Shown: positions 1-64,000 of the stretch, piece by piece
Layout of the letters: each line of letters begins with the position of its first letter
Position numbering within the stretch: the first letter of the stretch is position 1
Assembly: GCF_001488575.1 (NCBI RefSeq)
Contig: NZ_LN831302.1
Location: 1,736,001 to 1,800,000, forward strand
Direction of reading: 5' to 3'
Source: Halobacterium hubeiense
GTDB taxonomy: Archaea > Halobacteriota > Halobacteria > Halobacteriales > Halobacteriaceae
DNA length: 64,000 bases
Translations under genes and position numbers: made by a program
Notes under the pieces: model-generated
Database searches by the model: none
Seen by the model: only the letters and a program-made list of their open reading frames with translations
What the model was told of the DNA's origin: nothing

Positions 1-2
1 GC

Positions 3-893
3 TACGACGTGGACGTGGTCGGCGTGCTCGCCCAGCGCGCGCACGGCGGCCGCCACGCCGACGGCGTCCGCGACGCGCTCCCCGACGGCGTCGCGTACCT
101 CGGCCGGATTCCGCCCAGCGACGGCCTCGACGTCCCGGACCGCCACCTCGGCCTCCTGATGGGCGACGAGGCGTCCGTGGATGCGGCGGCCGTGGACGCG
201 GCCGCCGAGCACGTCGATGCCGAACGGATAGTCGAACTCGCTCGCGAGCCGCCGCGACCAGACCCGGAACCGACGCGCGCCGAGACCGGCAAGCGCGTGG
301 CGGTCGCCGCGGACGCGGCGTTCTGCTTCGAGTACCCGGCGACCCGGGAGCGCCTCCGCGAGCGCGCGGACGTGGTGCCGTTCTCGCCGGTCGCGGGTGA
401 CGACCTGCCAGACTGCGACGGCGTCTACCTGCCCGGCGGCTACCCCGAACTGCACGCCCGCGCGCTCGCGGACTCCCCGGCGCTCGACTCGCTCGCGGAG
501 CGGGCGGCCGACGGTCTGCCCGTGCTCGGCGAGTGCGGGGGATTCATCGCGCTCGCGGAGTCACTGACGACGACCGGCGGCGAGACGCACGAGATGGCGG
601 GCGTGCTCCCGGCGGACGTGACGATGCGCGAGCGCTATCAGGCGCTCGCCCACGTGGAACTCCGGGCTCGCGGCGACGCGCTCACCGCGAGCGCGGGCGA
701 AACGCTACGCGGGCACGAATTCCACTACTCCGAGGCCGAGGTCGCCGGCGACGCGCGGTTCGCGTTCGACGTCGAGCGCGGCAGCGGCATCACCGACGAG
801 CGGGACGGACTGACCGAGTACCGAACGCTGGGCACGTACGCCCACGTCCACGCCGACAGCGGCGCCTTCGACGCATTCATCGAGAACCTATGA
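3..893 (+). CDS. cbiA: Cobyrinate a,c-diamide synthase, C-terminal part (N-terminus beyond left edge)
   Basis: This enzyme amidates the a and c side chains of cobyrinate using glutamine and ATP, in the cytoplasm, in corrin ring maturation. Only the end of the bridging region and the C-terminal class I glutamine amidotransferase domain are in the window. The nucleophile cysteine lies in GECGGF (Cys codon at 534-536), and the later GHEFHYSE and GTYAHVH segments match the CbiA/CbiP amidotransferase fold. The frame is open to the left edge, so the ATP-binding N-terminal domain is missing because of the window boundary, not truncation. Its TGA overlaps the next ATG by four bases, so translation is probably coupled. 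Identity is supported by motif and by the cobA, cbiP, cbiB, cobS run that follows. Confidence 0.93.
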
Positions 894-1585
894 CCGACCA
901 AACCGACGACAGCGACGAGCAGGCCGACCAGCACGCGCGAACACCCGGGAAGGGCCGGACGCCGACCGCGCGCGAGATTACGCCGACCGCGCCCGAGGAG
1001 TTCGGGCTCGTGCAGGTCTGGTGGGGCGACGGCAAGGGCAAGACCACCGCGGCGCTCGGGATGGGGTTCCGGGCGGCCGGCCACGGCCACCGCGTCCACC
1101 TCCTCCAGTTCATGAAGGGCGGCACCGCCAGCGTCGAGGACGTCCGCGGCGAGTACAACGCCATCGCCGAGATGCCCGGGTTCACGTACGAGAACTCCGG
1201 GCACTACGGCTGGCACGGCTTCCTCGACGGGAGCGACGACGACGAACACCGGGCTCGCGCGCAGGGCGGCCTCGCCCGTGCCCGCGACCTCGTCGACGCC
1301 GCCCACGACACCGACGGCGAACTGCCGCTGGACGGCCCCGCCAACGACGGCGTCCACATGCTGATTCTGGACGAAATCCTGTACGCCGCGAACCGCGGGC
1401 TCGTCGACCCCGAAGACGTGGTTTCGCTCGTCGAGGACAAGCCCGAGAACCTCGAACTCGTGCTGACGGGCGGCCACGACGAACCCGCGTTCGCGACCGA
1501 GCACGCGGACCTCGTGAGCGAGGTGCGCAAGCAGATCCACCCAATCGACGCGGGCCAGCGCGCCCGCAAGGGCACCGAGTACTGA
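890..1585 (+). CDS. cobA: Cob(I)yrinic acid a,c-diamide adenosyltransferase (CobA/BtuR type)
   Basis: It transfers the 5'-deoxyadenosyl group from ATP to the cobalt(I) corrinoid, forming the Co-C bond of coenzyme B12. The protein is 231 residues. The P-loop GDGKGKTT is at about residues 46-53, a DE-type Walker B (LILDEIL) lies near the middle, and the C-terminus ends in the family-typical G-(x)-RARKGTEY. An acidic, probably disordered tail of about 35 residues precedes the fold, as often in halophiles. The ATG at 890 is preferred because it overlaps the cbiA stop; longer in-frame starts lie inside cbiA. The family is the BtuR/CobO fold, unrelated to PduO adenosyltransferases. Confidence 0.94.
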
Positions 1586-3078
1586 TGGCCGACGCCCGCA
1601 CGCTGCTGGTCGCGGGGACGGCCTCCCACGTCGGCAAGAGCACCGTCGCCGCGGGGCTCTGCCGCCACCTCGCGGATTCGGGGGTGTCGGTCGCACCGTT
1701 CAAGGCCCAGAACATGAGCAACAACGCGCGCGCCGTCCCCGCATCAGAGGCGGCGGACGCGCCGTGGGGCGAAATCGGCGTCTCCCAGTACGTGCAAGCG
1801 AGAGCGGCCCGCGTCCCCGCGACCACGGACCACAACCCCGCGCTCCTGAAGCCCCGCGGGGACGCCGAGAGCCAGCTCGTCCTCGACGGGCAGGCGGCCG
1901 GACACTATGCCGCCGGCGACTACTACGACCAACACTGGGACGACGCCCGCGAGACCGCGGAAGCCGCCCACCAGCGGCTCGCCGCCGACCACGACGTGAT
2001 TGTCGCGGAGGGCGCGGGCAGCATCGCGGAGGTGAACCTCCACGACCGCGACCTCGCGAACGTCGAGACGGCAAGGCTGGCCGACGCGGACGTCCTCGTC
2101 GTCGTGGACATCGAGCGCGGCGGCGCGTTCGCCAGCCTCTACGGCACGCTCGAACTGCTCCCCGACGACGTTCGGGAGCGCGTCGCCGGTGCGATAATCA
2201 CGAAGTTCCGCGGCGACCCCGCGCTGCTCGAATCGGGCATCGAGGAAATCGAGGAGCGCACGGGCGTCCCAATTCTGGGCGTGCTCCCGTACGACGACCC
2301 CGGGCTCCCCGCCGAGGACAGCCTCTCGCTCCCGGACGAGGGGCGAGCAGTCTTCGGCAGCGACGCCCCCAACGAGCGGAGCGTCACGGTCGCCGTCCCG
2401 CGACTGTCCCGCATCTCGAACTTCACGGACCTCGAACCGCTCGCGCGCGTCCCCGGCGTGCGGGTCGCGTACGTCCCACCGGAGAGCGAGTTGGACGACG
2501 CGGACGCGGTCGTGCTCCCGGGCACGAAGAACACGGTAGACGACCTCCGAGAGTTGCGCGCCGCGGGGTTCGGCGCCGAACTCCGGGCGTTCGACGGTCC
2601 CGTTGTCGGGCTCTGCGGCGGCTACCAGCTGCTCGGCGAGCGCGTCACGAACGCCGGCGTCGAGTCCACCGACGACCTCGATTCCGTCGAGGGGTTCGGG
2701 CTGCTCCCCGTCGAGACGGCGTTCCGCGAGAACAAGCGCGTCGAAGCCGTCACCCGGATGCTGGACGGCGTGGGGCCGCTCGCCGGCGCGAGCGGCGAGG
2801 TGTCGGGCTACGAGATTCACATGGGCCGCACCGACGTCCCCGAGTCGCTACCGAACCCGGTGGGACCGACGAGCGCCGCGACCGACCGCGTGCTCGGCAC
2901 GTACCTCCACGGGCTGTTCGAGAACGAGACCGCGCGTGAGGCGTTCGTAGACGCCGTCTACGAGTACGCGGACCGCGAGCGGCCGGCGGCTGGCGGTGGC
3001 CGACAGTCGCCGTACGACGCGGCCGCCGACCTCGTGCGCGAGCACGTCGACCTCGCCGCGCTGGAGCTCCCCGCGTAG
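1585..3078 (+). CDS. cbiP: Cobyric acid synthase (adenosylcobyrate synthase)
   Basis: It amidates four peripheral carboxylates of adenosylcobyrinate a,c-diamide with glutamine-derived ammonia. The 497-residue protein starts with the P-loop-like [10 protein letters not shown] (about residues 10-19). The C-terminal glutamine amidotransferase domain has its nucleophile in [11 protein letters not shown] (Cys about 344), and GYEIHMGRT precedes the conserved YLHGLF near the end. The start shares one base with the cobA stop (TGATG). Length and domain order match full-length CbiP/CobQ. It acts after CobA in the cytoplasm. Confidence 0.95.
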
Positions 3079-3119
3079 CCACCGACCGATTCAAGTCCAC
3101 TTGCAGTAAGTAACCCACA

Positions 3120-3740
3120 GTGCCAACGACGTTCGACCTCTTCGGGACGCTGGTCGCCGCCGAGCGCCCCGAGCGCCCCGCGAGCGCCGTCGCCGACGCG
3201 CTCGCAGCGCGCGACGTTCCCGTCCCCGACGACTGGGCGGACGCCTACCGCGAACCCCACGAGTCCGTCCCCGAGGGCGCGGAACTGCCGCTCCCCGTCC
3301 ACGTCGCGGCCGCCCTGGAGAGCCGCGGCGTCGACGCCGACCCGGGCGTCGTCCGGGAAGCGACGCTCGCCGCGTTCGACCGGCCAGTCTCAGTCCGTCC
3401 GGGCGCGCGAGACGCGCTCTCCGCCGCCCGCGAATACGGCAGGGTCGCCGTCCTCTCGAACTGTAGCGTCCCCGAGCTCGTCGGGCGCGCGCTCGACCGC
3501 GCCGACCTGAACGTCGAGACGGTCGTGACGAGCGTCGGCTGCGGCTGGCGGAAGCCAGACCCGCGCGCGTTCGAGGCGGCCGCAGACGCCCTCGACGCGA
3601 CCCCCGAATCGCTCGTCCACGTCGGCGACGACCGGGACGCGGACGGCGGTATCGAAGCCGTCGGCGGGCGCGCGGTGCTCCTCGACGAGACGCCGCTGGA
3701 GTCGGTGCCGTCGGAACTGGAGGCGATAGCGTGTCCCTGA
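3120..3740 (+). CDS. HAD-superfamily hydrolase embedded in the cobalamin cluster
   Basis: A 206-residue haloacid dehalogenase-type hydrolase. Motif I is DLFGT at the very N-terminus (nucleophile Asp of FDLFGTL), motif II is VLSNCS, motif III is the lysine in GWRKPDPRAF and motif IV is HVGDDRDADG. It starts with GTG at 3120, 41 bp after cbiP, and its last ten bases overlap the cbiB start. The cap is small. Substrate cannot be read from sequence. Its position suggests a phosphatase of the pathway, perhaps at the phosphorylated lower ligand or cobalamin-phosphate step, because no CobC-like or CobZ-like phosphatase is visible here; this is inference. Generic metabolite phosphatase is the alternative. 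Confidence 0.85.
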   Translation: MPTTFDLFGTLVAAERPERPASAVADALAARDVPVPDDWADAYREPHESVPEGAELPLPVHVAAALESRGVDADPGVVREATLAAFDRPVSVRPGARDALSAAREYGRVAVLSNCSVPELVGRALDRADLNVETVVTSVGCGWRKPDPRAFEAAADALDATPESLVHVGDDRDADGGIEAVGGRAVLLDETPLESVPSELEAIACP

Positions 3741-4636
3741 CCGCGGCGGGCGCGCTCGCGCTCGCGTTCGCGCTCGAAGCGGCGTTCGCGGAGCCACCAG
3801 CGAGCCTGCACCCGGTGGCGTGGTTCGGCCGCGCGGTCGCGCCGTTCGACCGCGAGTGGACGCACCCGCTGGCGGTCGGCGCACTCGTCGCCGTCGTCCT
3901 GCCGCTTGTTGCCGCCGTCCTCGTCGGGTCGCTCGTCGCGCTCGCGGGCCGCGTGGACGCCCGAGTCGCCGCCGGCGTCGCGGGACTCGCGCTGTTCGCC
4001 ACCACCAGTCTGCGAATGCTCTCGGCGGAAGCGCGCGCCGTCGTCGCGGCGACCGAGACGGACCTCGACGCCGCCCGCGACCGCCTCACGTCGCTCGCGG
4101 GCCGGGAGGCCGACGACCTCTCGGCGGGCGAACTGCGGAGCGCGGCCGTCGAGAGCGCCGCGGAGAACCTCGCGGACGGCCTCGTCGCGCCCCTGCTCGC
4201 GTTCGCGGTCGGCGCCGTCGTCTCGCTGCCGGTCGCCGCGGCCGCCGCGGCGTGGGTGAAGGCCGTGAACACGCTGGACTCGATGCTGGGGTACCGCTCG
4301 AAGCCGGTCGGGACCGCGAGCGCGCGCCTCGACGACGCGGTGATGTGGCTTCCCGCGCGCGTGAGCGCCGCGCTCGTCGCGTTCGTGGGACTGGACGCGG
4401 CCGCGCTCGCTCGCGCTCGGGAGCACGCCGACGCGCCGCCGTCCCCGAACTCCGGGTGGCCGATGGCGACGCTCGCCGCAGTGCTCGGCGTCCGCCTCGC
4501 GAAGCCGGGCGTCTACGACCTGCCGCTCGGCGGGGAGTTTCCGACCGTCGCCGAGAGCCGGCGCGGCGTCCGCGTCGTCGGCGTCGCCGGCGCGCTCGCG
4601 TACGCGCTCGCCGCGGGGGTGGTCGCGTGGTCGTGA
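3731..4636 (+). CDS. cbiB: Adenosylcobinamide-phosphate synthase CbiB
   Basis: This integral membrane protein attaches the aminopropanol(-phosphate) arm to adenosylcobyric acid. It has 301 residues with several hydrophobic segments, the N-terminal SLHPVAWFGR motif typical of CbiB (family form HPV.W.G), and the central conserved AENLADGLVAPL and AWVKAVNTLDSMLGY stretches. The GTG at 3731 is chosen from family N-terminal length; it lies inside the end of the HAD gene. It should cooperate with CobD at 5944, which supplies aminopropanol phosphate. Its TGA lies inside the cobS start region. Confidence 0.94.
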   Translation: MSLTAAGALALAFALEAAFAEPPASLHPVAWFGRAVAPFDREWTHPLAVGALVAVVLPLVAAVLVGSLVALAGRVDARVAAGVAGLALFATTSLRMLSAEARAVVAATETDLDAARDRLTSLAGREADDLSAGELRSAAVESAAENLADGLVAPLLAFAVGAVVSLPVAAAAAAWVKAVNTLDSMLGYRSKPVGTASARLDDAVMWLPARVSAALVAFVGLDAAALARAREHADAPPSPNSGWPMATLAAVLGVRLAKPGVYDLPLGGEFPTVAESRRGVRVVGVAGALAYALAAGVVAWS

Positions 4637-5376
4637 GCGCGCTCCGGGGCGCGCTCGGGTTCCTGACGCGGCTCCGCGTCGGTCACAGCGAGGCCGCGTG
4701 GGCGGCGTTCCGGGGCTCGCCGTGGGCGTTCCCGCTGGCGGGCTACGCCGTCGGCGCGCTGCTGGCCGTGCCGTTCGCGCTCGACGCGCTCCCGCCGGGC
4801 ACGCTCGCGCTCGCGTACCTCGCCGCCGTGTTCGCCGTCACGGGCATCAATCACCTCGACGGCGTCGCGGACGTCGGGGACGCGCTCGTCGTTCACGGGG
4901 ACAGCGACGAGCGCACGCGCGTCCTCAAGGACACCACGGTCGGCGTCGGCGCGGTCGCGGCGGTCGCGGTCGCGGTCGCTGGGCTCGTGCTCGGCGCGCT
5001 CGGGGTCGCGGGACTGCCGACCCGCGCCGCGATTGCGGTCGTCGTCGCCAGCGAGGTCGGCGCGAAGCTCGGGATGGCGGCGGTCGCGTGCTTCGGGACG
5101 GCCGCGCACGAGGGGCTGGGCTCGCAGTTCACGGAGCGAGCGAGCAGGTCGGAGTTACTCCCCGCCGTCCTCGTCGCGCTCCCGGCCGTCGCGCTCTCGT
5201 GGCCGACGCCGGCGGCCGCGGGCGCGCTCGCCGGGGCCGTCGCCGCCGGCTTCGCCGCGGTGTGGCGCCTGCGCGCGCTCCTCGGCGGCGTGAACGGCGA
5301 CGTCTTCGGCGCCGTCAACGAGGTCGGCCGCGTCGTCGGCCTGCACGTGGGGGTGGTCGCGTGGACGCTCTCCTGA
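4627..5376 (+). CDS. cobS: Adenosylcobinamide-GDP ribazoletransferase (cobalamin-5'-phosphate synthase)
   Basis: CobS joins activated GDP-cobinamide to alpha-ribazole or its phosphate, closing the nucleotide loop. The 249-residue sequence is rich in hydrophobic helices. It carries the conserved GFLTRLRVG near the N-terminus, NHLDGVADVGDAL (the aspartate-rich metal-binding segment) around residue 80, and LKDTTVGVGAV. The start is GTG at 4627, overlapping the end of cbiB by ten bases; GTG at 4633 is an equally possible start and would remove two residues. It is an inner-membrane enzyme, consistent with its neighbour CbiB. Confidence 0.93.
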   Translation: MVVSALRGALGFLTRLRVGHSEAAWAAFRGSPWAFPLAGYAVGALLAVPFALDALPPGTLALAYLAAVFAVTGINHLDGVADVGDALVVHGDSDERTRVLKDTTVGVGAVAAVAVAVAGLVLGALGVAGLPTRAAIAVVVASEVGAKLGMAAVACFGTAAHEGLGSQFTERASRSELLPAVLVALPAVALSWPTPAAAGALAGAVAAGFAAVWRLRALLGGVNGDVFGAVNEVGRVVGLHVGVVAWTLS

Positions 5377-5954
5377 TGTGCGGCGGCCGCGGCACGCGCC
5401 TCGAAAGCAGCGCGGAGAAGCCGCTGTTCGAGATTTCGGGGCGACCGATGGTAGACTACGTGAAGGACGCGCTCGCGGAGAGCCGCGTTGAGACCACGCA
5501 CGCCGTCGTCTCCCCGCATGCGCCCGAGACGCGCGCGCACCTCGAAGGTGAGCTGCCCATTATCGAGACGCCGGGCGAGGGGTACGTCACGGACCTGCTG
5601 ACCGCGCTCGACACCGTGGAGACTCCCGTCTTGACCGTCGCGGCGGACCTCCCGCTGTTAGAGGGCGCCGTCGTGGACACCGTGCTGGACGCGGCGGACG
5701 GCTCCACGAGCGTCCGCGTGCCCGCCGCGCTGAAGGACGCGCTCGGCGCGAGCACGGACGAGGACGGCGCGTGGGTGCCGACGGGCGTGAACGTCGTCGC
5801 CGACGACGCGGACAGCGTGTTCCGGAGCTACGACGCGCGCCTCGCGGTGAACGTGAATCGGCGGGCGGACGCCGCGCTCGCGGAGCGTCTGCTCGCGCTG
5901 CGGACCGACGCACCGAAATCCGGCGAGGTCGTGGAGGGAGACGATGGACCCTGA
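5361..5954 (+). CDS. cobY: GTP:adenosylcobinamide-phosphate guanylyltransferase (archaeal CobY)
   Basis: It transfers GMP from GTP to adenosylcobinamide phosphate. Archaea use CobY here instead of bacterial CobU. The 197-residue protein has a nucleotidyltransferase signature at the N-terminus, LLMCGGRGTRL followed by EKPLFEISGRPM, and a later VTVAADLPLL segment placing the metal-binding aspartate. GTG at 5361 gives the expected start two residues before the core strand and overlaps cobS by 16 bases. Flanking cobS and cobD strongly support CobY over the similar MobA-type enzymes. Confidence 0.92.
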   Translation: MDALLMCGGRGTRLESSAEKPLFEISGRPMVDYVKDALAESRVETTHAVVSPHAPETRAHLEGELPIIETPGEGYVTDLLTALDTVETPVLTVAADLPLLEGAVVDTVLDAADGSTSVRVPAALKDALGASTDEDGAWVPTGVNVVADDADSVFRSYDARLAVNVNRRADAALAERLLALRTDAPKSGEVVEGDDGP

Positions 5955-6951
5955 TGCCGTCCGCGACGCCGGCCGCGTGCCCCACGGCGGCAGCGACGAC
6001 CCCGACGTGCTGGACTTCTCCGCGAACGTGAACCCCCGGACGCCGCCGGGCGTCCGCGAGGTGTACGAGGCCGCGCTCGACGACGCCGGCCGGTACCCGA
6101 ACGACGACTACCCCGACTTCCGCGACGCCGCCGCGGGATACGTGGACTGCGCGCCCGAGCGCGTCGTGCCGACGCCGGGCGGCCTCGCGGGCATCCGGCT
6201 CGCAGTCGAGACGCGCGTCGAACCCGGGGACAGCGTGCTCGTCCCGTACCCGAGCTTCGGCGAGTACGCCCGCGAGGTCGAACTGCAGGGCGCGGACCCC
6301 GCGTTCGTCCCGCACGACGAACTCCTCGACGCGGACCCGAACGGGCACGCGATGGCCGTCGTCTGCAACCCGAACAACCCCACCGGAACGCTGTACGGCG
6401 CCGACGACCTCCGCGCGTTCGCCGCGCGCTGCCGCGAGGCCGACACCGAGTTGCTCGTCGACGAGGCGTTCCTCGGATTCACCGACGAGGAATCGCTGGC
6501 GGGGACGCCGGGCGTGGTCGTCGCGCGCTCGCTCACGAAGCTGTTCGGCCTGCCCGGGCTCCGCGCCGGCTTCCTCGTGGCGACCGGCGACCGGCTGGAC
6601 AACCTGCGGACGGCGCGGCGCGCGTGGAACCTCGGGACGCCCGCGGCGGCCGTCGGCGCGCACGCGATGCGCCGAGCGGAGTTCGTCGCCGAGACCCGCG
6701 AGCGCGTCGCCAGCGAGCGCGAGCGGCTCCGAGCGGCGCTCGCCGACGACTTCGACGTGTTCGACTCGGCCGCGCCGTTCCTCCTGCTCGACGTCGGCGA
6801 CCGGGACGTGGCCGCGCTCTGCGAGGCGACCGAAGCCCGGGGCGTCGCGATTCGGGACGCGACGACGTTCCGCGGGCTGGACAGCCACGTCCGGATCGCG
6901 GTCCGCACGCCCGAGGAGAACGACCGGCTGCTGGAGGCGCTGGATGTTTGA
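5944..6951 (+). CDS. cobD: L-threonine-O-3-phosphate decarboxylase CobD
   Basis: A PLP enzyme of the class I/II aminotransferase fold, 335 residues, that produces (R)-1-amino-2-propanol O-2-phosphate for CbiB. Visible PLP-site features are CNPNNPTG at residues 141-148, VDEAFLGF with its aspartate at 173, and SLTKLFGLPGLRAG with the Schiff-base lysine at 199. The N-terminus (HGGSDDPDVLDFSANVNP) is typical of CobD. HisC is the close relative, but the overlap with cobY and cbiZ decides for CobD. The ATG lies 11 bases before the cobY stop. Confidence 0.92.
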   Translation: MDPDAVRDAGRVPHGGSDDPDVLDFSANVNPRTPPGVREVYEAALDDAGRYPNDDYPDFRDAAAGYVDCAPERVVPTPGGLAGIRLAVETRVEPGDSVLVPYPSFGEYAREVELQGADPAFVPHDELLDADPNGHAMAVVCNPNNPTGTLYGADDLRAFAARCREADTELLVDEAFLGFTDEESLAGTPGVVVARSLTKLFGLPGLRAGFLVATGDRLDNLRTARRAWNLGTPAAAVGAHAMRRAEFVAETRERVASERERLRAALADDFDVFDSAAPFLLLDVGDRDVAALCEATEARGVAIRDATTFRGLDSHVRIAVRTPEENDRLLEALDV

Positions 6952-7651
6952 CGCGGCGACGCGGGACGGCGTGCTCGAACTCGAACGCGAGCGGACGCGC
7001 TGGCTCTCCACGGGCTGGGACGGCGGCTTCGCGGCCGCCGACCGCGCGTACAACGTCACCGTCCCCGAGGGCTGGAACCCGGGCGACCTCGACGCGTACG
7101 TCGCCGACCGGCTCGCCGACGCCGGCTTCTCGCGGGCGGGCGACGAGCCGGTCCTGTTCACTGGGGTAGCACAGCGCCACGCCCGCGGCGCGCGCCGTGG
7201 GCCCGTGGAAGCAGTCGCGACCGTCGGCGTGTCGAACCCCGCGGCGCTCCCGATGGACCCCGAGGACGGTGCGCTCCCCGAGGAACCCGAAGCCGTCGCC
7301 GGGACGGTGAACGTGTTCGTCGGGACGACGCGCGCGCTGGACGACGCCGCGCTCGCGAACCTCGTCGCCGTCGCCGCGGAGGCGAAGACGGCGACGCTGC
7401 TCGAAACCGTCGGGTTCCCGGGGACGACGACGGACGCGGTGGTCGCGGCCTGCGACCCCGCGGGCGAGCCGGCGGCGTTCTCCGGGAGCGCGACCCGAGT
7501 GGGCGCCGCCGCCCGCGCCTGCGTCCGGGACGCCGTGCGGGCGAGCTACGCGAGCAGGTACGCCGACGACGACCCCCCGGAGTCGGTCGCAGCGGCTAGG
7601 CACGGCGTGCGGACGGACGTAGAAGGGGACGTGTTCGTCCCCGGCGAGTGA
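6944..7651 (+). CDS. cbiZ: Adenosylcobinamide amidohydrolase CbiZ (corrinoid salvage)
   Basis: CbiZ hydrolyses the aminopropanol arm of adenosylcobinamide, returning salvaged cobinamide to adenosylcobyric acid, which CbiB can reuse. The 235-residue protein shows the family pattern: RTRWLSTGWDGG near the N-terminus, then VGVSNPAALP, NVFVGTTRALDDAAL and a glycine-threonine rich segment ending GTTTDAVVAAC. It overlaps cobD by eight bases and ends the operon 10 bp before the convergent dabA stop. Its presence says the cell salvages incomplete corrinoids as well as making the late steps itself. Confidence 0.9.
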   Translation: MFDAATRDGVLELERERTRWLSTGWDGGFAAADRAYNVTVPEGWNPGDLDAYVADRLADAGFSRAGDEPVLFTGVAQRHARGARRGPVEAVATVGVSNPAALPMDPEDGALPEEPEAVAGTVNVFVGTTRALDDAALANLVAVAAEAKTATLLETVGFPGTTTDAVVAACDPAGEPAAFSGSATRVGAAARACVRDAVRASYASRYADDDPPESVAAARHGVRTDVEGDVFVPGE

Positions 7652-7661
7652 GGAACGCGAG

Positions 7662-10064
7662 TCAGTCGTCGGCGACGGCGGCCGCGCGCTGCGTCTCGGG
7701 TTCGAGTTCGGCTTCCGCGACGGCGGGCGTCCACGACAGGTCCTGTTCGTAGTGGAACGCGCGGTGGTCGCGGGTCGGGTCCACGACCGTCAGCGCGAGC
7801 CAGTCGTTGTCCAGAAGCACCTGCAGTTGCTCGTGCTCCGCGAGCACGCCCTCGACGCGCTTGACGGGCGCGTGGACGACCGTCGAGAGGCGCAGCGGCT
7901 GGTGGTACGGCTCGTCGGCGGCGGTCGTCAGCGACTGCAGCGGCAGACCGGTCATCAGGTCGCCGCCGTTGCCCTGGTAGACGCCGAGGTTCCCGACGGG
8001 GTTGTGCGTGACCTTCGAGCCGCTGCCATAGACGGCGTTGTCCACCGTCGAGAAGTAGTACTGGGCGTTTATCCACTGCGTGACGACCATCGGCCCGGTG
8101 AGAATCGCGGCCAGCGCGTCGCCGTCGGGGTCGGTGGCGTGGTCGTATGAGTGGAGGAACGCGCGCCCGTCGAGGTCAAGGTCGCTGGTGAGTTCGCGCG
8201 GGCCGACGACGAAGCCGGCGTTGCCGGCCAGCCCCAGTTCTGGACGGGTCTCCGCCCAGTCGCCGGCGCGGCGCTCGGTCTCGCTGACCGCGTCGCCGTC
8301 GGCGCCCAGCGATTCGGCGCGCTCGGCGGCCGCGCGCTCACGGGCGCTCGCGAGGTCCGCGCGCAACTGTTCGACGTCGTCGGCGTGGCTCGCGGGGACG
8401 TCGCCGTCGTACAGCTCGACCTCGTCGGTCGTCGTGTTGTGCTCGGCCGCGAGGAAGACGGTGTCCTCGGGGACGTCGAAGCCGCGCTCGCGCAGCGCGG
8501 CCTTCACCTCGGGGTCGCTACAGATGGCCGCGAGCACGCGGGCGTTCGGGCCGCCGGGGTTGCCGGCGCACGCGCCGCAGTCCAGACTCGACTCGTAGGG
8601 GTTGTTCGCGGTCTCGCTGGCGTGGCCGGTGAAGACGACGAGGCGACCGAACTGCTCCCAACCCATCAACTCGAAGGCGGCGGCCGCGTACTCGACGCGC
8701 TCTTCGGTCGTCAGGCCGGCGGGCAGGCCCTCGTCGGCGTGCTCGTGGTCGAGGTCGGGCTCGCAGAACTCGTGGACGTCCGGAATCGGGCCGGTAGCGG
8801 CGCCGACGAGGCCGCGGACGCGCTCGGGGACGAGCGTGCGCGCCGCGAGCGCGACGCCGTAGCCGCTCCCCGCGCTCTCGACGAACCCGTACGCCGTGGC
8901 GGCGTTGGCCTCCAGCGTCTCCACGACCTCGGTGGCCGCCTCGCGGAGGCCCGTCCAGCGGTCGTGGCTCGCGTGCGCGTCCTCGTCGGCCGGCGCCTCG
9001 GCGACGCGGTGCTGGGGTTCGACGATGGGCGGGCAGGCCTCGACGGAGACCTCGGCGTCGTAGCCCTCGTACTCCATCGGGACGCCGAAGAACCCCGCGT
9101 ACCCGTGGGTCTCGTAGTCGCCCGTCTCCTCGACGTGCCGGCGGATGACCTCCGAGCGGGTGTCGATGCAGAACACCAGTTGGGCGTCCGGGCGCCCCGA
9201 GTCCTCCTCGCCCTCCGCGAGCGACTCGCTCTCGGCCGCGACGGCGTCCACGAGGTCCTCGCGGTAGGTCGCTTCCCACGCGCGCAGGAACGCCGCGGCG
9301 ATTTCGTCCGCAGAGTCCGGCTCACCGGGGTCGTCGTCCGGTGAGAGGTCGGCGTCGAGGGCGTCCAGCACCGCCAGCCGCGCCGCCAAGTAGCCCGCCA
9401 GCGAAATCGGGTGCGCGGACTGCCACTCGCCGCCGTCCTCGACGCGCCGATTGACGAACCACGTCCACCCCGGGAGTGCGGCCAACTCCTCCTCGAAGAT
9501 GGCCTCCCACTCGCCCTCCGGGTACGGTTCGAGGGCCGTCGCGACGGCGTCGGTCGGCTCCTCGGGAAGGTCGGCGGCGACGCCCGCGTCCGGAATCTCG
9601 TCGTCGTGGGCGGCGACCTCGCGGAACGCGGCGTAGAAGCCGGCCTCGCGGTTCGGCATCGACCAGTGGGCGCTCCCCTCGTCGAGGAACGCCGACAGCC
9701 ACTTCGAGAGCACGCGGTCGGCGTGCTCGGTGGCGTCGTCCGCGTCGCCCTCCGCGGGGTCGGCCGCGTCGGCTAGCTGGTCGAGCAGCACTTCGGGGGC
9801 GGCGTCGTAGCCGGCTTCGTCGAGTTCCGCGTCGAGGCGGTCGCGGGAAATCTGGCCCCGCTCGAGGGCCGCGCGGAACGTCTCGGCGCTCGGGTAGCCG
9901 CGGCCGCCGAGGAGCTCGGCGGCGTCCGCGACCGCCTCCTCGAAGGGCCGGTCCTCGAAGCCCGAGAGCGGGTTCGCGGTCACGAACGAGTGGACCGGCC
10001 AGAGGGAGCCGACGACGCCGGCCGCCTCCTCGATGCTGTCGCGGATTGCCGTGTCAGTGCTCAT
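7662..10064 (-). CDS. dabA: DabA-type inorganic carbon transporter subunit (DUF2309/UPF0753)
   Basis: An 800-residue cytoplasmic protein of the DUF2309 family, related to beta-carbonic anhydrases. In characterised DAB complexes DabA works with a membrane partner to convert CO2 to bicarbonate vectorially. The predicted zinc ligands are present with family spacing: Cys299 and Asp301 in FCIDTRSE, His481 in FTGHASETANNP and Cys496 in SSLDCGACAG. The N-terminal PVHSFVTANPLSGFE motif also matches. It follows dabB with an 11 bp overlap on the same strand. Function in this archaeon is inferred from the family; the intact site argues for activity. Confidence 0.88.
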   Translation of the reverse strand: MSTDTAIRDSIEEAAGVVGSLWPVHSFVTANPLSGFEDRPFEEAVADAAELLGGRGYPSAETFRAALERGQISRDRLDAELDEAGYDAAPEVLLDQLADAADPAEGDADDATEHADRVLSKWLSAFLDEGSAHWSMPNREAGFYAAFREVAAHDDEIPDAGVAADLPEEPTDAVATALEPYPEGEWEAIFEEELAALPGWTWFVNRRVEDGGEWQSAHPISLAGYLAARLAVLDALDADLSPDDDPGEPDSADEIAAAFLRAWEATYREDLVDAVAAESESLAEGEEDSGRPDAQLVFCIDTRSEVIRRHVEETGDYETHGYAGFFGVPMEYEGYDAEVSVEACPPIVEPQHRVAEAPADEDAHASHDRWTGLREAATEVVETLEANAATAYGFVESAGSGYGVALAARTLVPERVRGLVGAATGPIPDVHEFCEPDLDHEHADEGLPAGLTTEERVEYAAAAFELMGWEQFGRLVVFTGHASETANNPYESSLDCGACAGNPGGPNARVLAAICSDPEVKAALRERGFDVPEDTVFLAAEHNTTTDEVELYDGDVPASHADDVEQLRADLASARERAAAERAESLGADGDAVSETERRAGDWAETRPELGLAGNAGFVVGPRELTSDLDLDGRAFLHSYDHATDPDGDALAAILTGPMVVTQWINAQYYFSTVDNAVYGSGSKVTHNPVGNLGVYQGNGGDLMTGLPLQSLTTAADEPYHQPLRLSTVVHAPVKRVEGVLAEHEQLQVLLDNDWLALTVVDPTRDHRAFHYEQDLSWTPAVAEAELEPETQRAAAVADD

Positions 10065-11541
10065 TGTAGTCCTCCGTGTTCGTCAAGACGGTTTCGGGCG
10101 CCGGCCGGCTGGCGTTCAGCAGGGCGACGTAGAGCCGCCGGCTGCGCTCGTGGACGCCGGTCTCGATGGCGACGTAGATGACGGTGAACGCGGCGGCGAC
10201 GGCGACGTGAACGAGCGTGAGTTCGGTCGGCGCCTGTTCGACCGGGAGCAGGCCCGCGACGCCCTCGTAGACGACGGCGTAGACGAGAATTGCGGGGAAG
10301 AACACCAGCGGGACGGCGGCGTAGCGCGCGAGCGCCGACAGCGACGTGTGTCCGACCGCGTCGCGGGCGGCGTGCAGCGTGGTGAACACCACGAAGAACG
10401 TCAACAGCAGGCCGCTGTCGGCGTGCGTCCCCTTCCCGGTCAGCACCGCGAACAGCGCGCCGCCGGCGAGTCCGGTCAGCAGCGTCACGACGCCGCCGGC
10501 GACGCTCGGGAGGCCGCCCGCGGTGTGCGGGGTGCCGTCGCTCGGGCTGGCGCGTTCGACCTGTCCCCCGGAGCCGAGGAACTGGTAGGCCTTGTAGAAG
10601 CCGTGGAGAATCAGGTGCGTGACGGCGGCGGCGAAGAAGCCCAGGCCCGCCTGCATTATCATGAAGCCCATCTGCCCGACGGTCGAGCAGCCGAGCTTGC
10701 TCTTGACGTCGGTCTGCACGGACTTCAACAGCTTCCCGCCCGCGGCGCTGACTGCGCCGACCGCGACCACCGCGAGCATCAGCGTGGCGTCGGCGGTGAC
10801 GACGGGCGCGAAGCGCGCCAGCAGGATGCCGCCGGCGTTGACGAAGCCGGCGTGCATCAGCGCCGACGCCGGGGTCGGCGCGGTCATCGAGGACAGCAGC
10901 CACGTGTGGAACGGGACGAGCGCGGACTGAATCATCGCCGCGAGCACGAGCGCGCCCGCCGCGAGGAGCCAGACGGGGCCGCCGAGCGCGTCGGCGTTCG
11001 CGGCGATTCCCGAAATCGTCGTCGCGCCGGTCGTCCACCACAGCGCGGTCAGCGCGACGGCGAGCAGGCCGCTGCTGGCGAGGAAGTGCTTGCGGGCGAC
11101 CGCGGCGGCGGCGCTCGCCTGGTCCCAGCCGCCGACGACGCCGATTAGCTCGGCCATCAGCAGGCCCATCGCCAGCCAGAGGCCCGCGAACAGCGCGAAG
11201 TGGTCGGCGGCGACCAGCGCCATCACGGCGAGCGTGAACCCGAACGTGTTGGCGAAGAACGCCGTCTCGTGGGCGCTCCCGGCGAGGTAGCGCCGCGAGT
11301 AGCTGTGGACGACGCCGCTGAAGAACGTGACGACGACCCACATCAGGACGGTCAGGCCGTCGACGGCGACCACGCCGCCGAGCTCCCACGCGCCCGCGGT
11401 TCGCGCTCGGACGGCGAGGGCGCCGACGCTCGCGGCGAACAGCGCCCACACGAGCCACGTGAGTGCGGCGGGCACGAGCGGCGACTCCGCCGCCGTGTCC
11501 GGGAGTGGTCCGACCGTCGTCGTTGCGTCCTGTCCCGACAT
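10054..11541 (-). CDS. dabB: DabB-type proton-conducting membrane subunit (NuoL/MrpA-like)
   Basis: A 495-residue polytopic membrane protein of the NADH-quinone oxidoreductase subunit 5 / antiporter superfamily, with about 13-14 hydrophobic segments. The core contains TPASALMHAGFVNAGG and KSKLGCSTVGQMGFM, matching the lysine/histidine-bearing broken helices that carry protons in NuoL. No other complex I or Mrp subunit is nearby, and it is translationally coupled to dabA, so it is best read as DabB, which uses the ion gradient to drive bicarbonate formation. ATG at 11541 is chosen; an upstream in-frame start at 11607 would add 22 basic residues not typical of the family. Confidence 0.86.
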   Translation of the reverse strand: MSGQDATTTVGPLPDTAAESPLVPAALTWLVWALFAASVGALAVRARTAGAWELGGVVAVDGLTVLMWVVVTFFSGVVHSYSRRYLAGSAHETAFFANTFGFTLAVMALVAADHFALFAGLWLAMGLLMAELIGVVGGWDQASAAAAVARKHFLASSGLLAVALTALWWTTGATTISGIAANADALGGPVWLLAAGALVLAAMIQSALVPFHTWLLSSMTAPTPASALMHAGFVNAGGILLARFAPVVTADATLMLAVVAVGAVSAAGGKLLKSVQTDVKSKLGCSTVGQMGFMIMQAGLGFFAAAVTHLILHGFYKAYQFLGSGGQVERASPSDGTPHTAGGLPSVAGGVVTLLTGLAGGALFAVLTGKGTHADSGLLLTFFVVFTTLHAARDAVGHTSLSALARYAAVPLVFFPAILVYAVVYEGVAGLLPVEQAPTELTLVHVAVAAAFTVIYVAIETGVHERSRRLYVALLNASRPAPETVLTNTEDYNEH

Positions 11542-11599
11542 GGTTCGGTTCCGGACCGTCGCGGCGCCCGAGCCGACCCCGGGACCGTTCCGGTCGCGT

Positions 11600-11700
11600 C
11601 TACGCACACTAGAGAACGGTTCGTCTATTAAACTTGGCTATTATCACAAATCGTTCGCAGAAAGTTGATTATAGAACGTTATGTTTATCGGGCGCGTGCG
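11600..11700 (-). promoter_or_regulatory. Probable dabBA promoter region
   Basis: An AT-rich patch in otherwise GC-rich DNA upstream of dabB. On the minus strand a TATA-like GTTTAATAG lies at 11625-11633, about 85 bp before the chosen ATG, so initiation near 11600 would leave a 5' leader of about 60 bases. Further upstream on the same strand, AACGTTCTATAATC and CGATTTGTGATAATAG provide additional AT-rich elements. The Lrp-type gene ends at 11769, so this is the only space for regulation of the dab pair. Confidence 0.4.
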
Positions 11701-11768
11701 ACACCGGCGAACTGACAGCGACGCGTCGGACTGCGAGTGCCCACGTACTGGCGAAAAGCAGCCGGCGT

Positions 11769-12242
11769 TCAGCGGTCGGTCTCGGGGTCGAAGCCGCCGA
11801 AGGGCGTCGTCTCGTGGCTCCGCACGAGCACCTCGTCGGCGACCGTCAACCCCATGTCGAGGAGCTCCTGTGCGACCGACGTGATGTCGCCGTCCGACTC
11901 GCCGACGGCCGTCACGAGGAGGTTCTCGTCCCCGGTGACCAGCTCCTGCACGGAGACCACGCCGTCGATGGCCAGTATCTCGGGGATGAGTTCGCCGCGC
12001 TCGGGTATCGAGGCGGTGCAGTAGAGCAACATCCGCAGCGGGTACCCCGACTGCTGGTAGTCCACGCTCGCGCTGTACCCCTTGACGACGCCGCTCTCCT
12101 CCAGTCGCTGGATGCGCTTGCGGACGGTGCTGTCCGAGGTGCCGGTTCGCTCTGCGATGTCTCCCGACGACATGTTCCGCGCGTCCTCCTGGAGCGCGTA
12201 CAGGATGGCGCGATCCACGTCGTCGATGTCCTCGTCGGTCAT
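11769..12242 (-). CDS. Lrp/AsnC-family transcriptional regulator
   Basis: A 157-residue regulator with an N-terminal winged helix-turn-helix (DDVDRAILYALQEDAR to RKRIQRLEESGVVKGY, about residues 7-62) and a C-terminal RAM/AsnC effector domain with the ferredoxin-like pattern around LLYCTASIPERGELIP and ENLLVTAVG. Start is ATG at 12242; a longer frame to 12320 lacks domain support. It sits just upstream of and in the same direction as dabBA, so it may respond to carbon or amino-acid status and control them, but proximity is the only evidence. Lrp proteins often autoregulate. Confidence 0.88.
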   Translation of the reverse strand: MTDEDIDDVDRAILYALQEDARNMSSGDIAERTGTSDSTVRKRIQRLEESGVVKGYSASVDYQQSGYPLRMLLYCTASIPERGELIPEILAIDGVVSVQELVTGDENLLVTAVGESDGDITSVAQELLDMGLTVADEVLVRSHETTPFGGFDPETDR

Positions 12243-12464
12243 ACCGGAGTGTCCGCGACAGAGCCACTTGACCCTTGCACTCGCTCCCGGGACGCCGGAA
12301 CTCGTCGCCGAGCGGGCCACTCACAGCAGTCTCAGCTCCCCTCGTCGGTGAGCGGTTCCGCTTGCCCCGACCCAGAACTTGTGTATAGCAGTATTTGATT
12401 TACCTGTCGTCGCTCGGTTCGGGAAACCAGTACGTTGAATGGGGTGGCTCGCCGAACTCCGGAC

Positions 12465-12635
12465 ATGGCTAGCGAACTCGAACACGAGTGCCCGAACTGC
12501 GGCGAGGAGAAGACGTTCTACCGAGCGGCCGCGACGGAGCTGCACCTCGGTCAGAAGACGAAGTGGTCGTGTCCGGACTGCGACTACGCGTTCGTCCGCA
12601 TTAACGGCGACATCGACTCCTCCGTCAGCGCGTAA
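12465..12635 (+). CDS. Haloarchaeal zinc-ribbon microprotein (56 aa)
   Basis: A 56-residue protein with two CxxC knuckles, CPNCGEE at residues 8-14 and CPDCDYAF at about 35-42, fitting a single zinc ribbon. The linker is basic and aromatic (KTFYRAAATELHLGQKTKW), and the tail is acidic. Such small CPxCG zinc-finger proteins are numerous in Halobacteria and mostly uncharacterised. The start ATG at 12465 puts the first knuckle near the N-terminus; 30 upstream bases in frame are unlikely to be translated. No partner is evident. Confidence 0.8.
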   Translation: MASELEHECPNCGEEKTFYRAAATELHLGQKTKWSCPDCDYAFVRINGDIDSSVSA

Positions 12636-13196
12636 TCGACGCGTTCCACGCGACCCCGCTTCTCGCTCCGTGAACCAGGGTGTCACGGGGTGAAGTCGAT
12701 GTTTCTCTACCCGCCGGATTGCGCAGTTTCGATACCGCGTCGCAGGCGGACAGTGCAGTCGGTGAGTGAATCAGCTACCTATCGGTACTCGTTCGCGTCG
12801 GGCCAGCCGACAACGTAGCCGACCGGCGCGTCTCTCGTGACCCCCTCGCGTCAGTACGGCTTCGTTGCTGTTCGACGAAACCGCGTTTAGTCGAGCGCGC
12901 CGCGTCACTCTGCGGCGTCGCAATGGGCATTCGGTTTTTGGTGGAGTTCCCCCTCGGTCGCCCCCGAGCAGCCCACTCGCCGAACACGCGAGTGGCCTCG
13001 GTTCGAACGATTGGAGCGGTCGCGACGCGCTCGAACTCGTTGGTTACTGTACCCATCTTACCGCACTAACCCTGCAACAACCACCAAACTGGGGTGGTCG
13101 AGATGCGTTTCTTTGGTTCTTCTGACGGGCTTATCTCCCTAATCCGCCTGTGGACACCAAAACCGTTAACCTCCGTCTCCGAGACAGTCGGGACAC
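12636..13196. other. Gene-free stretch upstream of the recombinase pair
   Basis: About 560 bases with no convincing gene on either strand; short frames here lack conserved residues and haloarchaeal amino-acid composition. Base composition is less GC-biased than the surroundings. Visible features are an inverted repeat CCACC-aaactg-GGGTGG at 13081-13097, and an AT-richer run (ccaaaaccgttaacc) 30-50 bases before the gene at 13197 that may serve as its promoter. It could hold a non-coding RNA or a remnant; nothing decisive is seen. Confidence 0.4.
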
Positions 13197-13571
13197 ATGA
13201 CCGAGGACGTGAAGCTCAACGTCGCCGTCCCGCGCCACCAGCGCGACGTCTACGACGAGGAGGCCGAGCAGATGGGGTTCGCCAGCCGCGCCGCGTACGT
13301 CCGCGCGATGGTCAACGCTGGACGCCGGGATTTCGGCCTCGACCCCCAGGGGTCAGGCGGCGAAGACACCACTCTAGCGGAGTTCGTCGAGCGGCGAATC
13401 GTCGCCTTCATCGAGGACGCCGACGGCGCCAGCCGCGACGCCGTCGTCGAGGAGCTCACCGGCGACATCGAGCAGACGGTCACCGACTGTCTCGCCCGCC
13501 TCGACGACGCCGGCCGAATCGACTACGACATCCAGCAGGACGGTCTCGTCGTCCGCTCGGAGGACGACTGA
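13197..13571 (+). CDS. Ribbon-helix-helix-like/winged-helix DNA-binding protein upstream of recombinase
   Basis: A 124-residue protein. The N-terminus (VKLNVAVPRHQRDVYDEEAE, then FASRAAYVRAMVNAGRRDF) has the strand-helix-helix pattern of CopG/Arc-type DNA-binding proteins. The C-terminal half (AVVEELTGDIEQTV to RLDDAGRIDYD) looks like a small winged helix. It ends two bases before the recombinase GTG, so the two are almost certainly co-transcribed. A role as accessory or regulatory factor for the recombinase is inference. The family resembles conserved haloarchaeal proteins paired with chromosomal Xer-like genes. Confidence 0.75.
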   Translation: MTEDVKLNVAVPRHQRDVYDEEAEQMGFASRAAYVRAMVNAGRRDFGLDPQGSGGEDTTLAEFVERRIVAFIEDADGASRDAVVEELTGDIEQTVTDCLARLDDAGRIDYDIQQDGLVVRSEDD

Positions 13572-13573
13572 CC

Positions 13574-14632
13574 GTGTCCCGGACCGGCACCGCGACCGAC
13601 TACGACGACGGGCCCGTCGGGACGTTCCTCGACGAGATGGAGCTGTACGGCCGCTCGACCAGCACCATCGAGGACTACCGGACGACGCTCCGCCAGCTCC
13701 GCGCGTTCCTCGCCGCCCGCGACACGCCCATCGAGGACGCCACCCGGGGAGACTGCCTGAAGTGGATTCAGTCGCTTCGCGAGGACGGCTACGCGCCGGG
13801 CTCGATTCGCACGAAGGCCGTCCACGTCAACCGATTCTACGGGTACATGGTCCAGACCGGGGAGTTCGACGAGAACCCGATGGTCGTCGTGATGGAGGAG
13901 ATGAGCGAGCGCGGCGACGCCTCGCCGACGCGGCGCCGCATCGCCGTCGCGGAGATGCGGGAGTTCGTCGGCTCGATTCGGAACCCGCTTCACCGCGCCA
14001 TCGTGGTGGTGCTGGCGAAGACCGGCATCCGCGTCGGCGAACTGTGCAACCTCGACCTGCGGGACGTCCACCTCTCGAATCCCGCGATTGAGCAGTACTA
14101 CGGCGTGCAGCCGCGAGCGGCCGTCAGCGACCGCGAGAACACCCTGTTCGTGCCCAGCGACGTGGACGTGGGCGACACCGTCAACGGCGAGCAGCGCACG
14201 GAAGGGAACAAGCGCCACCGCGACACGCGCATCCCCGTCGATGACGAAGTCGAGCGCGCGCTCGTGGAGTGGCTGGCGATTCGCCCGGACGTCGAATCGC
14301 CTGCGGAGCCGCTGTTCGTGAACGTCTCCGAGAACTACGGCCAGCGGCTGACCAGCGAGATGGTGCGCGCGTACGTCACGGACCTGGCGCGCGCGAACGG
14401 GTGGTACGCGACCGGCGCGGGCGTCGAGGAGAACGTCACGCCCCACTACTTCCGGCACTTCTTCACGACGGAGCTGCGCCAGCGGACCGACGACGGCTAC
14501 CTCGTGAAGTACCTGCGCGGGGACGTCGGCGACGTGATGGACCGGTACACCCACAACTGGCGGGAGCTGGTCGCTGAACCGTACAGCGAGTCTGTCTACC
14601 AGCTCACCACTCGTCGGAACGGCAACCAGTAA
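13574..14632 (+). CDS. XerC/D-like tyrosine recombinase
   Basis: A 352-residue site-specific recombinase. Residues 10-100 form the SAM-like N-terminal DNA-binding domain (STIEDYRTTLRQLRAFL). The catalytic core shows the first arginine in TGIRVGELCNLDLRDV, a lysine in the beta-hairpin KRHRDTRIP, the H-x-x-R box in PHYFRHFF and the nucleophile tyrosine in VMDRYTHNW. All catalytic residues appear present. Start is GTG at 13574, two bases after the upstream gene. No att sites or phage genes flank it, so a housekeeping Xer-like role is as likely as a mobile-element integrase. Confidence 0.9.
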   Translation: MSRTGTATDYDDGPVGTFLDEMELYGRSTSTIEDYRTTLRQLRAFLAARDTPIEDATRGDCLKWIQSLREDGYAPGSIRTKAVHVNRFYGYMVQTGEFDENPMVVVMEEMSERGDASPTRRRIAVAEMREFVGSIRNPLHRAIVVVLAKTGIRVGELCNLDLRDVHLSNPAIEQYYGVQPRAAVSDRENTLFVPSDVDVGDTVNGEQRTEGNKRHRDTRIPVDDEVERALVEWLAIRPDVESPAEPLFVNVSENYGQRLTSEMVRAYVTDLARANGWYATGAGVEENVTPHYFRHFFTTELRQRTDDGYLVKYLRGDVGDVMDRYTHNWRELVAEPYSESVYQLTTRRNGNQ

Positions 14633-14678
14633 ACTGCGTCTCGCGATATCAAAACCGGCGGTCGTCGGCCGCAGAAGA

Positions 14679-15080
14679 CTACTCGTGCTCGCGTACCGCG
14701 GCGAGCGCTCGCTGGCGCTTCTGGACAATCTCGTGGACACGCTCTTTCTTGTCCTCGATGTCCTGCTGGTCGCGCAGCCAGTAGAGGTCCGTGTAGAAGG
14801 AGACCAGCGCCTCGACTTCCTCGCCGGAGAGCTGGCCGATTTCGTCGGCGTTGCTCTCGTAGACGACCGGCCGCTCGACGGTTCCCGTGAGCGACTCGTA
14901 GTTCCCGCTGTCGGCCATCTCGTCGACGTACGACAGCGCGTCCAGCTCCGTCTCGAACGCCTGTCGGAGGTGGGCGCGAGCGGCCTGCCGGCGTCGCCAG
15001 AACAGGAAGTACGATCCCGCGATTGTCGCGACTGCGCCGATGATGCTCCCGAGGACGAGCCCGGTGGCAGCGCCGGTCAC
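14679..15080 (-). CDS. Single-pass membrane protein of unknown function
   Basis: A 133-residue protein with one N-terminal hydrophobic helix (LGSIIGAVATIAGSYFLFW, about residues 10-28) followed by the basic WRRRQAARAHLRQ, which should keep the rest in the cytoplasm. The soluble part is acidic and helical, with a probable coiled coil (QQDIEDKKERVHEIVQKRQR) near the end. It starts with GTG at 15080. It is convergent with the recombinase and separated from it by 46 bp. I do not recognise a family. Confidence 0.65.
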   Translation of the reverse strand: MTGAATGLVLGSIIGAVATIAGSYFLFWRRRQAARAHLRQAFETELDALSYVDEMADSGNYESLTGTVERPVVYESNADEIGQLSGEEVEALVSFYTDLYWLRDQQDIEDKKERVHEIVQKRQRALAAVREHE

Positions 15081-15214
15081 GCCTCTACGTTCGCGCGGCG
15101 GGCGGATAGCCGTGGTGGTCGATTCGGGACCGGCTGGCTACACCGGCCGTATCTGGGAGGAGCCAAACACCTAACTATCCGCCCGTCGTCGGCTCACGCG
15201 TATGGCAGAGCCCA

Positions 15215-15478
15215 GTGGTCGTTTTTGCCGACGGTAACGACGCACCGACGCCCGAACGCGACGCCCTGACGGACCTGCCGCCGAGCGCGAAGCTCGTGTT
15301 CAAAGTTCTGGAGTACGACTCGCCGCTCACGCAGGCGGAGTTGCGCGAGCGAACGCGACTCTCCAAGCGCACAACGCGCCACGGCCTCTCGCTGCTGAAA
15401 GACGCAGGGCTAATCGAGGAACGGGTCTACATCCCGGACGCCAGAAAACGCATCTACGAGCCGCGGGTGGTCGACTAG
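15215..15478 (+). CDS. Small winged-helix (MarR-like) transcriptional regulator
   Basis: An 87-residue protein consisting almost entirely of one winged helix-turn-helix: [19 protein letters not shown], then [20 protein letters not shown] as the recognition helix region, then a wing with [14 protein letters not shown]. The GTG at 15215 is the only upstream start in frame before the domain, but the first ten residues are not typical, so the true start could be internal. It overlaps the convergent nikR stop by four bases. Its target is unknown. Confidence 0.75.
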
Positions 15479-15900
15479 CCCTCGGAGAGCGGCGTGAAGC
15501 CGTCCACGGGAATCACCGAGTAGTCCACCGTAATCGTGTCCTTCGTGGCGCGCACGCGCCCGACGAACTCCGATATCTCGTCGAGCTTGCCTTCGAGGAT
15601 GAACAGCTCCATGCAGTAGTGGTCGCCGACGTGGTTGTGCACGTTGCTCGTGACGAGGCCCTCGTACTCGTGGCGGAGGTTCATCATGCGCTCCTCGACG
15701 GTGGAGTTCTCGTAGCTGAACAGCACCGTGACGACGCCGATGAGCGGGCGGTCCTCCAGTTGCTTGTCCTCAAACTCGCCGAGGAGGTTGCGCGCCGCTT
15801 CCCGGACGACCTCGCTGCGGCCGGTGTAGCCGTGGTCCTCGGAGAACTCGTCGAGCCGTTCGAGGAGTTCGTCGGGCATCGAGACGCTGACGACGGTCAT
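15475..15900 (-). CDS. nikR: NikR-type nickel-responsive ribbon-helix-helix regulator
   Basis: A 141-residue CopG/NikR-family repressor. Residues 1-45 form the ribbon-helix-helix ([19 protein letters not shown], then [13 protein letters not shown]). The C-terminal ACT-like metal domain carries the high-affinity nickel ligands: His in LRHEYEGL and the [11 protein letters not shown] cluster with two histidines and the cysteine. NikR normally represses nickel uptake genes when nickel binds. No nickel transporter or hydrogenase is in this window, so its target is elsewhere, possibly including urease or cobalt/nickel uptake. Confidence 0.85.
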
Positions 15901-15964
15901 ATATTAATCGAGGGCGCTTCGAGTAATAAGGATTGGCTAAAAACGGCCGCTCAGCGGCGCCGAG

Positions 15965-17386
15965 TTAGTCGAGGTCGTGCCACGACAGGCGGGGATTGCG
16001 CGCGGCGCTCGTCTGGTCGATGCGCCGCGCGGTCGTCCGGTTCGGCGCGCTTTCGAGCGTCGCCGCGTCGTCGGCGGCGACGGCGTTGAACGCGTCCGCG
16101 AGGTCGTCGAGGTTCTCCTTCGTCTCGACCTCCGTGGGCTCGGTCATCAGCGCCTCGTCGACGAGTTCGGGCCACTTCGTCGTCGGCGGGTGGACGCCGT
16201 AGTCGAGCATCCGCTTGGCGACGTCGGCGGCGTCCTGCTCGCCGGCGCTGGCGACGAACTCGTGGTGGAACGGGCCGAGGGGGACGTCGTACTCGACCTG
16301 CTCGGCGAGGTAGTTTGCGTTCAGCACGGCCTTCGCGGAGGCGTCGCTGAGGCCGTCGTCACCGAGACGGTCGATGTACGCGAACGCCTTAATCAGGACG
16401 AGCCAGTTCCCGGCGAAGCCGTGGACCTTCCCGACGGACTGCTCGGGGGTGTAGCGCTCGTACTTTCCGCTCTCCGTCTCCCGAACGTGAGGCTCGGGGA
16501 GGAAGTCGGCGAGGTCCTCGGTGACGCCGACCGGGCCGGCGCCGGGACCGCCGCCGCCGTGGGGCGTCGCGAACGTCTTGTGGACGTTGAAGTGCATGAT
16601 GTCGAAGCCCATGTCGCCGGGGCGCGCGCGACCGAGCAGGGCGTTGAGGTTCGCGCCGTCGTAGTACAGCAGGCCGCCCGCGTCGTGGACCATGTCCGCG
16701 ATTCTCTCGATGTCGCGCTCGAAGAGCCCGAGCGTGTTCGGGTTCGTGAGCATCAGCGCGGCGGTGTTCTCGCCGAGCGCGGCGTCGAGCGCGTCGAGGT
16801 CCACGCGCCCGTCGTCGCCGGAGGGAATCTCGACGACGTCGTAGCCGCCCAGCGCCGCCGAGGCGAAGTTCGTGCCGTGGGCGGCGTCCGGGATGACGAC
16901 CTCGTCGCGGTGGCCCTCGCCGTTGGCCTCGTGGTAGGCGTCCGCGAGCAGGATGCCCGCGAACTCGCCCGCGGCGCCCGCGGGCGGCTGGAGCGTCACG
17001 GCGTCCATGCCGCCGATGCGCCCGAGGTAGTCCTGGAGGTCGTGCTGGAGCTTCAGCGTCCCCTGCACCGATTCGGCCGAGCGGTCGGGGTGGACGCTCG
17101 CGGCGTCGAGCGCGGCGACGTCCTCCGTGAACCGGGGGTTGTACTTCATCGTGCACGAGCCCAGCGGGTACGGGCCGGAGTCGACGCCGTAGTTCTGCTG
17201 GCTGAGCCGGACGTAGTGGCGCGCGAGTTCGGGCTCGGCGAGGCTCGGCAGTTCGAGTTCGTCCCGCGTCAGCTCGTCGGGCAGGGACGACTCGACCTCG
17301 GTGGTCGTCTCGTCCTTCTCGGCGAGCAGGGGCTCGTACTGTTCGTCGTCGGTCTGCCGGTAGGCGGCTTGGTCGTAGAACTCCAT
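15965..17386 (-). CDS. gcvPB: Glycine dehydrogenase (decarboxylating) subunit 2, P-protein beta
   Basis: The PLP-bearing half of the split P-protein of the glycine cleavage system, 473 residues. It decarboxylates glycine and passes the aminomethyl group to the lipoyl arm of GcvH. YPLGSCTMKYNPR near residue 95 and NVHKTFATPHGGGGPGAGP with the PLP-binding lysine are diagnostic. The ATG at 17386 overlaps the gcvPA stop by one base, and the long frame to 17869 is not part of the gene. It is the last gene of the gcv cluster; nikR follows in the same direction after 65 bp. Confidence 0.95.
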   Translation of the reverse strand: MEFYDQAAYRQTDDEQYEPLLAEKDETTTEVESSLPDELTRDELELPSLAEPELARHYVRLSQQNYGVDSGPYPLGSCTMKYNPRFTEDVAALDAASVHPDRSAESVQGTLKLQHDLQDYLGRIGGMDAVTLQPPAGAAGEFAGILLADAYHEANGEGHRDEVVIPDAAHGTNFASAALGGYDVVEIPSGDDGRVDLDALDAALGENTAALMLTNPNTLGLFERDIERIADMVHDAGGLLYYDGANLNALLGRARPGDMGFDIMHFNVHKTFATPHGGGGPGAGPVGVTEDLADFLPEPHVRETESGKYERYTPEQSVGKVHGFAGNWLVLIKAFAYIDRLGDDGLSDASAKAVLNANYLAEQVEYDVPLGPFHHEFVASAGEQDAADVAKRMLDYGVHPPTTKWPELVDEALMTEPTEVETKENLDDLADAFNAVAADDAATLESAPNRTTARRIDQTSAARNPRLSWHDLD

Positions 17387-18720
17387 CAGTGGGTCACCTC
17401 CTCGATTGCGGCGACGAGGCGGTCGGCGGCGTGCTCGTTGGCGTCCGTCACGCAGACCTGGAGGCGGTGGTCCCCGACCGCGTGGACGGCGAAGCCCTCC
17501 GCTTCGAGGTCGCTGGCGATGGCGGGCGCGGGCTGGTCGGTGTGCGCGAGGAACTCCCGGAAGTGGTGGCGGTCGTGGACGGGCGCGCGGACGCCCGTGA
17601 CGCCGTCGAGGTCCGCCGCGAGCTCCCGCGGGAGTTCGACCATGCGCTCGGCGAGGTCCACGAGGCCCTCCGAGCCCAGCGACGCGGCGTGGATGGCGGT
17701 GCGGAGCGCGACCCACGCCTGATTCGTGCAGATGTTCGACGTGGCGCGCTCCTTGCGGATGTGCTGTTCGCGCGTCTGGAGCGTGAGCGTGTACGCGCGG
17801 TTGCCGTCGGCGTCCTCGCTGGCGCCGACGAGCCGCCCGGGGACCTGCCGGAGGAAGTCCTCGCGGCACGCGAACACGCCCAGCCCCATCCCGTAGCTCG
17901 TGGGGAGCCCGAGGACGCTGGCGTCGCCGACGACGACGTCCGCGCCCACGTCCACGGGGCGCTGGAGCAGCGACATCGCCACGGGGTCCGAGCCGAGGCA
18001 GAACAGCACGTCGTGGTCGTCCGCGAGGTCGCCGATTTCGTGCAGGTGCTCCTCGACTGCGCCCGTCGTCGTGGGGTTCTCCGCGTACACCAGCACGACG
18101 TCGTCGTCGATGGCGTCCGCGAGCGCGTCGGTATCGACGTTCCCGGCGTCAGTGCCGTAGCGCTCGACGGTCACGTCGGCGCCGTTCGTGTAGTTCTCGA
18201 GGACGCTGACGTGGCCGTCGCGGACGTACTCGGGGACGAGCACGCGGACGCCGTCCGCGGCGCGCACGCGCTTGGCGAGCAGCGCGGCCTCCGCGAGCGC
18301 CGTCGCCTCGTCGTACATCGAGCAGTTCGCGACGCCCAGCCCCGTGAGCTCCACGAGCATCGACTGGTACTCGAAGAGGGCTTGCAGGAACCCCTGCGTG
18401 ACCTCGGGCTGGTACTGCGTGTACGAGGTCAGGAACTCCGAGCGCTGGGAGAGGTGGTCGACCAGCGACGGCACGTAGTGCTCGTAGTGGCCGCGCCCTA
18501 GGAACTCCGTGAGGTCGTCGTTGCGCCGCAGGCGCTTGCGGGTCTCGACGACGGCTTCCTGCTCGGACTTGGCGTCGATGCCGAACTCGTCGTCGAAGCG
18601 CACCGACTCGGGGATGTCGAACAGCGCTTCGACGTCGTCCACGCCGACGGCGTCCAGCATCGCCGCCGTCTCGTCGTCCGTGTGGGGGGCGTACGGACTG
18701 CCGCGCTCGCGACCGCTCAT
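17386..18720 (-). CDS. gcvPA: Glycine dehydrogenase (decarboxylating) subunit 1, P-protein alpha
   Basis: The N-terminal half of the two-subunit P-protein, 444 residues, forming the alpha2beta2 enzyme with GcvPB. It shows [40 protein letters not shown] and [17 protein letters not shown], all characteristic of this subunit, and it lacks the PLP lysine as expected. The 188 bp upstream of the ATG may carry a separate promoter, because the next gene upstream in this direction is a short unknown one. Confidence 0.95.
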
Positions 18721-18908
18721 GGTCGTCCTCCCGGCGACGGACCGCCATCGAATCCAGACATACCCGACGCTTACGGAGCGGACACCAAGATACCCCCGGT
18801 TCCGGAACCCCGCGCAGCGAGAAAGTATCCGCGGACGTGTAACAAAACGTATTCGATTCCGAAGAAGTAGTCACGAACGCGCGTTGCGAGCGGCAAGCGT
18901 TGCGAGCG

Positions 18909-19184
18909 TCAGTCGCGGAGCGCCTCGGCGATTGCTTCGAGGTCCGCCTTCCGGAACGCACCGCCGGCGCTGTCGGGGTCGGCGTCGTCGGCCAGTCCGA
19001 CGCGCACCCGAATCTCCGCGCGCATCACGGCCTTCGACGGCAGACTCCCCTTCTGGACGTCGTACCCCAGCGCCCCGCAGATGGCCGCCAGCGCCTCCTT
19101 CGTGAAGCCCGTGGACTCGACGCGCGTGTACCGCCCGACGGACTCTCGAATCTCGTTCCGCAGGTCGTCGACAGTCGGTGCCAT
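18909..19184 (-). CDS. Unknown 91-aa protein inside the gcv cluster
   Basis: A 91-residue protein with ATG at 19184. It reads as a small helical fold, LRNEIRESVGRYTRVESTGF at the start and AFRKADLEAIAEALRD at the end, with an internal AICGALGYDV and KAVMRAEIRVRVGL that suggest a helix-turn-helix or UPF-type core. I do not recognise the family. It sits between gcvH and gcvPA on the same strand, though a hairpin element and a GAGCG-loop hairpin separate it from gcvH, so co-transcription is uncertain. Two copies of GCGTTGCGAGCG (18881-18892, 18897-18908) follow its stop. Confidence 0.7.
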   Translation of the reverse strand: MAPTVDDLRNEIRESVGRYTRVESTGFTKEALAAICGALGYDVQKGSLPSKAVMRAEIRVRVGLADDADPDSAGGAFRKADLEAIAEALRD

Positions 19185-19282
19185 TGGCGAACGGTCACGC
19201 CGGCACGACAAGAACGTTCGGCACGAAACAGCCAGCATCCGGCGACCGAGTGGTCCGAAGGACCCGGAAGGTCGCCGGTTCA

Positions 19283-19305
19283 CCGCGCGAGCGAAGCGAG
19301 CGCGG
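19283..19305 (+). repeat. Constant-loop hairpin, loop GAGCGAAGCGA
   Basis: Stem CCGCGC/GCGCGG (six pairs), loop GAGCGAAGCGA at 19289-19299. Between the 91-aa gene and gcvH. Confidence 0.6.
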
Positions 19306-19352
19306 GCGCCGAGGACCTCCGTAGTGGGGTCCGACGGCGCTTTTGGCCGAGC

Positions 19353-19391
19353 TTTTGCCGAGGGCGCGCGGAGCGCGCCCGCAGCGCAAAA
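19353..19391 (-). repeat. 3'-flanking nested hairpin after gcvH
   Basis: Outer arms TTTTGC(19353-19358) and GCAAAA (19386-19391) and an inner stem GGGCGCGC/GCGCGCCC. It lies five bases beyond the gcvH stop on the minus strand. Shares the pattern TTTTGCCGAG ... AGCGCAAAA with the element after rnhA, while the inner stem differs. Confidence 0.6.
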
Positions 19392-19396
19392 GGTCG

Positions 19397-19771
19397 TCAG
19401 GCGATTTGGTCGGCGTACTCGTCGGCGTCCAAGAGTTCGTCGAGGTCGACATCGTCGAAGTCCAGTTCTATCAGCCAGCCGTCGCCGAAGGGGTCGTCGT
19501 TGACGAGTTCGGGCTGGTCTTCGAGGGCGTCGTTGACGGCGGTGACCTCCCCGGAGACGGGCGCGTAGATGTCCGAGACGGCCTTGATGGATTCGACGAC
19601 GCCGAACTCCTCGTCCTGTTGGAGGTCGTCGCCGACGGCGGGGAGTTCGACGAAGACGACGTCGCCGAGTTCGTCCTGCGCGAACTCGGAGATGCCGACG
19701 TGGCCGGTCTCTGGGTCGATCCATTCGTGCGATTCGAGGTAGTACAGGTCGTCAGGTACTTCGAAGCTCAT
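19397..19771 (-). CDS. gcvH: Glycine cleavage system H protein
   Basis: The lipoyl carrier of the glycine cleavage system, 124 residues. The lipoylated lysine lies in [19 protein letters not shown] (Lys63), within the hybrid-motif beta barrel that begins [22 protein letters not shown]. The C-terminus is extended by an acidic tail ([20 protein letters not shown]), usual for halophiles. It overlaps the gcvT stop by four bases (ATGA), so gcvT and gcvH are one transcription unit. A structured 3' element follows its stop. Confidence 0.96.
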
Positions 19772-20862
19772 TGGTCGATGAAGGGTGTGGGGGTGATGGT
19801 TGCTTGTTTGCCGGTGCCGCGGACGACGACCTCGACGCTCGTGCCGTCGTCGGCGTAGTCGGTGTCCACGTAGCCGAGACCGATGGGTTCGTCGAGCGTC
19901 GGGCTCATCGTCCCGCTCGTGACCTCGCCGACGGTGTCGCCGTCCTTCTGGATGTCGTAGCCGTGGCGGGGGACGCCGCGCTCCTCCAGGACGAAGCCGA
20001 CGAACTCCTCGTCGACGCCCGACTCCTTTTGGGCGGCGAGGCGGTCGCGACCGACGAACTCGGTGTCGAGGTCGACGACGAAGCCGATGCCGGCCTCGTA
20101 GGGCGTGCGCGGGTTCTCCTCGGGGTGGAAGTCCTGTCCGGAGAGGAGGAGCCCGACTTCGAGGCGGAGCGTGTCGCGCGCGCCGAGCCCGCAGGGCTGG
20201 CAGTCGTTGGCGAACGCGTCCCAGACCGCGCCCGCGCCGTCCGCCGGGAACACGACCTCGAAGCCGTCCTCGCCCGTGTAGCCGGTGTTGGCGACCCAGC
20301 ACTCGACGCCCGCGACCTCCGCGTACGCGGCCTCGAAGCGCCCGAGGTCGAGCACGGAGTCGTCGGCGCGCGCCGCGACGAGTTCGGGCGCGTCCGGGCC
20401 TTGCACGGCGACCATGCCGTACTCGCCCGTGACGTTGTCCACGGTCGCGGTGAGGTCGTGGTCGTCGCGGTAGTCGGTCCACCGCTCGTACATCTGCTCG
20501 TCGTGGCCGGCGTTCGGCACGAACAGGTACTCGGCGTCGTCGCCCTCCGGGAGCCGGTAGACGACCGTGTCGTCGAGGACGACGCCCTCGTCGTCCACTA
20601 TCGCGGAGTACTGGGCGTCGCCGGGGTCGAGGCTGGCGACGTCGTTTGTCGTGAGCCGCTGCATCAGTTCCTCGGCGTCCGGACCGCCGACTTCGATTTC
20701 CCCCATGTGGGAGACGTCGAAGACGCCAGCGGACTCCCGTACCGCGGCGTGCTCGGTCCGGATGGAGTCGAACTCGACGGGCATCTCCCACCCGCCGAAC
20801 TCCGTGAACTGCGCGCCGCGGTCGTCGTGGCGACCGTACAGCGGCGGCGTTCGGAGAGCCAT
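19768..20862 (-). CDS. gcvT: Glycine cleavage system aminomethyltransferase (T protein)
   Basis: GcvT transfers the methylene group from aminomethyl-lipoyl-GcvH to tetrahydrofolate (or the archaeal pterin), releasing ammonia. The 364-residue protein has [20 protein letters not shown] at the start, [16 protein letters not shown], and [14 protein letters not shown], all GcvT signatures. ATG at 20862 is chosen over the 20931 start because the family begins within a few residues of LRTPLY. It opens the gcv cluster and is divergent from the NYN gene at 20962. Confidence 0.95.
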
Positions 20863-20961
20863 ACTCGTGGCGTCGGCGGCCGGCAAGTAATGTTTTCGTA
20901 TCCCGGTTCGCGTTGGGCGCGTTTCCGGCACGCTCTTGTCGGGGCGCCCCCGAACGCGGGT

Positions 20962-21411
20962 ATGCAGCGACTCAGCGGCCTGCTAGACGGCGACGGCGAC
21001 GCGGCCGTCGCCCTGTTCGTGGACGGGCCGAACGTCCTCCGCGAGGAGTTCGACGTGGACTTAGACGACGTGCGCGAGACCGCGGAGGCGGCCGGCCGGC
21101 TGGCCGTGACGCGGCTGTACGTCGACGAGCACGCGACGCCGGAACTGATGCAGGCCGCAGAAGCCCGCGGGTACGACGTGCGCGTGACCAGCGGGGACGT
21201 GGACGTGAAGCTCGCGGTGGACGCGACCGAACTCGTCGCCGACGAGAACGTGGACGTGCTCGCGGTCGCCTCCCGCGACACGGACTTCAAGCCCGTGCTG
21301 GAGACCGCGGGGCGGCGCGGCGTCAGCACGCTCGCCATCGCGCCCGGCGAGCACGGGCGCTCGGACGCGCTCCGGAACGCCGCCGACGACGCGGTCGTGC
21401 TCGGCGAGTAG
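20962..21411 (+). CDS. NYN/PIN-like domain protein (LabA/DUF88-like)
   Basis: A 149-residue protein of the NYN fold, a PIN-like nuclease family often acting on [19 protein letters not shown] supplies the first acidic residue with the family-typical [15 protein letters not shown] the central aspartates, and [14 protein letters not shown] the S-x-D-x-D-F signature. All acidic residues expected for metal binding are present. It is divergent from gcvT with about 100 bp between starts. The RNA substrate is unknown; annotation as a ribonuclease is inference from the fold. Confidence 0.85.
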
Positions 21412-21450
21412 ACGGACAAGTTTTCGGGCGCCGACCGCCAACCCCGGGAC

Positions 21451-22296
21451 ATGACCGACCTCGGGACGCCCGTTCTGGACGACCACCTCCACCTCGACGC
21501 CGACAACCGCGGCATCGACGCCGTCGAGGACTTCGTTCACCTCGGCGGCACGCACCTGCTCGTCGTGAACAAGCCGTCGTGGCACCACGGCGTCGAGGCC
21601 GACGCGGGCGCGGACTTCCGCCCCGTCTTCGAGGAGACCATCCGCCTCGTCGAGGAGGCCAGCGAGGTCCTGCCGGGCCAGGCGTGGCCCGTGCTCGGCG
21701 TCCACCCCGGCTTGATTTCGCGACTCGTGGACGACCGCGGCTTCTCCGCAGAGGAAGCGGGCGAACTGATGCGCGCGGGCATCGACGTCGCCGCGGAGTA
21801 CGCCAGCGACGGCCGCGCGGTCGCGCTGAAGTCCGGCCGCCCGCACTACGACGTCAGCGACGCCGTCTGGGAGGCATCGAACGAGGTCATTCGACACGCC
21901 TGCACGCGCGCCGCCGAGACCGGGGTCGCGCTTCAGCTCCACACCGAAGCGACCGAGGACCTCACGGACGTCGCAGAGTGGGCCGAGGACGCCGGCTTAC
22001 CGCCCGAGCGCGTCGTGAAACACTACGCCAGCGGCGAACTCGACGGCGTCACGAAGAGCGTGATGTGCGAGAAAGACTACCTCGAAACCGCCGTCGAGGT
22101 CGGCGAGCCGTTCCTGATGGAGACGGACTTCGTGGACGACGCCGACCGGCCGGGCGCCGTGATGGGGCCGAAGACCGTGCCGCGGCGCGTGCGCTGGCTC
22201 CAAGAACAGGGCCACGACGACGTCATCCGGGTCGCACACGTCGAGACCCCCGAAGCCGTCTACGGCATCGACACCCGCGCGACGCTCGACGAGTAG
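21451..22296 (+). CDS. TatD-family metal-dependent hydrolase
   Basis: A 281-residue TIM-barrel hydrolase of the amidohydrolase superfamily, archaeal TatD-related subgroup. The first metal site is LDDHLHLD, with further histidines in LGVHPGLISRL, LQLHTEATED and VVKHYASGEL, and METDFVDD gives the last aspartate. Bacterial TatD proteins are 3'-5' exonucleases; the archaeal subgroup is not well characterised, so substrate remains open. It lies 39 bp after the NYN gene and may be co-transcribed with it. Confidence 0.85.
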   Translation: MTDLGTPVLDDHLHLDADNRGIDAVEDFVHLGGTHLLVVNKPSWHHGVEADAGADFRPVFEETIRLVEEASEVLPGQAWPVLGVHPGLISRLVDDRGFSAEEAGELMRAGIDVAAEYASDGRAVALKSGRPHYDVSDAVWEASNEVIRHACTRAAETGVALQLHTEATEDLTDVAEWAEDAGLPPERVVKHYASGELDGVTKSVMCEKDYLETAVEVGEPFLMETDFVDDADRPGAVMGPKTVPRRVRWLQEQGHDDVIRVAHVETPEAVYGIDTRATLDE

Positions 22297-22396
22297 CGGC
22301 GAGGCGGCGGTTTCGGCGTGGTCGGACCGTGCGGACGCGTGGCTCGCCGCTCCGTTGAAGGAAAGGCCTTTGTCTCGGGCGGCCGGCGTACGGAGT

Positions 22397-22975
22397 ATGA
22401 GTGCCCCCGAGGAGGAGTTCTACTCCGAGGAACGCTGGCAGAACTGGCTCGACCGGCTGCGCGACGAGGACATCGACCCCGAGGACGAGGACTCCGCGCG
22501 CCTCCTGTTGAACCTCCAGGACGACGTCGCCATCGCGGTCGCGAAGATTCTGAAGGCGTACGACAACGACGCCATCGACGACGAGGAAGCCCTCGACGAG
22601 CTCACCGACATCCGCGAGGTCGTGCTCTCCGAGCCCGACTTCGAGGACGAGGACAAGCTCATGCTCGTGGACGGCGTCCAGACGAGTCTGGTCTGCGTGT
22701 TCTACAGCGCCGAGCAGTACCTCGCCGACGGCGTCGCCGACGAGACCGACGTCACCGGCTACGTGCAGGCCGCCGTCGAAGCCGAACAGGAGGAGGACCT
22801 CGACCGCGCGCTCGGCCTGAGCGCCTGCGCCGGCACGCGCGTCATCGACGGCGACGACCTCGACATGGACGTCCTCGACGACGTCGAGTACGGCCTCGTC
22901 ACGGAGTGGGTCAACGGCCTCGATAGCCTCCAGAGCGCGCTCTCGGACCCCGAAGTCATCGAGGACGACGACTGA
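22397..22975 (+). CDS. DUF2150-like haloarchaeal protein
   Basis: A 192-residue acidic cytoplasmic protein. The N-terminus FYSEERWQNWLDRLRDEDID and the helical core LLNLQDDVAIAVAKILKAYD match my memory of the archaeal DUF2150 family; no catalytic motif is evident. Aspartate and glutamate exceed a quarter of residues. ATG at 22397 is chosen; the longer frame from 22355 includes promoter sequence. It stands alone, about 100 bp after the TatD-like gene and convergent with the pilin-like gene at 23045. Confidence 0.75.
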   Translation: MSAPEEEFYSEERWQNWLDRLRDEDIDPEDEDSARLLLNLQDDVAIAVAKILKAYDNDAIDDEEALDELTDIREVVLSEPDFEDEDKLMLVDGVQTSLVCVFYSAEQYLADGVADETDVTGYVQAAVEAEQEEDLDRALGLSACAGTRVIDGDDLDMDVLDDVEYGLVTEWVNGLDSLQSALSDPEVIEDDD

Positions 22976-23044
22976 CGACCGCCGGCCAGTCTGCCGCGCG
23001 CCGTCGCGACGGGGCGACGAGTGCCGCCGAACCGCCGAAACCGC

Positions 23045-24190
23045 TCATCCTCCGTCGTCGAACCAGTCCCGCCACGTGTTGCTCTCCCAGTCGAACCAGC
23101 CGCCGGCCCAGTCGTCGAGCCAGTCGCGGAACCACTCGCGGAACCACTCGCCGTCGTCCGCTTCCTCGTTCTCGTCCTCGTCGGCCGCTTCGACGTCCAC
23201 GAAGTCCCGGCTGCCCGCGCCGTCGTTGCCGGCGTCGTCTGCGGCTCGCTCGACAGTGACTTCGTACGTGCCGGCGGCGACGTCGTCAAGCGCGCGCTCG
23301 TAGACGAAACCGGGGCCGTCGCCGCGGCGCGAGAAGTCCGTGAGCGCGAGCGTCTCGTCGTCCGGCCCGTCGACGCCGACCGTGAGTGACGCGAGTCGTT
23401 CGTCCGAGGACACCGCGACCAGCATCGACTCCGGCGACCGCGAACTCGCCAGCACCGTGACCGCCGGCGCGTCCGTGTCCGGCGCGGGCGTCAGCGTCAC
23501 GTCCACAGTTCGAGTCGTCGACTGGTCGCCGGCCGCGGCGGTCACTCGAACCGTCACAGTCTGCGTCGTGGTCACGCTCGACGCCGCGAGGGTCACGCGG
23601 TCGCCGGTGTTCGCGGACAGCGACGCGTACGCGCCGCCGTCGACGACTGCCCACTCGAACGTCGCCGACTCCCCGCCGGAGTGGTTCGCCGTCGCGGTGA
23701 GTGTCGTCGAGCCGGGCGTCTCGATGGCCGCGCTGTCGACGGACAGCGACGCCGAGAGCGCGTCGTTGTCGCTGGCGACCCGTCTCTCGTCCTCGAACAG
23801 CAGTTCGCCGGACGGCTCGTGAACCGCGTAGACGGAGACGACGTCGCCAGCGGACGCGTCCACTGCCAGCGACGGCCGCCACGTTTCACCGGGCGCGAGC
23901 GAGCGCTCGCTACCGACGGACTCGGTCGCGACGCGGTCGCTGGCGCCGCCGGCTTGGACGACCACCGACAGGTCGCGATACGGGACGGTCGCACCACCCA
24001 TGTTCGTGAGCGAGAGCGCGACGCCGCCGGCCTCGGCGGTGAGCCGGCCGTCGAGGTCGACGGTCGGCGCGTCGGCGCCCGAGTCCACGCGGTCGAGGAC
24101 GACCGTGCCGCCGACCGCCGAGACGCTGACGACGACCGCGACCAGCAACACGGCGCCCACCTGCGTCGACTGTCCCCGAGCCGAATTCAC
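23045..24190 (-). CDS. Pilin-like secreted or surface protein
   Basis: A 381-residue protein starting at GTG 24190. The N-terminus MNSARGQSTQVGAVLLVAVV resembles archaeal class III (type IV pilin) signal peptides, where a short charged leader ending in R-G is cut before Q and the hydrophobic helix then assembles or anchors. The ectodomain is Ser/Thr-rich with Ig-like beta segments (LSLTNMGGATVPYRDLSVVV; TTTQTVTVRVTAAAGDQS). The end is an unusual tryptophan-rich acidic repeat, WFREWFRDWLDDWAGGWFDW. It is divergent from another protein with the same type of N-terminus. The function is unknown; pilus, adhesin or matrix roles fit. Confidence 0.7.
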   Translation of the reverse strand: MNSARGQSTQVGAVLLVAVVVSVSAVGGTVVLDRVDSGADAPTVDLDGRLTAEAGGVALSLTNMGGATVPYRDLSVVVQAGGASDRVATESVGSERSLAPGETWRPSLAVDASAGDVVSVYAVHEPSGELLFEDERRVASDNDALSASLSVDSAAIETPGSTTLTATANHSGGESATFEWAVVDGGAYASLSANTGDRVTLAASSVTTTQTVTVRVTAAAGDQSTTRTVDVTLTPAPDTDAPAVTVLASSRSPESMLVAVSSDERLASLTVGVDGPDDETLALTDFSRRGDGPGFVYERALDDVAAGTYEVTVERAADDAGNDGAGSRDFVDVEAADEDENEEADDGEWFREWFRDWLDDWAGGWFDWESNTWRDWFDDGG

Positions 24191-24293
24191 GACAGGGATT
24201 TTACAATCGGCCGCCAAAAGTCTACGTAATCGTCGCGGGGCGGGAGGCCGGGAGAGGCACTGTTTTTTAACGCGTGGCGCCCTTTCGGCAGGC

Positions 24294-26720
24294 ATGAACT
24301 GGCGAGGGGACGACCGAGCGCAGTCCGTCCAAGTCGGGGCGATACTGCTGTTCGCCACGCTCGTCATCGCGCTCTCCATCTACCAGGCGACGGTCGTCCC
24401 CTCGCAGAACGCCGACGTCGAGTACCAGCACAGCCAGACCACGCAGAACCAGCTGACCGACGTGCGGAACGGGATTCTGCGGTCGGCGGCGACCGGGACG
24501 ACCCAGCCCGCGTCGGTGACGCTGGGCACCCAGTACCCCTCCCGGGTCTTTCTGATGAACCCGCCGCCGGCGACGGGGACGCTCAGCACGAGCGACGCCG
24601 AGGAGCTACGGCTCACGAACGTCGCGGCGAGCAACCCCGAGACGGACGACTTCTTCGAGAGCCGGAGCGACGCGTGGCGCTCGCAGACGAAGACGCTGTC
24701 CTACGAGCCCGACTACAACGAGTACGACAACGCGCCGACCCTCCTCTACGAGTCCTCGATACTCTCGAACTACTATCCGAACAGCGACGGCGAGCCCGCG
24801 GTCCCGCTGTCGGACCAGCTGCTCGTCAACGAGGACTCGAAGACGATTACGCTCGTCGCGCTGAACGGCTCGCTCTCGACGACCCGAGCGAGTTCAGTGA
24901 GTGTCGAACCGGCGGCGCTGAGCGCGCCCTATCAGTCGATTCCCGTCGAGCCCGACTCCGGAACTACGATGACGCTGACGGTGCCGACGCGGGTGTCCCC
25001 GGGGACGCTCGCGAGCCGCACGAGCCTGAGCGCCGCCAACGTGAGTCCGGGGCCGACGCCGAACACGGTGAACGTGACGCTCACCGGCGAGTACACGCTC
25101 CGCACCGCGAAAGTCGGCGTGGGAACTGGGACGACCGAGCCGGGAGCGCGGTATCTCACGACGCCCCGAGACGACAGGACCGTACAGAGCGGCGAGACGT
25201 TCACAGTTGTCGCCCGTGACGCATTCAACAATCCGGTGGAGGGCGGCGTGGAAGTCTCACTAAACACGTCGGCAGTCGAGGAGTCCAACACCACGTTCGT
25301 CTCCGAGGACGGGACAGCCACGTTCACGTACACCGGCGGGAATCAGGACTTCCGCGCGACGATTGACGGAAGCGGCGACGAATACGAGGTCGTTTTCGAG
25401 GGGAGTGCGCGCTCCGTCGGGCCCGGGAACGGAACTGGGAGCACCACGCTGGCTTGGGATACAGCCCGCATTCAGTCGACGAACCCGAACGTCAACTGTG
25501 ATGGGGACCGCTGTGAGTGGCGCGGCGGCCTCAGTAACCCCCGAGACATCGAGCTATTTGCAGACTACGGCGATGGCCGGCAGTTCGCGAGTACGAGTTT
25601 CGCGACGAACGGAACGGGGGTGGTGACGAACCTGAATCCGAACCCGGGTTACTCCGATTCGACGGGAACCGCTAGCACGACAGCGACGGTCAGCAACACC
25701 GGGTCGGTGAAAGTCTACGCGACCGGGGCAAACACCGAGGACGTGTTCACGCTCAACGTGAGCGACACCGGACCGGAAGAGCAGGGGGTCTACTACCGGT
25801 ACTACGAGGGAGACTACGGCGGCGGTGGCATGCCCAACTTCGATACCCAGACACCGGTGGAGACGGGCACGATCGGGACGTTCGACATCGACGCTGCCGA
25901 CCGGCGCGCGGACAACTTCGGGTACCAGTTCACCGCTTACATCGACGTGTCGGAGACTGGGTCCTACACGTTCTACACGAACTCGGACGACGGGAGTCGG
26001 CTGTTCATCGACGGGAACCGGGTCGTAGACAACCCCGGCGAGCACCCGCCCCAAGAGCAGTCCGGGACGGTGACGCTCTCGGAGGGGCGTCACAACGTCA
26101 CCGTAACGTACTTCGAGGCGGGCGGCGGGCAGGAGTTGACGGCGTCGTGGGAGGGGCCGGGAATCACTAAGCAGGAGATTCCGACCAGCGTATTGACGCC
26201 GCGGGCTCCGAGCGGCGGTGATAGCGCCGGTCCGCCTTCGACCATCAATAACGTCGAGTACGAGGGCGGATTGACGACCATGGAGTCCCAGAGCGGCGTT
26301 CAGTTCGACATCCGGAACGTCGGTTCACAGTTCGCACGCGTGGCGGCCGTCGTCCTGGAGAGCGCGTCGAGTGACACCGAGTACCTCTACAATGCCGGCG
26401 GTCGGGAAGTCGAGGTGTTCGGCGGTGATTCGGTCGGGTACGCCACCGACCAGACGAGGGCTCAAGACGCGTACCAGGCCGACGGTACTACGGGTATCGA
26501 CTTCACCCAAAACGCCGTGTTGTCGACTTCAGAGGGCGGCGAAACGGCGACGGTCTCCCTCCGGGACTTCGGCTCGAAGTCGAGCCCCAACTCGAACACT
26601 CATACCGAGTACGACTTCAGCGGACTGACTCGCGTCGCGTCGGGCGACGACTGGGACGTCTCCGTGACGATGCAGTTCGAGAACCGGGGCGACGTGACGT
26701 ACTACTTCCAAGAAGCATAG
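24294..26720 (+). CDS. Pilin-type signal, PA14-domain surface protein
   Basis: An 808-residue secreted protein. MNWRGDDRAQSVQVGAILLF followed by a hydrophobic stretch is a class III-like signal similar to the divergent neighbour. The middle has Ig/invasin-like repeats (around TVQSGETFTVVARDAFNNPV). A PA14 domain spans about residues 497-637: GVYYRYYEGDYGGGGMPNFD, TAYIDVSETGSYTFYTNSDD, SRLFIDGNRVVDN and HNVTVTYFEAGGGQELTASW. PA14 domains bind or process carbohydrate. Codon use is more relaxed than in neighbours between 25.2 and 26.7 kb. Likely a cell-surface glycan-binding protein. Confidence 0.8.
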   Translation: MNWRGDDRAQSVQVGAILLFATLVIALSIYQATVVPSQNADVEYQHSQTTQNQLTDVRNGILRSAATGTTQPASVTLGTQYPSRVFLMNPPPATGTLSTSDAEELRLTNVAASNPETDDFFESRSDAWRSQTKTLSYEPDYNEYDNAPTLLYESSILSNYYPNSDGEPAVPLSDQLLVNEDSKTITLVALNGSLSTTRASSVSVEPAALSAPYQSIPVEPDSGTTMTLTVPTRVSPGTLASRTSLSAANVSPGPTPNTVNVTLTGEYTLRTAKVGVGTGTTEPGARYLTTPRDDRTVQSGETFTVVARDAFNNPVEGGVEVSLNTSAVEESNTTFVSEDGTATFTYTGGNQDFRATIDGSGDEYEVVFEGSARSVGPGNGTGSTTLAWDTARIQSTNPNVNCDGDRCEWRGGLSNPRDIELFADYGDGRQFASTSFATNGTGVVTNLNPNPGYSDSTGTASTTATVSNTGSVKVYATGANTEDVFTLNVSDTGPEEQGVYYRYYEGDYGGGGMPNFDTQTPVETGTIGTFDIDAADRRADNFGYQFTAYIDVSETGSYTFYTNSDDGSRLFIDGNRVVDNPGEHPPQEQSGTVTLSEGRHNVTVTYFEAGGGQELTASWEGPGITKQEIPTSVLTPRAPSGGDSAGPPSTINNVEYEGGLTTMESQSGVQFDIRNVGSQFARVAAVVLESASSDTEYLYNAGGREVEVFGGDSVGYATDQTRAQDAYQADGTTGIDFTQNAVLSTSEGGETATVSLRDFGSKSSPNSNTHTEYDFSGLTRVASGDDWDVSVTMQFENRGDVTYYFQEA

Positions 26721-26783
26721 CTTACGACGCGCGTCGAAACCCCCATCGACAAACCCATATGACCGTTTCGCGTAGACGAGCGC

Positions 26784-28121
26784 ATGACCAGCGTCGGCAT
26801 CGACGCCATCGAAGTGCGAACGGGACGACTGAAACTCGACCTCGCGGAGACGTTCGCGCCCGAGCAGGGCGACGACCCCGAGAAGTACACGAAGGGGCTG
26901 GGGCTGTTCTCGTCGTCGTTCCCGGACGCCTACGAGGACATCGTGACGATGGGCGCGAACGCCGCCCACCGCCTGATGGAGCGCAAGGGTCTCGAACCCG
27001 AGGACGTGGGGCGCATCGACGTCGCGACGGAGTCGTCGTTCGACAACTCGAAGCCGGTGTCGACGTACATCGCGGGCTGTCTCGAACAGGTCTACGACGG
27101 GGACTTCCACCACGCGAACAAGGGCGAGCGGAAGTTCGCGTGCATCGCGGGGACGCAGAGCCTCGACGACGCGGTGAACTGGATTCTCGCGGGGCGGAAC
27201 CGCGGCCGCGGCGCGCTCGTCATCGCGACCGACACCGCGCTGTACGCCCGGGACTCCTCGGGTGAGGCGACGCAGGGCGCGGGCGCCGTCGCGATGTACA
27301 TCACCGAAGACCCGGACCTCGTGGAACTCTCCACCGAGCAGGGGTACGGCTCCGCGGACGAGACGGACTTCCTGAAGCCGAACCAGCAGTTCCCGAGCGT
27401 GGACGGCAAGCGCTCGGTGCAGGTGTACCTCGCGCGGATGCGCGAAGCCCTCGAGGACTTCGAGCGCGCGGCGGGCGACACCCACCCCGACGACTACGCG
27501 TTCATCCCGTTCCACACGCCGTTCCCCGGCATGGTGCGGAAGGCCGCGGTACTCGGGTATCGGCACATGATTCGCGGGACGGATGTCGAGGACGAACTCG
27601 CCGACGACATCGGTCGGCAGCCGCGCCGCGACGACTTCGACTCCCGCGAGGCGTTCGAGGAAGCGATGAGCGACTACGTGGACGACCTCAAGGAGACCGA
27701 CGCGTACCGCGAGTGGTACGGGGAGGCCATCGACCCGACGCTCTCCATCTCCAGTCAGGTCGGGAACTGGTACACGGGCTCGGTGCACATCGCGCGCGTC
27801 AGCGCGCTCAAGCACGCCGTCGAAGAAGGCCGGGACCTCGCCGGGCAGAAGCTACTGGTGGCGTCGTACGGCTCCGGCGCGCAGGCCGAGATTCACGAGG
27901 AGACCGTCCAGCCCGGCTTCGAGGACGAGCTCGCGGAGCTGAACGTCGACGAGCAGGTCGAGCGCCGCTACGACCTCTCTTTCTCGGAGTACGAGCAGAT
28001 TCACGACCGGCACAACCACGAGAAGAGCGTCGAGCTGGAGCCGTTCACGCAGCCGGACAGCGAGTTCGTCTTCGACGGCTGGGGCCCGATGAACGAGCGC
28101 CAGTACACGTACGTCGAGTAG
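26784..28121 (+). CDS. hmgS: Hydroxymethylglutaryl-CoA synthase
   Basis: It condenses acetyl-CoA with acetoacetyl-CoA to HMG-CoA, the start of the mevalonate route to archaeal isoprenoid lipids. The 445-residue protein carries the catalytic triad of the thiolase fold: Glu83 in ATESSFDNSK, the acyl-accepting Cys120 in KFACIAGTQSL and His244 in PFHTPFPGM. The start MTSVGIDAIEVRTG is family-typical. The sequence is standalone here; the next genes on the opposite strand converge on it. Cytoplasmic. Confidence 0.95.
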   Translation: MTSVGIDAIEVRTGRLKLDLAETFAPEQGDDPEKYTKGLGLFSSSFPDAYEDIVTMGANAAHRLMERKGLEPEDVGRIDVATESSFDNSKPVSTYIAGCLEQVYDGDFHHANKGERKFACIAGTQSLDDAVNWILAGRNRGRGALVIATDTALYARDSSGEATQGAGAVAMYITEDPDLVELSTEQGYGSADETDFLKPNQQFPSVDGKRSVQVYLARMREALEDFERAAGDTHPDDYAFIPFHTPFPGMVRKAAVLGYRHMIRGTDVEDELADDIGRQPRRDDFDSREAFEEAMSDYVDDLKETDAYREWYGEAIDPTLSISSQVGNWYTGSVHIARVSALKHAVEEGRDLAGQKLLVASYGSGAQAEIHEETVQPGFEDELAELNVDEQVERRYDLSFSEYEQIHDRHNHEKSVELEPFTQPDSEFVFDGWGPMNERQYTYVE

Positions 28122-28301
28122 TCAGCGGTCTTCGAGCGCGAGCGCGGTGCCGACGGCCGCGAGCGCGCCGGCGAGCACGCCCGCCGGCACGCCCAGAACC
28201 GCCGACGGCCAGATTATCTCGCTCAGGAGCGCGGTGACGCCGACGGCGACGACGCCGAAGACGACAGCACCGACCAGCAGCGACGCGAGCGCGGTCCTCA
28301 T
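28122..28301 (-). CDS. 59-aa two-helix membrane microprotein
   Basis: A short gene read directly from the sequence: ATG at 28299-28301 (minus strand), TGA at 28122-28124. The product begins MRTALASLLVGAVVFGVVAV and ends GALAAVGTALALEDR. It has two hydrophobic segments, about residues 5-28 and 33-53, joined by EIIWPSA. The ATG overlaps the stop of the HTH regulator by four bases, so the two are translationally coupled. It is convergent with hmgS, the stop codons lying one base apart. Function is unknown; a membrane partner for the regulator is one idea. Confidence 0.7.
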   Translation of the reverse strand: MRTALASLLVGAVVFGVVAVGVTALLSEIIWPSAVLGVPAGVLAGALAAVGTALALEDR

Positions 28302-29005
28302 GCGTGTTCGCGGAGCGCGGTGAGCATCTCCTCGATGTCCATCTCCGTGACGGCGAGCGCGTAGCCGTCGCGCTGGGCGAGCGCGGGCGCGTGCTCCCAG
28401 AGGTCGTCCTCAGAGAGGCCGTGGAGGAGGACGGCGTTCGGCGTGGGGTTGACGACGCGCAGCGCGACCAGCGGGCTCTCGCCGCGGGAGACGTTCGTAA
28501 AGGAGAGCACGCGGCTCGTGGACTGGCCGTACAGCCGGTAGAACTCGTCGGAGCGCAGGCGGCGGATGGCCTCGATGGAGTCGATGACGGTGTGGCCGGT
28601 GACGGTGTCGCGGTCGCCGGAGACGACTTCGGTGGCGCCGACGGCGTCGTAGAGGTCGCTGGCGGGGAGCGCGGTCGGGTACTCCTGGAGGTCGAGGACG
28701 ACGTCGCTGTCGAAGCCCGCGGAGAGGACGCGGCCGTACTGGCGGATGTGGTCGCCGCCGCGGCGCTCGTCGATGTCCAGCAGCGCCTCGACGACGCGCG
28801 TGACGAGCGCGATGCCGGGGCTGGAGCGGCGCCCGCTCTCGTAGTCGGAGACGACAGACGACGAAACGTCGAGCTCCTCGGCGAGGGCGGTCTGGGAGAC
28901 GTCGAAGTCGGTGCGCCACTTCCGGAGCGTGGCGCCAGGGTCGTCGCTGAGCGTGATGTCGCCGGCGATGCGCTCCGCGAGGTCCGCGCGCGGGTCGTCG
29001 GTCAT
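28298..29005 (-). CDS. XRE-type HTH transcriptional regulator with C-terminal sensory-like domain
   Basis: A 235-residue protein. The Cro/C1-type helix-turn-helix spans about residues 24-80 (RKWRTDFDVSQTALAEELDV, then SSSVVSDYESGRRSSPGIAL). The C-terminal 130 residues form a separate alpha/beta domain (TVIDSIEAIRRLRS; TPNAVLLHGLSEDDLWEHAP) found in archaeal regulators of this kind. ATG at 29005 is used; the longer frame runs through promoter DNA. It is coupled to a membrane microprotein. Regulation of hmgS next door is possible but unproven. Confidence 0.85.
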   Translation of the reverse strand: MTDDPRADLAERIAGDITLSDDPGATLRKWRTDFDVSQTALAEELDVSSSVVSDYESGRRSSPGIALVTRVVEALLDIDERRGGDHIRQYGRVLSAGFDSDVVLDLQEYPTALPASDLYDAVGATEVVSGDRDTVTGHTVIDSIEAIRRLRSDEFYRLYGQSTSRVLSFTNVSRGESPLVALRVVNPTPNAVLLHGLSEDDLWEHAPALAQRDGYALAVTEMDIEEMLTALREHA

Positions 29006-29102
29006 GGCCGAACGTCGGGGGTCGCCGCCAAAAAGCCTGCCGGAGAACTTCGACACCTGCCGAAGAGAAAGAGCCATCTTCTCGTGAGACAGTCACACGC
29101 GT

Positions 29103-29726
29103 ATGCCTTCGACGGTCGTCCACGTGGCGTTCGGCGCGCTGGTGGCGACGGCGCTCCTGCGGGAGTTCGACGCGAGGATGCTCGCCGCCGTCTGCGCGTT
29201 CGCCGCGCTCCCGGACGTGGACACGTTCATCGGCGTCTGGATAGCCGGCGGCCACCGCGCGCTCCTGCACACGGCGCTGTTGCCCGCCGTGCTGGGCGCG
29301 CTCGTCTACTGGGATACGCGCCGCGCGGAGTCGTGGCTGCACGGGCGGTTCGGCCGGAACGGGCCGCACGTCGCCGCCGTGGGCGTGCTCGCGCTCCTGT
29401 TCGGCGGCGTCCTCCCGGACCTGATGACCAACGGCGTGAACCTCCTCTACCCCGTCCACGACCGCTTCTACACGTTCGCGGGGTCGATAGAGCTCTCCAG
29501 CGCGGAGGGGGTCGTCCAGACGTTCGTGGACCTCGGGCCGGACGGCAGCAGCGTCGGCGGGACGACCGAGAACACCCACTACTACACGGGTGTGGACTTG
29601 GAGCGCGGCAGCGACCCCGCGGGCGCCGAGCGCGTGTTCCCCGTCGTCTCCTCGGGCCTCCAGTTGGTCGTCGTGCTCACCGCAATCGCGGGCGTCGTCG
29701 GGCGGTTCCGAGAAGCCAAACGCTAA
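29103..29726 (+). CDS. Membrane-bound metal-dependent hydrolase (YdjM/DUF457-like)
   Basis: A 207-residue protein with four or five hydrophobic helices. The metal-site histidines and aspartates expected of the YdjM family are visible: STVVHVAFGALV near the N-terminus, AALPDVDTF and GGHRALLHTALL. A LLFGGVLPDLMTNGVNLLYP segment follows. These proteins are annotated as membrane hydrolases but substrates are not established. Its start is 98 bp from the divergent HTH gene. Confidence 0.78.
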   Translation: MPSTVVHVAFGALVATALLREFDARMLAAVCAFAALPDVDTFIGVWIAGGHRALLHTALLPAVLGALVYWDTRRAESWLHGRFGRNGPHVAAVGVLALLFGGVLPDLMTNGVNLLYPVHDRFYTFAGSIELSSAEGVVQTFVDLGPDGSSVGGTTENTHYYTGVDLERGSDPAGAERVFPVVSSGLQLVVVLTAIAGVVGRFREAKR

Positions 29727-29750
29727 CGCCGCGACAGTCCAAGCCGAGGT

Positions 29751-30233
29751 ATGGTCAGACCGTACGCGGACGCGGACAGCGACGCCCTCTGGGAACTGAA
29801 ACGGGGCTTCGAGACCGGACTCGGCGAAGGGACCGGCGACGACGCCAAGCAGGCCGCCTACGAGGCGAAACTCGACGACGACTACCGCCGCGAGTGGCTG
29901 GCGTGGGTGGGCCGCTGCGTCGCCGAGAACGAGCGGTGCGTCCAGGTCGCCGAGAGCGACGACGGGCTCGCGGGCTACGTGTTCGTGCTCCCCGAGTCGA
30001 TGGCGTTCGTCTGGGACGCCGCCGTCCTCAACGAGATTTACGTCGCCCCCGAGTTCCGCGGGACGGGCGTCGCGGACGACCTGATGGACGCCGCGCTCGG
30101 CGTCGCGCGCGAGCAGTCGCTGCCGCTGGACCGGCTGGTGTTAGACGTGGACCGGCAGAACGAGCGCGCGAAGGCGTTCTACGAGCGACACGGCTTCCAG
30201 CACTGGGGCGAGATGGTCGCCCGCGACCTCTAG
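29751..30233 (+). CDS. GNAT-family N-acetyltransferase
   Basis: A 160-residue GCN5-related acetyltransferase. The acetyl-CoA binding motif A region is IYVAPEFRGTGVADDLMDAA (about residues 98-117, with R-G-x-G-V-A), preceded by the beta-strand AGYVFVLPES and followed by LVLDVDRQNERAKAFYERHG, the motif B signature. The substrate cannot be predicted. Its stop overlaps the convergent membrane protein by four bases. Confidence 0.88.
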   Translation: MVRPYADADSDALWELKRGFETGLGEGTGDDAKQAAYEAKLDDDYRREWLAWVGRCVAENERCVQVAESDDGLAGYVFVLPESMAFVWDAAVLNEIYVAPEFRGTGVADDLMDAALGVAREQSLPLDRLVLDVDRQNERAKAFYERHGFQHWGEMVARDL

Positions 30234-30802
30234 GTGGCGGTGACGGCGCCGAGCACGCCGCCGACGGCGCCGAGGACCACGGGGTAAACGACGCCCGCTA
30301 GCAGCACGCCGAGCGCGTACTCGGGGTGAATCGCGCTCCCGCCCGCGGCGTACTCGAAGACGAACAGGCCGACGACCGCCAGCACCGCGTAGCCGGCGAC
30401 GACCGTCGCGCCGGCCTGCGCGCCGGCGGAGGCGTCCGCCGCGTTCGCGTACCGCGCGAGCACGAAGCCGCCGAGCACGACCGCGACCGCGGGCACGAGG
30501 TACAGCAGCATCGACGCCTCGCCGCCGGCGACGAGGTTCCGCGTGGTCTGACCGCCGAGCGACGGGACCGTGAAGCCGACGCCGTGGGCGTTGTAGAACA
30601 GCCAGCCGACGGCCTTCCACGTCGGAATCGGGTCGCCGCCGAGGAACTCCGCGATGACGTTGAAGCCCTCGAGTTGGTCCTGGACGTTCGACGACTGCCA
30701 GAGGTACGTGACGAGGTAGCCGAGGACGTACGTGACGACGCCGGCGACGGCACCGACGCCGAGCTGGGTGCCGCGGGAGGTTCGGGTAGCGGGTTCGGAC
30801 AT
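30230..30802 (-). CDS. Haloarchaeal multi-pass membrane protein
   Basis: A 190-residue protein with five or so hydrophobic segments (QLGVGAVAGVVTYVLGYLVT; LLYLVPAVAVVLGGFVLARY; TVVAGYAVLAVVGLFVF; LGVLLAGVVYPVVLGAVGGV) and a soluble loop between the first and second (QDQLEGFNVIAEFLGGDPIP). I do not recognise the family with confidence. It is convergent with the acetyltransferase and its start is 73 bp from the end of the APC gene region. Confidence 0.65.
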   Translation of the reverse strand: MSEPATRTSRGTQLGVGAVAGVVTYVLGYLVTYLWQSSNVQDQLEGFNVIAEFLGGDPIPTWKAVGWLFYNAHGVGFTVPSLGGQTTRNLVAGGEASMLLYLVPAVAVVLGGFVLARYANAADASAGAQAGATVVAGYAVLAVVGLFVFEYAAGGSAIHPEYALGVLLAGVVYPVVLGAVGGVLGAVTAT

Positions 30803-30874
30803 GGTTGTGATGCTCGCCGTGGAGTAAAAAGCCTTTGTGGCGACTCGCCCGCCGGAGTTCGTGCGGTAGCGGCG

Positions 30875-33139
30875 CTACCACCGACCGAACAGCCGCTCCC
30901 GGAGGGAGCGCGCGGACGGGCGCTCGGTCAACAGGACCGGCGTCTCCAAGCGCTCGATGGTGTCGAACGCCAGCGACCCGCGGACGATGCGCGACAGCAG
31001 GCCGCGCTCGGTCGCGCCGACGACGACCAGGCTGTACGCGGGAGCGAGTTCGCTGATCGTCTCCTCGACGCCGCCGACCTCGACGCGGAGGTCCGCGTCT
31101 TCGAGCTGGTGGCTCGCCGCCCAGTCCGCGAGGAACTCGCGGCCGGCGTCCGCCCCGCCCTCGTCGACGACGTGTAGCAGCGAGACGTCAACGCCGACGG
31201 TCTCCCGGAGGGCGCGCGCGACCTCCGCGGAGAGGTCCGAAGACGGGCCGCCCGCAGTCGGCACGAGGACGTCCGAGAGGTCGAACTCCTGGCCGTCGAA
31301 CACGAGGAAGTCACAGGGCAGGTCGTGGGTGAGTTCGTCGAGCGCGCCCTCGGCGCGGCCGCCCGCGAGCTGGGCGCCGCCGTACCCCATCACGACCGCG
31401 TCGGCGTCGTTGGACCGCGCGGCGTCGAACACCTCCTCGATGCCGCGGTGGGAGAGAATCGTCTGCGTCTCGATGGGGACGTCGAACGCCTCCGCGTCCG
31501 CTTTCGCCGCTGAGAGCAGCTCTGCGGAGGTGGCGTCCAGCTCCGCGCGGCGCTCGGCGGCGGTCTCCAGCGACGTCTGGTCGGGCACGGTGACGACGTG
31601 CGTGGCGAGGACGCGGCCGCCCTCGTGTTCGGCGAGCGCGCCCGCGAGCGTGATGAGCGCGCTCTCCGTGCGCGGGTTCGACAGTGCGACCATGACCGTC
31701 GGTCCCTCCTCGCCAGTCGGCGCGACGGAGTCGGCGGCCTCGACGACCTGGTCGGGGAGGTCGTCCTCGCGGCGCCGGATGTAGTTCGAGAGCACGCCCC
31801 GCTCGGTCGTCTCGCTGCGCGCGTACAGGAAGTACCACGCCAGCGCCGCGGCGACGAACGCCGCCGCCAGCGCGATCTCTCGGGCGTCCATGAACGCCAC
31901 GAGGCCCAGCGACAGCGCCGCGCCGAGGATCGGCGTCACGGGGTAGAACGGCACGGTGAAGTCGGGGTCGTACTCGGGGACGTCGGCCTCCCGGAAGACG
32001 ATGAGCGCGACGTTCATCAGCGCGTACACGATGAGGTGGAGGACGCTGGCGGCCTTCGACAGCACCTCGATGTCCTGGCCGAGCGCCGCGATGAACACGA
32101 CGATGAGGCCGCCGGTGACGAGAATCGAGCGGTACGGCGTCGCGTAGCTGGGGTGAATCTCGTTGAGCCAGTTGGTGACGATTCTGTCGCGGCCCATCGC
32201 GAAGTTGATGCGCGCGGACGCCAGAATCGAGGCGTTCGCCGACGACGCGGTCGCCAGCAGCGCGCCGACGGTCATGACGGCGGCTGCGGCTGCTGCGACG
32301 CCGCTGACCGGGCCGATGGACGCCGGGAACGCGATTTCGGCGGCTTGCGCGACGGGCGCGTCCTGGCTGAGTTCCGGCCACGGGACGACGCCGAGCATGA
32401 TGGACACCAGAATCGCGTAGACGACGGTGACGATGCCGACGCTGCCGAGAATCGCGATGGGGAGGTTCCGACCGGGGTTCTTGAGTTCCTCGGCGACGGT
32501 CGCGATTTTCGCGTACCCGAGGAAGGAGACGAACACGAGCGCGGTCGCGGGCAGGATGGCGCCGGTGCCGTACGGCGCGAGCCCGCCCTCGCTGACGAGC
32601 GTGGCGTAGTCGAAGGTGGTGAAGCCCGCGAGCGCGAAGACGGTCAGAATCGAGAGGAGCGTGAAGACGATGACCGTCTGGATGCCGCCGGTCTCCTTGG
32701 CGCCGATGTAGTTGACGCCGACGAAGAGGAAGCCGGCGACCAGCGCGCCGACCTGAATCGGGTTGAGGAACGCGACGGCGGGGAGGCCGACGAAGACGGC
32801 GAGGTACTGGCCGAAGCCGATGCAGTAGAACGCGGAGGCGAACGCCAGCCCCATCCAGTCGCCCATGCCGGCGATGGAGCCGAACATCGGGCCGAGCGCC
32901 TTGTTGATGTAGTAGTAGCCGCCGCCGGCCTTCGGCATCGCGGTGCCGAGTTCGGAGACGGAGAGCGCGTTCACCATCGCGATGACGCCGCCGACGACGA
33001 ACGAGACGACGACGATGGGGCCGGCGGCGTTCGCCGCGACGCCCGGGAGCACGAAGATGCCGGCGCCGATCATCGTCCCGATGCCGATGGTCATCGCGGA
33101 GACCAGCCCGAGGTCTTTCGCGAGTTCGTCGTCGCTCAT
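30875..33139 (-). CDS. APC-family amino-acid permease fused to two universal-stress-protein domains
   Basis: A 754-residue fusion. Residues 1-430 hold about 12 transmembrane helices of the amino acid-polyamine-organocation family, with the typical GIGTMIGAGIFVLPGVAA helix-1 motif. From about 470 two UspA-like cytosolic domains follow: TVMVALSNPRTESALITLAG to PCDFLVFDG, and DVLVPTAGGPSSDLSAEVAR to ETPVLLTE. The second has the GATERGLLSRIVRGS nucleotide-binding pattern. It overlaps the separate UspA gene by four bases. The Usp domains probably sense a nucleotide and gate transport; the transported solute is unknown. Confidence 0.88.
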   Translation of the reverse strand: MSDDELAKDLGLVSAMTIGIGTMIGAGIFVLPGVAANAAGPIVVVSFVVGGVIAMVNALSVSELGTAMPKAGGGYYYINKALGPMFGSIAGMGDWMGLAFASAFYCIGFGQYLAVFVGLPAVAFLNPIQVGALVAGFLFVGVNYIGAKETGGIQTVIVFTLLSILTVFALAGFTTFDYATLVSEGGLAPYGTGAILPATALVFVSFLGYAKIATVAEELKNPGRNLPIAILGSVGIVTVVYAILVSIMLGVVPWPELSQDAPVAQAAEIAFPASIGPVSGVAAAAAAVMTVGALLATASSANASILASARINFAMGRDRIVTNWLNEIHPSYATPYRSILVTGGLIVVFIAALGQDIEVLSKAASVLHLIVYALMNVALIVFREADVPEYDPDFTVPFYPVTPILGAALSLGLVAFMDAREIALAAAFVAAALAWYFLYARSETTERGVLSNYIRRREDDLPDQVVEAADSVAPTGEEGPTVMVALSNPRTESALITLAGALAEHEGGRVLATHVVTVPDQTSLETAAERRAELDATSAELLSAAKADAEAFDVPIETQTILSHRGIEEVFDAARSNDADAVVMGYGGAQLAGGRAEGALDELTHDLPCDFLVFDGQEFDLSDVLVPTAGGPSSDLSAEVARALRETVGVDVSLLHVVDEGGADAGREFLADWAASHQLEDADLRVEVGGVEETISELAPAYSLVVVGATERGLLSRIVRGSLAFDTIERLETPVLLTERPSARSLRERLFGRW

Positions 33140-33573
33140 TCGTCTGTGTCGGTTCGCGGCAGCGCGATTACGGGGCGGTCGGCCTGCGTGACGAGCTTCA
33201 GCGAGTGGTCGCCCGACAGGAACTGCACGAGGCGGTTGCCGCCGCGGGAGCGGTACGCGACGGCGGACGCGTCGACCTCGTCGGCGGCGTCGAAGATGGC
33301 GCCGACGACGTCGCGGGCGTAGGCGGTGTGGTCGTCGGCGTCCGGGAAGACGGCGCGGACCGCGGCGAACGCGTCGGCCGCCACCTGTTCGGACTGTTCG
33401 ACCGGCGTCTTGTCCGGGACGCCGTCGCCCTTCTCGACGACGTGCAGCGCGGTCACCTGTCCGGGGTCGTACGGTTCGAGTGCGGTCGCGGTGGCTGCCG
33501 CGTCGTCCTCGTTGGCCACCGGGACGAGGACGTGTGCGAGCAGCGGTTCACCGTCGGTTTCGCGCCCGTTCAT
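33136..33573 (-). CDS. Universal stress protein (UspA family)
   Basis: A 145-residue single-domain Usp. It begins with HVLVPVANEDDAAATATALE and ends RGGNRLVQFLSGDHSLKLVT with the GxxGxS-like loop altered to GGNRLVQFLSG, followed by the final strand PVIALPR. ATG at 33573. It precedes the APC-Usp fusion with a four-base overlap, so both are co-translated and may form a regulatory assembly at the permease. Adjacent Trk genes suggest a shared role in osmotic or ion homeostasis, as inference. Confidence 0.85.
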   Translation of the reverse strand: MNGRETDGEPLLAHVLVPVANEDDAAATATALEPYDPGQVTALHVVEKGDGVPDKTPVEQSEQVAADAFAAVRAVFPDADDHTAYARDVVGAIFDAADEVDASAVAYRSRGGNRLVQFLSGDHSLKLVTQADRPVIALPRTDTDE

Positions 33574-33734
33574 ACGGACGCCTAGCTACTGGAGCGTATA
33601 AGAACGTCTCTTTTCCATACATCCCTTATTAGTGAGTGGACGGAAGCGCAGAATTTCCCGTCGTTTTCGCCGGTTCCGGTTCGGGGTCGCCGGAGAGTCA
33701 GTCGCGCGCCCCGAGTGCGGCGGCCCGTGCCGGG

Positions 33735-35429
33735 CTACGGGTTCAGCCCGGAGATGGCGGCGCGAGCGAACACGAGCACGGGGATGATTTCGAGGCGGCC
33801 GACCCACATGTTGAGCGTGAACATCGCTTCCGCCAGCGGCGACATCGTCGGTCCCGTGATGCCCGAGGAGAGGCCGACGTTCCCCTGCGCGCTGGCGACC
33901 TCGAAGAGCGCGTCGGCGTACCCGAACTCGGGGCCGGCGAGGTTCACGAGGACGACGCTGGTGGCGGCGAGCACGAGCAGCCACAGCAGGCTGACGATGG
34001 CGGCCTCGCTGAACTCCCGCTCCATGGACTCGCGGTCGAGCAGGCGGTCGCCGATGCGCGCGGTGACGACGGCGTTCTTCGGCAGGAACACGCGGGAGAA
34101 CTGCCAGACGATGCCGCGCGCGATGGTGTACCCGCGGATTATCTTGATGCCGCCGACCGTCGACCCGGCGGCGCCGCCCAGCACCATCGCGCCGACGACC
34201 ATCACTTTCGCGCCCGCGAGCCAGCGGCCGATGGGCGCGGACTGGAACCCCGTGCAGCTCAGCGCGCTCACCCACTGGAACGTCGAGTCGCGGATGGCGT
34301 CGAGCTGGGCGGGGTCGAGGCTCGGCACCGAGAACGGGAGGAACGACTGCGTCGCGAACGCGCCCGACGTCGAGGGCACCGACAGGACGTTCTGCGCGGA
34401 GAGCACCGCGACGCCGAGCGCCAGCAGGACGAACAGCCAGCGCGTCTGGAGGTCCGCGACGAGTTCGCCGACCTTCCGGTCCTTGAGCACGACGTAGTGG
34501 ACCGGGAACGCGATGGCGCCCAGAATCATGATGGGGAGCAGGACCGTCTCGACGAGCGGCGAGTTGTACGTCGCGATGGAGTTATCCGTCACGGAGAACC
34601 CGCCCGTGGTGAGCCCGGTCATCGCGTGGTTGAGCGCCTGCCACGCGACCTCCCAGAGTTCCAGCGACCGGGCGTACTCGCTGTCGCTGTAGTGAATCGC
34701 GCCGAACAGCAGGGCGAACGCGAGGACGGTGTACCCGACGACGAGCTTCCAGACCGTGCGGACCGTGGAGACGACGCTCGGGTGAATCTTCTCCTCGCGG
34801 GCCTCGCTCTGGTAGAGCGCGTAACTGCCGCTACCGGGCCGGGAGAGAATCGAGACGGTGAGGACGATGACGCCGACGCCGCCGACCCACTGGATGAACG
34901 ACCGCCACCACTGGAGCGCCCGGGGCAGCGACGGCTCGTGAATCGCCATCGTCAGCCCGCTGCCCGTCCACCCGCTCATGCTCTCGAAGAACGCGTGCAA
35001 CGGGTCCCGGAAGTACGCGAGGCTGGACAGCGTCGTCGTGCCGGCGACGCGAATCGGCTCCCACGCGCTCGTGTCCGCGGCCGCGGGGACGAACGCCTCC
35101 ATGGCGGCGGGCGGGGTCAGCCACGCCGTCAGGAAGAACGGGAGGCCGCCGAACGCCGCGACCATCAGCCACCCGCCGGCGGCGATGACCATCCCGTGTT
35201 TCATCTTCGGGTCGGGCGCGTCGGCGAACGCGCGGTTCGCCGCGCCGCCGACGCCGGCGGTCACGCCCGCCGCGAGAAAGATGGCGAGCGCGGCGTGGAA
35301 CTCCCGGAACGCGAGCGCGACCAGCGACGTGAGCACCATCAGGCCCGCCTCCATCAACACCAGCGACCCGACGTCTCGCGCGATGATTCGGAGGTCGGTC
35401 GGGAGCAGACCGCCGTTGTTCCGGGGCAT
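33735..35429 (-). CDS. trkH: Trk-type potassium uptake protein TrkH
   Basis: The 564-residue ion-conducting subunit of a Trk/Ktr system. Four pore-loop half-filters can be seen in order: SGWTGSGLTM, HAMTGLTTGGFSVTD, ALSCTGFQSAPIG and AQGNVGLSSGITGP. Hydrophobic helix pairs surround each. The first 100 residues form the additional TrkH N-terminal helices. It is one base downstream of trkA. Haloarchaea accumulate molar potassium, so this is a core salt-in function. Cytoplasmic membrane. Confidence 0.93.
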   Translation of the reverse strand: MPRNNGGLLPTDLRIIARDVGSLVLMEAGLMVLTSLVALAFREFHAALAIFLAAGVTAGVGGAANRAFADAPDPKMKHGMVIAAGGWLMVAAFGGLPFFLTAWLTPPAAMEAFVPAAADTSAWEPIRVAGTTTLSSLAYFRDPLHAFFESMSGWTGSGLTMAIHEPSLPRALQWWRSFIQWVGGVGVIVLTVSILSRPGSGSYALYQSEAREEKIHPSVVSTVRTVWKLVVGYTVLAFALLFGAIHYSDSEYARSLELWEVAWQALNHAMTGLTTGGFSVTDNSIATYNSPLVETVLLPIMILGAIAFPVHYVVLKDRKVGELVADLQTRWLFVLLALGVAVLSAQNVLSVPSTSGAFATQSFLPFSVPSLDPAQLDAIRDSTFQWVSALSCTGFQSAPIGRWLAGAKVMVVGAMVLGGAAGSTVGGIKIIRGYTIARGIVWQFSRVFLPKNAVVTARIGDRLLDRESMEREFSEAAIVSLLWLLVLAATSVVLVNLAGPEFGYADALFEVASAQGNVGLSSGITGPTMSPLAEAMFTLNMWVGRLEIIPVLVFARAAISGLNP

Positions 35430-35430
35430 G

Positions 35431-36114
35431 CTACGAGCGGTCTTCGGTGTGCCCGAAGACGTCGGTCACCTCGGGCGTCGCGCCCTTGCTGGAGTAGACC
35501 GTGAGCAGGTCGCCGGCCTCGATGCGGGTGTTCCCGCGGGGCGTAATCGGCTCGCCCTCGCCGTCGCGCTCGATGGCGACCACGAGCAACTCGCCCTCGA
35601 GCAGCCCCTCCTCGTCGGCCTCCCGCAGCGTCTTCCCCGTAATCGGGGCGTCCCGTTCGACCGTAATCTCGAACACCTCGGCCTCCTCGCCGATGCGCAT
35701 GAAGTCCACGATGGACGGGCGCTTGACCGCCCGGTAGAGGTACTCCGCGATGAGGTGCTGGGGGTTCTGCATCGTGTTCACGCCGATCTGCCGGAAGAGG
35801 TTCATGTGCTCGGGGTTGTGCACGACCGACACGACGTCCGGCACTTCCAGCTCCTGCGCGAGCAGGCACACCATCACGTTCGTGGCGTCCTGATCGGTCG
35901 TCGAAATCAGCGCGTCCGCGCGGTCCGCGCCGGCGTCCTCCAGCGTCTCCTTCGACGTCGCGTCGTCGTTGATGACCAGGCAGTCGTACTCCCGGGACGC
36001 CCGCTCGGCGCGCGCCTCGTCGCGCTCGATGACCACGACCTCGTTGCCACCCTGCGTGGCAATCTCCGTGAGGGGGTCGCCGATGTCACCCGCGCCGACG
36101 ATGACGATGTACAT
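35431..36114 (-). CDS. trkA: Trk potassium uptake regulatory protein TrkA
   Basis: A 227-residue gating subunit with one TrkA_N/RCK domain (MYIVIVGAGDIG, the NAD/ATP-binding GxGxxG, with the acidic VVVIERDEARAE second strand) and one TrkA_C domain (about residues 140-222, EVFEITVERDAPITGKTLRE). ATG at 36114 gives the usual start three residues after an in-frame alternative at 36123. It precedes trkH by one base, which fits a two-gene operon. NAD(H), ATP or c-di-AMP sensing is typical of the family. Confidence 0.92.
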   Translation of the reverse strand: MYIVIVGAGDIGDPLTEIATQGGNEVVVIERDEARAERASREYDCLVINDDATSKETLEDAGADRADALISTTDQDATNVMVCLLAQELEVPDVVSVVHNPEHMNLFRQIGVNTMQNPQHLIAEYLYRAVKRPSIVDFMRIGEEAEVFEITVERDAPITGKTLREADEEGLLEGELLVVAIERDGEGEPITPRGNTRIEAGDLLTVYSSKGATPEVTDVFGHTEDRS

Positions 36115-36340
36115 TAGCGACACGGTTCTGGGGCGACGACCGAAAGGCTATCGCTCTACCCAGCACGCCGAAATACGCGCTACGGCGGCGGTTAAGCGCG
36201 CTCTAGGACGGTTCGAGCGCGTGAAAATCCTCGAGTGCCGTGTCCGACTCCGGGCGACGCATCGCGGCGACAGTGGGGCTCGCGGGTCGTTCCTCCCCGC
36301 TCGCGATAACGTGGGCTCGCTTCGGTCGGCCCCGCGGCTC

Positions 36341-36361
36341 GCGGGTCGCTTCGCTCCCCGC
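36341..36361 (-). repeat. Constant-loop hairpin, loop GAGCGAAGCGA
   Basis: Stem GCGGG/CCCGC. The plus-strand loop TCGCTTCGCTC (36346-36356) is the reverse complement of GAGCGAAGCGA. In the trkA-rfcL gap. Confidence 0.55.
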
Positions 36362-36370
36362 TCGCGAAAA

Positions 36371-36395
36371 CGTGCTCTCCCTGCGGTCGAGCACG
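36371..36395 (-). repeat. Constant-loop hairpin, loop GACCGCAGGGA
   Basis: Stem CGTGCTC/GAGCACG (seven pairs). Minus-strand loop GACCGCAGGGA, the X=C, X'=G version. In the trkA-rfcL gap. Confidence 0.6.
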
Positions 36396-36437
36396 CTCTC
36401 CGCAACCACTAAACGCGGCTCGCGCCTTCGTCCGGTA

Positions 36438-37877
36438 ATGACCGACTGGACGGAGAAGTACCGCCCGTCGTCGCTGTCGGAGGTCCGCGGGAACAACAAG
36501 GCCCGCGACGCGCTCCGGGAGTGGGCGGACACGTGGGAGGACCACCGGGAGGCCGTCATCCTCCACGGGAGTCCGGGCGTCGGGAAGACGTCGGCGGCGC
36601 ACGCGCTGGCGGCCGACGAGGGCTGGGACGTCGTGGAGCTGAACGCCTCGGACCAGCGCACCGCGTCGGTCGTCGAGCGCGTCGCCGGCGAGGCCGCGAA
36701 GTCCGGGACGCTCGGCGGCGGGACGGGCGGCCGCAAGCTCGTCGTGATGGACGAGGCGGACAACCTCCACGGGAACGTCGACCGCGGCGGCTCCGCGGCC
36801 ATCACGGACCTCGTGAAGGAGTCCACGCAGCCCATCGTCCTCATCGCCAACGAGTTCTACGACATGAGCAACAGCCTGCGGAACGCCTGCCAAGACATCG
36901 AGTTCCGGGACGTCTCCAAGCGCTCTATCGTCCCCGTGCTGCGGGACATCTGCCGGCGCGAGGGCATCGAGTACGACGAGGAAGCACTGGAAGCCATCGC
37001 CGAGCAGAACTCCGGGGACCTGCGGTCGGCGGTCAACGACCTGCAGGCGCTGGCGGAGACCGAGGAGAAACTCACCACCGACGACGTGGTGATGGGCGAG
37101 CGCGACCGCACGGAGGGCGTCTTCGACTTCCTCGACGACCTCATCAAGAACCTCGGCGCGCAGGACGCACTCGAAGCCGCCTACGACGTCGACGAGACGC
37201 CCGACGACCTCGTCAACTGGGTGGAGGACAACGTCCCGAAGGACTACTACGGCGACGAGCTCGCGGACGCCTACGAGTTCCTCTCGAACGCGGACGTCTG
37301 GCTCGGGCGGGTGCGCGCGACGCAGAACTACTCGTACTGGCGGTACGCCACCGACAACATCGCGGCGGGCGTGGCGGCGTCCCGCCGGCACGACCACGGC
37401 GGCTGGACGCGCTACGGGCCGCCGTCGTACTGGCGGAAGCTCGGGTCCTCGCGGGCGACCCGGAACAAGCGCGACTACGTCGCGCGGAAGGTCGCGGAGG
37501 TCAGCGGCACCAGCATGTCGACGGCGCGGCGCAAGGTCGTGCCGTTCCTCGCGACGATGACCCACCACTGCAAGAACCGCGAGCTGACGGTGGCGATGAC
37601 GGCGGCCTACGACCTCGACGCCGAGCACGTCTCGTTCGTCACGGGCTCCGGGGAGACGACGAACAAGGTCCAGTCCATCGTCGAAGACGCCGAACAGCTG
37701 CGCTCGGAGCGCGCCGTCGAGCACTCCGGCGGCGCCTTCGAGGGCGAGGCGAGCGCGAGCTTCGACGAGGACGAGTCCGGCGAGGACGCAGCCAGCGAGA
37801 CCGAAGACGAATCCGAGAACGAGCAAGAGGACGAGGACAGCGACGACGACCAGGCGGGCCTGGACGACTTCTTCTGA
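36438..37877 (+). CDS. rfcL: Replication factor C large subunit
   Basis: The 479-residue large subunit of the archaeal clamp loader, which opens PCNA rings and loads them on primed DNA. The AAA+ Walker A is HGSPGVGKTS (residues 43-52), Walker B is KLVVMDEADN, and the arginine-rich sensor region follows. After a lysine- and tyrosine-rich collar domain comes a long acidic tail ending in QAGLDDFF, which matches the PCNA-interacting (PIP) box Q-x-x-L-x-x-F-F. ATG at 36438 fixes the family start TDWTEKYRP. Confidence 0.96.
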   Translation: MTDWTEKYRPSSLSEVRGNNKARDALREWADTWEDHREAVILHGSPGVGKTSAAHALAADEGWDVVELNASDQRTASVVERVAGEAAKSGTLGGGTGGRKLVVMDEADNLHGNVDRGGSAAITDLVKESTQPIVLIANEFYDMSNSLRNACQDIEFRDVSKRSIVPVLRDICRREGIEYDEEALEAIAEQNSGDLRSAVNDLQALAETEEKLTTDDVVMGERDRTEGVFDFLDDLIKNLGAQDALEAAYDVDETPDDLVNWVEDNVPKDYYGDELADAYEFLSNADVWLGRVRATQNYSYWRYATDNIAAGVAASRRHDHGGWTRYGPPSYWRKLGSSRATRNKRDYVARKVAEVSGTSMSTARRKVVPFLATMTHHCKNRELTVAMTAAYDLDAEHVSFVTGSGETTNKVQSIVEDAEQLRSERAVEHSGGAFEGEASASFDEDESGEDAASETEDESENEQEDEDSDDDQAGLDDFF

Positions 37878-38822
37878 CTACTCGGTGGGGCCGCGGCCGC
37901 CCGCGGAGCCGCCGACGCCGGGAATCGCGACGCGCTCGCGGACCCACTCCATCGTCGTGGTCGCCGAGAGCACGAGCAGGACGTAGACGACCGCCGCCAG
38001 CAGGAACAAGTCGAGGAAGCGGTAGTTCTCGTAGGCGGCCTCCTCGACGGCGTGGAACAGCTCCGTGACCGTGATGAACGACGCCAGCGAGGAGTACTTC
38101 GCGAGGTAGACGAGCTCGTTGGTCCACGACGGAATCGCGAACCGCAGCGCCTGCGGGAGGACGACGTAGCGGATGCCCTCCAGTTGGGAGAGGCCGACCG
38201 CGCGCGCGGCCGTCAACTGACCGGGATCGACGCCCTCGATGGACCCGCGGATGTACTCGGCCTGGTAGGCGGCGCTGTTGATGGTGAATCCGATGACGGC
38301 GACCCACACCGCTTGCGGGGGGACGATGCTGCTGCCGACGAACGGGACGTTGCCGATCCACCCCGAGAGCGGGAGCGCGTAGTAGAGCACGAACAGCTGG
38401 GCGAGCAGCGGCGTCCCGCGGATGAGTTCGATGAACGCCAGCGCTATCCAGTGGGTGACGCGGCCGTAGACGCGGGCGGCCGCCAGCGGCACCGCCAGCA
38501 CCAGCCCGAACGCGATGCCGAGCGTCGTGAGTACGACGGTGAGCCACGCGCCGGCCGCGAGGTCCGGGAGGTACGTCATCGCGAACGACACGGACCCGAG
38601 CGCGCTGGCGACCCAACCGACGGGCGTGCCGACGACGCCGAGGCCGGCCGCCACCTCGTTGAGCGCGGTGCTGGCGTCCGCGACCGGCTGGGGGTCGAAG
38701 AACGGCTGGCCGCGGGGGACGATGACGCCGCCGAACCAGTCGTTGAGCAGGCGCGCGCCGAACCACAGCCAGAAGGCCGCGAGGATGCCGTCCCGGGCGA
38801 GTCGCTGCGTGCTCCGGCTCAT
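37878..38822 (-). CDS. Polar amino-acid ABC transporter permease (second)
   Basis: A 314-residue integral membrane permease of the His/Glu/Gln/Arg type. About five to six transmembrane helices and the cytoplasmic EAA-like loop (LTAARAVGLSQLEGIRYVVL, then PQALRFAIPSW) that contacts the ATPase are visible. The N-terminus carries an additional ~90-residue segment. It starts four bases inside the ATPase stop. Together with the permease at 39565 it would form a heterodimeric channel. The gene is convergent with rfcL. Confidence 0.9.
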   Translation of the reverse strand: MSRSTQRLARDGILAAFWLWFGARLLNDWFGGVIVPRGQPFFDPQPVADASTALNEVAAGLGVVGTPVGWVASALGSVSFAMTYLPDLAAGAWLTVVLTTLGIAFGLVLAVPLAAARVYGRVTHWIALAFIELIRGTPLLAQLFVLYYALPLSGWIGNVPFVGSSIVPPQAVWVAVIGFTINSAAYQAEYIRGSIEGVDPGQLTAARAVGLSQLEGIRYVVLPQALRFAIPSWTNELVYLAKYSSLASFITVTELFHAVEEAAYENYRFLDLFLLAAVVYVLLVLSATTTMEWVRERVAIPGVGGSAGGRGPTE

Positions 38823-39565
38823 TGGCCGCCGTGGAGCTGCGTGAGGCGGCTGAGGAACGCCGCGGTGCGGTCGTGCTCGGGGTTCTCGAAGAGCTGTTCG
38901 GGCGGCCCCTGTTCGACGAGCTTGCCGTCGTCGAGGAACAGCACGTCCGTCGCGGCCTGTTTGGCGAAGCCCATCTCGTGGGTGACCACGAGCATCGTCA
39001 TCCCCTCGTCGGCGAGGTCGCGCATCACTTCGAGGACTTCGCCGATGAGCTCGGGGTCCAGCGCCGACGTCGGCTCGTCGAACAGCATCAGCTTGGGGTC
39101 CATCGCGAGCGCGCGAGCGATGCCGACGCGCTGTTTCTGTCCGCCGGAGAGTTCGGCGGGGTAGGAGTTGGCTTGCTCGCGCAGGCCGACCTCCTCCAGT
39201 TGCCACGCGGCCTTCTCGACGGCCTCCCGTTCGCTCAGGCCGAGCACGCGCTTGAGGCCGAGCGTGACGTTCTCGATGGCGGTGAGGTGCGCGAACAGGT
39301 TGAAGTCCTGGAACACCATTCCGACCTGCCGGCGGAGTTCGTCGGCGTCGAGGTCGTAGATCGAGTCGCCGTCGAGGCAGATGTCGCCGTCGTCGATATC
39401 CGTGAGGCGGTTGACGCAGCGCAGCATCGTGGACTTCCCCGACCCCGAGGGGCCGACCAGGACTTTCACGTCCTGTCGTTCCATCTCGAAGGTGATGCCT
39501 TCGAGGACGCTCTCCTCGCCGTAGCTCTGGTAGACGTCGTCGACGTCGAGTAGTGGGTCGGACAT
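38819..39565 (-). CDS. Polar amino-acid ABC transporter ATPase
   Basis: A 248-residue ATP-binding subunit of the GlnQ/ArtP type. Walker A is VGPSGSGKSTMLRC, the Q-loop lies in GMVFQDFNLFAHLTAIENV, the ABC signature is LSGGQKQRVGIARAL, and Walker B is LMLFDEPTSALDPE with the H-loop in VVTHEMGFAKQA. All motifs are intact. It overlaps the first permease by one base and the second by four bases, so the importer is one operon. It acts at the cytoplasmic face of the membrane. Confidence 0.95.
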   Translation of the reverse strand: MSDPLLDVDDVYQSYGEESVLEGITFEMERQDVKVLVGPSGSGKSTMLRCVNRLTDIDDGDICLDGDSIYDLDADELRRQVGMVFQDFNLFAHLTAIENVTLGLKRVLGLSEREAVEKAAWQLEEVGLREQANSYPAELSGGQKQRVGIARALAMDPKLMLFDEPTSALDPELIGEVLEVMRDLADEGMTMLVVTHEMGFAKQAATDVLFLDDGKLVEQGPPEQLFENPEHDRTAAFLSRLTQLHGGQ

Positions 39566-40317
39566 TAGTGATTACCTCCGGGAATCGCGACGCGGCTGTG
39601 GAGTCGCTCGATGCCGCGATTGACGGTGAACGTCAACACGAAGTAGATGAGCGACGCCGCGAGGAACACTTCGAGGGCGGCGGTCGTCTGGATGGAGAAC
39701 AGGTCGTAGCTGCGCTTCAACAGCTCCGCGACGCCGATTGCGTACGCGATGCTGGTGTCCTTGAGGACGATGGTGAACTCGTTCTGGAAGCCGGGCACGG
39801 AGCGCCGCAGCGCCTGCGGGAGGACGACGTGGCGGATGGCGCCGAGCTTCGACAGCCCGACGGCGCGCGCGGCCTCCATCTGCCCGCTCTCGACGCTCTC
39901 GATGGCGCCCCGGAAGATCTGGCTCTGGTAGGCGGCCGAGCGCACGCCGAGCGCGAGCGTCGCCGCGAGGAACGCCGGGGAGACGCCGAACGCGAAGTAC
40001 GTCAGCGAGATGATGACGAGGATGGGCGTGCCGCGGACGACGACGCCGACCGGCCGGACGACGCCCTTCGAGTACTTGCCGCCGTAGGCTTCGACGACGC
40101 CCGCGGGCAGCCCGGCGACGAACCCCAACACCATGCTGAAGAACGTGAGCTTGACCGCCAGCCACGTGCCGTCGACGAAGAACTGCCGCTGGCGCCAGAC
40201 GAACTCCCAGTCGACGAGGAACCGGCGCCACGCGGACTCCCAGTCGACGAGGAACTGCCACCAGACGAGCGCCAGGTCGCCGAGTCCGGCCTGCAGTACG
40301 AGTTGCGTCGGGTCCAT
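39565..40317 (-). CDS. Polar amino-acid ABC transporter permease (first)
   Basis: A 250-residue permease with several transmembrane helices and the EAA loop MEAARAVGLSKLGAIRHVVL followed by PQALRRSVPGF. The N-terminus repeats a WRQFLVDWE-like segment two or three times (around residues 20-45), giving a tryptophan-rich tail. It is five bases downstream of the binding-protein gene. It pairs with the 37878 permease and the shared ATPase in a PAAT-type importer. Confidence 0.9.
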   Translation of the reverse strand: MDPTQLVLQAGLGDLALVWWQFLVDWESAWRRFLVDWEFVWRQRQFFVDGTWLAVKLTFFSMVLGFVAGLPAGVVEAYGGKYSKGVVRPVGVVVRGTPILVIISLTYFAFGVSPAFLAATLALGVRSAAYQSQIFRGAIESVESGQMEAARAVGLSKLGAIRHVVLPQALRRSVPGFQNEFTIVLKDTSIAYAIGVAELLKRSYDLFSIQTTAALEVFLAASLIYFVLTFTVNRGIERLHSRVAIPGGNH

Positions 40318-40322
40318 CGACG

Positions 40323-41168
40323 TTATTCGCTGGCGAAGTACTGTTCGGTGAGGTCGGCGTACGTGCCGTCGTCGCGGACGGCCTGCAGGCCCTCGTTGAG
40401 CGCGCTCTGGAGGTCGCTGGCGTTCTCGCGGACGCCGAAGCCGTACTGTTCGCCGGTCTCGATGGTGAAGGAGACGACGACGTTGCGGTTCGCGACGAAC
40501 GTCTCCGCGACCGGCGTGTCGACGATGACCGCGTCGATGTTACCGTTCGCGAGGTCCTGAACGGCGAGCACGTAGTTCTCGTAGGTGTTGGTCTGCGAGC
40601 TGCTGATGGTGCCGTCCTCGACGAGGGAGTCCATCTGGTCCTTGCCGGTGGTGCCGGCCTGCGCGCCGATGGGGCGGTCGGCGAGGTCCTCCTTGTTCTC
40701 GGGGCGGAAGCTCCCGCCCTCGCGGACGAGCACCGCCTGGTTGGCGTCGTAGTAGGGGTCGGTGAAGTCGATGGTTTCGTCGCGGTCGGGGTTGATGGTC
40801 ATCGCGGCTGCGGCGACGTCGATGTTGCCGTTGTCGAGCGCGACGATGAGCTGGTCAAACGCGAGGTCCTCCCAGCTACCGAGCTCGTAGCCGTCGGTCT
40901 GCTCGACGACCGCCGACAGCAGGTCGACGTCGAAGCCGACGAGGTCGCCGGACTCGTTGACGTACTCGAACGGCGGGAACCCGGAGGCCGTGCCGGGCGT
41001 GAGGGTCGTGACGTCCGCGGTGGTCGTCGTGTCGCCGCTGGCCGTCGTGCCGGTGGTGGTCGAGCCGTCGCCGTCACCGTCGCCGCCGCCCATGCAGCCG
41101 GCGACAGTCAGTGCGACGCCGGTACCGCCGACGCTCTTCAGGAACGTCCGCCGATTGAACTCAGACAT
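40323..41168 (-). CDS. ABC transporter substrate-binding lipoprotein, polar amino acids
   Basis: A 281-residue extracellular solute-binding protein of family 3. The signal NRRTFLKSVGGTGVALTVAG has a twin-arginine motif, followed by a lipobox cysteine (AGCMGG) for membrane anchoring, the standard haloarchaeal arrangement. A Ser/Thr/Gly/Asp-rich linker follows. The mature part has FEYVNESGDLVGFDVDLLSA and IDFTDPYYDANQAVLV, typical of amino-acid binding proteins. ATG at 41168 fits the leader; two codons upstream is an alternative. First gene of the importer operon. Confidence 0.92.
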   Translation of the reverse strand: MSEFNRRTFLKSVGGTGVALTVAGCMGGGDGDGDGSTTTGTTASGDTTTTADVTTLTPGTASGFPPFEYVNESGDLVGFDVDLLSAVVEQTDGYELGSWEDLAFDQLIVALDNGNIDVAAAAMTINPDRDETIDFTDPYYDANQAVLVREGGSFRPENKEDLADRPIGAQAGTTGKDQMDSLVEDGTISSSQTNTYENYVLAVQDLANGNIDAVIVDTPVAETFVANRNVVVSFTIETGEQYGFGVRENASDLQSALNEGLQAVRDDGTYADLTEQYFASE

Positions 41169-41208
41169 ACCCAACCGATTCGGCGGGAGTAACTTAAATA
41201 CAACCGTC

Positions 41209-41223
41209 CGGGGCGGCGCCCCG
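41209..41223 (-). terminator. GC-rich hairpin after heme A synthase gene
   Basis: CGGGGC-ggc-GCCCCG is a perfect six-base-pair stem with a three-base loop, immediately after the stop codon at 41224-41226 of the minus-strand heme A synthase gene. It lies between that gene and the divergent... in fact upstream, importer promoter. A role in 3'-end formation is inferred from position only. Confidence 0.4.
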
Positions 41224-42060
41224 TTACGGCGCGCCAGCGGCGTCCGCGCCGGGCGAACGTGCCGAACGGGCCGCGAGGACGAACAGCGCGGCGACGACGG
41301 CGGTCAGCGCGTAGTAGGTGAGCTGGACAGTCGCGGAGAACTGGACGACGCCGGTGCCGATGAGAATCTGGGCGGTGACGGCGGCGAGCGTGGCGACCAT
41401 CGCCTGCGCGGCGCGGCGGTCGCCGTGGCGGCGCGCCCACACGAACGCGGCGAGCGCGGCGGTGAACACGACCAGTTCGAGCGCGTGGTGAATCAGCTGG
41501 ACGCGCGTCCCGTACACCGCGAAGACGGTGTTCCGGGAGAACACCAGCGCGAGCGGGAGCACCGCGAGCCCGGAGATGGCGGCGGTGCGGACGCGCCCGA
41601 GGCCGACGCCGACGAGTTCGCGCATCCGGAGCGTCGTGTAGACGAGCGTCCCGAAGATGGCGAGCGCGGCGAGGTGGTGGACGGCCTGCGTGATGGGCAT
41701 GTACCCCCACGGGACGAGGCCGCTGAACGTGACGGTGGTGCCGCCGAGAATCACCTGAATCGGCAACAGGACCACAGCGAGCACGCCGCCGACTTTGACG
41801 TCGCGCTGGTCGAAGTTGCGCCACGAGACGGCGCCGGTGCCGAGGATGAAGAAGCCGACGACCATCGCGAACCCGCGGTGGAACTGCTCGACGAAGTCGT
41901 GAATCTGGAGCCCCAGCGGGAGCAGTTGGCCGTTGCAGTCCGGCCACTGCAGCCCGCAGGTCGCGCCCGACCCGGAGACGGCGGTGTACTCGCCGACGAG
42001 GATGAGCGCGAACGTCAGGGCGGTCGTCACGGCCGCGAGTTGGTAGGAGCGGCGGTCCAT
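41224..42060 (-). CDS. ctaA: Heme A synthase (COX15/CtaA)
   Basis: A 278-residue membrane protein with eight predicted helices that oxidises the methyl of heme O to the formyl of heme A for terminal oxidases. It shows VGEYTAVSGSGATCGLQWPD near the N-terminus with the conserved acidic and cysteine residues, and heme-coordinating histidines in IHDFVEQFHRGFAMVVG, ITQAVHHLAALAIFG and QLIHHALELVVFTA. The start MDRRSYQLAAVTTAL is family-typical. It is a single gene; heme O synthase is not in the window. Confidence 0.9.
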   Translation of the reverse strand: MDRRSYQLAAVTTALTFALILVGEYTAVSGSGATCGLQWPDCNGQLLPLGLQIHDFVEQFHRGFAMVVGFFILGTGAVSWRNFDQRDVKVGGVLAVVLLPIQVILGGTTVTFSGLVPWGYMPITQAVHHLAALAIFGTLVYTTLRMRELVGVGLGRVRTAAISGLAVLPLALVFSRNTVFAVYGTRVQLIHHALELVVFTAALAAFVWARRHGDRRAAQAMVATLAAVTAQILIGTGVVQFSATVQLTYYALTAVVAALFVLAARSARSPGADAAGAP

Positions 42061-42104
42061 GACTCGAATTTTTGGGTCGGTGTACGTAGGCGTGTCGTAT
42101 TGAG

Positions 42105-42129
42105 CGTGCCCGAGCGTAGCGAGGGCACG
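42105..42129 (+). repeat. Constant-loop hairpin, loop GAGCGTAGCGA
   Basis: Stem CGTGCCC/GGGCACG (seven pairs), loop at 42112-42122. Between ctaA and maeB. Confidence 0.6.
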
Positions 42130-42138
42130 TTAACGCGA

Positions 42139-42159
42139 ACGCGGAGCGAAGCGATGCGT
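42139..42159 (+). repeat. Constant-loop hairpin, loop GAGCGAAGCGA
   Basis: Stem ACGCG/TGCGT with one G-T pair, loop at 42144-42154. Ten bases after the previous hairpin. Confidence 0.5.
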
Positions 42160-42348
42160 GAGCGTGGCCGACCAATAGGCGGGCACGTTAACGCGAGCAA
42201 GGAGCGCGGAATGTCGAGCGGCGACCGTCGTGAGCTGGGAACACCGCTCGAATCCCGTCCCCGCACAGCCGACGGAGTTCGTCGATTGACGTAACAACAT
42301 TCGACGCGTTGGGGTAGGTTTTTGGCCGTCGCCGGAGCAGGGGACGAC

Positions 42349-44601
<2,253 letters not shown>

Positions 44602-44819
44602 GCGAACGCTAACTACTCTCCTTCGGGCCCTCTTCGATAGGCGACGACGGTACCGTACTCGGCGGAGCGGAGCGACGCCGAGTTTCACCGAGCGCGAACA
44701 GCGAGGCGCTACGCGCCTCGAAGGCGAACGGCGAGTGAAACGAGCCGTGAGCGGCGTGAGCGCTCGGGCCGACGACTGAGGGACGGGACGGACCGAAGGA
44801 GGAGTGCTTTTTCACTAAG
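44602..44819. other. maeB-rnhA intergenic region
   Basis: About 220 bases (270 with the 3' element) between convergent genes, with no gene. It contains the hairpin at 44657, a GAGGCGC-ta-GCGCCTC palindrome at about 44703-44720, and a gaccgaaggag sequence near 44791 resembling a degraded constant loop. Confidence 0.45.
44657..44683 (+). repeat. Constant-loop hairpin, loop GAGCGGAGCGA
   Basis: Stem ACTCGGCG/CGCCGAGT (eight pairs), loop at 44665-44675. Between maeB and rnhA. Confidence 0.6.
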
Positions 44820-44866
44820 TTTTTGCCGAGTGGGGCGTGCTTTGCGCGCCCCACGTAGCGCAAAAA
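44820..44866 (-). repeat. 3'-flanking nested hairpin after rnhA
   Basis: Outer arms TTTTTGC and GCAAAAA and an inner stem GTGGGGCG/CGCCCCAC with nine-base loop. It lies seven bases beyond the rnhA stop on the minus strand, the same position relative to the gene as the gcvH copy. Confidence 0.6.
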
Positions 44867-44873
44867 GTGGATC

Positions 44874-45494
44874 TCAGTCGCTAGCGCGGCGGTCACTACG
44901 GGAGGGCGGCGGCACCTGCGAGTCGCCGGTTTCGCGCTCGGGGAGCAGGCAGCGCGCGGGTTCGTCGTTGACGTGGCCGTACTGCTCGGGCTCGTTCGCG
45001 AGCACGTGCGCGGGGTTGGTGTTGCTGTCCAGCTGGGCGGCGCGCACTTCCTCGAAGCCGACGACGCGCGCGCGGATGCCGCGCCAGTGGTGGTCGGCGG
45101 TCGCGGGCGGCGAGAACTCCTTGATGGGGCGGTAGTCGTGGGCGCGGGCGGCGAGCGCGGCGGTGTTGACGTCGCCCGCGAGGTCGTTGTGGTCGACGAG
45201 CACGCCGATGCGCGCGTCCCGCGGCGTGCGCGCCGCGAGCACGTCCAGTCCGAGGTGGAGCGCGCGGTACTCGGCGACGTTGTTGTTCGGGGCTTCGTCG
45301 GGCACGGCGAAGCGGGCGACCCGCTCGCCGTCCCGGGTTTCGACGATGACACCGAGCCCGCTGCCGTCCCGGGAGTAGGAGCCGTCGGTCGCGACGTAGA
45401 AATCGCGGCGGTGGGACTGCGGGGGGTGGGCGATGTGCGGCGTCGGCGACTCGTCGAACAGGTCTCGGAGTTTCGACCGGCCCACGATGGCCAT
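44874..45494 (-). CDS. rnhA: Type 1 ribonuclease H (haloarchaeal RNase HI)
   Basis: A 206-residue RNase HI. The catalytic acidic residues can be placed: Asp in YVATDGSYSRDGSGLG, Glu in NNNVAEYRALHLGLDV and Asp in IGVLVDHNDLAGDVN, with a last acidic residue further on (HVLANEPEQYG). Type 1 RNase H is rare in archaea and was characterised in Halobacterium, with an N-terminal extension as here. It degrades RNA in RNA-DNA hybrids and can remove RNA-DNA junctions. ATG at 45494 is chosen over GTG at 45500. A structured 3' element follows the stop. Confidence 0.88.
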   Translation of the reverse strand: MAIVGRSKLRDLFDESPTPHIAHPPQSHRRDFYVATDGSYSRDGSGLGVIVETRDGERVARFAVPDEAPNNNVAEYRALHLGLDVLAARTPRDARIGVLVDHNDLAGDVNTAALAARAHDYRPIKEFSPPATADHHWRGIRARVVGFEEVRAAQLDSNTNPAHVLANEPEQYGHVNDEPARCLLPERETGDSQVPPPSRSDRRASD

Positions 45495-45656
45495 ACGCAC
45501 CGTAACGAGCGCCGGAACTTAAGCGGTCCGCCGGTCAGCGCGCGCGTTCGGCGCGGCCTCGCCGCGGGCACGTTCGCCGACGCACGGATTTCGTTCGCCC
45601 CAGATAGTTAGCGCGCTAACCAAACACTCATTGATGTATACTAACTAACAACAAAT

Positions 45657-46034
45657 ATGGCAAAGGCTAACACGTCGTACGACGGGGGTGGGCCGGACGA
45701 CACGTTCCGCCGGGCGACGGAGGCGGTGAAGCGACGCGGCGGGGACGCCCTCCGCGTCGTCTTCCGGTACGACCCGAACGGCGTCGACGTCCGATACGTC
45801 GACGAGCGGCGCCTCGAAGAGGACCTGCTCCCGCGCATCCACCAGCTCCGCGAGCGCGCGCTCGAACTCGGGGACGCCACCGAAGACACCGAAGTCGACG
45901 CCCACGGCGACGTCGAAACCCTGCTCGCCGTCCACGAGGACGCCGCCGTCCTCTTCCTGTTGGTCACGCCCGACGAGGGGCTGGTCGCCGTCCACGACCG
46001 CACCGACGAGCCTTTCGACGGCGACCTGCTCTGA
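45657..46034 (+). CDS. Haloarchaeal protein of unknown function (125 aa)
   Basis: A 125-residue acidic protein. It has a two-part alpha/beta pattern, DALRVVFRYDPNGVDVRYVD then AAVLFLLVTPDEGLVAVHD, separated by a helical segment (LEEDLLPRIHQLRERALEL). The fold may be roadblock-like or a small sensor. I do not recognise a function. The leader between 45600 and 45656 is AT-rich (atgtatactaactaacaac), giving a promoter immediately before the ATG, so the mRNA is probably leaderless. Confidence 0.72.
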   Translation: MAKANTSYDGGGPDDTFRRATEAVKRRGGDALRVVFRYDPNGVDVRYVDERRLEEDLLPRIHQLRERALELGDATEDTEVDAHGDVETLLAVHEDAAVLFLLVTPDEGLVAVHDRTDEPFDGDLL

Positions 46035-46083
46035 GCCGCCCCGCATCCAAAGCGATAGGTGGCGTGGCTGCGAGGACTCCCGT

Positions 46084-46575
46084 ATGCAGGCACGCGACCT
46101 GATGACCGAAGCCGTCGAGACCGTCCACGAGGACGACGACGTCAGCGACGTCCTCCAGCAGCTCGCTCGACGCGACTTCACGGGGTTCCCCGTCGTGGAC
46201 GACGACAACCGCCTCGTCGGCGTCGTCACCCAGCGCGACTTCGTGGAGCTGTTCCAGCCCAAAGACCACACCGTCTGGATTCCCATCGGCCTCCCGCCGT
46301 TCCTCGAGACGCTGGACTACGGCATCGACCTCTCGTGGAACGAACTGGAGACCGAACTCGACCTCGCGAAGAACGCCGGCAAGCCCGTCAAGAAAATCAT
46401 GACGCGGGACGTCCTGACGGTCGGCCCCGACGCCAGCGTCGACGACGTGCTCGCCATCCTCGCGGCCGACGAGTGCGACGTCAACCGCGTCCCGGTCGTC
46501 GAGGACGACGTCGTCGTCGGCATCGTCACCAGGCAGGACGTGCTGCGCGCGCTCCGCGACGAGCGCAACGCCTAA
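46084..46575 (+). CDS. CBS-domain protein
   Basis: A 163-residue protein of two CBS motifs. The first is ARDLMTEAVETVHEDDDVSD to GFPVVDDDNRLVGVVTQRDF (about residues 3-55), and the second is KKIMTRDVLTVGPDASVDDV to NRVPVVEDDVVVGIVTRQDV (about 100-158), joined by a DYGIDLSWNELETELDLAK linker. CBS pairs bind adenosine nucleotides and regulate partner proteins. Its partner is unknown; it stands about 50 bp after the 125-aa gene. Confidence 0.85.
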   Translation: MQARDLMTEAVETVHEDDDVSDVLQQLARRDFTGFPVVDDDNRLVGVVTQRDFVELFQPKDHTVWIPIGLPPFLETLDYGIDLSWNELETELDLAKNAGKPVKKIMTRDVLTVGPDASVDDVLAILAADECDVNRVPVVEDDVVVGIVTRQDVLRALRDERNA

Positions 46576-46632
46576 GCGGCAAAACGGGGACGGCTCCGAA
46601 AGCGTAAACGTACCCCCGGACGGAGGTTCAAC

Positions 46633-47550
46633 GTGACCAACTACCGGAACGCCGGACTGTTTCTCGCGCTCGCAGCGGCCTGGGGATCGGCGTTCGTCGC
46701 CATCAAGGCCGGCCTCGACGCCGGCTTCGAGCCCGTGCTGTTCGCGGCGGTCCGCTACGATGTCGCGGGCGTGCTGATGCTCGCGTACGCGGCGTACGCC
46801 GCCGACAACTGGCTCCCGCAGTCGCGCGCCGACTGGACGGTCGTCGGCATCGCCGCGGTCTTCATCATCGCCGCCTACCACGCCTTCCTCTTCGTCGGCG
46901 AACAACAGACCACGAGCGCCGTCGCCGCCGTCGTCGTCAGCCTCAGTCCCGTGCTCACGACGGGGTTCGCTCGCGCGTTCCTCCCCTCCGAGCGCCTCTC
47001 GCTGGGCGGCATCGCGGGCCTGCTGCTCGGGCTCGTCGGCGTCGCCGTGCTCTCGAACCCCGACACCTCGAACCTCCTCGGCGGGAACACGGTCGGCGTC
47101 CTCCTCGTGTTCGCGGCGTCGACGTGTTTCGCGCTCGGGAGCGTGCTCACTCAGCGCGTCGACGACGACCTCGACATCGAAACGATGGAAGCGTGGGCGA
47201 TGATTCTCGGCGCGCTCCTCATGCACGCCGCCAGCCTCGCGCGCGGCGAGACGCAGGCGATTCCACAGAATACGGACGCGCTGTTCGCCATCGCGTACCT
47301 CTCGCTGGTCGCCAGCGCCGCCGGCTTCCTCGTCTACTTCGAACTGCTGGAGCGGCTCGGCCCCATCGAAATCAACCTCGTGAGCTACGTCGCGCCCGTC
47401 TTCGCAGCGGTCGTCGGCCTGCTCGTGCTCGCGGAGCCGATTACCCCGCACACGGTCGCCGGCTTCGCCGTCATCTTCGCGGGCTTCTGCCTGCTGAAGC
47501 GGCGCGCGCTCGCGGCCGAACTGCGGAACGTCCGCGCCGCGTGGAGGTAG
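46633..47550 (+). CDS. EamA-family DMT transporter
   Basis: A 305-residue polytopic membrane protein of the drug/metabolite transporter superfamily, with ten helices in two EamA repeats. The first repeat starts LFLALAAAWGSAFVAIKAGL and the second follows VGVLLVFAASTCFALGSVL. Start is GTG at 46633. Export of amino acids or other small metabolites is usual; no substrate is indicated. It is convergent with the aldo/keto reductase, the two stop codons adjoining. Confidence 0.86.
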   Translation: MTNYRNAGLFLALAAAWGSAFVAIKAGLDAGFEPVLFAAVRYDVAGVLMLAYAAYAADNWLPQSRADWTVVGIAAVFIIAAYHAFLFVGEQQTTSAVAAVVVSLSPVLTTGFARAFLPSERLSLGGIAGLLLGLVGVAVLSNPDTSNLLGGNTVGVLLVFAASTCFALGSVLTQRVDDDLDIETMEAWAMILGALLMHAASLARGETQAIPQNTDALFAIAYLSLVASAAGFLVYFELLERLGPIEINLVSYVAPVFAAVVGLLVLAEPITPHTVAGFAVIFAGFCLLKRRALAAELRNVRAAWR

Positions 47551-48519
47551 CTACTTCGCGTCGGCGATGCGCTCGAACTGGTCGGCGCTCAGCGTGAGGT
47601 CCGCGGCCGCGAGGTTCTCGCGGAGCTGGTCGGGCGTGCGGGCGCCCGTGATGGGCGCGACGACCTGCTCGTGGTGGAGCAGCCACGAAAGCGAGACCTG
47701 CGCGGGCGTCGCGCCGACTTCCTCGGCGACCGCCTCGACTTCTTCGAGCGCGTCGAAGTTCTCCGGCGTGAGATACGAGTCTACGAACTGCTGGTCGGTC
47801 GCGCCCCGCGTCCCCTCGGGCGGCACCTCGCCACGCGCGTACTTCCCGGTGAGGAACCCACCGGCCAGCGGCGACCACGGCACGACGCCGAGGTCGTAGT
47901 CCCGGCACATGTCGAGGTACGTCGCCTCGATTTCGCGGTTGACGGCGTTGTACCGCGGCTGGACGACCGTGAACGGCTCGTACCCCTCGCGGCGCGCAAT
48001 CTCGTTGGCTTTCGCGACCTTCCACGCGTTCGGCTCGAACGTCGAGGCGCCGAGGTAGTGGACCTTCCCGTCGCGCACGAACTCGTCGAGCGTGCGCATG
48101 AACTCGCGGGCGGGCGTCCGGTCGTCCCAGCGGTGGATGTAGAGGACGTCCAGATAGTCGGTGTCGAGGCGGTCGAGAATCGCGTCCACGTTGTTCCGGA
48201 GGTGCTTGCGGTTCAGCCCGCGGCCGTTCGGCCCCTCGCGGGTGGGCCAGTAAATCTTGGACGCGACGACGTACTCGTCGCGGTCGCGGCCGGCGAGCCA
48301 CTCGCCGATGTACTGCTCGGCGCGGCCGCTGCCGTACATGTCTGCCGTATCGATGAAGCGGCCGCCGGCGTCGGCGTACGCGTCCAGAAGTTCGTGTGCG
48401 CGCTCGCGGCCGACTTCGACCTCGCCGGCGTCGTTCTCGCGGCCGAACCGCCACGTCCCGAACGCGACCTCGGAGACGCGGAGGCCGGTGCGGCCGAGCG
48501 AAACAGCGTCGAGACCCAT
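47551..48519 (-). CDS. Aldo/keto reductase
   Basis: A 322-residue NAD(P)H-dependent TIM-barrel oxidoreductase. The catalytic tetrad can be assigned: Asp and Tyr in RFIDTADMYGSG, Lys in YVVASKIYWPTRE and His in DVLYIHRWDDRTP. The coenzyme-binding region near the C-terminus includes VAPITGARTPDQLRENLAA. It belongs to the YajO/potassium-channel-beta-like branch (VSEVAFGTWRFG start). The substrate carbonyl is unknown. Confidence 0.88.
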   Translation of the reverse strand: MGLDAVSLGRTGLRVSEVAFGTWRFGRENDAGEVEVGRERAHELLDAYADAGGRFIDTADMYGSGRAEQYIGEWLAGRDRDEYVVASKIYWPTREGPNGRGLNRKHLRNNVDAILDRLDTDYLDVLYIHRWDDRTPAREFMRTLDEFVRDGKVHYLGASTFEPNAWKVAKANEIARREGYEPFTVVQPRYNAVNREIEATYLDMCRDYDLGVVPWSPLAGGFLTGKYARGEVPPEGTRGATDQQFVDSYLTPENFDALEEVEAVAEEVGATPAQVSLSWLLHHEQVVAPITGARTPDQLRENLAAADLTLSADQFERIADAK

Positions 48520-48567
48520 ACGGGGACCGAGATGGGCGGCTGTGTTAAGCGACGCGTCTTCGGCGCG

Positions 48568-48813
48568 TTAGCTCGTGTTGTGGCGGTGACCGAGCACGAG
48601 CGCGACGACGTGGAGGGCGACCATCGCGGCGAGCGCGGTCTGCTGGGCCGTCGTGTCGGGACCAGCGAGCACGAGCGGCGTGTACAGGAACGGGAGGGCG
48701 ACCGCCGCCCAGAAGCCGGCGACCTCGAAGGGCTTCAGGAGGGTGGCGGACGCGGGCGTGTTCACGGCGTCCGATGCGACCTCGGCCAGTGCGGAGCGGG
48801 AGGGGGCAGACAT
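48568..48813 (-). CDS. 81-aa two-helix membrane protein with elaborate promoter
   Basis: An 81-residue protein with two hydrophobic helices, roughly residues 31-50 (FWAAVALPFLYTPLVLAG) and 61-75 (ALAAMVALHVVALVLG), and a polar N-terminus. It ends HRHNTS. Similar small membrane proteins occur widely in Halobacteria without assigned function. Its upstream region contains a TATA inside an inverted repeat and four direct repeats, which are described separately, so it may be tightly regulated. Its end is separated from the aldo/keto reductase start by 48 bp. Confidence 0.7.
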   Translation of the reverse strand: MSAPSRSALAEVASDAVNTPASATLLKPFEVAGFWAAVALPFLYTPLVLAGPDTTAQQTALAAMVALHVVALVLGHRHNTS

Positions 48814-48849
48814 TGGGTCTCACCTCGTCTACTCCATCCTACTGGCGCC

Positions 48850-48983
48850 GACCCCATATAGGGGGTCGACCGTTGCCCGGATTTCAGTACGTTTCACCGA
48901 GACTACCCCGAGTTTGGGGACGTTTTACGAGTTCCTGAGAATCGCCGAGACGTTTTACAAGTCGTTCTGAGGGCGTTTCTCAG
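48850..48983 (-). promoter_or_regulatory. TATA inverted repeat and four ACGTTTTAC-like direct repeats
   Basis: Upstream of the 81-aa gene, ATATA (48856-48860) lies between GACCCC (48850-48855) and GGGGGTC (48861-48867), an inverted repeat centred on the probable TATA box. Further upstream, ACGTTTCACCGA (from 48889), ACGTTTTACGAGTT (from 48920), ACGTTTTACAAGTC (from 48950) and GCGTTTCTCAG (from 48973) repeat at 31, 30 and 23 bases. The first two spacings are three DNA turns, which fits cooperative protein binding on one face. Confidence 0.5.
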
Positions 48984-48989
48984 TTTCCC

Positions 48990-49268
48990 GGAGGAACCGG
49001 CCACAATCGTTATTTGTGCCGCCGCGCCCGCCTCGTGAGCGCTCCCGAGACGTCGGGAGCGCTCGCTGGCCGCTCGGAGGCGTGCAGACGCATAGACCGC
49101 GGGCTGTCGGAGTCGTCGAAGTCAGAGAAGTGCCCGGGGAGGGTTTTGAACCACGGAAGCGCGTCGCGCTTCCTGCGCTTCGCTCACTGCGTTCGCGCAG
49201 AGCCTACGGGTTCGCCACCCTCCGGACGTTCACACGACGGACTCCTCACTACGTTCGTCGTTGCGTCG
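48990..49268. other. Gene-free flank of tRNA-Met with repeats
   Basis: No gene on either strand. It contains a copy of the tRNA-Met 3' end, a perfect GGAAGCGC-gt-style hairpin at 49155-49173 (GGAAGCGC/GCGCTTCC), and two loop-like sequences TCACTGCGTTC (49184-49194) and TCACTACGTTC (49246-49256), which match the minus-strand form GAACGNAGTGA of the constant-loop hairpin family but with displaced stems. Frames here are low-complexity shadows. Confidence 0.5.
49125..49152 (-). repeat. 28-bp duplicate of the tRNA-Met 3' end (possible att remnant)
   Basis: Positions 49125-49152 are identical to 49269-49296, which cover the discriminator, the 3' acceptor strand, T loop and part of the T stem of tRNA-Met plus six flanking bases. 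The copies are in direct orientation and 144 bases apart. Tyrosine integrases recombine into exactly this part of tRNA genes, leaving such duplications. Here the interval is too short for an element with genes, so it would be a deletion remnant. Confidence 0.7.
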
Positions 49269-49274
49269 GAGAAG

Positions 49275-49433
49275 TGCCCGGGGAGGGTTTTGAACCCTCG
49301 ATCTCCGCATGTCCCAGGTTCGAGGCTCGGCGGGCCTCGCGGACATGCTGAGCATCCACGTGGCGAGTGGGATGCCGCACCGAAGCTCGGAACCCTATGA
49401 GTGCGGCGCTATGACCAGCTAAGCCACCCGGGC
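49275..49433 (-). tRNA. Elongator tRNA-Met (CAU) with 85-nt intron
   Basis: Exon 1 is 49396-49433 (38 nt, GCCCGGG acceptor strand, D arm, anticodon stem and CTCATA), exon 2 is 49275-49310 (36 nt, from A38 and TGCGG through the T arm GAGGGTTCAAAACCCTC to CCCGGGC and discriminator A). Acceptor and anticodon stems pair fully (CCGCA/TGCGG). The anticodon CAU with loop CTCATAA gives methionine. The intron 49311-49395 interrupts at the canonical 37/38 site, as in other haloarchaeal elongator tRNA-Met genes. CCA is not encoded. It needs tRNA-splicing endonuclease at a bulge-helix-bulge. Confidence 0.93.
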
Positions 49434-49526
49434 TCGACTCCGGCTAGGGGGAGGTCGCTCTTGAAGGTTCTCATCTCGACCGACGCACCCGCCGGGTTTA
49501 AGCCGAGGCGGTTGCTTCGGGCGTAC

Positions 49527-50585
49527 ATGAACGTACCTGCGCTCGTCCAGTCCTCGCTCGGGGACGAGGACGTCGCCGCGCACGTGCCGCTGAAGGGGGA
49601 GGACGCGGTGTTCGTCACGCCGACGCGGACGCTCGTCTACACGGCCGACGGCCTGCTGAGCGACGAGAGCGTCGACGAGTTCCCCCACGACGCCGAGGGA
49701 ATCGGCGTCAGCGAGGGGCGACGGAAGGCGACGGTCACGCTCGACTACGGGCTCGACGGCGAGGAGTCGTTCTCCGTGCCGTCGGGGAAGCTCGACGACG
49801 TGCTGCACCCGATTCTCGCGGGCGTGCTGAACGCCGCCGACGTCACCCAGCCCGGGGAGACGGTCAAGCGCACGTACCGGTTCAGCGAGCTCACGCTCGT
49901 CGTGACCAGCGACCGCGTCGTGAAACACGTCGGCGCGGCCGTCTGGGGGACCGACTACGAGGAAATCGACTACGAGACGGTGACCGGCATCGACGTCGAG
50001 GAGGGCAACGTCTCCAGCCAGCTCGTCCTGGAGACGACCGCGCGCACCCAGCGCATCAAGGCGCCCAACGAGCAGTTCCGGGACGTCCGCGAGACCGTCG
50101 AGGACGCCGTCTACGCGTACCACGACGCCGCCAGCGCCGCGGAGTTCGAGCGGATGAACGTCGACGAGGACGCGGGCGCGGCCACGGAGGAAGTCTCCTT
50201 CGACAGCGGCGTCGAGCCAATCGACACCAGCGGCGTCGGCGAGGACGACGAGGCGGCCGAACCCGAGCCGCGGGCGGAGGCGAGCGCCGGCACGGGTGGC
50301 GCGGCGGGCGCGACCGGCGAGCCCGCAGACGGCGCGGACGGCGACGAGTTCGCGTCCAGCGGCTTCCAGACCGCGGCGGCGAAAGTCGAGCCGCCCGTCG
50401 ACCCAGAGGAGCTGGACGCCGAACTGGACGACCTCGAAGACACCATCGAGGAGCTGGCGGAGGCGCTGGCCGAGCAGCGCGAGCTCGCCGAGCGGCAGGC
50501 CGAAGCCCTCGACGCCCAGCAGGCGGTCATCGAAGCCCAGCAGGACCGGCTCGCGGCGCTGCGCGACCTCGTCGACGAGGAGTAG
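49527..50585 (+). CDS. Haloarchaeal protein with PH-like N-terminus and coiled-coil C-terminus
   Basis: A 352-residue acidic cytoplasmic protein. The first ~200 residues have repeated beta patterns with AVFVTPTRTLVYTADGLL and LTLVVTSDRVVKHVGAAVWG, reminiscent of bacterial PH domains. A disordered Glu/Ala/Gly-rich linker follows, and the last ~60 residues form a clear coiled coil (DELDAELDDLEDTIEELAEA; QAEALDAQQAVIEAQQDRLA). A TTTAA element lies 26-31 bases before the ATG, so the mRNA is probably leaderless. Function unknown. Confidence 0.7.
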   Translation: MNVPALVQSSLGDEDVAAHVPLKGEDAVFVTPTRTLVYTADGLLSDESVDEFPHDAEGIGVSEGRRKATVTLDYGLDGEESFSVPSGKLDDVLHPILAGVLNAADVTQPGETVKRTYRFSELTLVVTSDRVVKHVGAAVWGTDYEEIDYETVTGIDVEEGNVSSQLVLETTARTQRIKAPNEQFRDVRETVEDAVYAYHDAASAAEFERMNVDEDAGAATEEVSFDSGVEPIDTSGVGEDDEAAEPEPRAEASAGTGGAAGATGEPADGADGDEFASSGFQTAAAKVEPPVDPEELDAELDDLEDTIEELAEALAEQRELAERQAEALDAQQAVIEAQQDRLAALRDLVDEE

Positions 50586-50963
50586 TTACTCGCGGCCGAT
50601 GACCTTGCGGATGCACGACGAGCCGAACGCGCCCAGTTCCCCGTGCTCGAAGTTGATGAAGTAGCCCGTCTGGATGGACGCGCCGCAGCGCCGACACGAG
50701 AACTCCCCCTCTTTCGTAATCACGTCCGCCTGGAAGGAGACGTAGCTGCCGCCCTGCGGCTGGACTTCGCCGGCGTCGCGTTCGACGACGCCGCGGCGCT
50801 CGGCGGCTTCCAGAATCTCCCGCGTGGTCCGCGGGTGCGTCGTCACGGTCTCCAGCCTGTCGACGGCGTCGGCGACGGGCAGCGACTCGAATTCGAGGTT
50901 CGCGAGCAGCTCCACCCCGAGTTCGACCGGGTCCTCGACGTCCCCGGCGTCGCCGTCGGTCAT
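50586..50963 (-). CDS. DUF5830-like HTH/zinc-ribbon protein
   Basis: A 125-residue protein. Residues 20-70 resemble a winged helix (TVTTHPRTTREILEAAERRG, then VVERDAG). The C-terminal part has two cysteine pairs, FSCRRCGASIQTGYFI and GSSCIRKVIG, of which CRRC is a zinc knuckle and the last is a single cysteine. I recall such proteins as haloarchaeal DUF5830. A transcriptional role is likely but not shown. The start is ATG at 50963; it converges with the 352-aa gene, which ends one base before. Confidence 0.75.
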   Translation of the reverse strand: MTDGDAGDVEDPVELGVELLANLEFESLPVADAVDRLETVTTHPRTTREILEAAERRGVVERDAGEVQPQGGSYVSFQADVITKEGEFSCRRCGASIQTGYFINFEHGELGAFGSSCIRKVIGRE

Positions 50964-51050
50964 ACCTCGTGGTGGGGCGAGCGCGCGCTTAACGCTTGCG
51001 CGACGCCCGAAGGGACAACGCTAAACCCCGCGCTCGGGTAGCAGGCGGCG

Positions 51051-51677
51051 ATGAAACGGTACGCGGCCGGCGTCGCGCTCACGGCGGTGCTGGTGCTCGC
51101 GGTCGTGGCGCGCCCGGCCGACGCGCTCGGCGCGCTCCGCACCGCGCTCGCGAGCCCGTGGTTCCCCGTCCTGCTGGTCGGCCTCTACGCAGTCCGCCCG
51201 CTGCTCGGCTGGCCCATCAGCGTGCTCTCGGCGCTCGTGGGCTTCCAGTACGGGCTCGTCGCGGGCGTCCCGGTCGCGCTCGCGGGCGCGGTCGTCACGA
51301 GCCTCCCGGCGTACGCCGCGGGCCGCTACGCGCCCGCCGACGGCCGGCTGTTCGGCCGGTTCTCGGACGGCAGCCAGCGCTTCTTCGCCGCGACCGGGGA
51401 CGTCCGCGGTCTCGTCGCCGCGCGGTTCGCCCCGACGCCGGCAGAACCAGTTTCGGCCGCAGCGGGCGCCGGCGACGTGAGCCTCCGGTCGTTCGTCGCG
51501 GGGACGCTCGTCGGCGAACTACCGTGGGTCGTCGCGACGGTCGCGCTCGGCAGCGGCCTCGACGCGTTCACGATGGCCGCGACGGACGTGAACCCGGTCG
51601 TCGTCGCGGGCGGCGTGCTCGCGGCCGCCGTGCTGTTGAGTCCGGTCGCGTACCGCGCGTGGCGGCGGCGCGCGTAG
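51051..51677 (+). CDS. VTT/TVP38-TMEM64-like membrane protein
   Basis: A 208-residue membrane protein of the DedA/VTT superfamily. It has about five hydrophobic helices; VRPLLGWPISVLSALVGFQY and PVALAGAVVTSLPAYAAGRY hold the re-entrant loop and the arginine-glycine features, and DVRGLVAARFAPTPAEPVSA is the second conserved segment. Family members act in lipid scrambling, membrane potential or metal homeostasis. Which applies here is unknown. Start ATG at 51051. Confidence 0.8.
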   Translation: MKRYAAGVALTAVLVLAVVARPADALGALRTALASPWFPVLLVGLYAVRPLLGWPISVLSALVGFQYGLVAGVPVALAGAVVTSLPAYAAGRYAPADGRLFGRFSDGSQRFFAATGDVRGLVAARFAPTPAEPVSAAAGAGDVSLRSFVAGTLVGELPWVVATVALGSGLDAFTMAATDVNPVVVAGGVLAAAVLLSPVAYRAWRRRA

Positions 51678-51818
51678 TCAGAATTTGAACGGGTCGGCGC
51701 AGTCCGCAATCACGCCGTGCTGCGGGCAGACGTACTTGCAGTGGCGCTTGAACATCGCCGCGTCGCACATCGGACAGCGGCTGCCACCGCGTTCCGCGTC
51801 CGTCGATTCCTCGCTCAT
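51678..51818 (-). CDS. 46-aa CPxC-type zinc-finger microprotein
   Basis: A short gene visible on the minus strand: ATG at 51816-51818 and TGA at 51678-51680. The product begins MSEESTDAERGGSRCPMCDA and ends CPQHGVIADCADPFKF. It has a CPMC knuckle, a basic KRHCKYVCPQHG segment with two cysteines and two histidines, and a later DC. It could bind one or two zinc ions. This family of small haloarchaeal zinc proteins is conserved and mostly uncharacterised. It is convergent with the VTT gene, whose stop is just before. Confidence 0.75.
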   Translation of the reverse strand: MSEESTDAERGGSRCPMCDAAMFKRHCKYVCPQHGVIADCADPFKF

Positions 51819-51904
51819 ACTCACGGCTGCGTGCGCGACGAGCATAGGCGTGTCCCTCGCGCGTCCAGAGAGAAGAACCGCAGAAGTTCCGTTAGTCGCT
51901 CAGT

Positions 51905-54900
51905 TCAGCACTCGCTCCAGCCGCAGGACTCGCAGGTCTTGCAGCCTTCGCTGTAGTACAGCGTCATCGACCCGCAGTCCGGGCACTCGGGGCTCTCGCC
52001 CGCGTCGATGAGCGACTGCGTGGCGTCGTCTTGCTGCTGGCCGTCGCCGCCAGCGCCGGACGGACCCTGCGGGCCGCCGACGGTGGACTCGGAGGCAGCG
52101 CCGCCGTCAGTCTCGGGCGTGGACGCGCCCTCCGCGACCTCGCCGAGGCGCTGCTGCTGGGGGTAGGCGGCGCGGTCGACGTCGCCGTCGAGGTAGCGCC
52201 GCAGCGCGGTGCCGAACGCGTCCGGGATGGAGTTGACCTGTTCGCCCTTGTCCCAGGCGACCTTCGGCGAGCGGATGCCCTGCAGCTTGTCCGCGATTTC
52301 CTCGGGGTCCACGCCGGAGCGCAGCGCCACCGAGATGGTCTTCGCGAGCGCTTCGGTGAACGAGCCCGTGAAGCCGCCGGAGTTGCCCGTGTTCGCGAAC
52401 AGCTCGAACGGCCGCTCGCGTTCGGGGTCCTCGTTGATGGTGACGTAGAGCTTCCCGTAGCCCGTGTCGATGCGCTGGGTGACGCCGTGGAGGAGGTCGG
52501 GGCGAGCCTGCTTCTCGGCGAACTCGCCGTCGAAGGCGTCCTCGTTGCCCGCGAATATCTCGCGGAGGTCCTCGCCGAACGCGGCCTGGACGTCCTCGTT
52601 GTCGAGGAAGCCCTCGATGCCGCCGAACGTCTCCTGGATGGTCTCGACGATGGCCTCGGCGGCCTCGTCCTCGTCCATCTCGGAGAACTCGGTGTTGTCC
52701 GCGCGCGTCGTCAGCACCTGCTTGCTGCGGGTGCCGTCGCGGTAGACGGTGACGCCCTTCCCGCCGTTCTCGTAGATGTAGCGGTACACCTCGTCCATGT
52801 CCTCGACGGTGGCGTCGTTCGGGAAGTTACACGTCTTCGAGATGGCGGAGTCGACGCCCTGCTGGCAGGCCGTCTGGACCGCCGCGTGGTCCTTCCCGGA
52901 GAGGTCCGAGGTGACGACGAACAGCTCGCCGATGGAGTCCGGGACGGTCGTCAGCCCGTCGACGCCGTCGAACTCGTTGTTCGACATCTGCTCTTGGGCC
53001 TCCTCCTTGACCGCGTCGACGTCGATGTCGTTGGCCTCCAGCGTGCGGAGGAAGTAGTCGTCGAACTCCACGAGCATCTCGTCGCCCTGCACGTCGTCGC
53101 TGACGTTCTTGTAGTAGGCGACGTTGTAGATGGGCTCGCAGCCGCCCGTGGTGTTCCCGACCATCGACGTAGTGCCGGTCGGCGCGATGGTCGTCGTGTT
53201 GTGGTTCCGGATCGGGAAGCCGTCCTCCCAGTCGGCGGGGTCTTCGCCGGTGTGGTGCTCGAACCACTCGGGGTAGTCGGTGGGGTTCGCGTACTTGGAC
53301 TTGTCCCACTCGTCGAAGCTCCCGCGCTCGGTGGCGAGTTCGTGGCTGGCTTCCTTCGACCCGTGGTCGATGTGGCGCATGACCTGCCGGGCGATCTCGT
53401 TGCCCTCCTCGCTGCCGTACTTCACGCCGAGCTGGATGTACAGCTGCGCGAGGCCCATGACGCCGAGGCCGACCTTCCGCATCTCGGCGACCTTCTGTTC
53501 GATCTCCTCGACCGGGAAGTCCGACATCGTGACGACGTTCTCGAGGAAGCGCGTGCCCTGCTCGATGCGGTGGTCGAACTCCTCGTTGTCGAGCGCGTCG
53601 TCGAGGAAGCGGCTGACGCCCTCTTCGAGGCTGTCGAACTCGTGCTCCTCGCTCCAGACGCGCCAGTCGGGGGCGTCCTTCGCGGCGAGCGTCGAGAGGT
53701 TGATGTGGCCGAGGTTACACGCCTCGTACTCTTCGAGGGGCTGTTCGCCGCAGGGGTTCGTCGCGAGGATGCGGTGGTCGGGGTGTTCCTCGACGTCGAA
53801 GGAGTGCTGCTTGTTGACGCGTTCGAGGTAGATGACGCCGGGTTCGCCGTTCTCGTGGGCGCCCTCGACGATGCGCTCCCAGACCAGTTCCGCGGGCAGC
53901 GAGAGCTCCTCGCCGGGCGTGACGTACTCGCCGAGCCCGTACCGGGAGTACATCTCCTCGGTCTCCTCGGTGGCGATGTGGGGCTCCTCGGTGCGCGGGT
54001 TCGTGAACGTGTACTCCTCGCCGTTCTCCAGCGCCTCCATGAAGCCGTCCGTGACGCCCACGGAGATGTTGAAGTTCGAGAGGTGGCCCTCGACGGCGTT
54101 CCGGAGGTGCTCGGGGACGCGGCCGTCCTCGTCGATGAGTTCGCGGGCCTCTTCGAGGGCTTCCGAGAACTCGGTGTACGTGTAGTCGTCGGGGTCGTTG
54201 AGCTTCAGCGTGTGCGCCAGCGAGACGTCCTTGTTCTTCGCGTGGATGAACTCGATGACGTCCGGGTGGCTGACCCGCATCACGGCCATCTGCGCGCCGC
54301 GGCGCGCGCCGCCCTGAGCGATGGTCTCGCACATCTGGTCGAACGTCTCCATGAACGTCAGCGGGCCCGAGGCGATGCCGCCGGTAGAGCCGACGGTGTC
54401 GCCGTACGGCCGGAGCTTCCAGAACGCGTACCCCATGCCGCCGCCGGACTGGAAGACCTCCGCGGCCTCCTTGGCGGTCTGGTGGATGTCCGTGATGTCG
54501 TCGTCCGGGGAGTCGACGAAGCAGGCGGAGAGCTGCTGGAGCTCGTCGCCGGCGTTCATCAGCGTCGGGGAGTTCGGCATGAACGAGAGGTCCGCCATCA
54601 GCTGCTGGAACTCCTCGCGCTGGGCTTCGACGTGCTCGCGGACCTCGTCGTCGTCGAGCTCGGGGACGACGGTGTCGTAGGCGAACTTGTTGACGTTGCT
54701 CTCCGTGAGCTCGACGGTGACGTCCGAATCGTCGGGGTCAACGTCCTCGCCGAAGACCTCCGCGGCGAGCTCGTCGCGGCGCGGGTGGTCGGGCTTGAGC
54801 TGGTCGGGCGAGACCTCGACCGGGTCGTCGCTCTCGTAGACGACCTCCGCGAGCGCGATGTTCTTCGCGACGCGCGGGAACAGGTCCTCCTGCTCCTCGA

Positions 54901-55048
54901 TGTGCTCGCCGTCCGTGTTCTTGCGGAGGTACCGCGCCGGCAGGATGTTGTGGTAGGCGTTCGCGGTGAGCCGTTCTTCGAGCGTGTCGCCGGTCGTCCG
55001 CTTGATGGGCAGGTCGACCTCGTCCGCGGAGACGTTCGGCGTGCTCAT
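51905..55048 (-). CDS. nrdJ: Adenosylcobalamin-dependent (class II) ribonucleoside-diphosphate reductase
   Basis: A 1047-residue single-chain class II ribonucleotide reductase that makes deoxyribonucleotides with adenosylcobalamin as radical source, without oxygen. Key features are the thiol pair LSACFVDSPDDD, the glycine-rich AEVFQSGGGMGYAFWKL, the catalytic NPCGEQPLEEYEACNLGHIN region with Asn-Cys-Glu, and TIAPTGTTSMVGNTTGGCEP. The C-terminus has CPDCGSMTLYYSEGCKTCES and ends CGWSEC, cysteines for redox shuttling. ATG at 55048 is preferred to GTG 55054. It depends on the cofactor made by the 1-7651 cluster. Confidence 0.95.
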   Translation of the reverse strand: MSTPNVSADEVDLPIKRTTGDTLEERLTANAYHNILPARYLRKNTDGEHIEEQEDLFPRVAKNIALAEVVYESDDPVEVSPDQLKPDHPRRDELAAEVFGEDVDPDDSDVTVELTESNVNKFAYDTVVPELDDDEVREHVEAQREEFQQLMADLSFMPNSPTLMNAGDELQQLSACFVDSPDDDITDIHQTAKEAAEVFQSGGGMGYAFWKLRPYGDTVGSTGGIASGPLTFMETFDQMCETIAQGGARRGAQMAVMRVSHPDVIEFIHAKNKDVSLAHTLKLNDPDDYTYTEFSEALEEARELIDEDGRVPEHLRNAVEGHLSNFNISVGVTDGFMEALENGEEYTFTNPRTEEPHIATEETEEMYSRYGLGEYVTPGEELSLPAELVWERIVEGAHENGEPGVIYLERVNKQHSFDVEEHPDHRILATNPCGEQPLEEYEACNLGHINLSTLAAKDAPDWRVWSEEHEFDSLEEGVSRFLDDALDNEEFDHRIEQGTRFLENVVTMSDFPVEEIEQKVAEMRKVGLGVMGLAQLYIQLGVKYGSEEGNEIARQVMRHIDHGSKEASHELATERGSFDEWDKSKYANPTDYPEWFEHHTGEDPADWEDGFPIRNHNTTTIAPTGTTSMVGNTTGGCEPIYNVAYYKNVSDDVQGDEMLVEFDDYFLRTLEANDIDVDAVKEEAQEQMSNNEFDGVDGLTTVPDSIGELFVVTSDLSGKDHAAVQTACQQGVDSAISKTCNFPNDATVEDMDEVYRYIYENGGKGVTVYRDGTRSKQVLTTRADNTEFSEMDEDEAAEAIVETIQETFGGIEGFLDNEDVQAAFGEDLREIFAGNEDAFDGEFAEKQARPDLLHGVTQRIDTGYGKLYVTINEDPERERPFELFANTGNSGGFTGSFTEALAKTISVALRSGVDPEEIADKLQGIRSPKVAWDKGEQVNSIPDAFGTALRRYLDGDVDRAAYPQQQRLGEVAEGASTPETDGGAASESTVGGPQGPSGAGGDGQQQDDATQSLIDAGESPECPDCGSMTLYYSEGCKTCESCGWSEC

Positions 55049-55398
55049 TGACACTCACTCCGCTGTACAGTCCGTGTGGTGGGTTGTTGGTGTATCATGG
55101 ATGGTCGAAGTTCGGGCGTCGATAGGGACGACAAGGTACCGGGCACGGGTGGTTAGTAGTTCCGCTTCCGGCCCCCCGTGCTGGCGGTCCCCAGAGCGGC
55201 CCGATTCGCGGTGGTTGAACCGTAGGACTGGCACCGATATAATGATGTTCAAAGCGAAGTGAAAGTGGTCGGTCGTGGCGGCGCGAAACCGCCGACGGAG
55301 CCCGGGTTTCAGTTTCGGGGGTCCAGTGGAACCGAAGGGGGCACGCGACGCCGGCGACTGCCCCCTCGCTTAAGTCGGTGGTCTGCGTGGGGGCGAGT
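55049..55398. other. nrdJ leader and promoter region
   Basis: About 350 bases without a supported gene. A TATA-like GATATAATG lies at 55236-55244; read on the minus strand toward nrdJ it predicts a start near 55211 and a leader of about 160 bases. Inside the leader GCACGGG (55143-55149) and CCCGTGC (55175-55181) form a seven-base-pair stem. A second GC-rich set lies at 55290-55380. The B12-box GCCACTG is absent. Confidence 0.5.
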
Positions 55399-55584
55399 AT
55401 GCTCGCTGTACTCGCGCTCGGCGGCCTGACCTCCTCGCCGCTGGGCACGCTCCTGCTCGCGCTCGTCGCGGTCACAGTCATCGTTCTCGTGGGTCGGTTC
55501 GTGCTCAGCGTCGCGTGGAAACTGCTCGTCGTCGCGACGATTCTCGTCGGCGCGGCGTGGGTCGTGACGACGGTGCTGGGCTGA
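55399..55584 (+). CDS. 61-aa membrane protein
   Basis: A 61-residue hydrophobic protein starting at ATG 55399 (an in-frame upstream start at 55378 would add seven residues). Two transmembrane helices are likely: MLAVLALGGLTSSPLGTLLL and, after RFVLSVAWK, LLVVATILVGAAWVVTTVL. No soluble domain. Function unknown. It is divergent from nrdJ and is followed by another small membrane protein 60 bases later, which may be a pair. Confidence 0.6.
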   Translation: MLAVLALGGLTSSPLGTLLLALVAVTVIVLVGRFVLSVAWKLLVVATILVGAAWVVTTVLG

Positions 55585-55644
55585 GCGCGTACACGCGCTG
55601 CGACTGCCCGAAACGAATTTGCCGCGCCGCGACGCGGCTGGCGT

Positions 55645-55827
55645 ATGAGCGACCGACTGTCGGCGGTACAGACGCTGTTCGTCGGGACACAGGTGACGCT
55701 GTTGGCGATTGTCGTCCTTGCGCTCGCCGTCGCGCTGCCCGAGATGGACACGGAAGCACTCGCCGGCGCGGGGATTCTGGCCGCGATAGCCGGCACCGGA
55801 ATCGTCGGCTACGGCGTCACGAAGTGA
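55645..55827 (+). CDS. 60-aa membrane protein
   Basis: A 60-residue protein with two hydrophobic helices, about residues 12-32 (FVGTQVTLLAIVVLALAVAL) and 38-56 (ALAGAGILAAIAGTGIVGYG), beginning MSDRLSAVQTLF. It is convergent with trpG, whose stop is 11 bases away. I do not recognise a family. Its tandem position after another small membrane protein suggests a unit, as inference. Confidence 0.6.
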   Translation: MSDRLSAVQTLFVGTQVTLLAIVVLALAVALPEMDTEALAGAGILAAIAGTGIVGYGVTK

Positions 55828-55837
55828 GCACGGCGCG

Positions 55838-56437
55838 CTACTGGGGGACGCCCGCCAGGAAGTTCTCCACGAGGTCGTGGCCCGCGGCGGTGAGCACGCT
55901 CTCGGGGTGGAACTGCACGCACGTAATCGGGTGTTGTTCGTGGCGCACGGCCATCGCGAGCTCGGTGCCGTCGTGGTCGGTGCGCGCCGAGACCTCGAAG
56001 CAGTCCGGAATTGCGCCGCAGGCCAGCGAGTGGTAGCGGGCCGCCGGGAACCCCTGCTCGATGCCGTCGAAGACGCCGCGGCCGTCGTGCTCGACGGGGC
56101 TGGTCTTGCCGTGCATCGGCTCGGGCGCGCGGTCCACCGTTCCGCCGTACTCGTAGACCGCGGCCTCCATCCCGAGACAGACGCCGAGCGTCGGCACGTC
56201 CGGACTCACGTCGCGGAGCACGGCCGCGGTGACGCCGACGTCGCGCTCGTTCTTCGGGTGGCCGGGGCCGGGACTGATGACGATGGCGTCCGGGTCCGCG
56301 TCGCGTACGTCCTCGATACTCGCGGTGTTCTTCAAGACGGTCGTCTCCGGGCGCTCGCCGTCGATTGTCTGCTCGGAGACGTACTCCACGAGGTTGTACG
56401 TGAACGAGTCGAAGTTATCGACGAAGAGGACGTTCAT
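55838..56437 (-). CDS. trpG: Anthranilate synthase component II (glutamine amidotransferase)
   Basis: A 199-residue glutaminase subunit of anthranilate synthase, providing ammonia to TrpE. The class I triad is visible: Cys in LGVCLGMEAAVY, and His and Glu in CVQFHPESVL. The N-terminal NVLFVDNFDSFTYNLVEYV is the TrpG signature, and the oxyanion loop is SPGPGHPKNE. Its ATG overlaps the trpE stop by four bases. Last gene of the trpDFEG operon. The PabA role in folate is an alternative, excluded by context. Confidence 0.95.
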   Translation of the reverse strand: MNVLFVDNFDSFTYNLVEYVSEQTIDGERPETTVLKNTASIEDVRDADPDAIVISPGPGHPKNERDVGVTAAVLRDVSPDVPTLGVCLGMEAAVYEYGGTVDRAPEPMHGKTSPVEHDGRGVFDGIEQGFPAARYHSLACGAIPDCFEVSARTDHDGTELAMAVRHEQHPITCVQFHPESVLTAAGHDLVENFLAGVPQ

Positions 56438-58029
56438 CCCTCCACCTCCGGCGTCTCGACGTCCTCGCGGATGCGCTCGACGGCCGCGAGCACGCCGTCC
56501 ATCTTCGCCTCCGTCTCGTCGAACTCCGCCGAGGGGCCGCTGTCCGCGACGATGCCCGCGCCGGCGCGCACGCGGAGGGTATCCTGTTCGTTCCCGTGAC
56601 TGATTGTCGCGGACCGAATCGTGATGGCGAACTCGGCGTCGCCGTTCCACGAGAAGTAGCCGACGCCGCCGCCGTAGATGCCACGGGGCGACGCCTCCAG
56701 CGCGTGGATGTGCTCCATCGCGCGGACCTTCGGCGCGCCCGAGAGCGTGCCCGCGGGGAAGGACGCGCGGGTGGCGTCGAAGGCGTCGTGGTCATCGCGC
56801 AGCGTTCCCGTCACCGTGGACTCGATGTGCTGGACGTGGCTGTACTTGAGCACGCGCATGAACTCGGGGACGCGCACGCTCCCGGGTTCGCTGACGCGGC
56901 GCACGTCGTTCCGCGAGAGGTCCACGAGCATCGTGTGCTCGGCGCGCTCCTTCTCGTCGGCGAGCATCTCGCCGGCGAGCCGCCGGTCCTCGACGGGGCT
57001 GGACCCCCGCGGGCAGGTGCCCGCGATGGGGTTGTTGAGCACGGTGTCGTCGTGAACGGCGACCAGCGTCTCGGGGCTCGCGCCGACGACAGTGCGGTCG
57101 TCGTGCGAGAGCAGGAACATGTACGGCGAGGGGTTGACGTCGCGCAGGGCGGCGTAGAGGCCGCGCGGGTCGACGTCGCCGTCGAGTTCGCGCGTGCGCG
57201 AGACGACCGCCTGATACACTTCCCCGTCGAGGACGGCTTCTTTCGCTTTCTCGACGCTGTCCTCGTACTCGTCGCGGGCGCCCGCCCGCTCGTCGGTGAC
57301 GCGGAAGCCGCCGAACTCCGGCTCTTCCGCGTCAGCGAGTTCGCGCTGCACGCGCTCGGCTTCCGCGACGAGTGCGTCGTAGACCGCGTCGGGGTCGTCG
57401 CCCTCACCGACGAGCGGCGTGAACACCAGCGAGACGGTGTCGGTCGCGCGGTCGAAGACGAGCGTGCGCGTCGTCAGCACGAACTCGGCGTCCGGCAGCG
57501 GAGTCTCCGGGCGCTCGACGCTCACCTCTTCGAGCCAGAGGTCGTAGACGGCGTCGTACGCGAGGAAGCCGACGAGCCCGCCGTCGAGCAGCTGACGGTC
57601 CTCGTCGGGGAACCCGCGGCGCTCGACGTCGGGGAGCGCGCCGCGGAGCTGGTCGAGCACGTCGCCGTCGCCGGCGTCCAAGAACTCCGTGACGCGGTCG
57701 TCGCGAAGCGCCTGCACCTCCGTTCCGTCGGGGTGGGCGGTGACGACGGCCGCGGGGTCGTAGCCGACGAACGAGTAGCGCGCGTGGCGGTCCTCGGTCG
57801 CGTCCGACGGCCGGAACGCGCCGTCGGGGTCGCTCGCGGACGTCTTCTCCGCGCTCTCCAGCAGGAAGCCGTACTCGCCCTCGGTGAGCGTGGCGTACGC
57901 CGACAGCGGCGAGACGCCGACGTCGAGGTCGGCGGCGACGCGGACGACCGCGGGACCGTCGGCCGCGAGGTCGGCGAACTCGCCGCGGGTGGTGTCCAGT
58001 CCCGCGGCGCGCTCGTCGGCGTCGGTCAC
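56434..58029 (-). CDS. trpE: Anthranilate synthase component I
   Basis: It converts chorismate to anthranilate with ammonia from TrpG. The 531-residue protein has LLESAEKTSASDPDGAFR near residue 55 as part of the tryptophan feedback site, and the catalytic core NPIAGTCPRGSSPVEDRRLA, ERAEHTMLVDLSRNDVRR, FPAGTLSGAPKVRAMEHIHA and RGIYGGGVGYFSWNGD. Its GTG start at 58029 overlaps the trpF stop by four bases. First committed step of the tryptophan pathway. Confidence 0.95.
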   Translation of the reverse strand: MTDADERAAGLDTTRGEFADLAADGPAVVRVAADLDVGVSPLSAYATLTEGEYGFLLESAEKTSASDPDGAFRPSDATEDRHARYSFVGYDPAAVVTAHPDGTEVQALRDDRVTEFLDAGDGDVLDQLRGALPDVERRGFPDEDRQLLDGGLVGFLAYDAVYDLWLEEVSVERPETPLPDAEFVLTTRTLVFDRATDTVSLVFTPLVGEGDDPDAVYDALVAEAERVQRELADAEEPEFGGFRVTDERAGARDEYEDSVEKAKEAVLDGEVYQAVVSRTRELDGDVDPRGLYAALRDVNPSPYMFLLSHDDRTVVGASPETLVAVHDDTVLNNPIAGTCPRGSSPVEDRRLAGEMLADEKERAEHTMLVDLSRNDVRRVSEPGSVRVPEFMRVLKYSHVQHIESTVTGTLRDDHDAFDATRASFPAGTLSGAPKVRAMEHIHALEASPRGIYGGGVGYFSWNGDAEFAITIRSATISHGNEQDTLRVRAGAGIVADSGPSAEFDETEAKMDGVLAAVERIREDVETPEVEG

Positions 58030-58670
58030 GCCTCCACCTCCCGGCGCTCCGTCGCGCTCGCGACGAACCGCCGGACTGCGTCGTGGTCCTTCTCGCCGCC
58101 CGTCTTCTCGACGCCGGACGCGACGTCCACCGCGAACGGCTCGACGGTCGCGACGGCCTCGGCGACGTTCTCGGGCGTCAGCCCGCCCGCGAGCACGACC
58201 GGCGAGTCAACGCTGTCGGCGAACTCTCGGGTCGCGTCCCAGTCGTGCGTACGCCCGGTGCCGCCCGCGCCCTCCGCGTCCACGGAGTCCACGAGCAGCG
58301 CGTCGGCGGCGTCGTCGTAGCGCGCGCCCTCGGAGTCCTCCGCGTCGACGGTCTTCAGGACCGCCGCGCGAGTGTTTTCTGCGACGCGCTCCACATCGCC
58401 CACGGAGAGGTCGCCGTGCAGTTGGACGGCGTCCGGGTTCACGCGCTCGGCGAGTTCGAGTGCGCGCTCGGGCGCCTCGGGCATCGTCACGAGCACCGTC
58501 GTCACGAACGGCGGCGCGGCGGCCGCGAGGTCCGCCGCCTGCTCGATGCTCACCTCGCGGGGCGTGTCCACGGGCACGTCCGCGATGAATCCGACGGCGT
58601 CCGCGCCCGCATCGACGGCCGCGCGGAGGTCGGGCTCGTTCGTGAGACCACAGACTTTCGCGCGCGTCAT
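58026..58670 (-). CDS. trpF: Phosphoribosylanthranilate isomerase
   Basis: A 214-residue TIM-barrel isomerase, third step of tryptophan synthesis. The general base Cys is in TRAKVCGLTNEPDL at the N-terminus and the general acid Asp in ALLVDSVDAEG, with the phosphate loop VVLAGGLTPENVAEAV and ending FAVDVASGVEKTGGEKDH, all TrpF hallmarks. It overlaps the trpD stop by four bases. All four trp genes are coupled by short overlaps. Confidence 0.95.
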   Translation of the reverse strand: MTRAKVCGLTNEPDLRAAVDAGADAVGFIADVPVDTPREVSIEQAADLAAAAPPFVTTVLVTMPEAPERALELAERVNPDAVQLHGDLSVGDVERVAENTRAAVLKTVDAEDSEGARYDDAADALLVDSVDAEGAGGTGRTHDWDATREFADSVDSPVVLAGGLTPENVAEAVATVEPFAVDVASGVEKTGGEKDHDAVRRFVASATERREVEA

Positions 58671-59677
58671 CGCGTCGCCGTCGCGGGGTCCCGGAGCGTC
58701 TCCAGCGTCTCCTCGGCGGCGCCGGAGTCGATGGCCTCGGCGGCGCGCTCGGCGCCTGCTTCGAGCGAGTGGGCCTCGCCGGCGACGTAGATGGCCGCGC
58801 CCGCGTTCGCGAGGATGATGTCGCGCTTCGGGCCGGTGACGTCGCCGGTGACGATGCCGCGGAGGTCGCGGGCGTTCTCCTCGGGCGTGCCGCCGGAGAC
58901 GTCCTCGATGGGCGCCTCCTCCAGCCCGAAGTCCGCGGGCGTGACGGTGTACTCCTCGATGTCGCCGTCGTCGAGTTCGGCGACGACGGACTCGCCGTGG
59001 AGCGCGAACTCGTCGAGGCCGTCGCCGTGGACGACGAGCGCGCGGTCGACGCCCATGTGCGAGAGCGCGCGAGCGAGCACAGGCACGAGGTCGGGGTCGT
59101 AGACGCCCACGACCTGCGCGTCCGCGCCCGCGGGGTTCGTCAGCGGCCCGAGCACGTTGAAGATGGTGCGGATGCCGAGTTCGCGGCGCGGGCCGATGAC
59201 CGCCTTCATCGCGGGGTGGAACGCGGGCGCGTGCATGTAGCCGATGCCGTCGTCCTCGATGCGCTCCTCGACCGCTTCGGGGCTGGCGTCGAGGTCGACC
59301 CCGACTTCTTCGAGGACGTCAGAACTCCCAGACGACGAGGAGACGGAGTAGTTGCCGTGCTTCGCGACCGGGACACCGGCGCCCGCGGCGACCATCGTGG
59401 ACGTCGTGGAGACGTTGATGGTGTCGTAGTCGTCGCCGCCGGTGCCGCACGTGTCGACCAGCGGCTCGCGGTCCGGGTCGATGGTGTTGGCGGCGTCGCG
59501 CATCCCCTGCGCGAACCCCGCGATTTCGGTCTCGGTCTCGCCTTTCGCGCGGAGCGCGGCGAGCAGCGCGCCGATTTCCGCGTCTGTCGCGTCCTCGAAC
59601 AGCCGGGTGACGGCGTCACGCGCTTCGTCGAGGGTGAGGTCCTCGCCGGCGGTGACGCGCTCGATGTATTCCTCCAT
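58667..59677 (-). CDS. trpD: Anthranilate phosphoribosyltransferase
   Basis: The second enzyme of the tryptophan pathway, 336 residues. It carries the PRPP loop LVDTCGTGGDDYDTINVST, the KHGNYSVSSSSGSSDVLEEV segment, RRELGIRTIFNVLGPLTNPA and ADFGLEEAPIEDVSGGTPEE, in the usual order. ATG at 59677 gives a start two residues before EYIERV and just after the promoter, so the mRNA has little or no leader. The first gene of trpDFEG. TrpA, TrpB and TrpC are elsewhere. Confidence 0.95.
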   Translation of the reverse strand: MEEYIERVTAGEDLTLDEARDAVTRLFEDATDAEIGALLAALRAKGETETEIAGFAQGMRDAANTIDPDREPLVDTCGTGGDDYDTINVSTTSTMVAAGAGVPVAKHGNYSVSSSSGSSDVLEEVGVDLDASPEAVEERIEDDGIGYMHAPAFHPAMKAVIGPRRELGIRTIFNVLGPLTNPAGADAQVVGVYDPDLVPVLARALSHMGVDRALVVHGDGLDEFALHGESVVAELDDGDIEEYTVTPADFGLEEAPIEDVSGGTPEENARDLRGIVTGDVTGPKRDIILANAGAAIYVAGEAHSLEAGAERAAEAIDSGAAEETLETLRDPATATR

Positions 59678-59689
59678 TGTGGACACCAA

Positions 59690-59729
59690 TGTACGGTTCC
59701 GCGTTGTAATGTATAACTCTGTACGTTCA
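59690..59729 (-). promoter_or_regulatory. trpDFEG promoter with two TGTACG(g)TTC repeats around TATA
   Basis: TGTACGGTTC (59690-59699) and TGTACGTTCA (59720-59729) lie in direct orientation exactly 30 bases apart. Between them, on the minus strand, the TATA-like TTATACATT (about 59708-59716) is some 30 bases before the trpD ATG. Repeats flanking the TATA at three helical turns fit a repressor that blocks pre-initiation when tryptophan is plentiful; the regulator is not in the window. Confidence 0.55.
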
Positions 59730-59827
59730 CTTAACTCTGCCGGGGTACGAACCCCCACGCGGGTACCGATTCGAAACCTTCAACTATACCCCCGGACTAC
59801 GCTGGAATGCGTTCGAAGACCGCCGCG

Positions 59828-59902
59828 GGTTGGTGGTCTAGTCAGGCTATGACACCTCCTTGACATGGAGGAGGTCGGCGGTTCAAATCCGCCCCAACCC
59901 AC
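59828..59902 (+). tRNA. tRNA-Val (GAC)
   Basis: A 75-base gene with GGGTTGG acceptor strand and CCAACCC partner, discriminator A. The D arm, anticodon stem CCTCC/GGAGG with loop TTGACAT (anticodon GAC, valine) and T arm GGCGGTTCAAATCCGCC are complete. No intron, CCA not encoded. TATA-like caactatacc is at about 59781-59790, 40 bases upstream. Fragments of its 3' half occur just downstream. Confidence 0.95.
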
Positions 59903-59964
59903 TTCTACTGACGTAACGACCGCGAGAGACCTCCGTGTATCTCGCGTCGTCTCAGTTGTGTGGC

Positions 59965-60048
59965 GTTGGCGGATTTGAACCAGACGAGTCGCAGCGTCCG
60001 AGCGGAGCGAGGACGAACGTCTCGGCGAGGTTCACAATCCGCCCCAAC
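59965..60048 (+). repeat. Inverted pair of tRNA-Val 3' fragments flanking a hairpin
   Basis: GTTGGCGGATTTGAACC (59965-59981) is the reverse complement of a tRNA-Val T-arm/acceptor segment. GGTTCACAATCCGCCCCAAC (60029-60048) is a direct, slightly degenerate copy of tRNA-Val bases from 59881. Between them is the constant-loop hairpin at 59995-60015 with extended imperfect arms. The whole could fold as a long cruciform or RNA hairpin. Low-GC DNA with a nuclease gene begins right after. Confidence 0.65.
59995..60015 (+). repeat. Constant-loop hairpin, loop GAGCGGAGCGA
   Basis: Stem CGTCC/GGACG, loop at 60000-60010. Sits inside the inverted pair of tRNA-Val fragments. Confidence 0.6.
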
Positions 60049-60151
60049 TCATCCGCACATTCTCAGGCGCTCAGATCTCTAATTCGTCACAGAGGCAAAA
60101 TTCCGTCCTAACGAGTGACCGCTTCACTATTCATCAAAACGAGACAAGACC

Positions 60152-60640
60152 CTACGTTAGCCTGTTTCTCTCCATTATTTCTTCGTCCGATAGACTCTCA
60201 TCTGCATGTGCTAATTGAGCAATATCGAGCTCCCAGTCATAGGTTTCGGCCCATTCTCTCTGATTCTCGTTCAGCGAGTCTTCACTCGCTTTCACCTCCA
60301 CAAACCGATGTCTTCCATCAGTGTCCCAAAGGAAAAGATCCGGCACACCAGAACCAAACAACGCATCTTCTACTCCGGTAGCTCGCTCAATAGCCACCGT
60401 ATTACTCTCTGCTATCGGATGATTCCGATTCATCGGAGTCCGAACTACTCGCCAGCCGTTGTGTAAGAACGTACAAGCAAACAGGAGTTCAACGGGGTTC
60501 AGGTCTACACTTCTGAACCTACCAAAGGATATCTCCAGAACTTCCTCAAAAGAGAGCGACAGCACCTCGTCAGGAATGGAACGGATCGCCATCTCCCCTG
60601 TTCGCCAGTTTTCTACCGTATATCTAGTTGTTATCGGCAT
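60152..60640 (-). CDS. VRR-NUC domain nuclease-like protein (low GC, probably acquired)
   Basis: A 162-residue protein. The second half is a VRR-NUC (PD-(D/E)xK-related) domain: Asp101 in GVPDLFLWD, Glu115 and Lys117 in FVEVKASED, Gln127 in NENQREWAE. The N-terminal part includes LNPVELLFACTFLHNGWRVV. GC content is far below the neighbours and amino-acid use is less acidic, typical of recent transfer. It lies beside tRNA-Val and tRNA fragments, so it probably came with an integrated element. VRR-NUC domains occur in phage and DNA-repair nucleases. No partner gene of a modification or defence system is seen. Confidence 0.78.
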   Translation of the reverse strand: MPITTRYTVENWRTGEMAIRSIPDEVLSLSFEEVLEISFGRFRSVDLNPVELLFACTFLHNGWRVVRTPMNRNHPIAESNTVAIERATGVEDALFGSGVPDLFLWDTDGRHRFVEVKASEDSLNENQREWAETYDWELDIAQLAHADESLSDEEIMERNRLT

Positions 60641-60661
60641 TTGTCGACGGGCTCCCCTCGA

Positions 60662-60883
60662 CTAACAACGACTGTCGCCGTCGGGACGCCACGAGCACGC
60701 GTCGCCGGTCGTAAGATCGTTCTCGTCGATGTACGACGACAGACACGCGAAGTTACAGAAGTATGTCGGCGAACTACAGTCGTCGTCACAGTCACGAACA
60801 CAAATGGGGTCATGGTCGAAGATGCGCGACTCACAGTACGCACACGTCTCGTCTGAGTCGGGCGTCGTGACAGTCGTGGACAC
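60662..60883 (-). CDS. Small cysteine-rich protein (73 aa)
   Basis: Starting at GTG 60883, a 73-residue protein beginning MSTTVTTPDSDETCAYCESR with two cysteine motifs, CAYCESRIF and FCNFACLSSYI, and additional cysteines in ICVRDCDDDC, likely zinc binding. It resembles haloarchaeal DUF7576-type proteins. The longer upstream frame to 61066 is arginine-rich and has no conservation. Its GC is normal, unlike the VRR-NUC gene 21 bases downstream on the same strand. Confidence 0.65.
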   Translation of the reverse strand: MSTTVTTPDSDETCAYCESRIFDHDPICVRDCDDDCSSPTYFCNFACLSSYIDENDLTTGDACSWRPDGDSRC

Positions 60884-61035
60884 GACCGAAAGGAGCGTCC
60901 GAACCCCAGAAAGCGTTTCGCAGAACAGCGCGTCGGAATCGGGCGGACACGTGGCAGTAGCGCGAGCGGCCGACCGTGGTTGGCGGCGTCCCGACGAAGA
61001 AACCGATATGAGTCTACCCGCCCTAACGGGGCGTA

Positions 61036-61647
61036 ATGAGCGAGGCAGACGGGATAGTCGGCGCAAACGACACCCGCGAGGAGATCATGGAGGCGACGTT
61101 CCGGGCGCTCAGCGAGCACGGGTACAAGGACCTGCGGGTGCGGGACATCGGCGAGGAGATGGAGCTGTCGCGGCAGGTCATCCACTACCACTTCGACGGG
61201 AAGTACGACCTGCTGTCGTCGTTCCTGAAGTACGTCATCGACCAGTACGAGGGCAGCGTCGAGGTCGCCGAGGACATGGACCCGCGGTCGGAGCTGGACG
61301 CGCGCATCGACCAGTGCCTGTTCGGGCCGGAGTTCGAGGAGTTCACGCACTGGGACCGGATGAAAGTCTACCACGAGCTGTACGCGCACGCGCAGAACGA
61401 CGCCGAGCACCGCGAGCTGTTCGAGGAGCACTACGGCCGGCTCCGCGGCAGCATCGTCGCCGTCATCGAGGACGGCATCGAGCAGGGGGTCTTCCGCGAG
61501 GTGGACGCCGAGCGGATGGGCCAGCTCATCACGGACGTGATTCACGCGGCCCGCGAGCGCCGCATCTCGCTGGGGCACGACGACGCGCCCGCGGAGGCCC
61601 GCGCGGCCATCGACGAGTTCGTGCTGGACTCGCTGGAACAGGACTGA
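61036..61647 (+). CDS. TetR/AcrR-family transcriptional regulator
   Basis: A 203-residue repressor. The N-terminal helix-turn-helix is IMEATFRALSEHGYKDLRVR, DIGEEMELSRQVIHYHFDGK and YDLLSSFLKYV (about residues 16-62). The rest is an all-helical ligand-binding domain. It is convergent with the FAD oxidoreductase. Three TACC-N4-GGTA-like inverted repeats precede the neighbouring genes at 62324, 63156 and 63256, so those genes are its probable regulon; its own promoter has no such site. Confidence 0.9.
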   Translation: MSEADGIVGANDTREEIMEATFRALSEHGYKDLRVRDIGEEMELSRQVIHYHFDGKYDLLSSFLKYVIDQYEGSVEVAEDMDPRSELDARIDQCLFGPEFEEFTHWDRMKVYHELYAHAQNDAEHRELFEEHYGRLRGSIVAVIEDGIEQGVFREVDAERMGQLITDVIHAARERRISLGHDDAPAEARAAIDEFVLDSLEQD

Positions 61648-61727
61648 TTTTCGCGCGAGCGTCGCGTCCGCGAACGGGAGCGCTGTCGCTGGGCGCTCGC
61701 GAAAATAACGGGTGAGAAGCGGCCGCG

Positions 61728-62291
61728 TTACAGCTCGGGGACGTCCGACGGCATGTCGAAGTCGTGGTAGTACTCGCCCTTCTCCTTCGAGAGGATGTCG
61801 AGGACGGCGGCCGCGCCGTCGCCGACGGCGATGGCAGCCTGCCACTTCTCGGGGCGGCCCATCGCGCCGGTCGCGTAGACGCCGTCCACGGACGTCTCCA
61901 TGTCGAGGTTCACGTCGACGACGTCCTCGTCGGTGAACTCGCAGCCGAGGTCCTCGGCGAGGTCGCGGTTGCCACCGGTCGCGAGGACGACGTAGTCGGC
62001 CTCGTACTCGCCGTCCGCGGTCGTGACAGCGAAGCCGTCACCGTCCTGCTCAACGGCGGTGACTTCCTCGCCCTCGTGGAGGTCGGCACCGCGGGCCTTC
62101 GCCTGCTTCTGGGCGATGTCGACGAACGTCATCCCGTCCATCGAGCGCACGCCCGGGTAGTTGAACAGGTGGGCCTTGTGCATCCACGTCTCGTCGGTGT
62201 CGAAGACGACGGTGTCGAGGTCGTTCTTCGCGGCGAACTGTGCTGCGGACAGGCCGGCGGGACCGCCGCCGACGACTGCTACGTCTGCCAT
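61728..62291 (-). CDS. FAD/NAD(P)-binding oxidoreductase, thioredoxin-reductase-like without CXXC
   Basis: A 187-residue protein with one FAD-binding Rossmann fold (DVAVVGGGPAGLSAAQFAAK) and the conserved end GVYATGAMGRPEKWQAAIAV. It is similar to the FAD part of thioredoxin reductase but lacks the NADPH domain and the CxxC redox centre, so it cannot reduce thioredoxin alone. ATG at 62291. Similar short flavoproteins occur in Halobacteria with unknown partners. A TetR-type operator precedes it. Confidence 0.82.
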   Translation of the reverse strand: MADVAVVGGGPAGLSAAQFAAKNDLDTVVFDTDETWMHKAHLFNYPGVRSMDGMTFVDIAQKQAKARGADLHEGEEVTAVEQDGDGFAVTTADGEYEADYVVLATGGNRDLAEDLGCEFTDEDVVDVNLDMETSVDGVYATGAMGRPEKWQAAIAVGDGAAAVLDILSKEKGEYYHDFDMPSDVPEL

Positions 62292-62323
62292 GGGCGTGTA
62301 TCCGTGCTCCCCGAGGAAGAAAC

Positions 62324-62337
62324 TTACCATCAGGTAA
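62324..62337. promoter_or_regulatory. TetR-type operator 1: TTACC-ATCA-GGTAA
   Basis: A perfect inverted repeat with four-base spacer, 32 bases upstream of the FAD oxidoreductase ATG. Extended match ACTTACC/GGTAAAA. It matches the two sites between the pirin and aldehyde dehydrogenase genes. Confidence 0.6.
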
Positions 62338-62396
62338 AAGCCGGCAGTTCCTGCCGAGGCGGCGCGCCGAGGAGCCAGCGACGGCGGTGCGGCCGT

Positions 62397-63143
62397 TCAG
62401 AGGACGAACGGGCCGCGCTGCTGAATCGGCTCGTCGTGTGGCCGGCCGGCGACCGCGACGACGCGGAGGTCGGCGTCGGTGCGGAGTTCGACCGCGGTCT
62501 CGTCGGTGACCGGGAAGACGTCGCCCTCGCCGAACGCGTCTCCGGCAACGGTCCCCTCGCCGGCGACGCCGTAGACGAAGCCCGTCCAGTCCTCGGGGAC
62601 CGTCCACTCGTACGCGTCCGACACGCGCACGTCCAGATACTCCATGGGCGTGTGCAGCGAGAGCGGCGAGTCGTCGCCGACGACGGTGGTCACCGTCGCG
62701 CCGTCGTGTTCCTCGGTGGGCAGGTCGGCCTGCGTGGCGTCCACGTAGTCGGGGTCGACCTCCTTCTTCTCGCGCGGGAGGTTCACCCACAGCTGGAGGC
62801 CGTTGCAGCCGCGGCCGCCCGCGGGGAACTCGGAGTGGCGGATGCCGCTGCCGGTCGTGATGCGCATCGCCTCGCCCTCCTCGGCGACGTTGCTGACGCC
62901 CAGCGAGTCCTCGTGGTCCATCCCGCCGTCGATCATGTACGAGACGATTTCGAAGCCGCGGTGGGGGTGCATCGGGAACCCCTGGTCGGGGTCGATGTAG
63001 AACCGCTCGAAGAGGACGAACGGGTCGAGGTGCTCGGGGTGGTGGCTCGTCGGGAACGCGCGATTCGAGTTCACGCCCGTTCCGTGTCGCACTCGCTCGC
63101 CGGGGACGGGGCCGTCGGTCGTCGACGCGTCGTTGGCGGTCAT
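62397..63143 (-). CDS. Pirin-family protein
   Basis: A 248-residue cupin of the pirin family. The N-terminal domain contains the HHPEHLDPFVLFERF and PMHPHRGFEIVSYM metal-binding histidines plus HEDSLGVSNVAEEGEAMRIT and IRHSEFPAGGRG. The C-terminal cupin (GEGTVAGDAFGEGDVFPVTD) lacks metal ligands, as usual. Some pirins are quercetinases; others are redox-linked regulators. ATG at 63143. It is divergent from the aldehyde dehydrogenase with two operators in the 145-base gap. Confidence 0.92.
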   Translation of the reverse strand: MTANDASTTDGPVPGERVRHGTGVNSNRAFPTSHHPEHLDPFVLFERFYIDPDQGFPMHPHRGFEIVSYMIDGGMDHEDSLGVSNVAEEGEAMRITTGSGIRHSEFPAGGRGCNGLQLWVNLPREKKEVDPDYVDATQADLPTEEHDGATVTTVVGDDSPLSLHTPMEYLDVRVSDAYEWTVPEDWTGFVYGVAGEGTVAGDAFGEGDVFPVTDETAVELRTDADLRVVAVAGRPHDEPIQQRGPFVL

Positions 63144-63155
63144 GTCTCACCGTTG

Positions 63156-63171
63156 TTTACCAGACAGTAAA
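63156..63171. promoter_or_regulatory. TetR-type operator 2: TTTACC-AGAC-AGTAAA
   Basis: An inverted repeat with one mismatch, 12 bases before the pirin ATG. It would overlap the TATA/start region of the pirin transcript, so binding there should repress. Confidence 0.55.
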
Positions 63172-63255
63172 ACACGTCGGATGGGAGCGGCGCTCTCCCA
63201 CTCCCGGAGTTGTTCGCTGGCTGTGAATCGGCGGATGTCACTCCATCCCGCCCGC

Positions 63256-63283
63256 TTTTACCTCGTTCTACCGTCTGGTAAAA
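63256..63283. promoter_or_regulatory. TetR-type operator 3, before aldehyde dehydrogenase
   Basis: TTTTACC (63256-63262) and GGTAAAA (63277-63283) are inverted 14 bases apart, and inside this lies TACC-GTCT-GGTA (63269-63280), the same core as site 1. It ends five bases before the aldehyde dehydrogenase ATG. Confidence 0.6.
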
Positions 63284-63288
63284 CGCAG

Positions 63289-64000
63289 ATGACAACCGAC
63301 CTGTCCATCGACGCCGACTGGAGCGCGCAGTACATCGACGGCGAGTGGGTACCCGCCGAGAGCGGGGAGACCATCGCCGTCGAGGACCCCTCGACGCGCG
63401 AGGTCGTCGCCGACGTCCCCGCCGCGACCGAGAGCGACGTCGACGCCGCCTACGAGGCGGCCGCCGAAGCCCAGGAGGAGTGGGCGGAGGCCCCGCCCGC
63501 GCAGCGCTCGGCGGTAATCCAGCAGTTCCTGCAGGCCCTGCAGGAGCACTCCGAGGACGTCACCAGCCTGCTGGCCCACGAGGTCGGCGGCTCCCAGATC
63601 ATGGGCGAGACGTCCATCCAAATCGCCTCCGACCACGCCGGCGAGGCCGCCACGCTCCCCCGACGCATGAAGGGCGAGCACGCCGACTCGAACATCCCCG
63701 GCAAGGAGAACATCGTCGAGCGCGGGCCGAAGGGTGTTGTCACGGTCATCTCGCCGTGGAACTTCCCTCTGAACCTGAGCGCGCGAGCGGTCCTGCCCGC
63801 CATCGCCGCCGGGAACAGCGTCGTCCTCAAGCCCTCCACGAACTCCCCCATCACGGGCGGCCTGCTGTTCGCGAAGCTCTTCGAGCAGACCGACCTCCCC
63901 GAGGGCGTCGTGAACGTCGTCACCGGCCGCGGCTCCGACATCGGTGACCGCGTCGCCAGCCACCCCGAGAGCGACGTCGTCTCCTTCACCGGCTCCACGG
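63289..64000 (+). CDS. Aldehyde dehydrogenase, N-terminal part (C-terminus beyond right edge)
   Basis: The first 237 residues of an NAD(P)-dependent aldehyde dehydrogenase; the frame remains open to the right edge. It shows QYIDGEWVPAESGETIAVED at the start, then GVVTVISPWNFPLNLSARAV with the catalytic asparagine, NSVVLKPSTNSP with the cofactor-binding lysine, and the fold-typical VVSFTGST just before the edge. The catalytic cysteine is outside the window. Start ATG 63289 directly follows an operator. With pirin and the flavoprotein it suggests a regulated aldehyde or redox-stress response. Confidence 0.9.
   Translation, partial: MTTDLSIDADWSAQYIDGEWVPAESGETIAVEDPSTREVVADVPAATESDVDAAYEAAAEAQEEWAEAPPAQRSAVIQQFLQALQEHSEDVTSLLAHEVGGSQIMGETSIQIASDHAGEAATLPRRMKGEHADSNIPGKENIVERGPKGVVTVISPWNFPLNLSARAVLPAIAAGNSVVLKPSTNSPITGGLLFAKLFEQTDLPEGVVNVVTGRGSDIGDRVASHPESDVVSFTGST

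Follow-up and report, generated by a model that had tools for sequence, protein, structure and literature searches.

The window analysed here, a 64,000-nucleotide (64-kb) stretch of the Halobacterium hubeiense genome, carries a gene pair for a predicted inorganic-carbon pump on its minus strand. dabA (7662-10064, minus strand) has an ATG start and encodes 800 aa, the Zn2+ beta-carbonic anhydrase (CA)-like catalytic subunit with a membrane "finger". dabB (10054-11541, minus strand) encodes the NuoL-like proton-conducting membrane subunit, 495 aa from an ATG, although an upstream GTG in the open frame would extend it to 11607. The two genes overlap by 11 bp. DabA is a full-length match to Pfam family PF10070, with 870.8 bits against a cut-off of 25 over model positions 1-747, and matches the solved DabA2 structure (9rd0_A) with an E value of 7.6e-108. 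DabB matches PF00361 (120.8 bits) and PF00662, and its PDB matches include DabB2 (9rd0_B, E 2.6e-33) among NuoL-type chains. The open frames, the PF10070 and PF00361 matches and the overlap confirm the complete Dab pair proposed in an earlier note on this DNA. Judged by families and residues, dabB and dabA are a complete DAB/DAC (MpsAB-type) complex.

Residue mapping places DabA2 C351, D353, R355, H524, C539 and E444 at C299, D301, R303, H481, C496 and E396 of the window DabA. These supply the Cys/His/Cys zinc ligands (C299, H481, C496), the Asp-Arg dyad (D301, R303) and the finger Glu (E396). All 42 haloarchaeal and all 11 bacterial DabA sequences compared show no variation in the zinc site, the dyad, the CO2-tunnel Ala/Phe or E444. 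Likewise, DabB2 residues S256, H260, K310, S316, H339, H343 and K347 are the same in the window DabB and in all 42 haloarchaeal sequences. As had been claimed, the DabA zinc ligands and the DabB proton-path segments are present, and every catalytic or proton-path position tested maps to a matching residue.

The DabB ion pair of DAB2, K235/D185 (and R182), is absent from the window and from haloarchaeal DabB. TM7 Lys235 of DabB2 is Gln in 41 of the 42 haloarchaeal sequences, including the window DabB (Gln205), and Arg in the other, and TM5 Arg182/Asp185 are lost; K235, D185 and R182 become Gln, Ser/Thr/Gly and Leu/Ile/Val, respectively. DAB2 alanine mutants at the ion-pair positions still complement, with reduced yield (PMC13144422), and a staphylococcal plasmid-borne DabB, found in a plasmid search that served only as a source of comparators, likewise lacks the TM7 Lys. 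The ion pair is therefore not among the defining residues. For studies of coupling, haloarchaeal DabB amounts to a naturally occurring mutant that lacks the NuoL-type pair.

DabA was found in 187 of the 292 haloarchaeal genomes searched, about two thirds, with presence and absence transcribed by hand from search listings and negatives taken partly by complement. Its relation to carbonic anhydrase is sharpest in the window's genus. Among 13 genomes, seven have DabA and none of these a canonical beta-CA, whereas the remaining six all have a strong canonical beta-CA (Fisher 0.0006); this exclusion provides matched natural strains for testing. In other genera dabA and canonical beta-CA often occur together, sometimes side by side, and a canonical beta-CA lies inside the fetched stretch at 20 of 53 dabA loci, which are not independent of one another. 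Over the class, DabA or a PF00484 protein is present in 290/292 genomes, and a PF00484 protein also in 161 of the 187 DabA-positive ones. Class-wide exclusion, with p 6.8e-5 over genomes, weakens to p 0.06 when stratified by genus (strata entered by hand, using only genera that vary in both traits). The signal therefore comes mostly from the own genus, and the claim was kept for that genus and dropped for the class.

The host is not a genome devoid of carbonic anhydrase. Its L087 is a divergent beta-CA carrying both C-x-D-x-R and HxxC, and its L130 resembles gamma-CAs; DAB may therefore not be the sole bicarbonate source. A secreted role for the CAs neighbouring dab was rejected, as the N-termini viewed look cytosolic by eye.

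Haloarchaea live in molar NaCl, a habitat that would suit a DabAB acting mainly as a cation/proton or membrane-potential system, the original sense of the MpsAB name, with bicarbonate secondary. The kinship of DabB with NuoL and MrpA and the Na+ coupling argued for MpsAB (PMC13144422) point the same way. This is nevertheless unlikely, given the invariance of the DabA zinc site, dyad, CO2 tunnel and E444 in both haloarchaea and bacteria, the carbonic anhydrase genes near 20/53 dab loci and the CA exclusion within the own genus. Inorganic-carbon uptake is the preferred function of the pair, although Na+ may be the coupling ion.

Just upstream of dabB on the same strand, and outside the 7662-11541 interval described in the earlier note, lies an lrp-type regulator gene, named dabR here (11769-12242, minus strand; 157 aa from an ATG, in a GTG-started frame reaching 12320). 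DabR matches HTH_AsnC (PF13404) at 50.8 bits, and a profile search matches it to Lrp/AsnC structures including 7fby. Pfam's separate RAM family is absent from its Pfam matches. The structure model, of moderate confidence (pLDDT 70), has an HTH and a beta-alpha-beta-beta-alpha-beta, RAM-like domain, and Foldseek matches agree. By profile and modelled fold, then, DabR is an Lrp/AsnC family member with an HTH and a RAM-like domain. It reaches none of the curated NCBIfam equivalog cut-offs: it scores 51.2 bits, and the Lrp/AsnC equivalogs require at least 180.

The gene is co-inherited with dabA. An lrp gene is directly upstream of and co-directional with dab at 39 of 40 loci, and at 13/13 in a second set. 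With orthology set at E < 1e-50, a threshold chosen by eye in the gap from about 4e-46 to 6e-62, a dabR orthologue occurs in 183 of the 187 dabA-positive genomes and in one of the 105 dabA-negative ones. Five genomes depart from this pattern: G021; G195, where dabA sits at a contig edge; G205 and G272, both with fragmentary DabA; and G128.

A 43-bp element surrounds the dabB core promoter. This predicted DabR operator core, GAAC-N35-GTTC with fixed spacing (11614..11656, minus strand), contains a TATA-box-like TTTAATA (11626..11632, minus strand) that was read from the sequence and keeps its position in the consensus of the loci. The element straddles the dabB TATA box at 47 of 54 haloarchaeal loci (L043 was excluded, its upstream region being cut), as against a mean of 0.3 and a maximum of 2 in shuffles. 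A putative third half-site, ATAACGTTCTATAATC, lies upstream (11667..11682, minus strand). Its GTTC precedes the core by 21 bp, and over the 47 core-bearing loci a GTTC was counted 33 times at an offset of -21 or -22. The loci from named genomes were rejected as an independent replicate, since the same species recur; L166 and G061, for one, have contigs of identical length (431,026).

In the 64-kb window the operator PWM has a single match of 9 bits or more, the dabB site at 50 bits, and 109 of 125 element matches in 194 genomes fall at dab loci. Within the dab loci nothing else scores above 17.3 bits; the operator is therefore not found at the CA genes there, and DabR control of a neighbouring CA was rejected. 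An element so nearly private to dabB predicts a one-target regulator. Alternatively, the upstream Lrp would be a general amino-acid regulator in an incidental position and the element a plain conserved core promoter; the DabR fold is indeed that of an ordinary Lrp/AsnC protein, and these genomes commonly contain Lrp paralogues. This is improbable, because the orthologue tracks dabA so closely, the fixed-spacing GAAC/GTTC half-sites exceed what a TATA box alone would give, and the matches concentrate at dab loci.

Thus the Lrp-family regulator that the earlier note placed beside dab is present and, from co-inheritance, synteny and the predicted operator, very probably controls dabBA. DabR control of essentially dabBA alone, via the predicted half-sites, is strongly supported by the comparison of genomes. 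The pump machinery itself is ordinary for haloarchaea; it is the control part that is new. Literature searches returned no report of DabR (the "dabA" of PMC10067837 is a place name and not a gene), and a dedicated regulator gene and conserved control site of dab seem undescribed.

A pump found in about two thirds of the haloarchaeal genomes searched, whose organisms are not known as autotrophs, needs a non-autotrophic explanation. The whole own genome has zero matches to RuBisCO (PF00016), which bears out the remark that no carbon-fixation gene is visible, yet it has a PEP carboxylase. Bicarbonate supply for anaplerosis, as had been suggested, is therefore the likeliest role of the pump. That it serves a RuBisCO of the form III/AMP-type pathway in haloarchaea, the own genome being a relic, is very improbable: the enzyme occurs in 105/292 class genomes and in 74/187 DabA-positive against 31/105 DabA-negative ones, but the difference is not significant (p 0.10), so that the linkage was rejected, 113 of the 187 DabA-positive genomes, including the own, have no match, and the dab residues are intact with no decay.

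The statement that known DAB complexes serve autotrophs is contradicted by this lack of tracking with RuBisCO and by reports of DACs in heterotrophic Halobacteria (passages of a 2024 review, PMC10880623), of dabAB annotated in Haloferax in 2021 (in part of PMC8305020) and of MpsAB serving the heterotroph S. aureus (in part of PMC6689103). The malic enzyme noted at 42 kb exists, as a malic enzyme-phosphotransacetylase fusion (42352-44601), but its assignment to the same carbon node was rejected for want of supporting evidence. It lies about 31 kb from dab, we take it from its family to be of the decarboxylating type, and the sole operator match in the window is at dabB.

Taken together, dabR-dabB-dabA probably serves a heterotrophic haloarchaeon as a DabR-controlled module for taking up inorganic carbon. 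By analogy with the DAB2 structure, DabB would pass protons down the membrane gradient, and the DabA finger helix would couple this flow to the DabA zinc site, where CO2 would be hydrated to HCO3- in one direction only. At ambient CO2, the HCO3- would supply the carboxylases that use it, PEP carboxylase among them. DabR would bind the predicted half-sites straddling the dabB TATA box and control essentially one operon. Repression is favoured because half-sites sit between the TATA box and the start site, which the TATA box predicts at about 11600-11605, and it would be lifted when inorganic carbon is short.

G128 is the sole DabR-bearing genome without DAB, and it also lacks any PF00484 carbonic anhydrase. 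Its locus has an operator-like site, a NarK-like MFS permease, a Usp gene and DabR, next to CO dehydrogenase. A bolder and rather doubtful proposal is that DabR is an inorganic-carbon-responsive, single-target Lrp switch, possibly the first in archaea, with three half-sites clamping the dabB promoter; if so, its swap onto the G128 operon would point to an unrecognised inorganic-carbon permease. The pairing of one regulator with one clear-cut operator opens a direct way to ask when and why haloarchaea use DAB.

The closest known systems include HVO_2410/HVO_2411 of Haloferax volcanii, a haloarchaeal dabAB given as a predicted CO2 transporter; the portion of that source concerned with it offers a prediction only and mentions neither regulator nor operator (PMC8305020). 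Staphylococcus MpsAB is a DAB homologue in a non-autotroph and is interchangeable with carbonic anhydrase, according to parts of two reports (PMC6689103, PMC8552792), but belongs to another phylum, and the one plasmid copy viewed has no Lrp-type gene annotated beside it. DAB2/DAC of Halothiobacillus neapolitanus (DabA2-DabB2; PDB 9rd0, 9rd8, 9rd9; PMC13144422) shares the two-subunit architecture, the zinc and Asp-Arg site, the finger Glu, Leu658 and the DabB Ser/His/Lys proton path. The window system differs in its heterotrophic host without RuBisCO, in Gln for TM7 Lys235, in the loss of TM5 Arg182/Asp185 and in the Lrp-type gene upstream, where bacterial dabBA have a LysR alongside instead. 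DabR resembles the archaeal Lrp/AsnC (feast/famine) regulators PH0140 (7fby) and a halophilic Lrp (8q90) in its HTH and RAM-like domain, and Halobacterium Lrp/LrpA1, as described in part of PMC2894021, is a further comparator. Unlike these regulators, DabR falls under the NCBIfam equivalog cut-offs and has a predicted single target, dabBA.

The dab genes lie on the minus strand of the window. In transcription order an Lrp/AsnC-type gene, here called dabR (11769-12242), comes first, followed by dabB (10054-11541), which overlaps dabA (7662-10064) by 11 bp. Cobalamin genes resembling cobD and cbiZ (5944-7651) converge on them from the other side. The DabA family PF10070 covers the window DabA, the only copy in the genome, end to end (870.8 bits), and the protein matches the solved structure of DabA2 from Halothiobacillus neapolitanus. 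DabB matches proton-antiporter families, NuoL-type chains and DabB2. The overlapping dabA/dabB pair described in the earlier note is thereby borne out, and its observation as a whole is confirmed.

The pump itself is of a known family, annotated before in haloarchaea, and is ordinary within it. PF10070 is found in 187 of 292 genomes of class Halobacteria, and PMC8305020 gives HVO_2410/HVO_2411 as dabAB. The earlier note's statement that known DAB complexes serve autotrophs is contradicted by the DAB complexes of class Halobacteria, which are heterotrophs (PMC10880623), and by MpsAB of S. aureus, a DAB case in a non-autotroph. The window's genome has PEP carboxylase and, in a genome-wide family search, no match to the RuBisCO family PF00016. 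Across the 292 genomes RuBisCO is not significantly associated with DabA (74/187 DabA-positive vs 31/105 DabA-negative, p 0.10). The added value lies in a co-inherited Lrp-type regulator with a conserved predicted operator and, further, in an ion-pair-free DabB and an apparent genus-level exchange of DAB with carbonic anhydrase (CA). No published account of such a regulator was found in a search of non-subscription papers.

The Lrp-type gene is upstream of dabB and co-directional with it in 39 of 40 loci, the fortieth being truncated where its contig ends, and in all of a further 13. The DabR fold is that of a true Lrp/AsnC protein. A search of the 292 genomes with it gave two well-separated groups, and the close group (E about 6e-62 or lower) was taken as orthologous. 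Such orthologues occur in 183 of the 187 DabA-positive genomes vs 1 of the 105 DabA-negative. In named GTDB genomes, a set that overlaps the 292, 80 matches were listed and five distant ones left out; dabB is downstream in 75/75 loci and dabA in 73/75, the contigs of the other two being short. In many loci (L048, L057, L061, L066, L069, L108, L115) lrp and dabB are separated by an amidohydrolase-type gene that runs in the opposite direction, and there the operator remains with dabB. On a contig labelled 'uncultured proteobacterium' (L217), which may be a mislabelled bin, a DAB locus has a DabR orthologue of 72% and no recognisable operator.

Upstream of dabB, 47 of 54 haloarchaeal loci have GAAC and GTTC with their starts 39 bp apart; 200 dinucleotide shuffles gave on average 0.3 and at most two such loci. 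The consensus of the predicted operator, cGAAC.attTGttagtAtagaaggaTtTAAtAacCa.tctGTTC, encloses a TATA box. At -21 or -22 a third GTTC was recorded, with 33 occurrences in the 47 core-bearing loci. Of the seven loci missing the exact pattern, some deviate by a single base or have a spacing that is one base off. The window core (11614-11656, 50 bits) is the sole match of at least 9 bits in 64 kb. Scanning 194 genomes (129 DabA-positive, 65 DabA-negative) with a degenerate pattern, at most one mismatch allowed, gave 125 sites in 115 genomes, and the reversed-pattern control gave 6 matches. Because these sites concentrate at dab loci (109 sites, in 108 genomes), DabR is predicted from sequence to be a one-operon regulator of dab. 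Two of the other 16 sites are perfect, in genomes for which the dabA position is not listed (G021, G025); the other 14 carry one mismatch, four of them in DabA-negative genomes. Genome G049 has a second genuine-looking site, paired with a second lrp copy.

One genome, G128, has a DabR orthologue (69% identity) and, in the 292-genome family searches, neither DabA nor the beta-CA family PF00484. At its locus L096 (6515-9087) an operator-like site of 30.9 bits, whose left half-site is degenerate, is followed by genes for a NarK-like MFS permease, a Usp protein and the regulator, and the operon adjoins an anaerobic CO dehydrogenase (cooS/cooC-like genes). This single case may represent re-use of DabR for an inorganic-carbon permease; alternatively, it may show that DabR responds to a different signal, for example redox or nitrogen.

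PF00484 is present in 264 of the 292 genomes: 161 have it with DabA, 103 have CA only, 26 DabA only and two neither (G128, G183). Among 13 Halobacterium genomes, seven have DabA and no canonical beta-CA and the remaining six, lacking DabA, all carry the canonical enzyme, so the two look interchangeable within the genus. That the host lacks carbonic anhydrase is not proven, given two further proteins. Two DabA-positive genus genomes, one of them the window's (L087, G000:C1:783036-783467), have a divergent PF00484 protein with C-x-D-x-R and HxxC motifs (E about 1e-13), and one DabA-negative genus genome has a similar protein alongside the canonical enzyme. A gamma-CA-like protein of the window's genome scores 135 bits, under the 250-bit NCBIfam cut-off. 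Outside the genus DAB and canonical CA co-occur: the fetched stretch includes CA, placed in several different ways, in 17/40 and 3/13 dabA loci. Five loci have a CA-like gene between lrp and dabB. Its product has lost the Asp-Arg dyad and kept HxxC in the four readable cases (L065, L068, L070, L109); the frame in L067 looks broken. RefSeq nevertheless annotates one of these genes, from Halorussus pelagicus, as carbonic anhydrase. The dyad-less protein is possibly a sensor or regulatory pseudo-enzyme.

Residues were compared at DAB2 positions taken from PMC13144422, in the window protein and in 42 haloarchaeal and 11 bacterial sequences. The zinc ligands, Asp-Arg dyad, finger glutamate, Leu658 and His585/Asp590 of DabA2 are all kept in the window DabA, in 42/42 haloarchaeal and in 11/11 bacterial sequences. 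None of the seven proton-path residues of DabB varies either, and the zinc ligands and proton path that the earlier note had reported hold up. The window DabA has Leu (L610, 8232-8240) in place of the tunnel-gate Trp656 of DabA2; among the loci checked it shares this with only one sister species (G035), and Trp is present in the remaining haloarchaeal sequences of the comparison. DabA looks split or degraded in G294:C3:17005-19226 (two overlapping frames) and in genome G272 (weak fragments only).

At the position of TM7 Lys235 of DabB2, 41 of 42 haloarchaeal DabB have Gln and one has Arg; the TM5 partners Arg182/Asp185 are also replaced. Alanine at these positions reduced DAB2 function and did not abolish it, according to PMC13144422. 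Bacterial DabB, in contrast, has Lys/Arg at 235 in 9/11 and Asp/Glu at 185 in 9/11; the staphylococcal protein, unlike most bacterial sequences compared, is without these residues. The neighbouring regulator gene differs as well: on bacterial plasmids a divergent LysR gene is directly upstream of dabB in 8 of 11 dabBA records, whereas in haloarchaea the gene is Lrp-type.

Follow-up and report, generated by a model that had tools for sequence, protein, structure and literature searches.

A Widespread Family of Hairpins With Variable Stems and a Constant Folded Core in Haloarchaeal Genomes

Introduction

What kind of element keeps the loop of a hairpin constant while its stem is free to change? 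This question is raised by seven hairpins scattered between the genes of the window, the whole 64-kb stretch of Halobacterium DNA analyzed here, positions 1736001-1800000 of contig C1, whose source genome encodes an RfcL protein with 93% identity to those of its closest named relatives, Halobacterium sp. KA-4 and CBA1126. A preliminary description had given these hairpins unrelated stems of 5-8 bp and a constant 11-nt loop in which two positions, X and X', covary, and had proposed a structure selected at the level of RNA or cruciform DNA. They look like copies of a widespread structural element that probably acts in folded form, as DNA or RNA, and that is undescribed as far as the open literature shows. 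A structural code shared by practically all haloarchaea, each genome having dozens to hundreds of copies, would appear to have gone unreported. If it is folded as DNA, it would be, to our knowledge, the first cellular, genome-wide use of an ultra-stable GNA minihairpin, and what DNA shape and supercoiling do at archaeal promoters would become directly testable. If it is folded as RNA, there would be many unannotated transcripts sharing one module.

Hairpins of the Window

All seven hairpins are present (19283-19305, 36341-36361, 36371-36395, 42105-42129, 42139-42159, 44657-44683 and 59995-60015), as are two looser sites with an A/T pair at X/X', GAACGCAGTGA at 49184-49194 and GAACGTAGTGA at 49246-49256, both on the minus strand. 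The bare pattern GANCGNAGNGA is near chance in such GC-rich DNA, with 10 occurrences in the window against 6.4 expected. When complementary X/X' and at least four of five stem pairs are demanded, the window holds 8 hairpins against a mean of 0.045 and a maximum of 1 in 200 Markov resamplings. Every copy in the window is intergenic, as had been claimed, and so are 71 of the 78 full hairpins across 2 Mb of the source genome, by codon-usage gene calls made here whose start codons may be off. The sequence surveyed in full comprised these 2 Mb and 0.4 Mb of a second genome, G011.

Two groups of hairpins form arrays at promoters, where we name each hairpin by its GA strand, the one that reads GA on either side of the core. 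Upstream of ctaA (start codon at 42060, minus strand), the end unit of the array is a unit A hairpin on the plus strand, CGTGCCC-GA-GC-GTA-GC-GA-GGGCACG (42105-42129), which differs from the orthologous unit of G011 by compensatory changes and whose GA strand is the ctaA template strand. Next to it are a unit B hairpin, CGAACGCGGAGCGAAGCGATGCGTGAG (42136-42162, plus strand), in which 5 bp separate two GA/GA tandem mismatches and the closing pair is G-T, and what appears from its sequence to be a decayed third unit resembling unit A, gcgtggccgaccaataggcgggcacgtt (42163-42191, plus strand). The ctaA core promoter region lies between the start codon and the array (42061-42104, minus strand); its putative BRE/TATA was placed from orthologous upstream regions, and gacacgcMtacgtac is conserved there in relatives. 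Upstream of rfcL (start at 36438, plus strand), the template strand is again the GA strand of the end unit, a unit A hairpin on the minus strand, CGTGCTC-GA-CC-GCA-GG-GA-GAGCACG (36371-36395). It is accompanied on the same strand by a unit B hairpin with two GA/GA tandems, CGAGCGGGGAGCGAAGCGACCCGCGAG (36338-36364), and by a decayed unit A with a C/C mismatch at X/X' (36310-36334), which contains the tenth motif, GACCGAAGCGA, at 36317-36327. The rfcL core promoter, ccgcaaccactaaacgc (36400-36416, plus strand), carries a probable BRE/TATA and is conserved in relatives whether or not they have the array.

The stems are therefore only partly unrelated, since the two units A share the arms CGTG...CACG (36371-36395 and 42105-42129) and the two units B share CGA.CG...CG.GAG (36338-36364 and 42136-42162). 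The preliminary description also needs a correction at 42139-42159, where there are 4 Watson-Crick pairs and the G-T closing pair. Elsewhere in the window, CCGCGC-GAGCGAAGCGA-GCGCGG (19283-19305, plus strand) belongs to a third subfamily, gttcaccgcgc...gcgcggg, whose sites are convergent and 3' of genes. A longer 3'-flank element is conserved around gttcaccgcgc-core-gcgcggg, with a T run after it in some copies (window 19250-19350; source-genome contig C1 at 9076, 126921, 446915, 509346, 898016 and 1815904). The hairpin ACTCGGCG-GAGCGGAGCGA-CGCCGAGT (44657-44683, plus strand) lies in a convergent interval. Positions 42349-44601 encode a malic enzyme fused to a phosphate acetyltransferase-like domain, which is a known type of fusion.

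Architecture of the Core

The 11-nt loop is indeed constant, but it is itself a structure, with two base pairs (X-X' and C-G) between a GA/GA tandem mismatch and a GNA triloop. Tandem GA mismatches are established as sheared pairs in structural work on both DNA and RNA, and those of the hairpins probably adopt the same arrangement. In the X=G class, the centre of the core is the heptamer d(GCGNAGC). Both d(GCGAAGC) and the GNA class have been described as extraordinarily stable minihairpins (PMC10527192, PMC6479982), and nuclease resistance of d(GCGAAGC) is known from the work cited as reference 16 in PMC10527192.

The same architecture emerges from a motif-free survey of 2 Mb of the genome for intergenic hairpins whose stem is 5 bp or longer and is followed by a 2-nt mismatch, two base pairs and a triloop. 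GA/GA accounts for 73 cases, against 3 for the runner-up mismatch pair, and its mirror TC/TC is likewise dominant on the other strand. The triloops of these 73 cases are GAA (18), GCA (17), GGA (12), GTA (11) and others (15), so that 58 are of the GNA type with all four bases at N. The inner closing pair is C-G almost throughout, and tetraloop versions number just 5. Unit B repeats the theme with a second GA/GA 5 bp outward of the core, where 42 of 47 non-paired dinucleotide pairs are GA/GA.

The form with X=T is absent from the source genome because GATC is strongly avoided there (observed/expected 0.22 over positions 1-2000000 of contig C1; CTAG likewise, 0.32). A structural cause for the missing form was dropped, as GATC avoidance accounts for its absence. 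Another genome, G077, uses the GATC form, with 14 copies of GATCGNAGAGAG against 0 in the control.

Covariation and the Folding Strand

The 139 stem-bearing intergenic hairpins have a Watson-Crick X/X' in 134 cases, a G-T in 3 and another combination in 2. Counts summed over 78 haloarchaeal genomes are 1939 for the matched A/T form (reversed-pattern control 43) and 560 for the A-C mismatch form (control 130); this mismatch is rarer than the matched form, and the covariation first noticed in the window extends well beyond it. To the stems we applied a covariation score on 34 distinct units A and 44 distinct units B, gathered by their constant letters with no demand on the other pairing; pairs fixed by those search letters are uninformative in the score. 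Unit A scored 0.342 against a shuffled mean of 0.123, and unit B 0.464 against 0.136; in either case, none of 500 shuffles scored as high, and structures slid out of register scored far below the true one. Aligned promoter hairpins of the source genome and G011 differ mostly by compensating pairs, such as GCGTGCTC..GAGCACGT against GCGTGGCT..AGCCACGT. Such differences could also arise when arrays swap whole units, so not all of them are independent substitutions.

A structure under selection, as had been proposed, is well supported by these data, and the imperfect pairs indicate which strand folds. Among 47 distinct units A and 84 distinct units B from across the class, the GA strand has 46 G-T or T-G cells and 10 A-C or C-A cells (p ~1e-6 in a binomial test that ignores the relatedness of the sequences), with G-T reaching 21% of cells at the pair where it is most frequent. 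Because G-T is tolerated and A-C is not, folding under selection can be assigned to the GA strand as far as the sequences tell. Such an asymmetry would be expected neither from a symmetric cruciform nor from an RNA of the TC strand, and a symmetric cruciform is less likely than the folding of one strand. In predicted RNA folds, the GA strand reaches -15.4 kcal/mol against -13.3 kcal/mol for the other strand.

Distribution Among Haloarchaea

The motif GAACGNAGTGAG is present in 290 of 292 haloarchaeal genomes, typically in a few to about 60 copies and at most in 196, with 0 to 4 in the reversed control. This amounts to an enrichment of about 45-fold over the control, and other members of the phylum have counts close to the control, i.e., background. 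Unit A was found in 14 of 97 genomes (control 0), with most of its copies in Halobacterium, and unit B is more widespread, at 57 of 97 (control 0). One Halobacterium genome, G006, has 2 copies of GAACGNAGTGAG and neither unit, as compared with 20-66 in sister species; this near-lack is a natural loss. In 1.5 Mb of rfcL neighbourhoods from 78 haloarchaeal loci, hairpins were few, and their 19 Watson-Crick against 10 other X/X' weakened the pattern without contradicting it.

Similarity searches of phages and plasmids gave weak or chance matches alone, except for one Halobacterium salinarum plasmid copy, and the matches listed in a pattern scan of viral contigs were mostly taken as chance. The plasmid is pNRC200, where a stretch around ggaagacGAACGGAGTGAgtcttcc (L181 1480-1620), about 400 bp past the 3' end of a TnpB gene, is near-identical to one at position 195424 of contig C1 of the source genome.

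Promoter Arrays in Halobacterium

In Halobacterium, units A and B alternate as A-B-A-B at spacings of about 32 and 29 bp, and in all 16 divergent intervals with multiple hairpins, the array lies on one strand. The promoter arrays begin with a unit A at 46-57 bp from the start codon, its GA strand antisense to the gene. Among 128 hairpins in 2.4 Mb, 33 are antisense and 6 sense at 40-95 bp from a start codon, and none on either strand lies closer than 40 bp. At 17 array ends, where BRE/TATA was assigned by eye, the unit A arm stops directly upstream of a TATA-like box that precedes the start codon by about 27-30 bp, a spacing as in leaderless genes. The anchored genes are housekeeping genes, including rfcL, ctaA and those for L37Ae, L21e, SRP19, a RIO kinase, RqcH/NEMF, PspA and methylmalonyl-CoA mutase; their names were given by eye from the proteins, with rfcL and ctaA backed by Pfam.

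Although the rfcL core promoter is kept across the genus, its array is present, different or absent depending on the species. The array is missing in four congeners (loci L103, L104, L107 and L108) and is therefore not essential to the rfcL promoter. Upstream of ctaA in G011 (L134 2367-2946), a 77-bp A-B unit is repeated in tandem in 7.5 perfect copies, a recent expansion. At another rfcL locus, L109, the core promoter segment GCTCCGCAACCACYAAACGC occurs on either flank of the hairpin array, resembling a target duplication; L109 is the sole such case among the arrays compared. Promoter anchoring is demonstrated for Halobacterium, whereas in other families the motif is common and its placement looked less fixed.

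tRNA-Linked and Convergent Sites

Hairpins 3' of tRNA genes mostly run in the sense direction, and in convergent intervals, 15 are sense and 13 antisense to the nearer gene, i.e., without polarity. Template-strand use is therefore not universal. An intrinsic terminator was considered and rejected, as sense polarity near an upstream stop is not seen and the convergent sites divide 15 to 13.

Two window sites on the minus strand accompany an intron-containing tRNA-Met (49274-49433, minus strand), which a standard tRNA scan missed and the intron option detected. The core GAACGTAGTGA (49246-49256) lies 3' of this gene and has a second GA/GA one base pair out, and for this reason we count it as a member of the family. 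The core GAACGCAGTGA (49184-49194) has a weak stem and is flanked by the tRNA-Met 3' end on one side and a duplicate of this end on the other. On the plus strand, CGTCC-GAGCGGAGCGA-GGACG (59995-60015) caps a longer palindrome built of copies of the tRNA-Val 3' end. Such duplications recur: at several tRNA genes, a copy of the 3' end lies 84-122 bp downstream (window 59827-60045; contig C1 at 378116, 714427, 1382682 and 1785184), and some are palindromic with a GNA hairpin at the tip. From their sequences, these copies look like a separate tRNA-linked element or an integration scar.

Possible Roles of the Hairpins

The best reading of these data, to which we give a probability of roughly 0.42, is a DNA hairpin on the template strand of promoters, as in phage N4. 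Folding as DNA is suggested by three considerations: at promoter arrays, the GA strand runs opposite to the gene at which the array is anchored and, where the interval is tandem, to the genes on both sides; the caps are GNA triloops and not GNRA tetraloops; and phage N4 offers a worked precedent. The GA strand of each unit would be selected to fold alone, its sheared GA/GA and GNA cap making an exceptionally stable hairpin. When the upstream DNA becomes single-stranded or is under negative supercoiling, the template strand would snap into a row of hairpins that marks or holds open the upstream edge of the promoter, by absorbing torsion, by excluding other proteins or through a putative protein that reads the constant core. 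Stems would be free to vary, as pairing and core alone would matter. The wider claim, that a class-wide haloarchaeal system of single-strand DNA hairpins, template-anchored at Halobacterium promoters, serves as a torsion-sensitive upstream promoter element read by a putative protein or by the transcription machinery, and so as the cell's own equivalent of the hairpin promoters of N4, we hold to be unlikely.

The GA strand might instead act as RNA, with the arrays lying within non-coding or antisense transcripts, the tRNA-linked and convergent copies in 3' trailers, and the GA/GA plus GNA hairpin as a binding or stability module. We consider this somewhat doubtful, yet the high tolerance of G-U keeps it a serious reading: the GA strand has many G-U and few A-C pairs (46:10; up to 21% at one pair), the same strand has the stronger predicted fold, and sites downstream of tRNA genes are mostly sense. 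An RNA is harder to reconcile with promoter arrays whose GA strand opposes the anchored gene, and in tandem intervals both of the flanking genes, with the near-absence of GNRA tetraloops, the usual RNA cap, or with the unpolarised convergent intervals. Rfam offers no matching family either; in Rfam 15, the sole match at the gathering threshold is a tRNA, the rfcL array has none up to E=1, and 19231-19290 gives PyrR209 alone, below threshold at E 0.064 and half its gathering score. Rather more improbable is a by-product without cell function, in which palindromes arise frequently and only those with stable, nuclease-resistant tips persist. That the tip also sits on unrelated palindromes such as the tRNA-end copies would fit, as would the resistance of d(GCGAAGC) reported in reference 16 of PMC10527192; the second conserved GA/GA of unit B, the fixed distance to the core promoter and the strand polarity would be left unexplained.

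The dispersed and arrayed copies, their quick turnover between species, the tandem expansion in L134 (7.5 perfect 77-bp copies) and the flanking duplications of the core promoter (L109) and of tRNA 3' ends would all suit a mobile repeat of the REP/BIME kind, spread by a Y1 transposase (RAYT or IS200-type) that recognizes single-stranded hairpins. Such an origin is more improbable still, given that Y1_Tnp (PF01797) is missing in 6 of 13 Halobacterium genomes, and that in G002, G004, G007 and G012, all free of it, one motif variant reaches 20 to 41 copies; moreover, the stems are variable and not conserved, the GTAG tag is missing and the promoter positions are fixed. Very improbable, and the least so far credited, is a palindromic operator (e.g., AACGTG...CACGC) bound as duplex by a transcription factor upstream of BRE. 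The location directly upstream of BRE is what such a site would have, and unit A does not vary in its outer arms, though these also served as the search key; an operator would be expected to keep the sequence of its arms, and here the inner bases covary and the GA/GA mismatches are constant.

Comparison With Known Systems

In the open-access literature, the scope of our search, no haloarchaeal paper contains the motif strings or describes the element. Within haloarchaeal systems, Halovirus HF2 has intergenic repeats of 58 and 29 bp at promoters (PMC8707807). These are AT-rich and include the promoter, whereas the hairpins are GC-rich and lie upstream of it; as AT-rich promoters, the HF2 repeats were considered and rejected. 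Haloferax volcanii has hairpins near RNA 3' ends, one of which was tested as a partial terminator, with no constant core reported (PMC7237163). The promoter arrays differ from these in lying opposite the strand of the neighbouring transcript, and the convergent sites in being unpolarised.

The REP/BIME elements of bacteria are likewise dispersed extragenic hairpins in many copies, single or arrayed, but REPs have family-specific stems and a GTAG or CGTC tag, the GTAG types occurring with a Y1 transposase (PMC2817692, PMC3733652). In contrast, the haloarchaeal hairpins combine variable stems with a constant core, and no transposase tracks the copies. Membership in the REP/RAYT family was thus rejected, as stems change by compensation around a constant core and a cognate Y1 transposase is not in every carrier. 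The d(GCGNAGC) minihairpins are a match at another level, with an identical heptamer at the centre of the X=G class; they are known as synthetic DNA in vitro, and the haloarchaeal hairpins are a natural, genome-wide element with covariation (PMC10527192, PMC6479982).

The promoter hairpins of the N4 virion RNA polymerase are like the haloarchaeal ones in their 3-nt GNA-type loop and variable paired stem, and like the promoter arrays in lying on the template strand upstream of the start site (PMC4496689). For N4, the GNA-type loop with a sheared G-A, supercoil-driven extrusion and activity on the template strand are established; extrusion occurs at negative supercoiling below physiological density, and stem bases that merely pair vary freely (PMC4496689). 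The haloarchaeal hairpins likewise have a C-G closed GNA triloop and keep pairing while stem bases vary, and their GA strand is the template at promoter arrays, though not at tRNA or convergent sites. The N4 hairpin is read by the phage polymerase (PMC4496689), whereas the haloarchaeal reader is putative, and the haloarchaeal hairpins further differ in their GA/GA tandems below the tip, in their arrangement in arrays and in their site upstream of an archaeal BRE/TATA.
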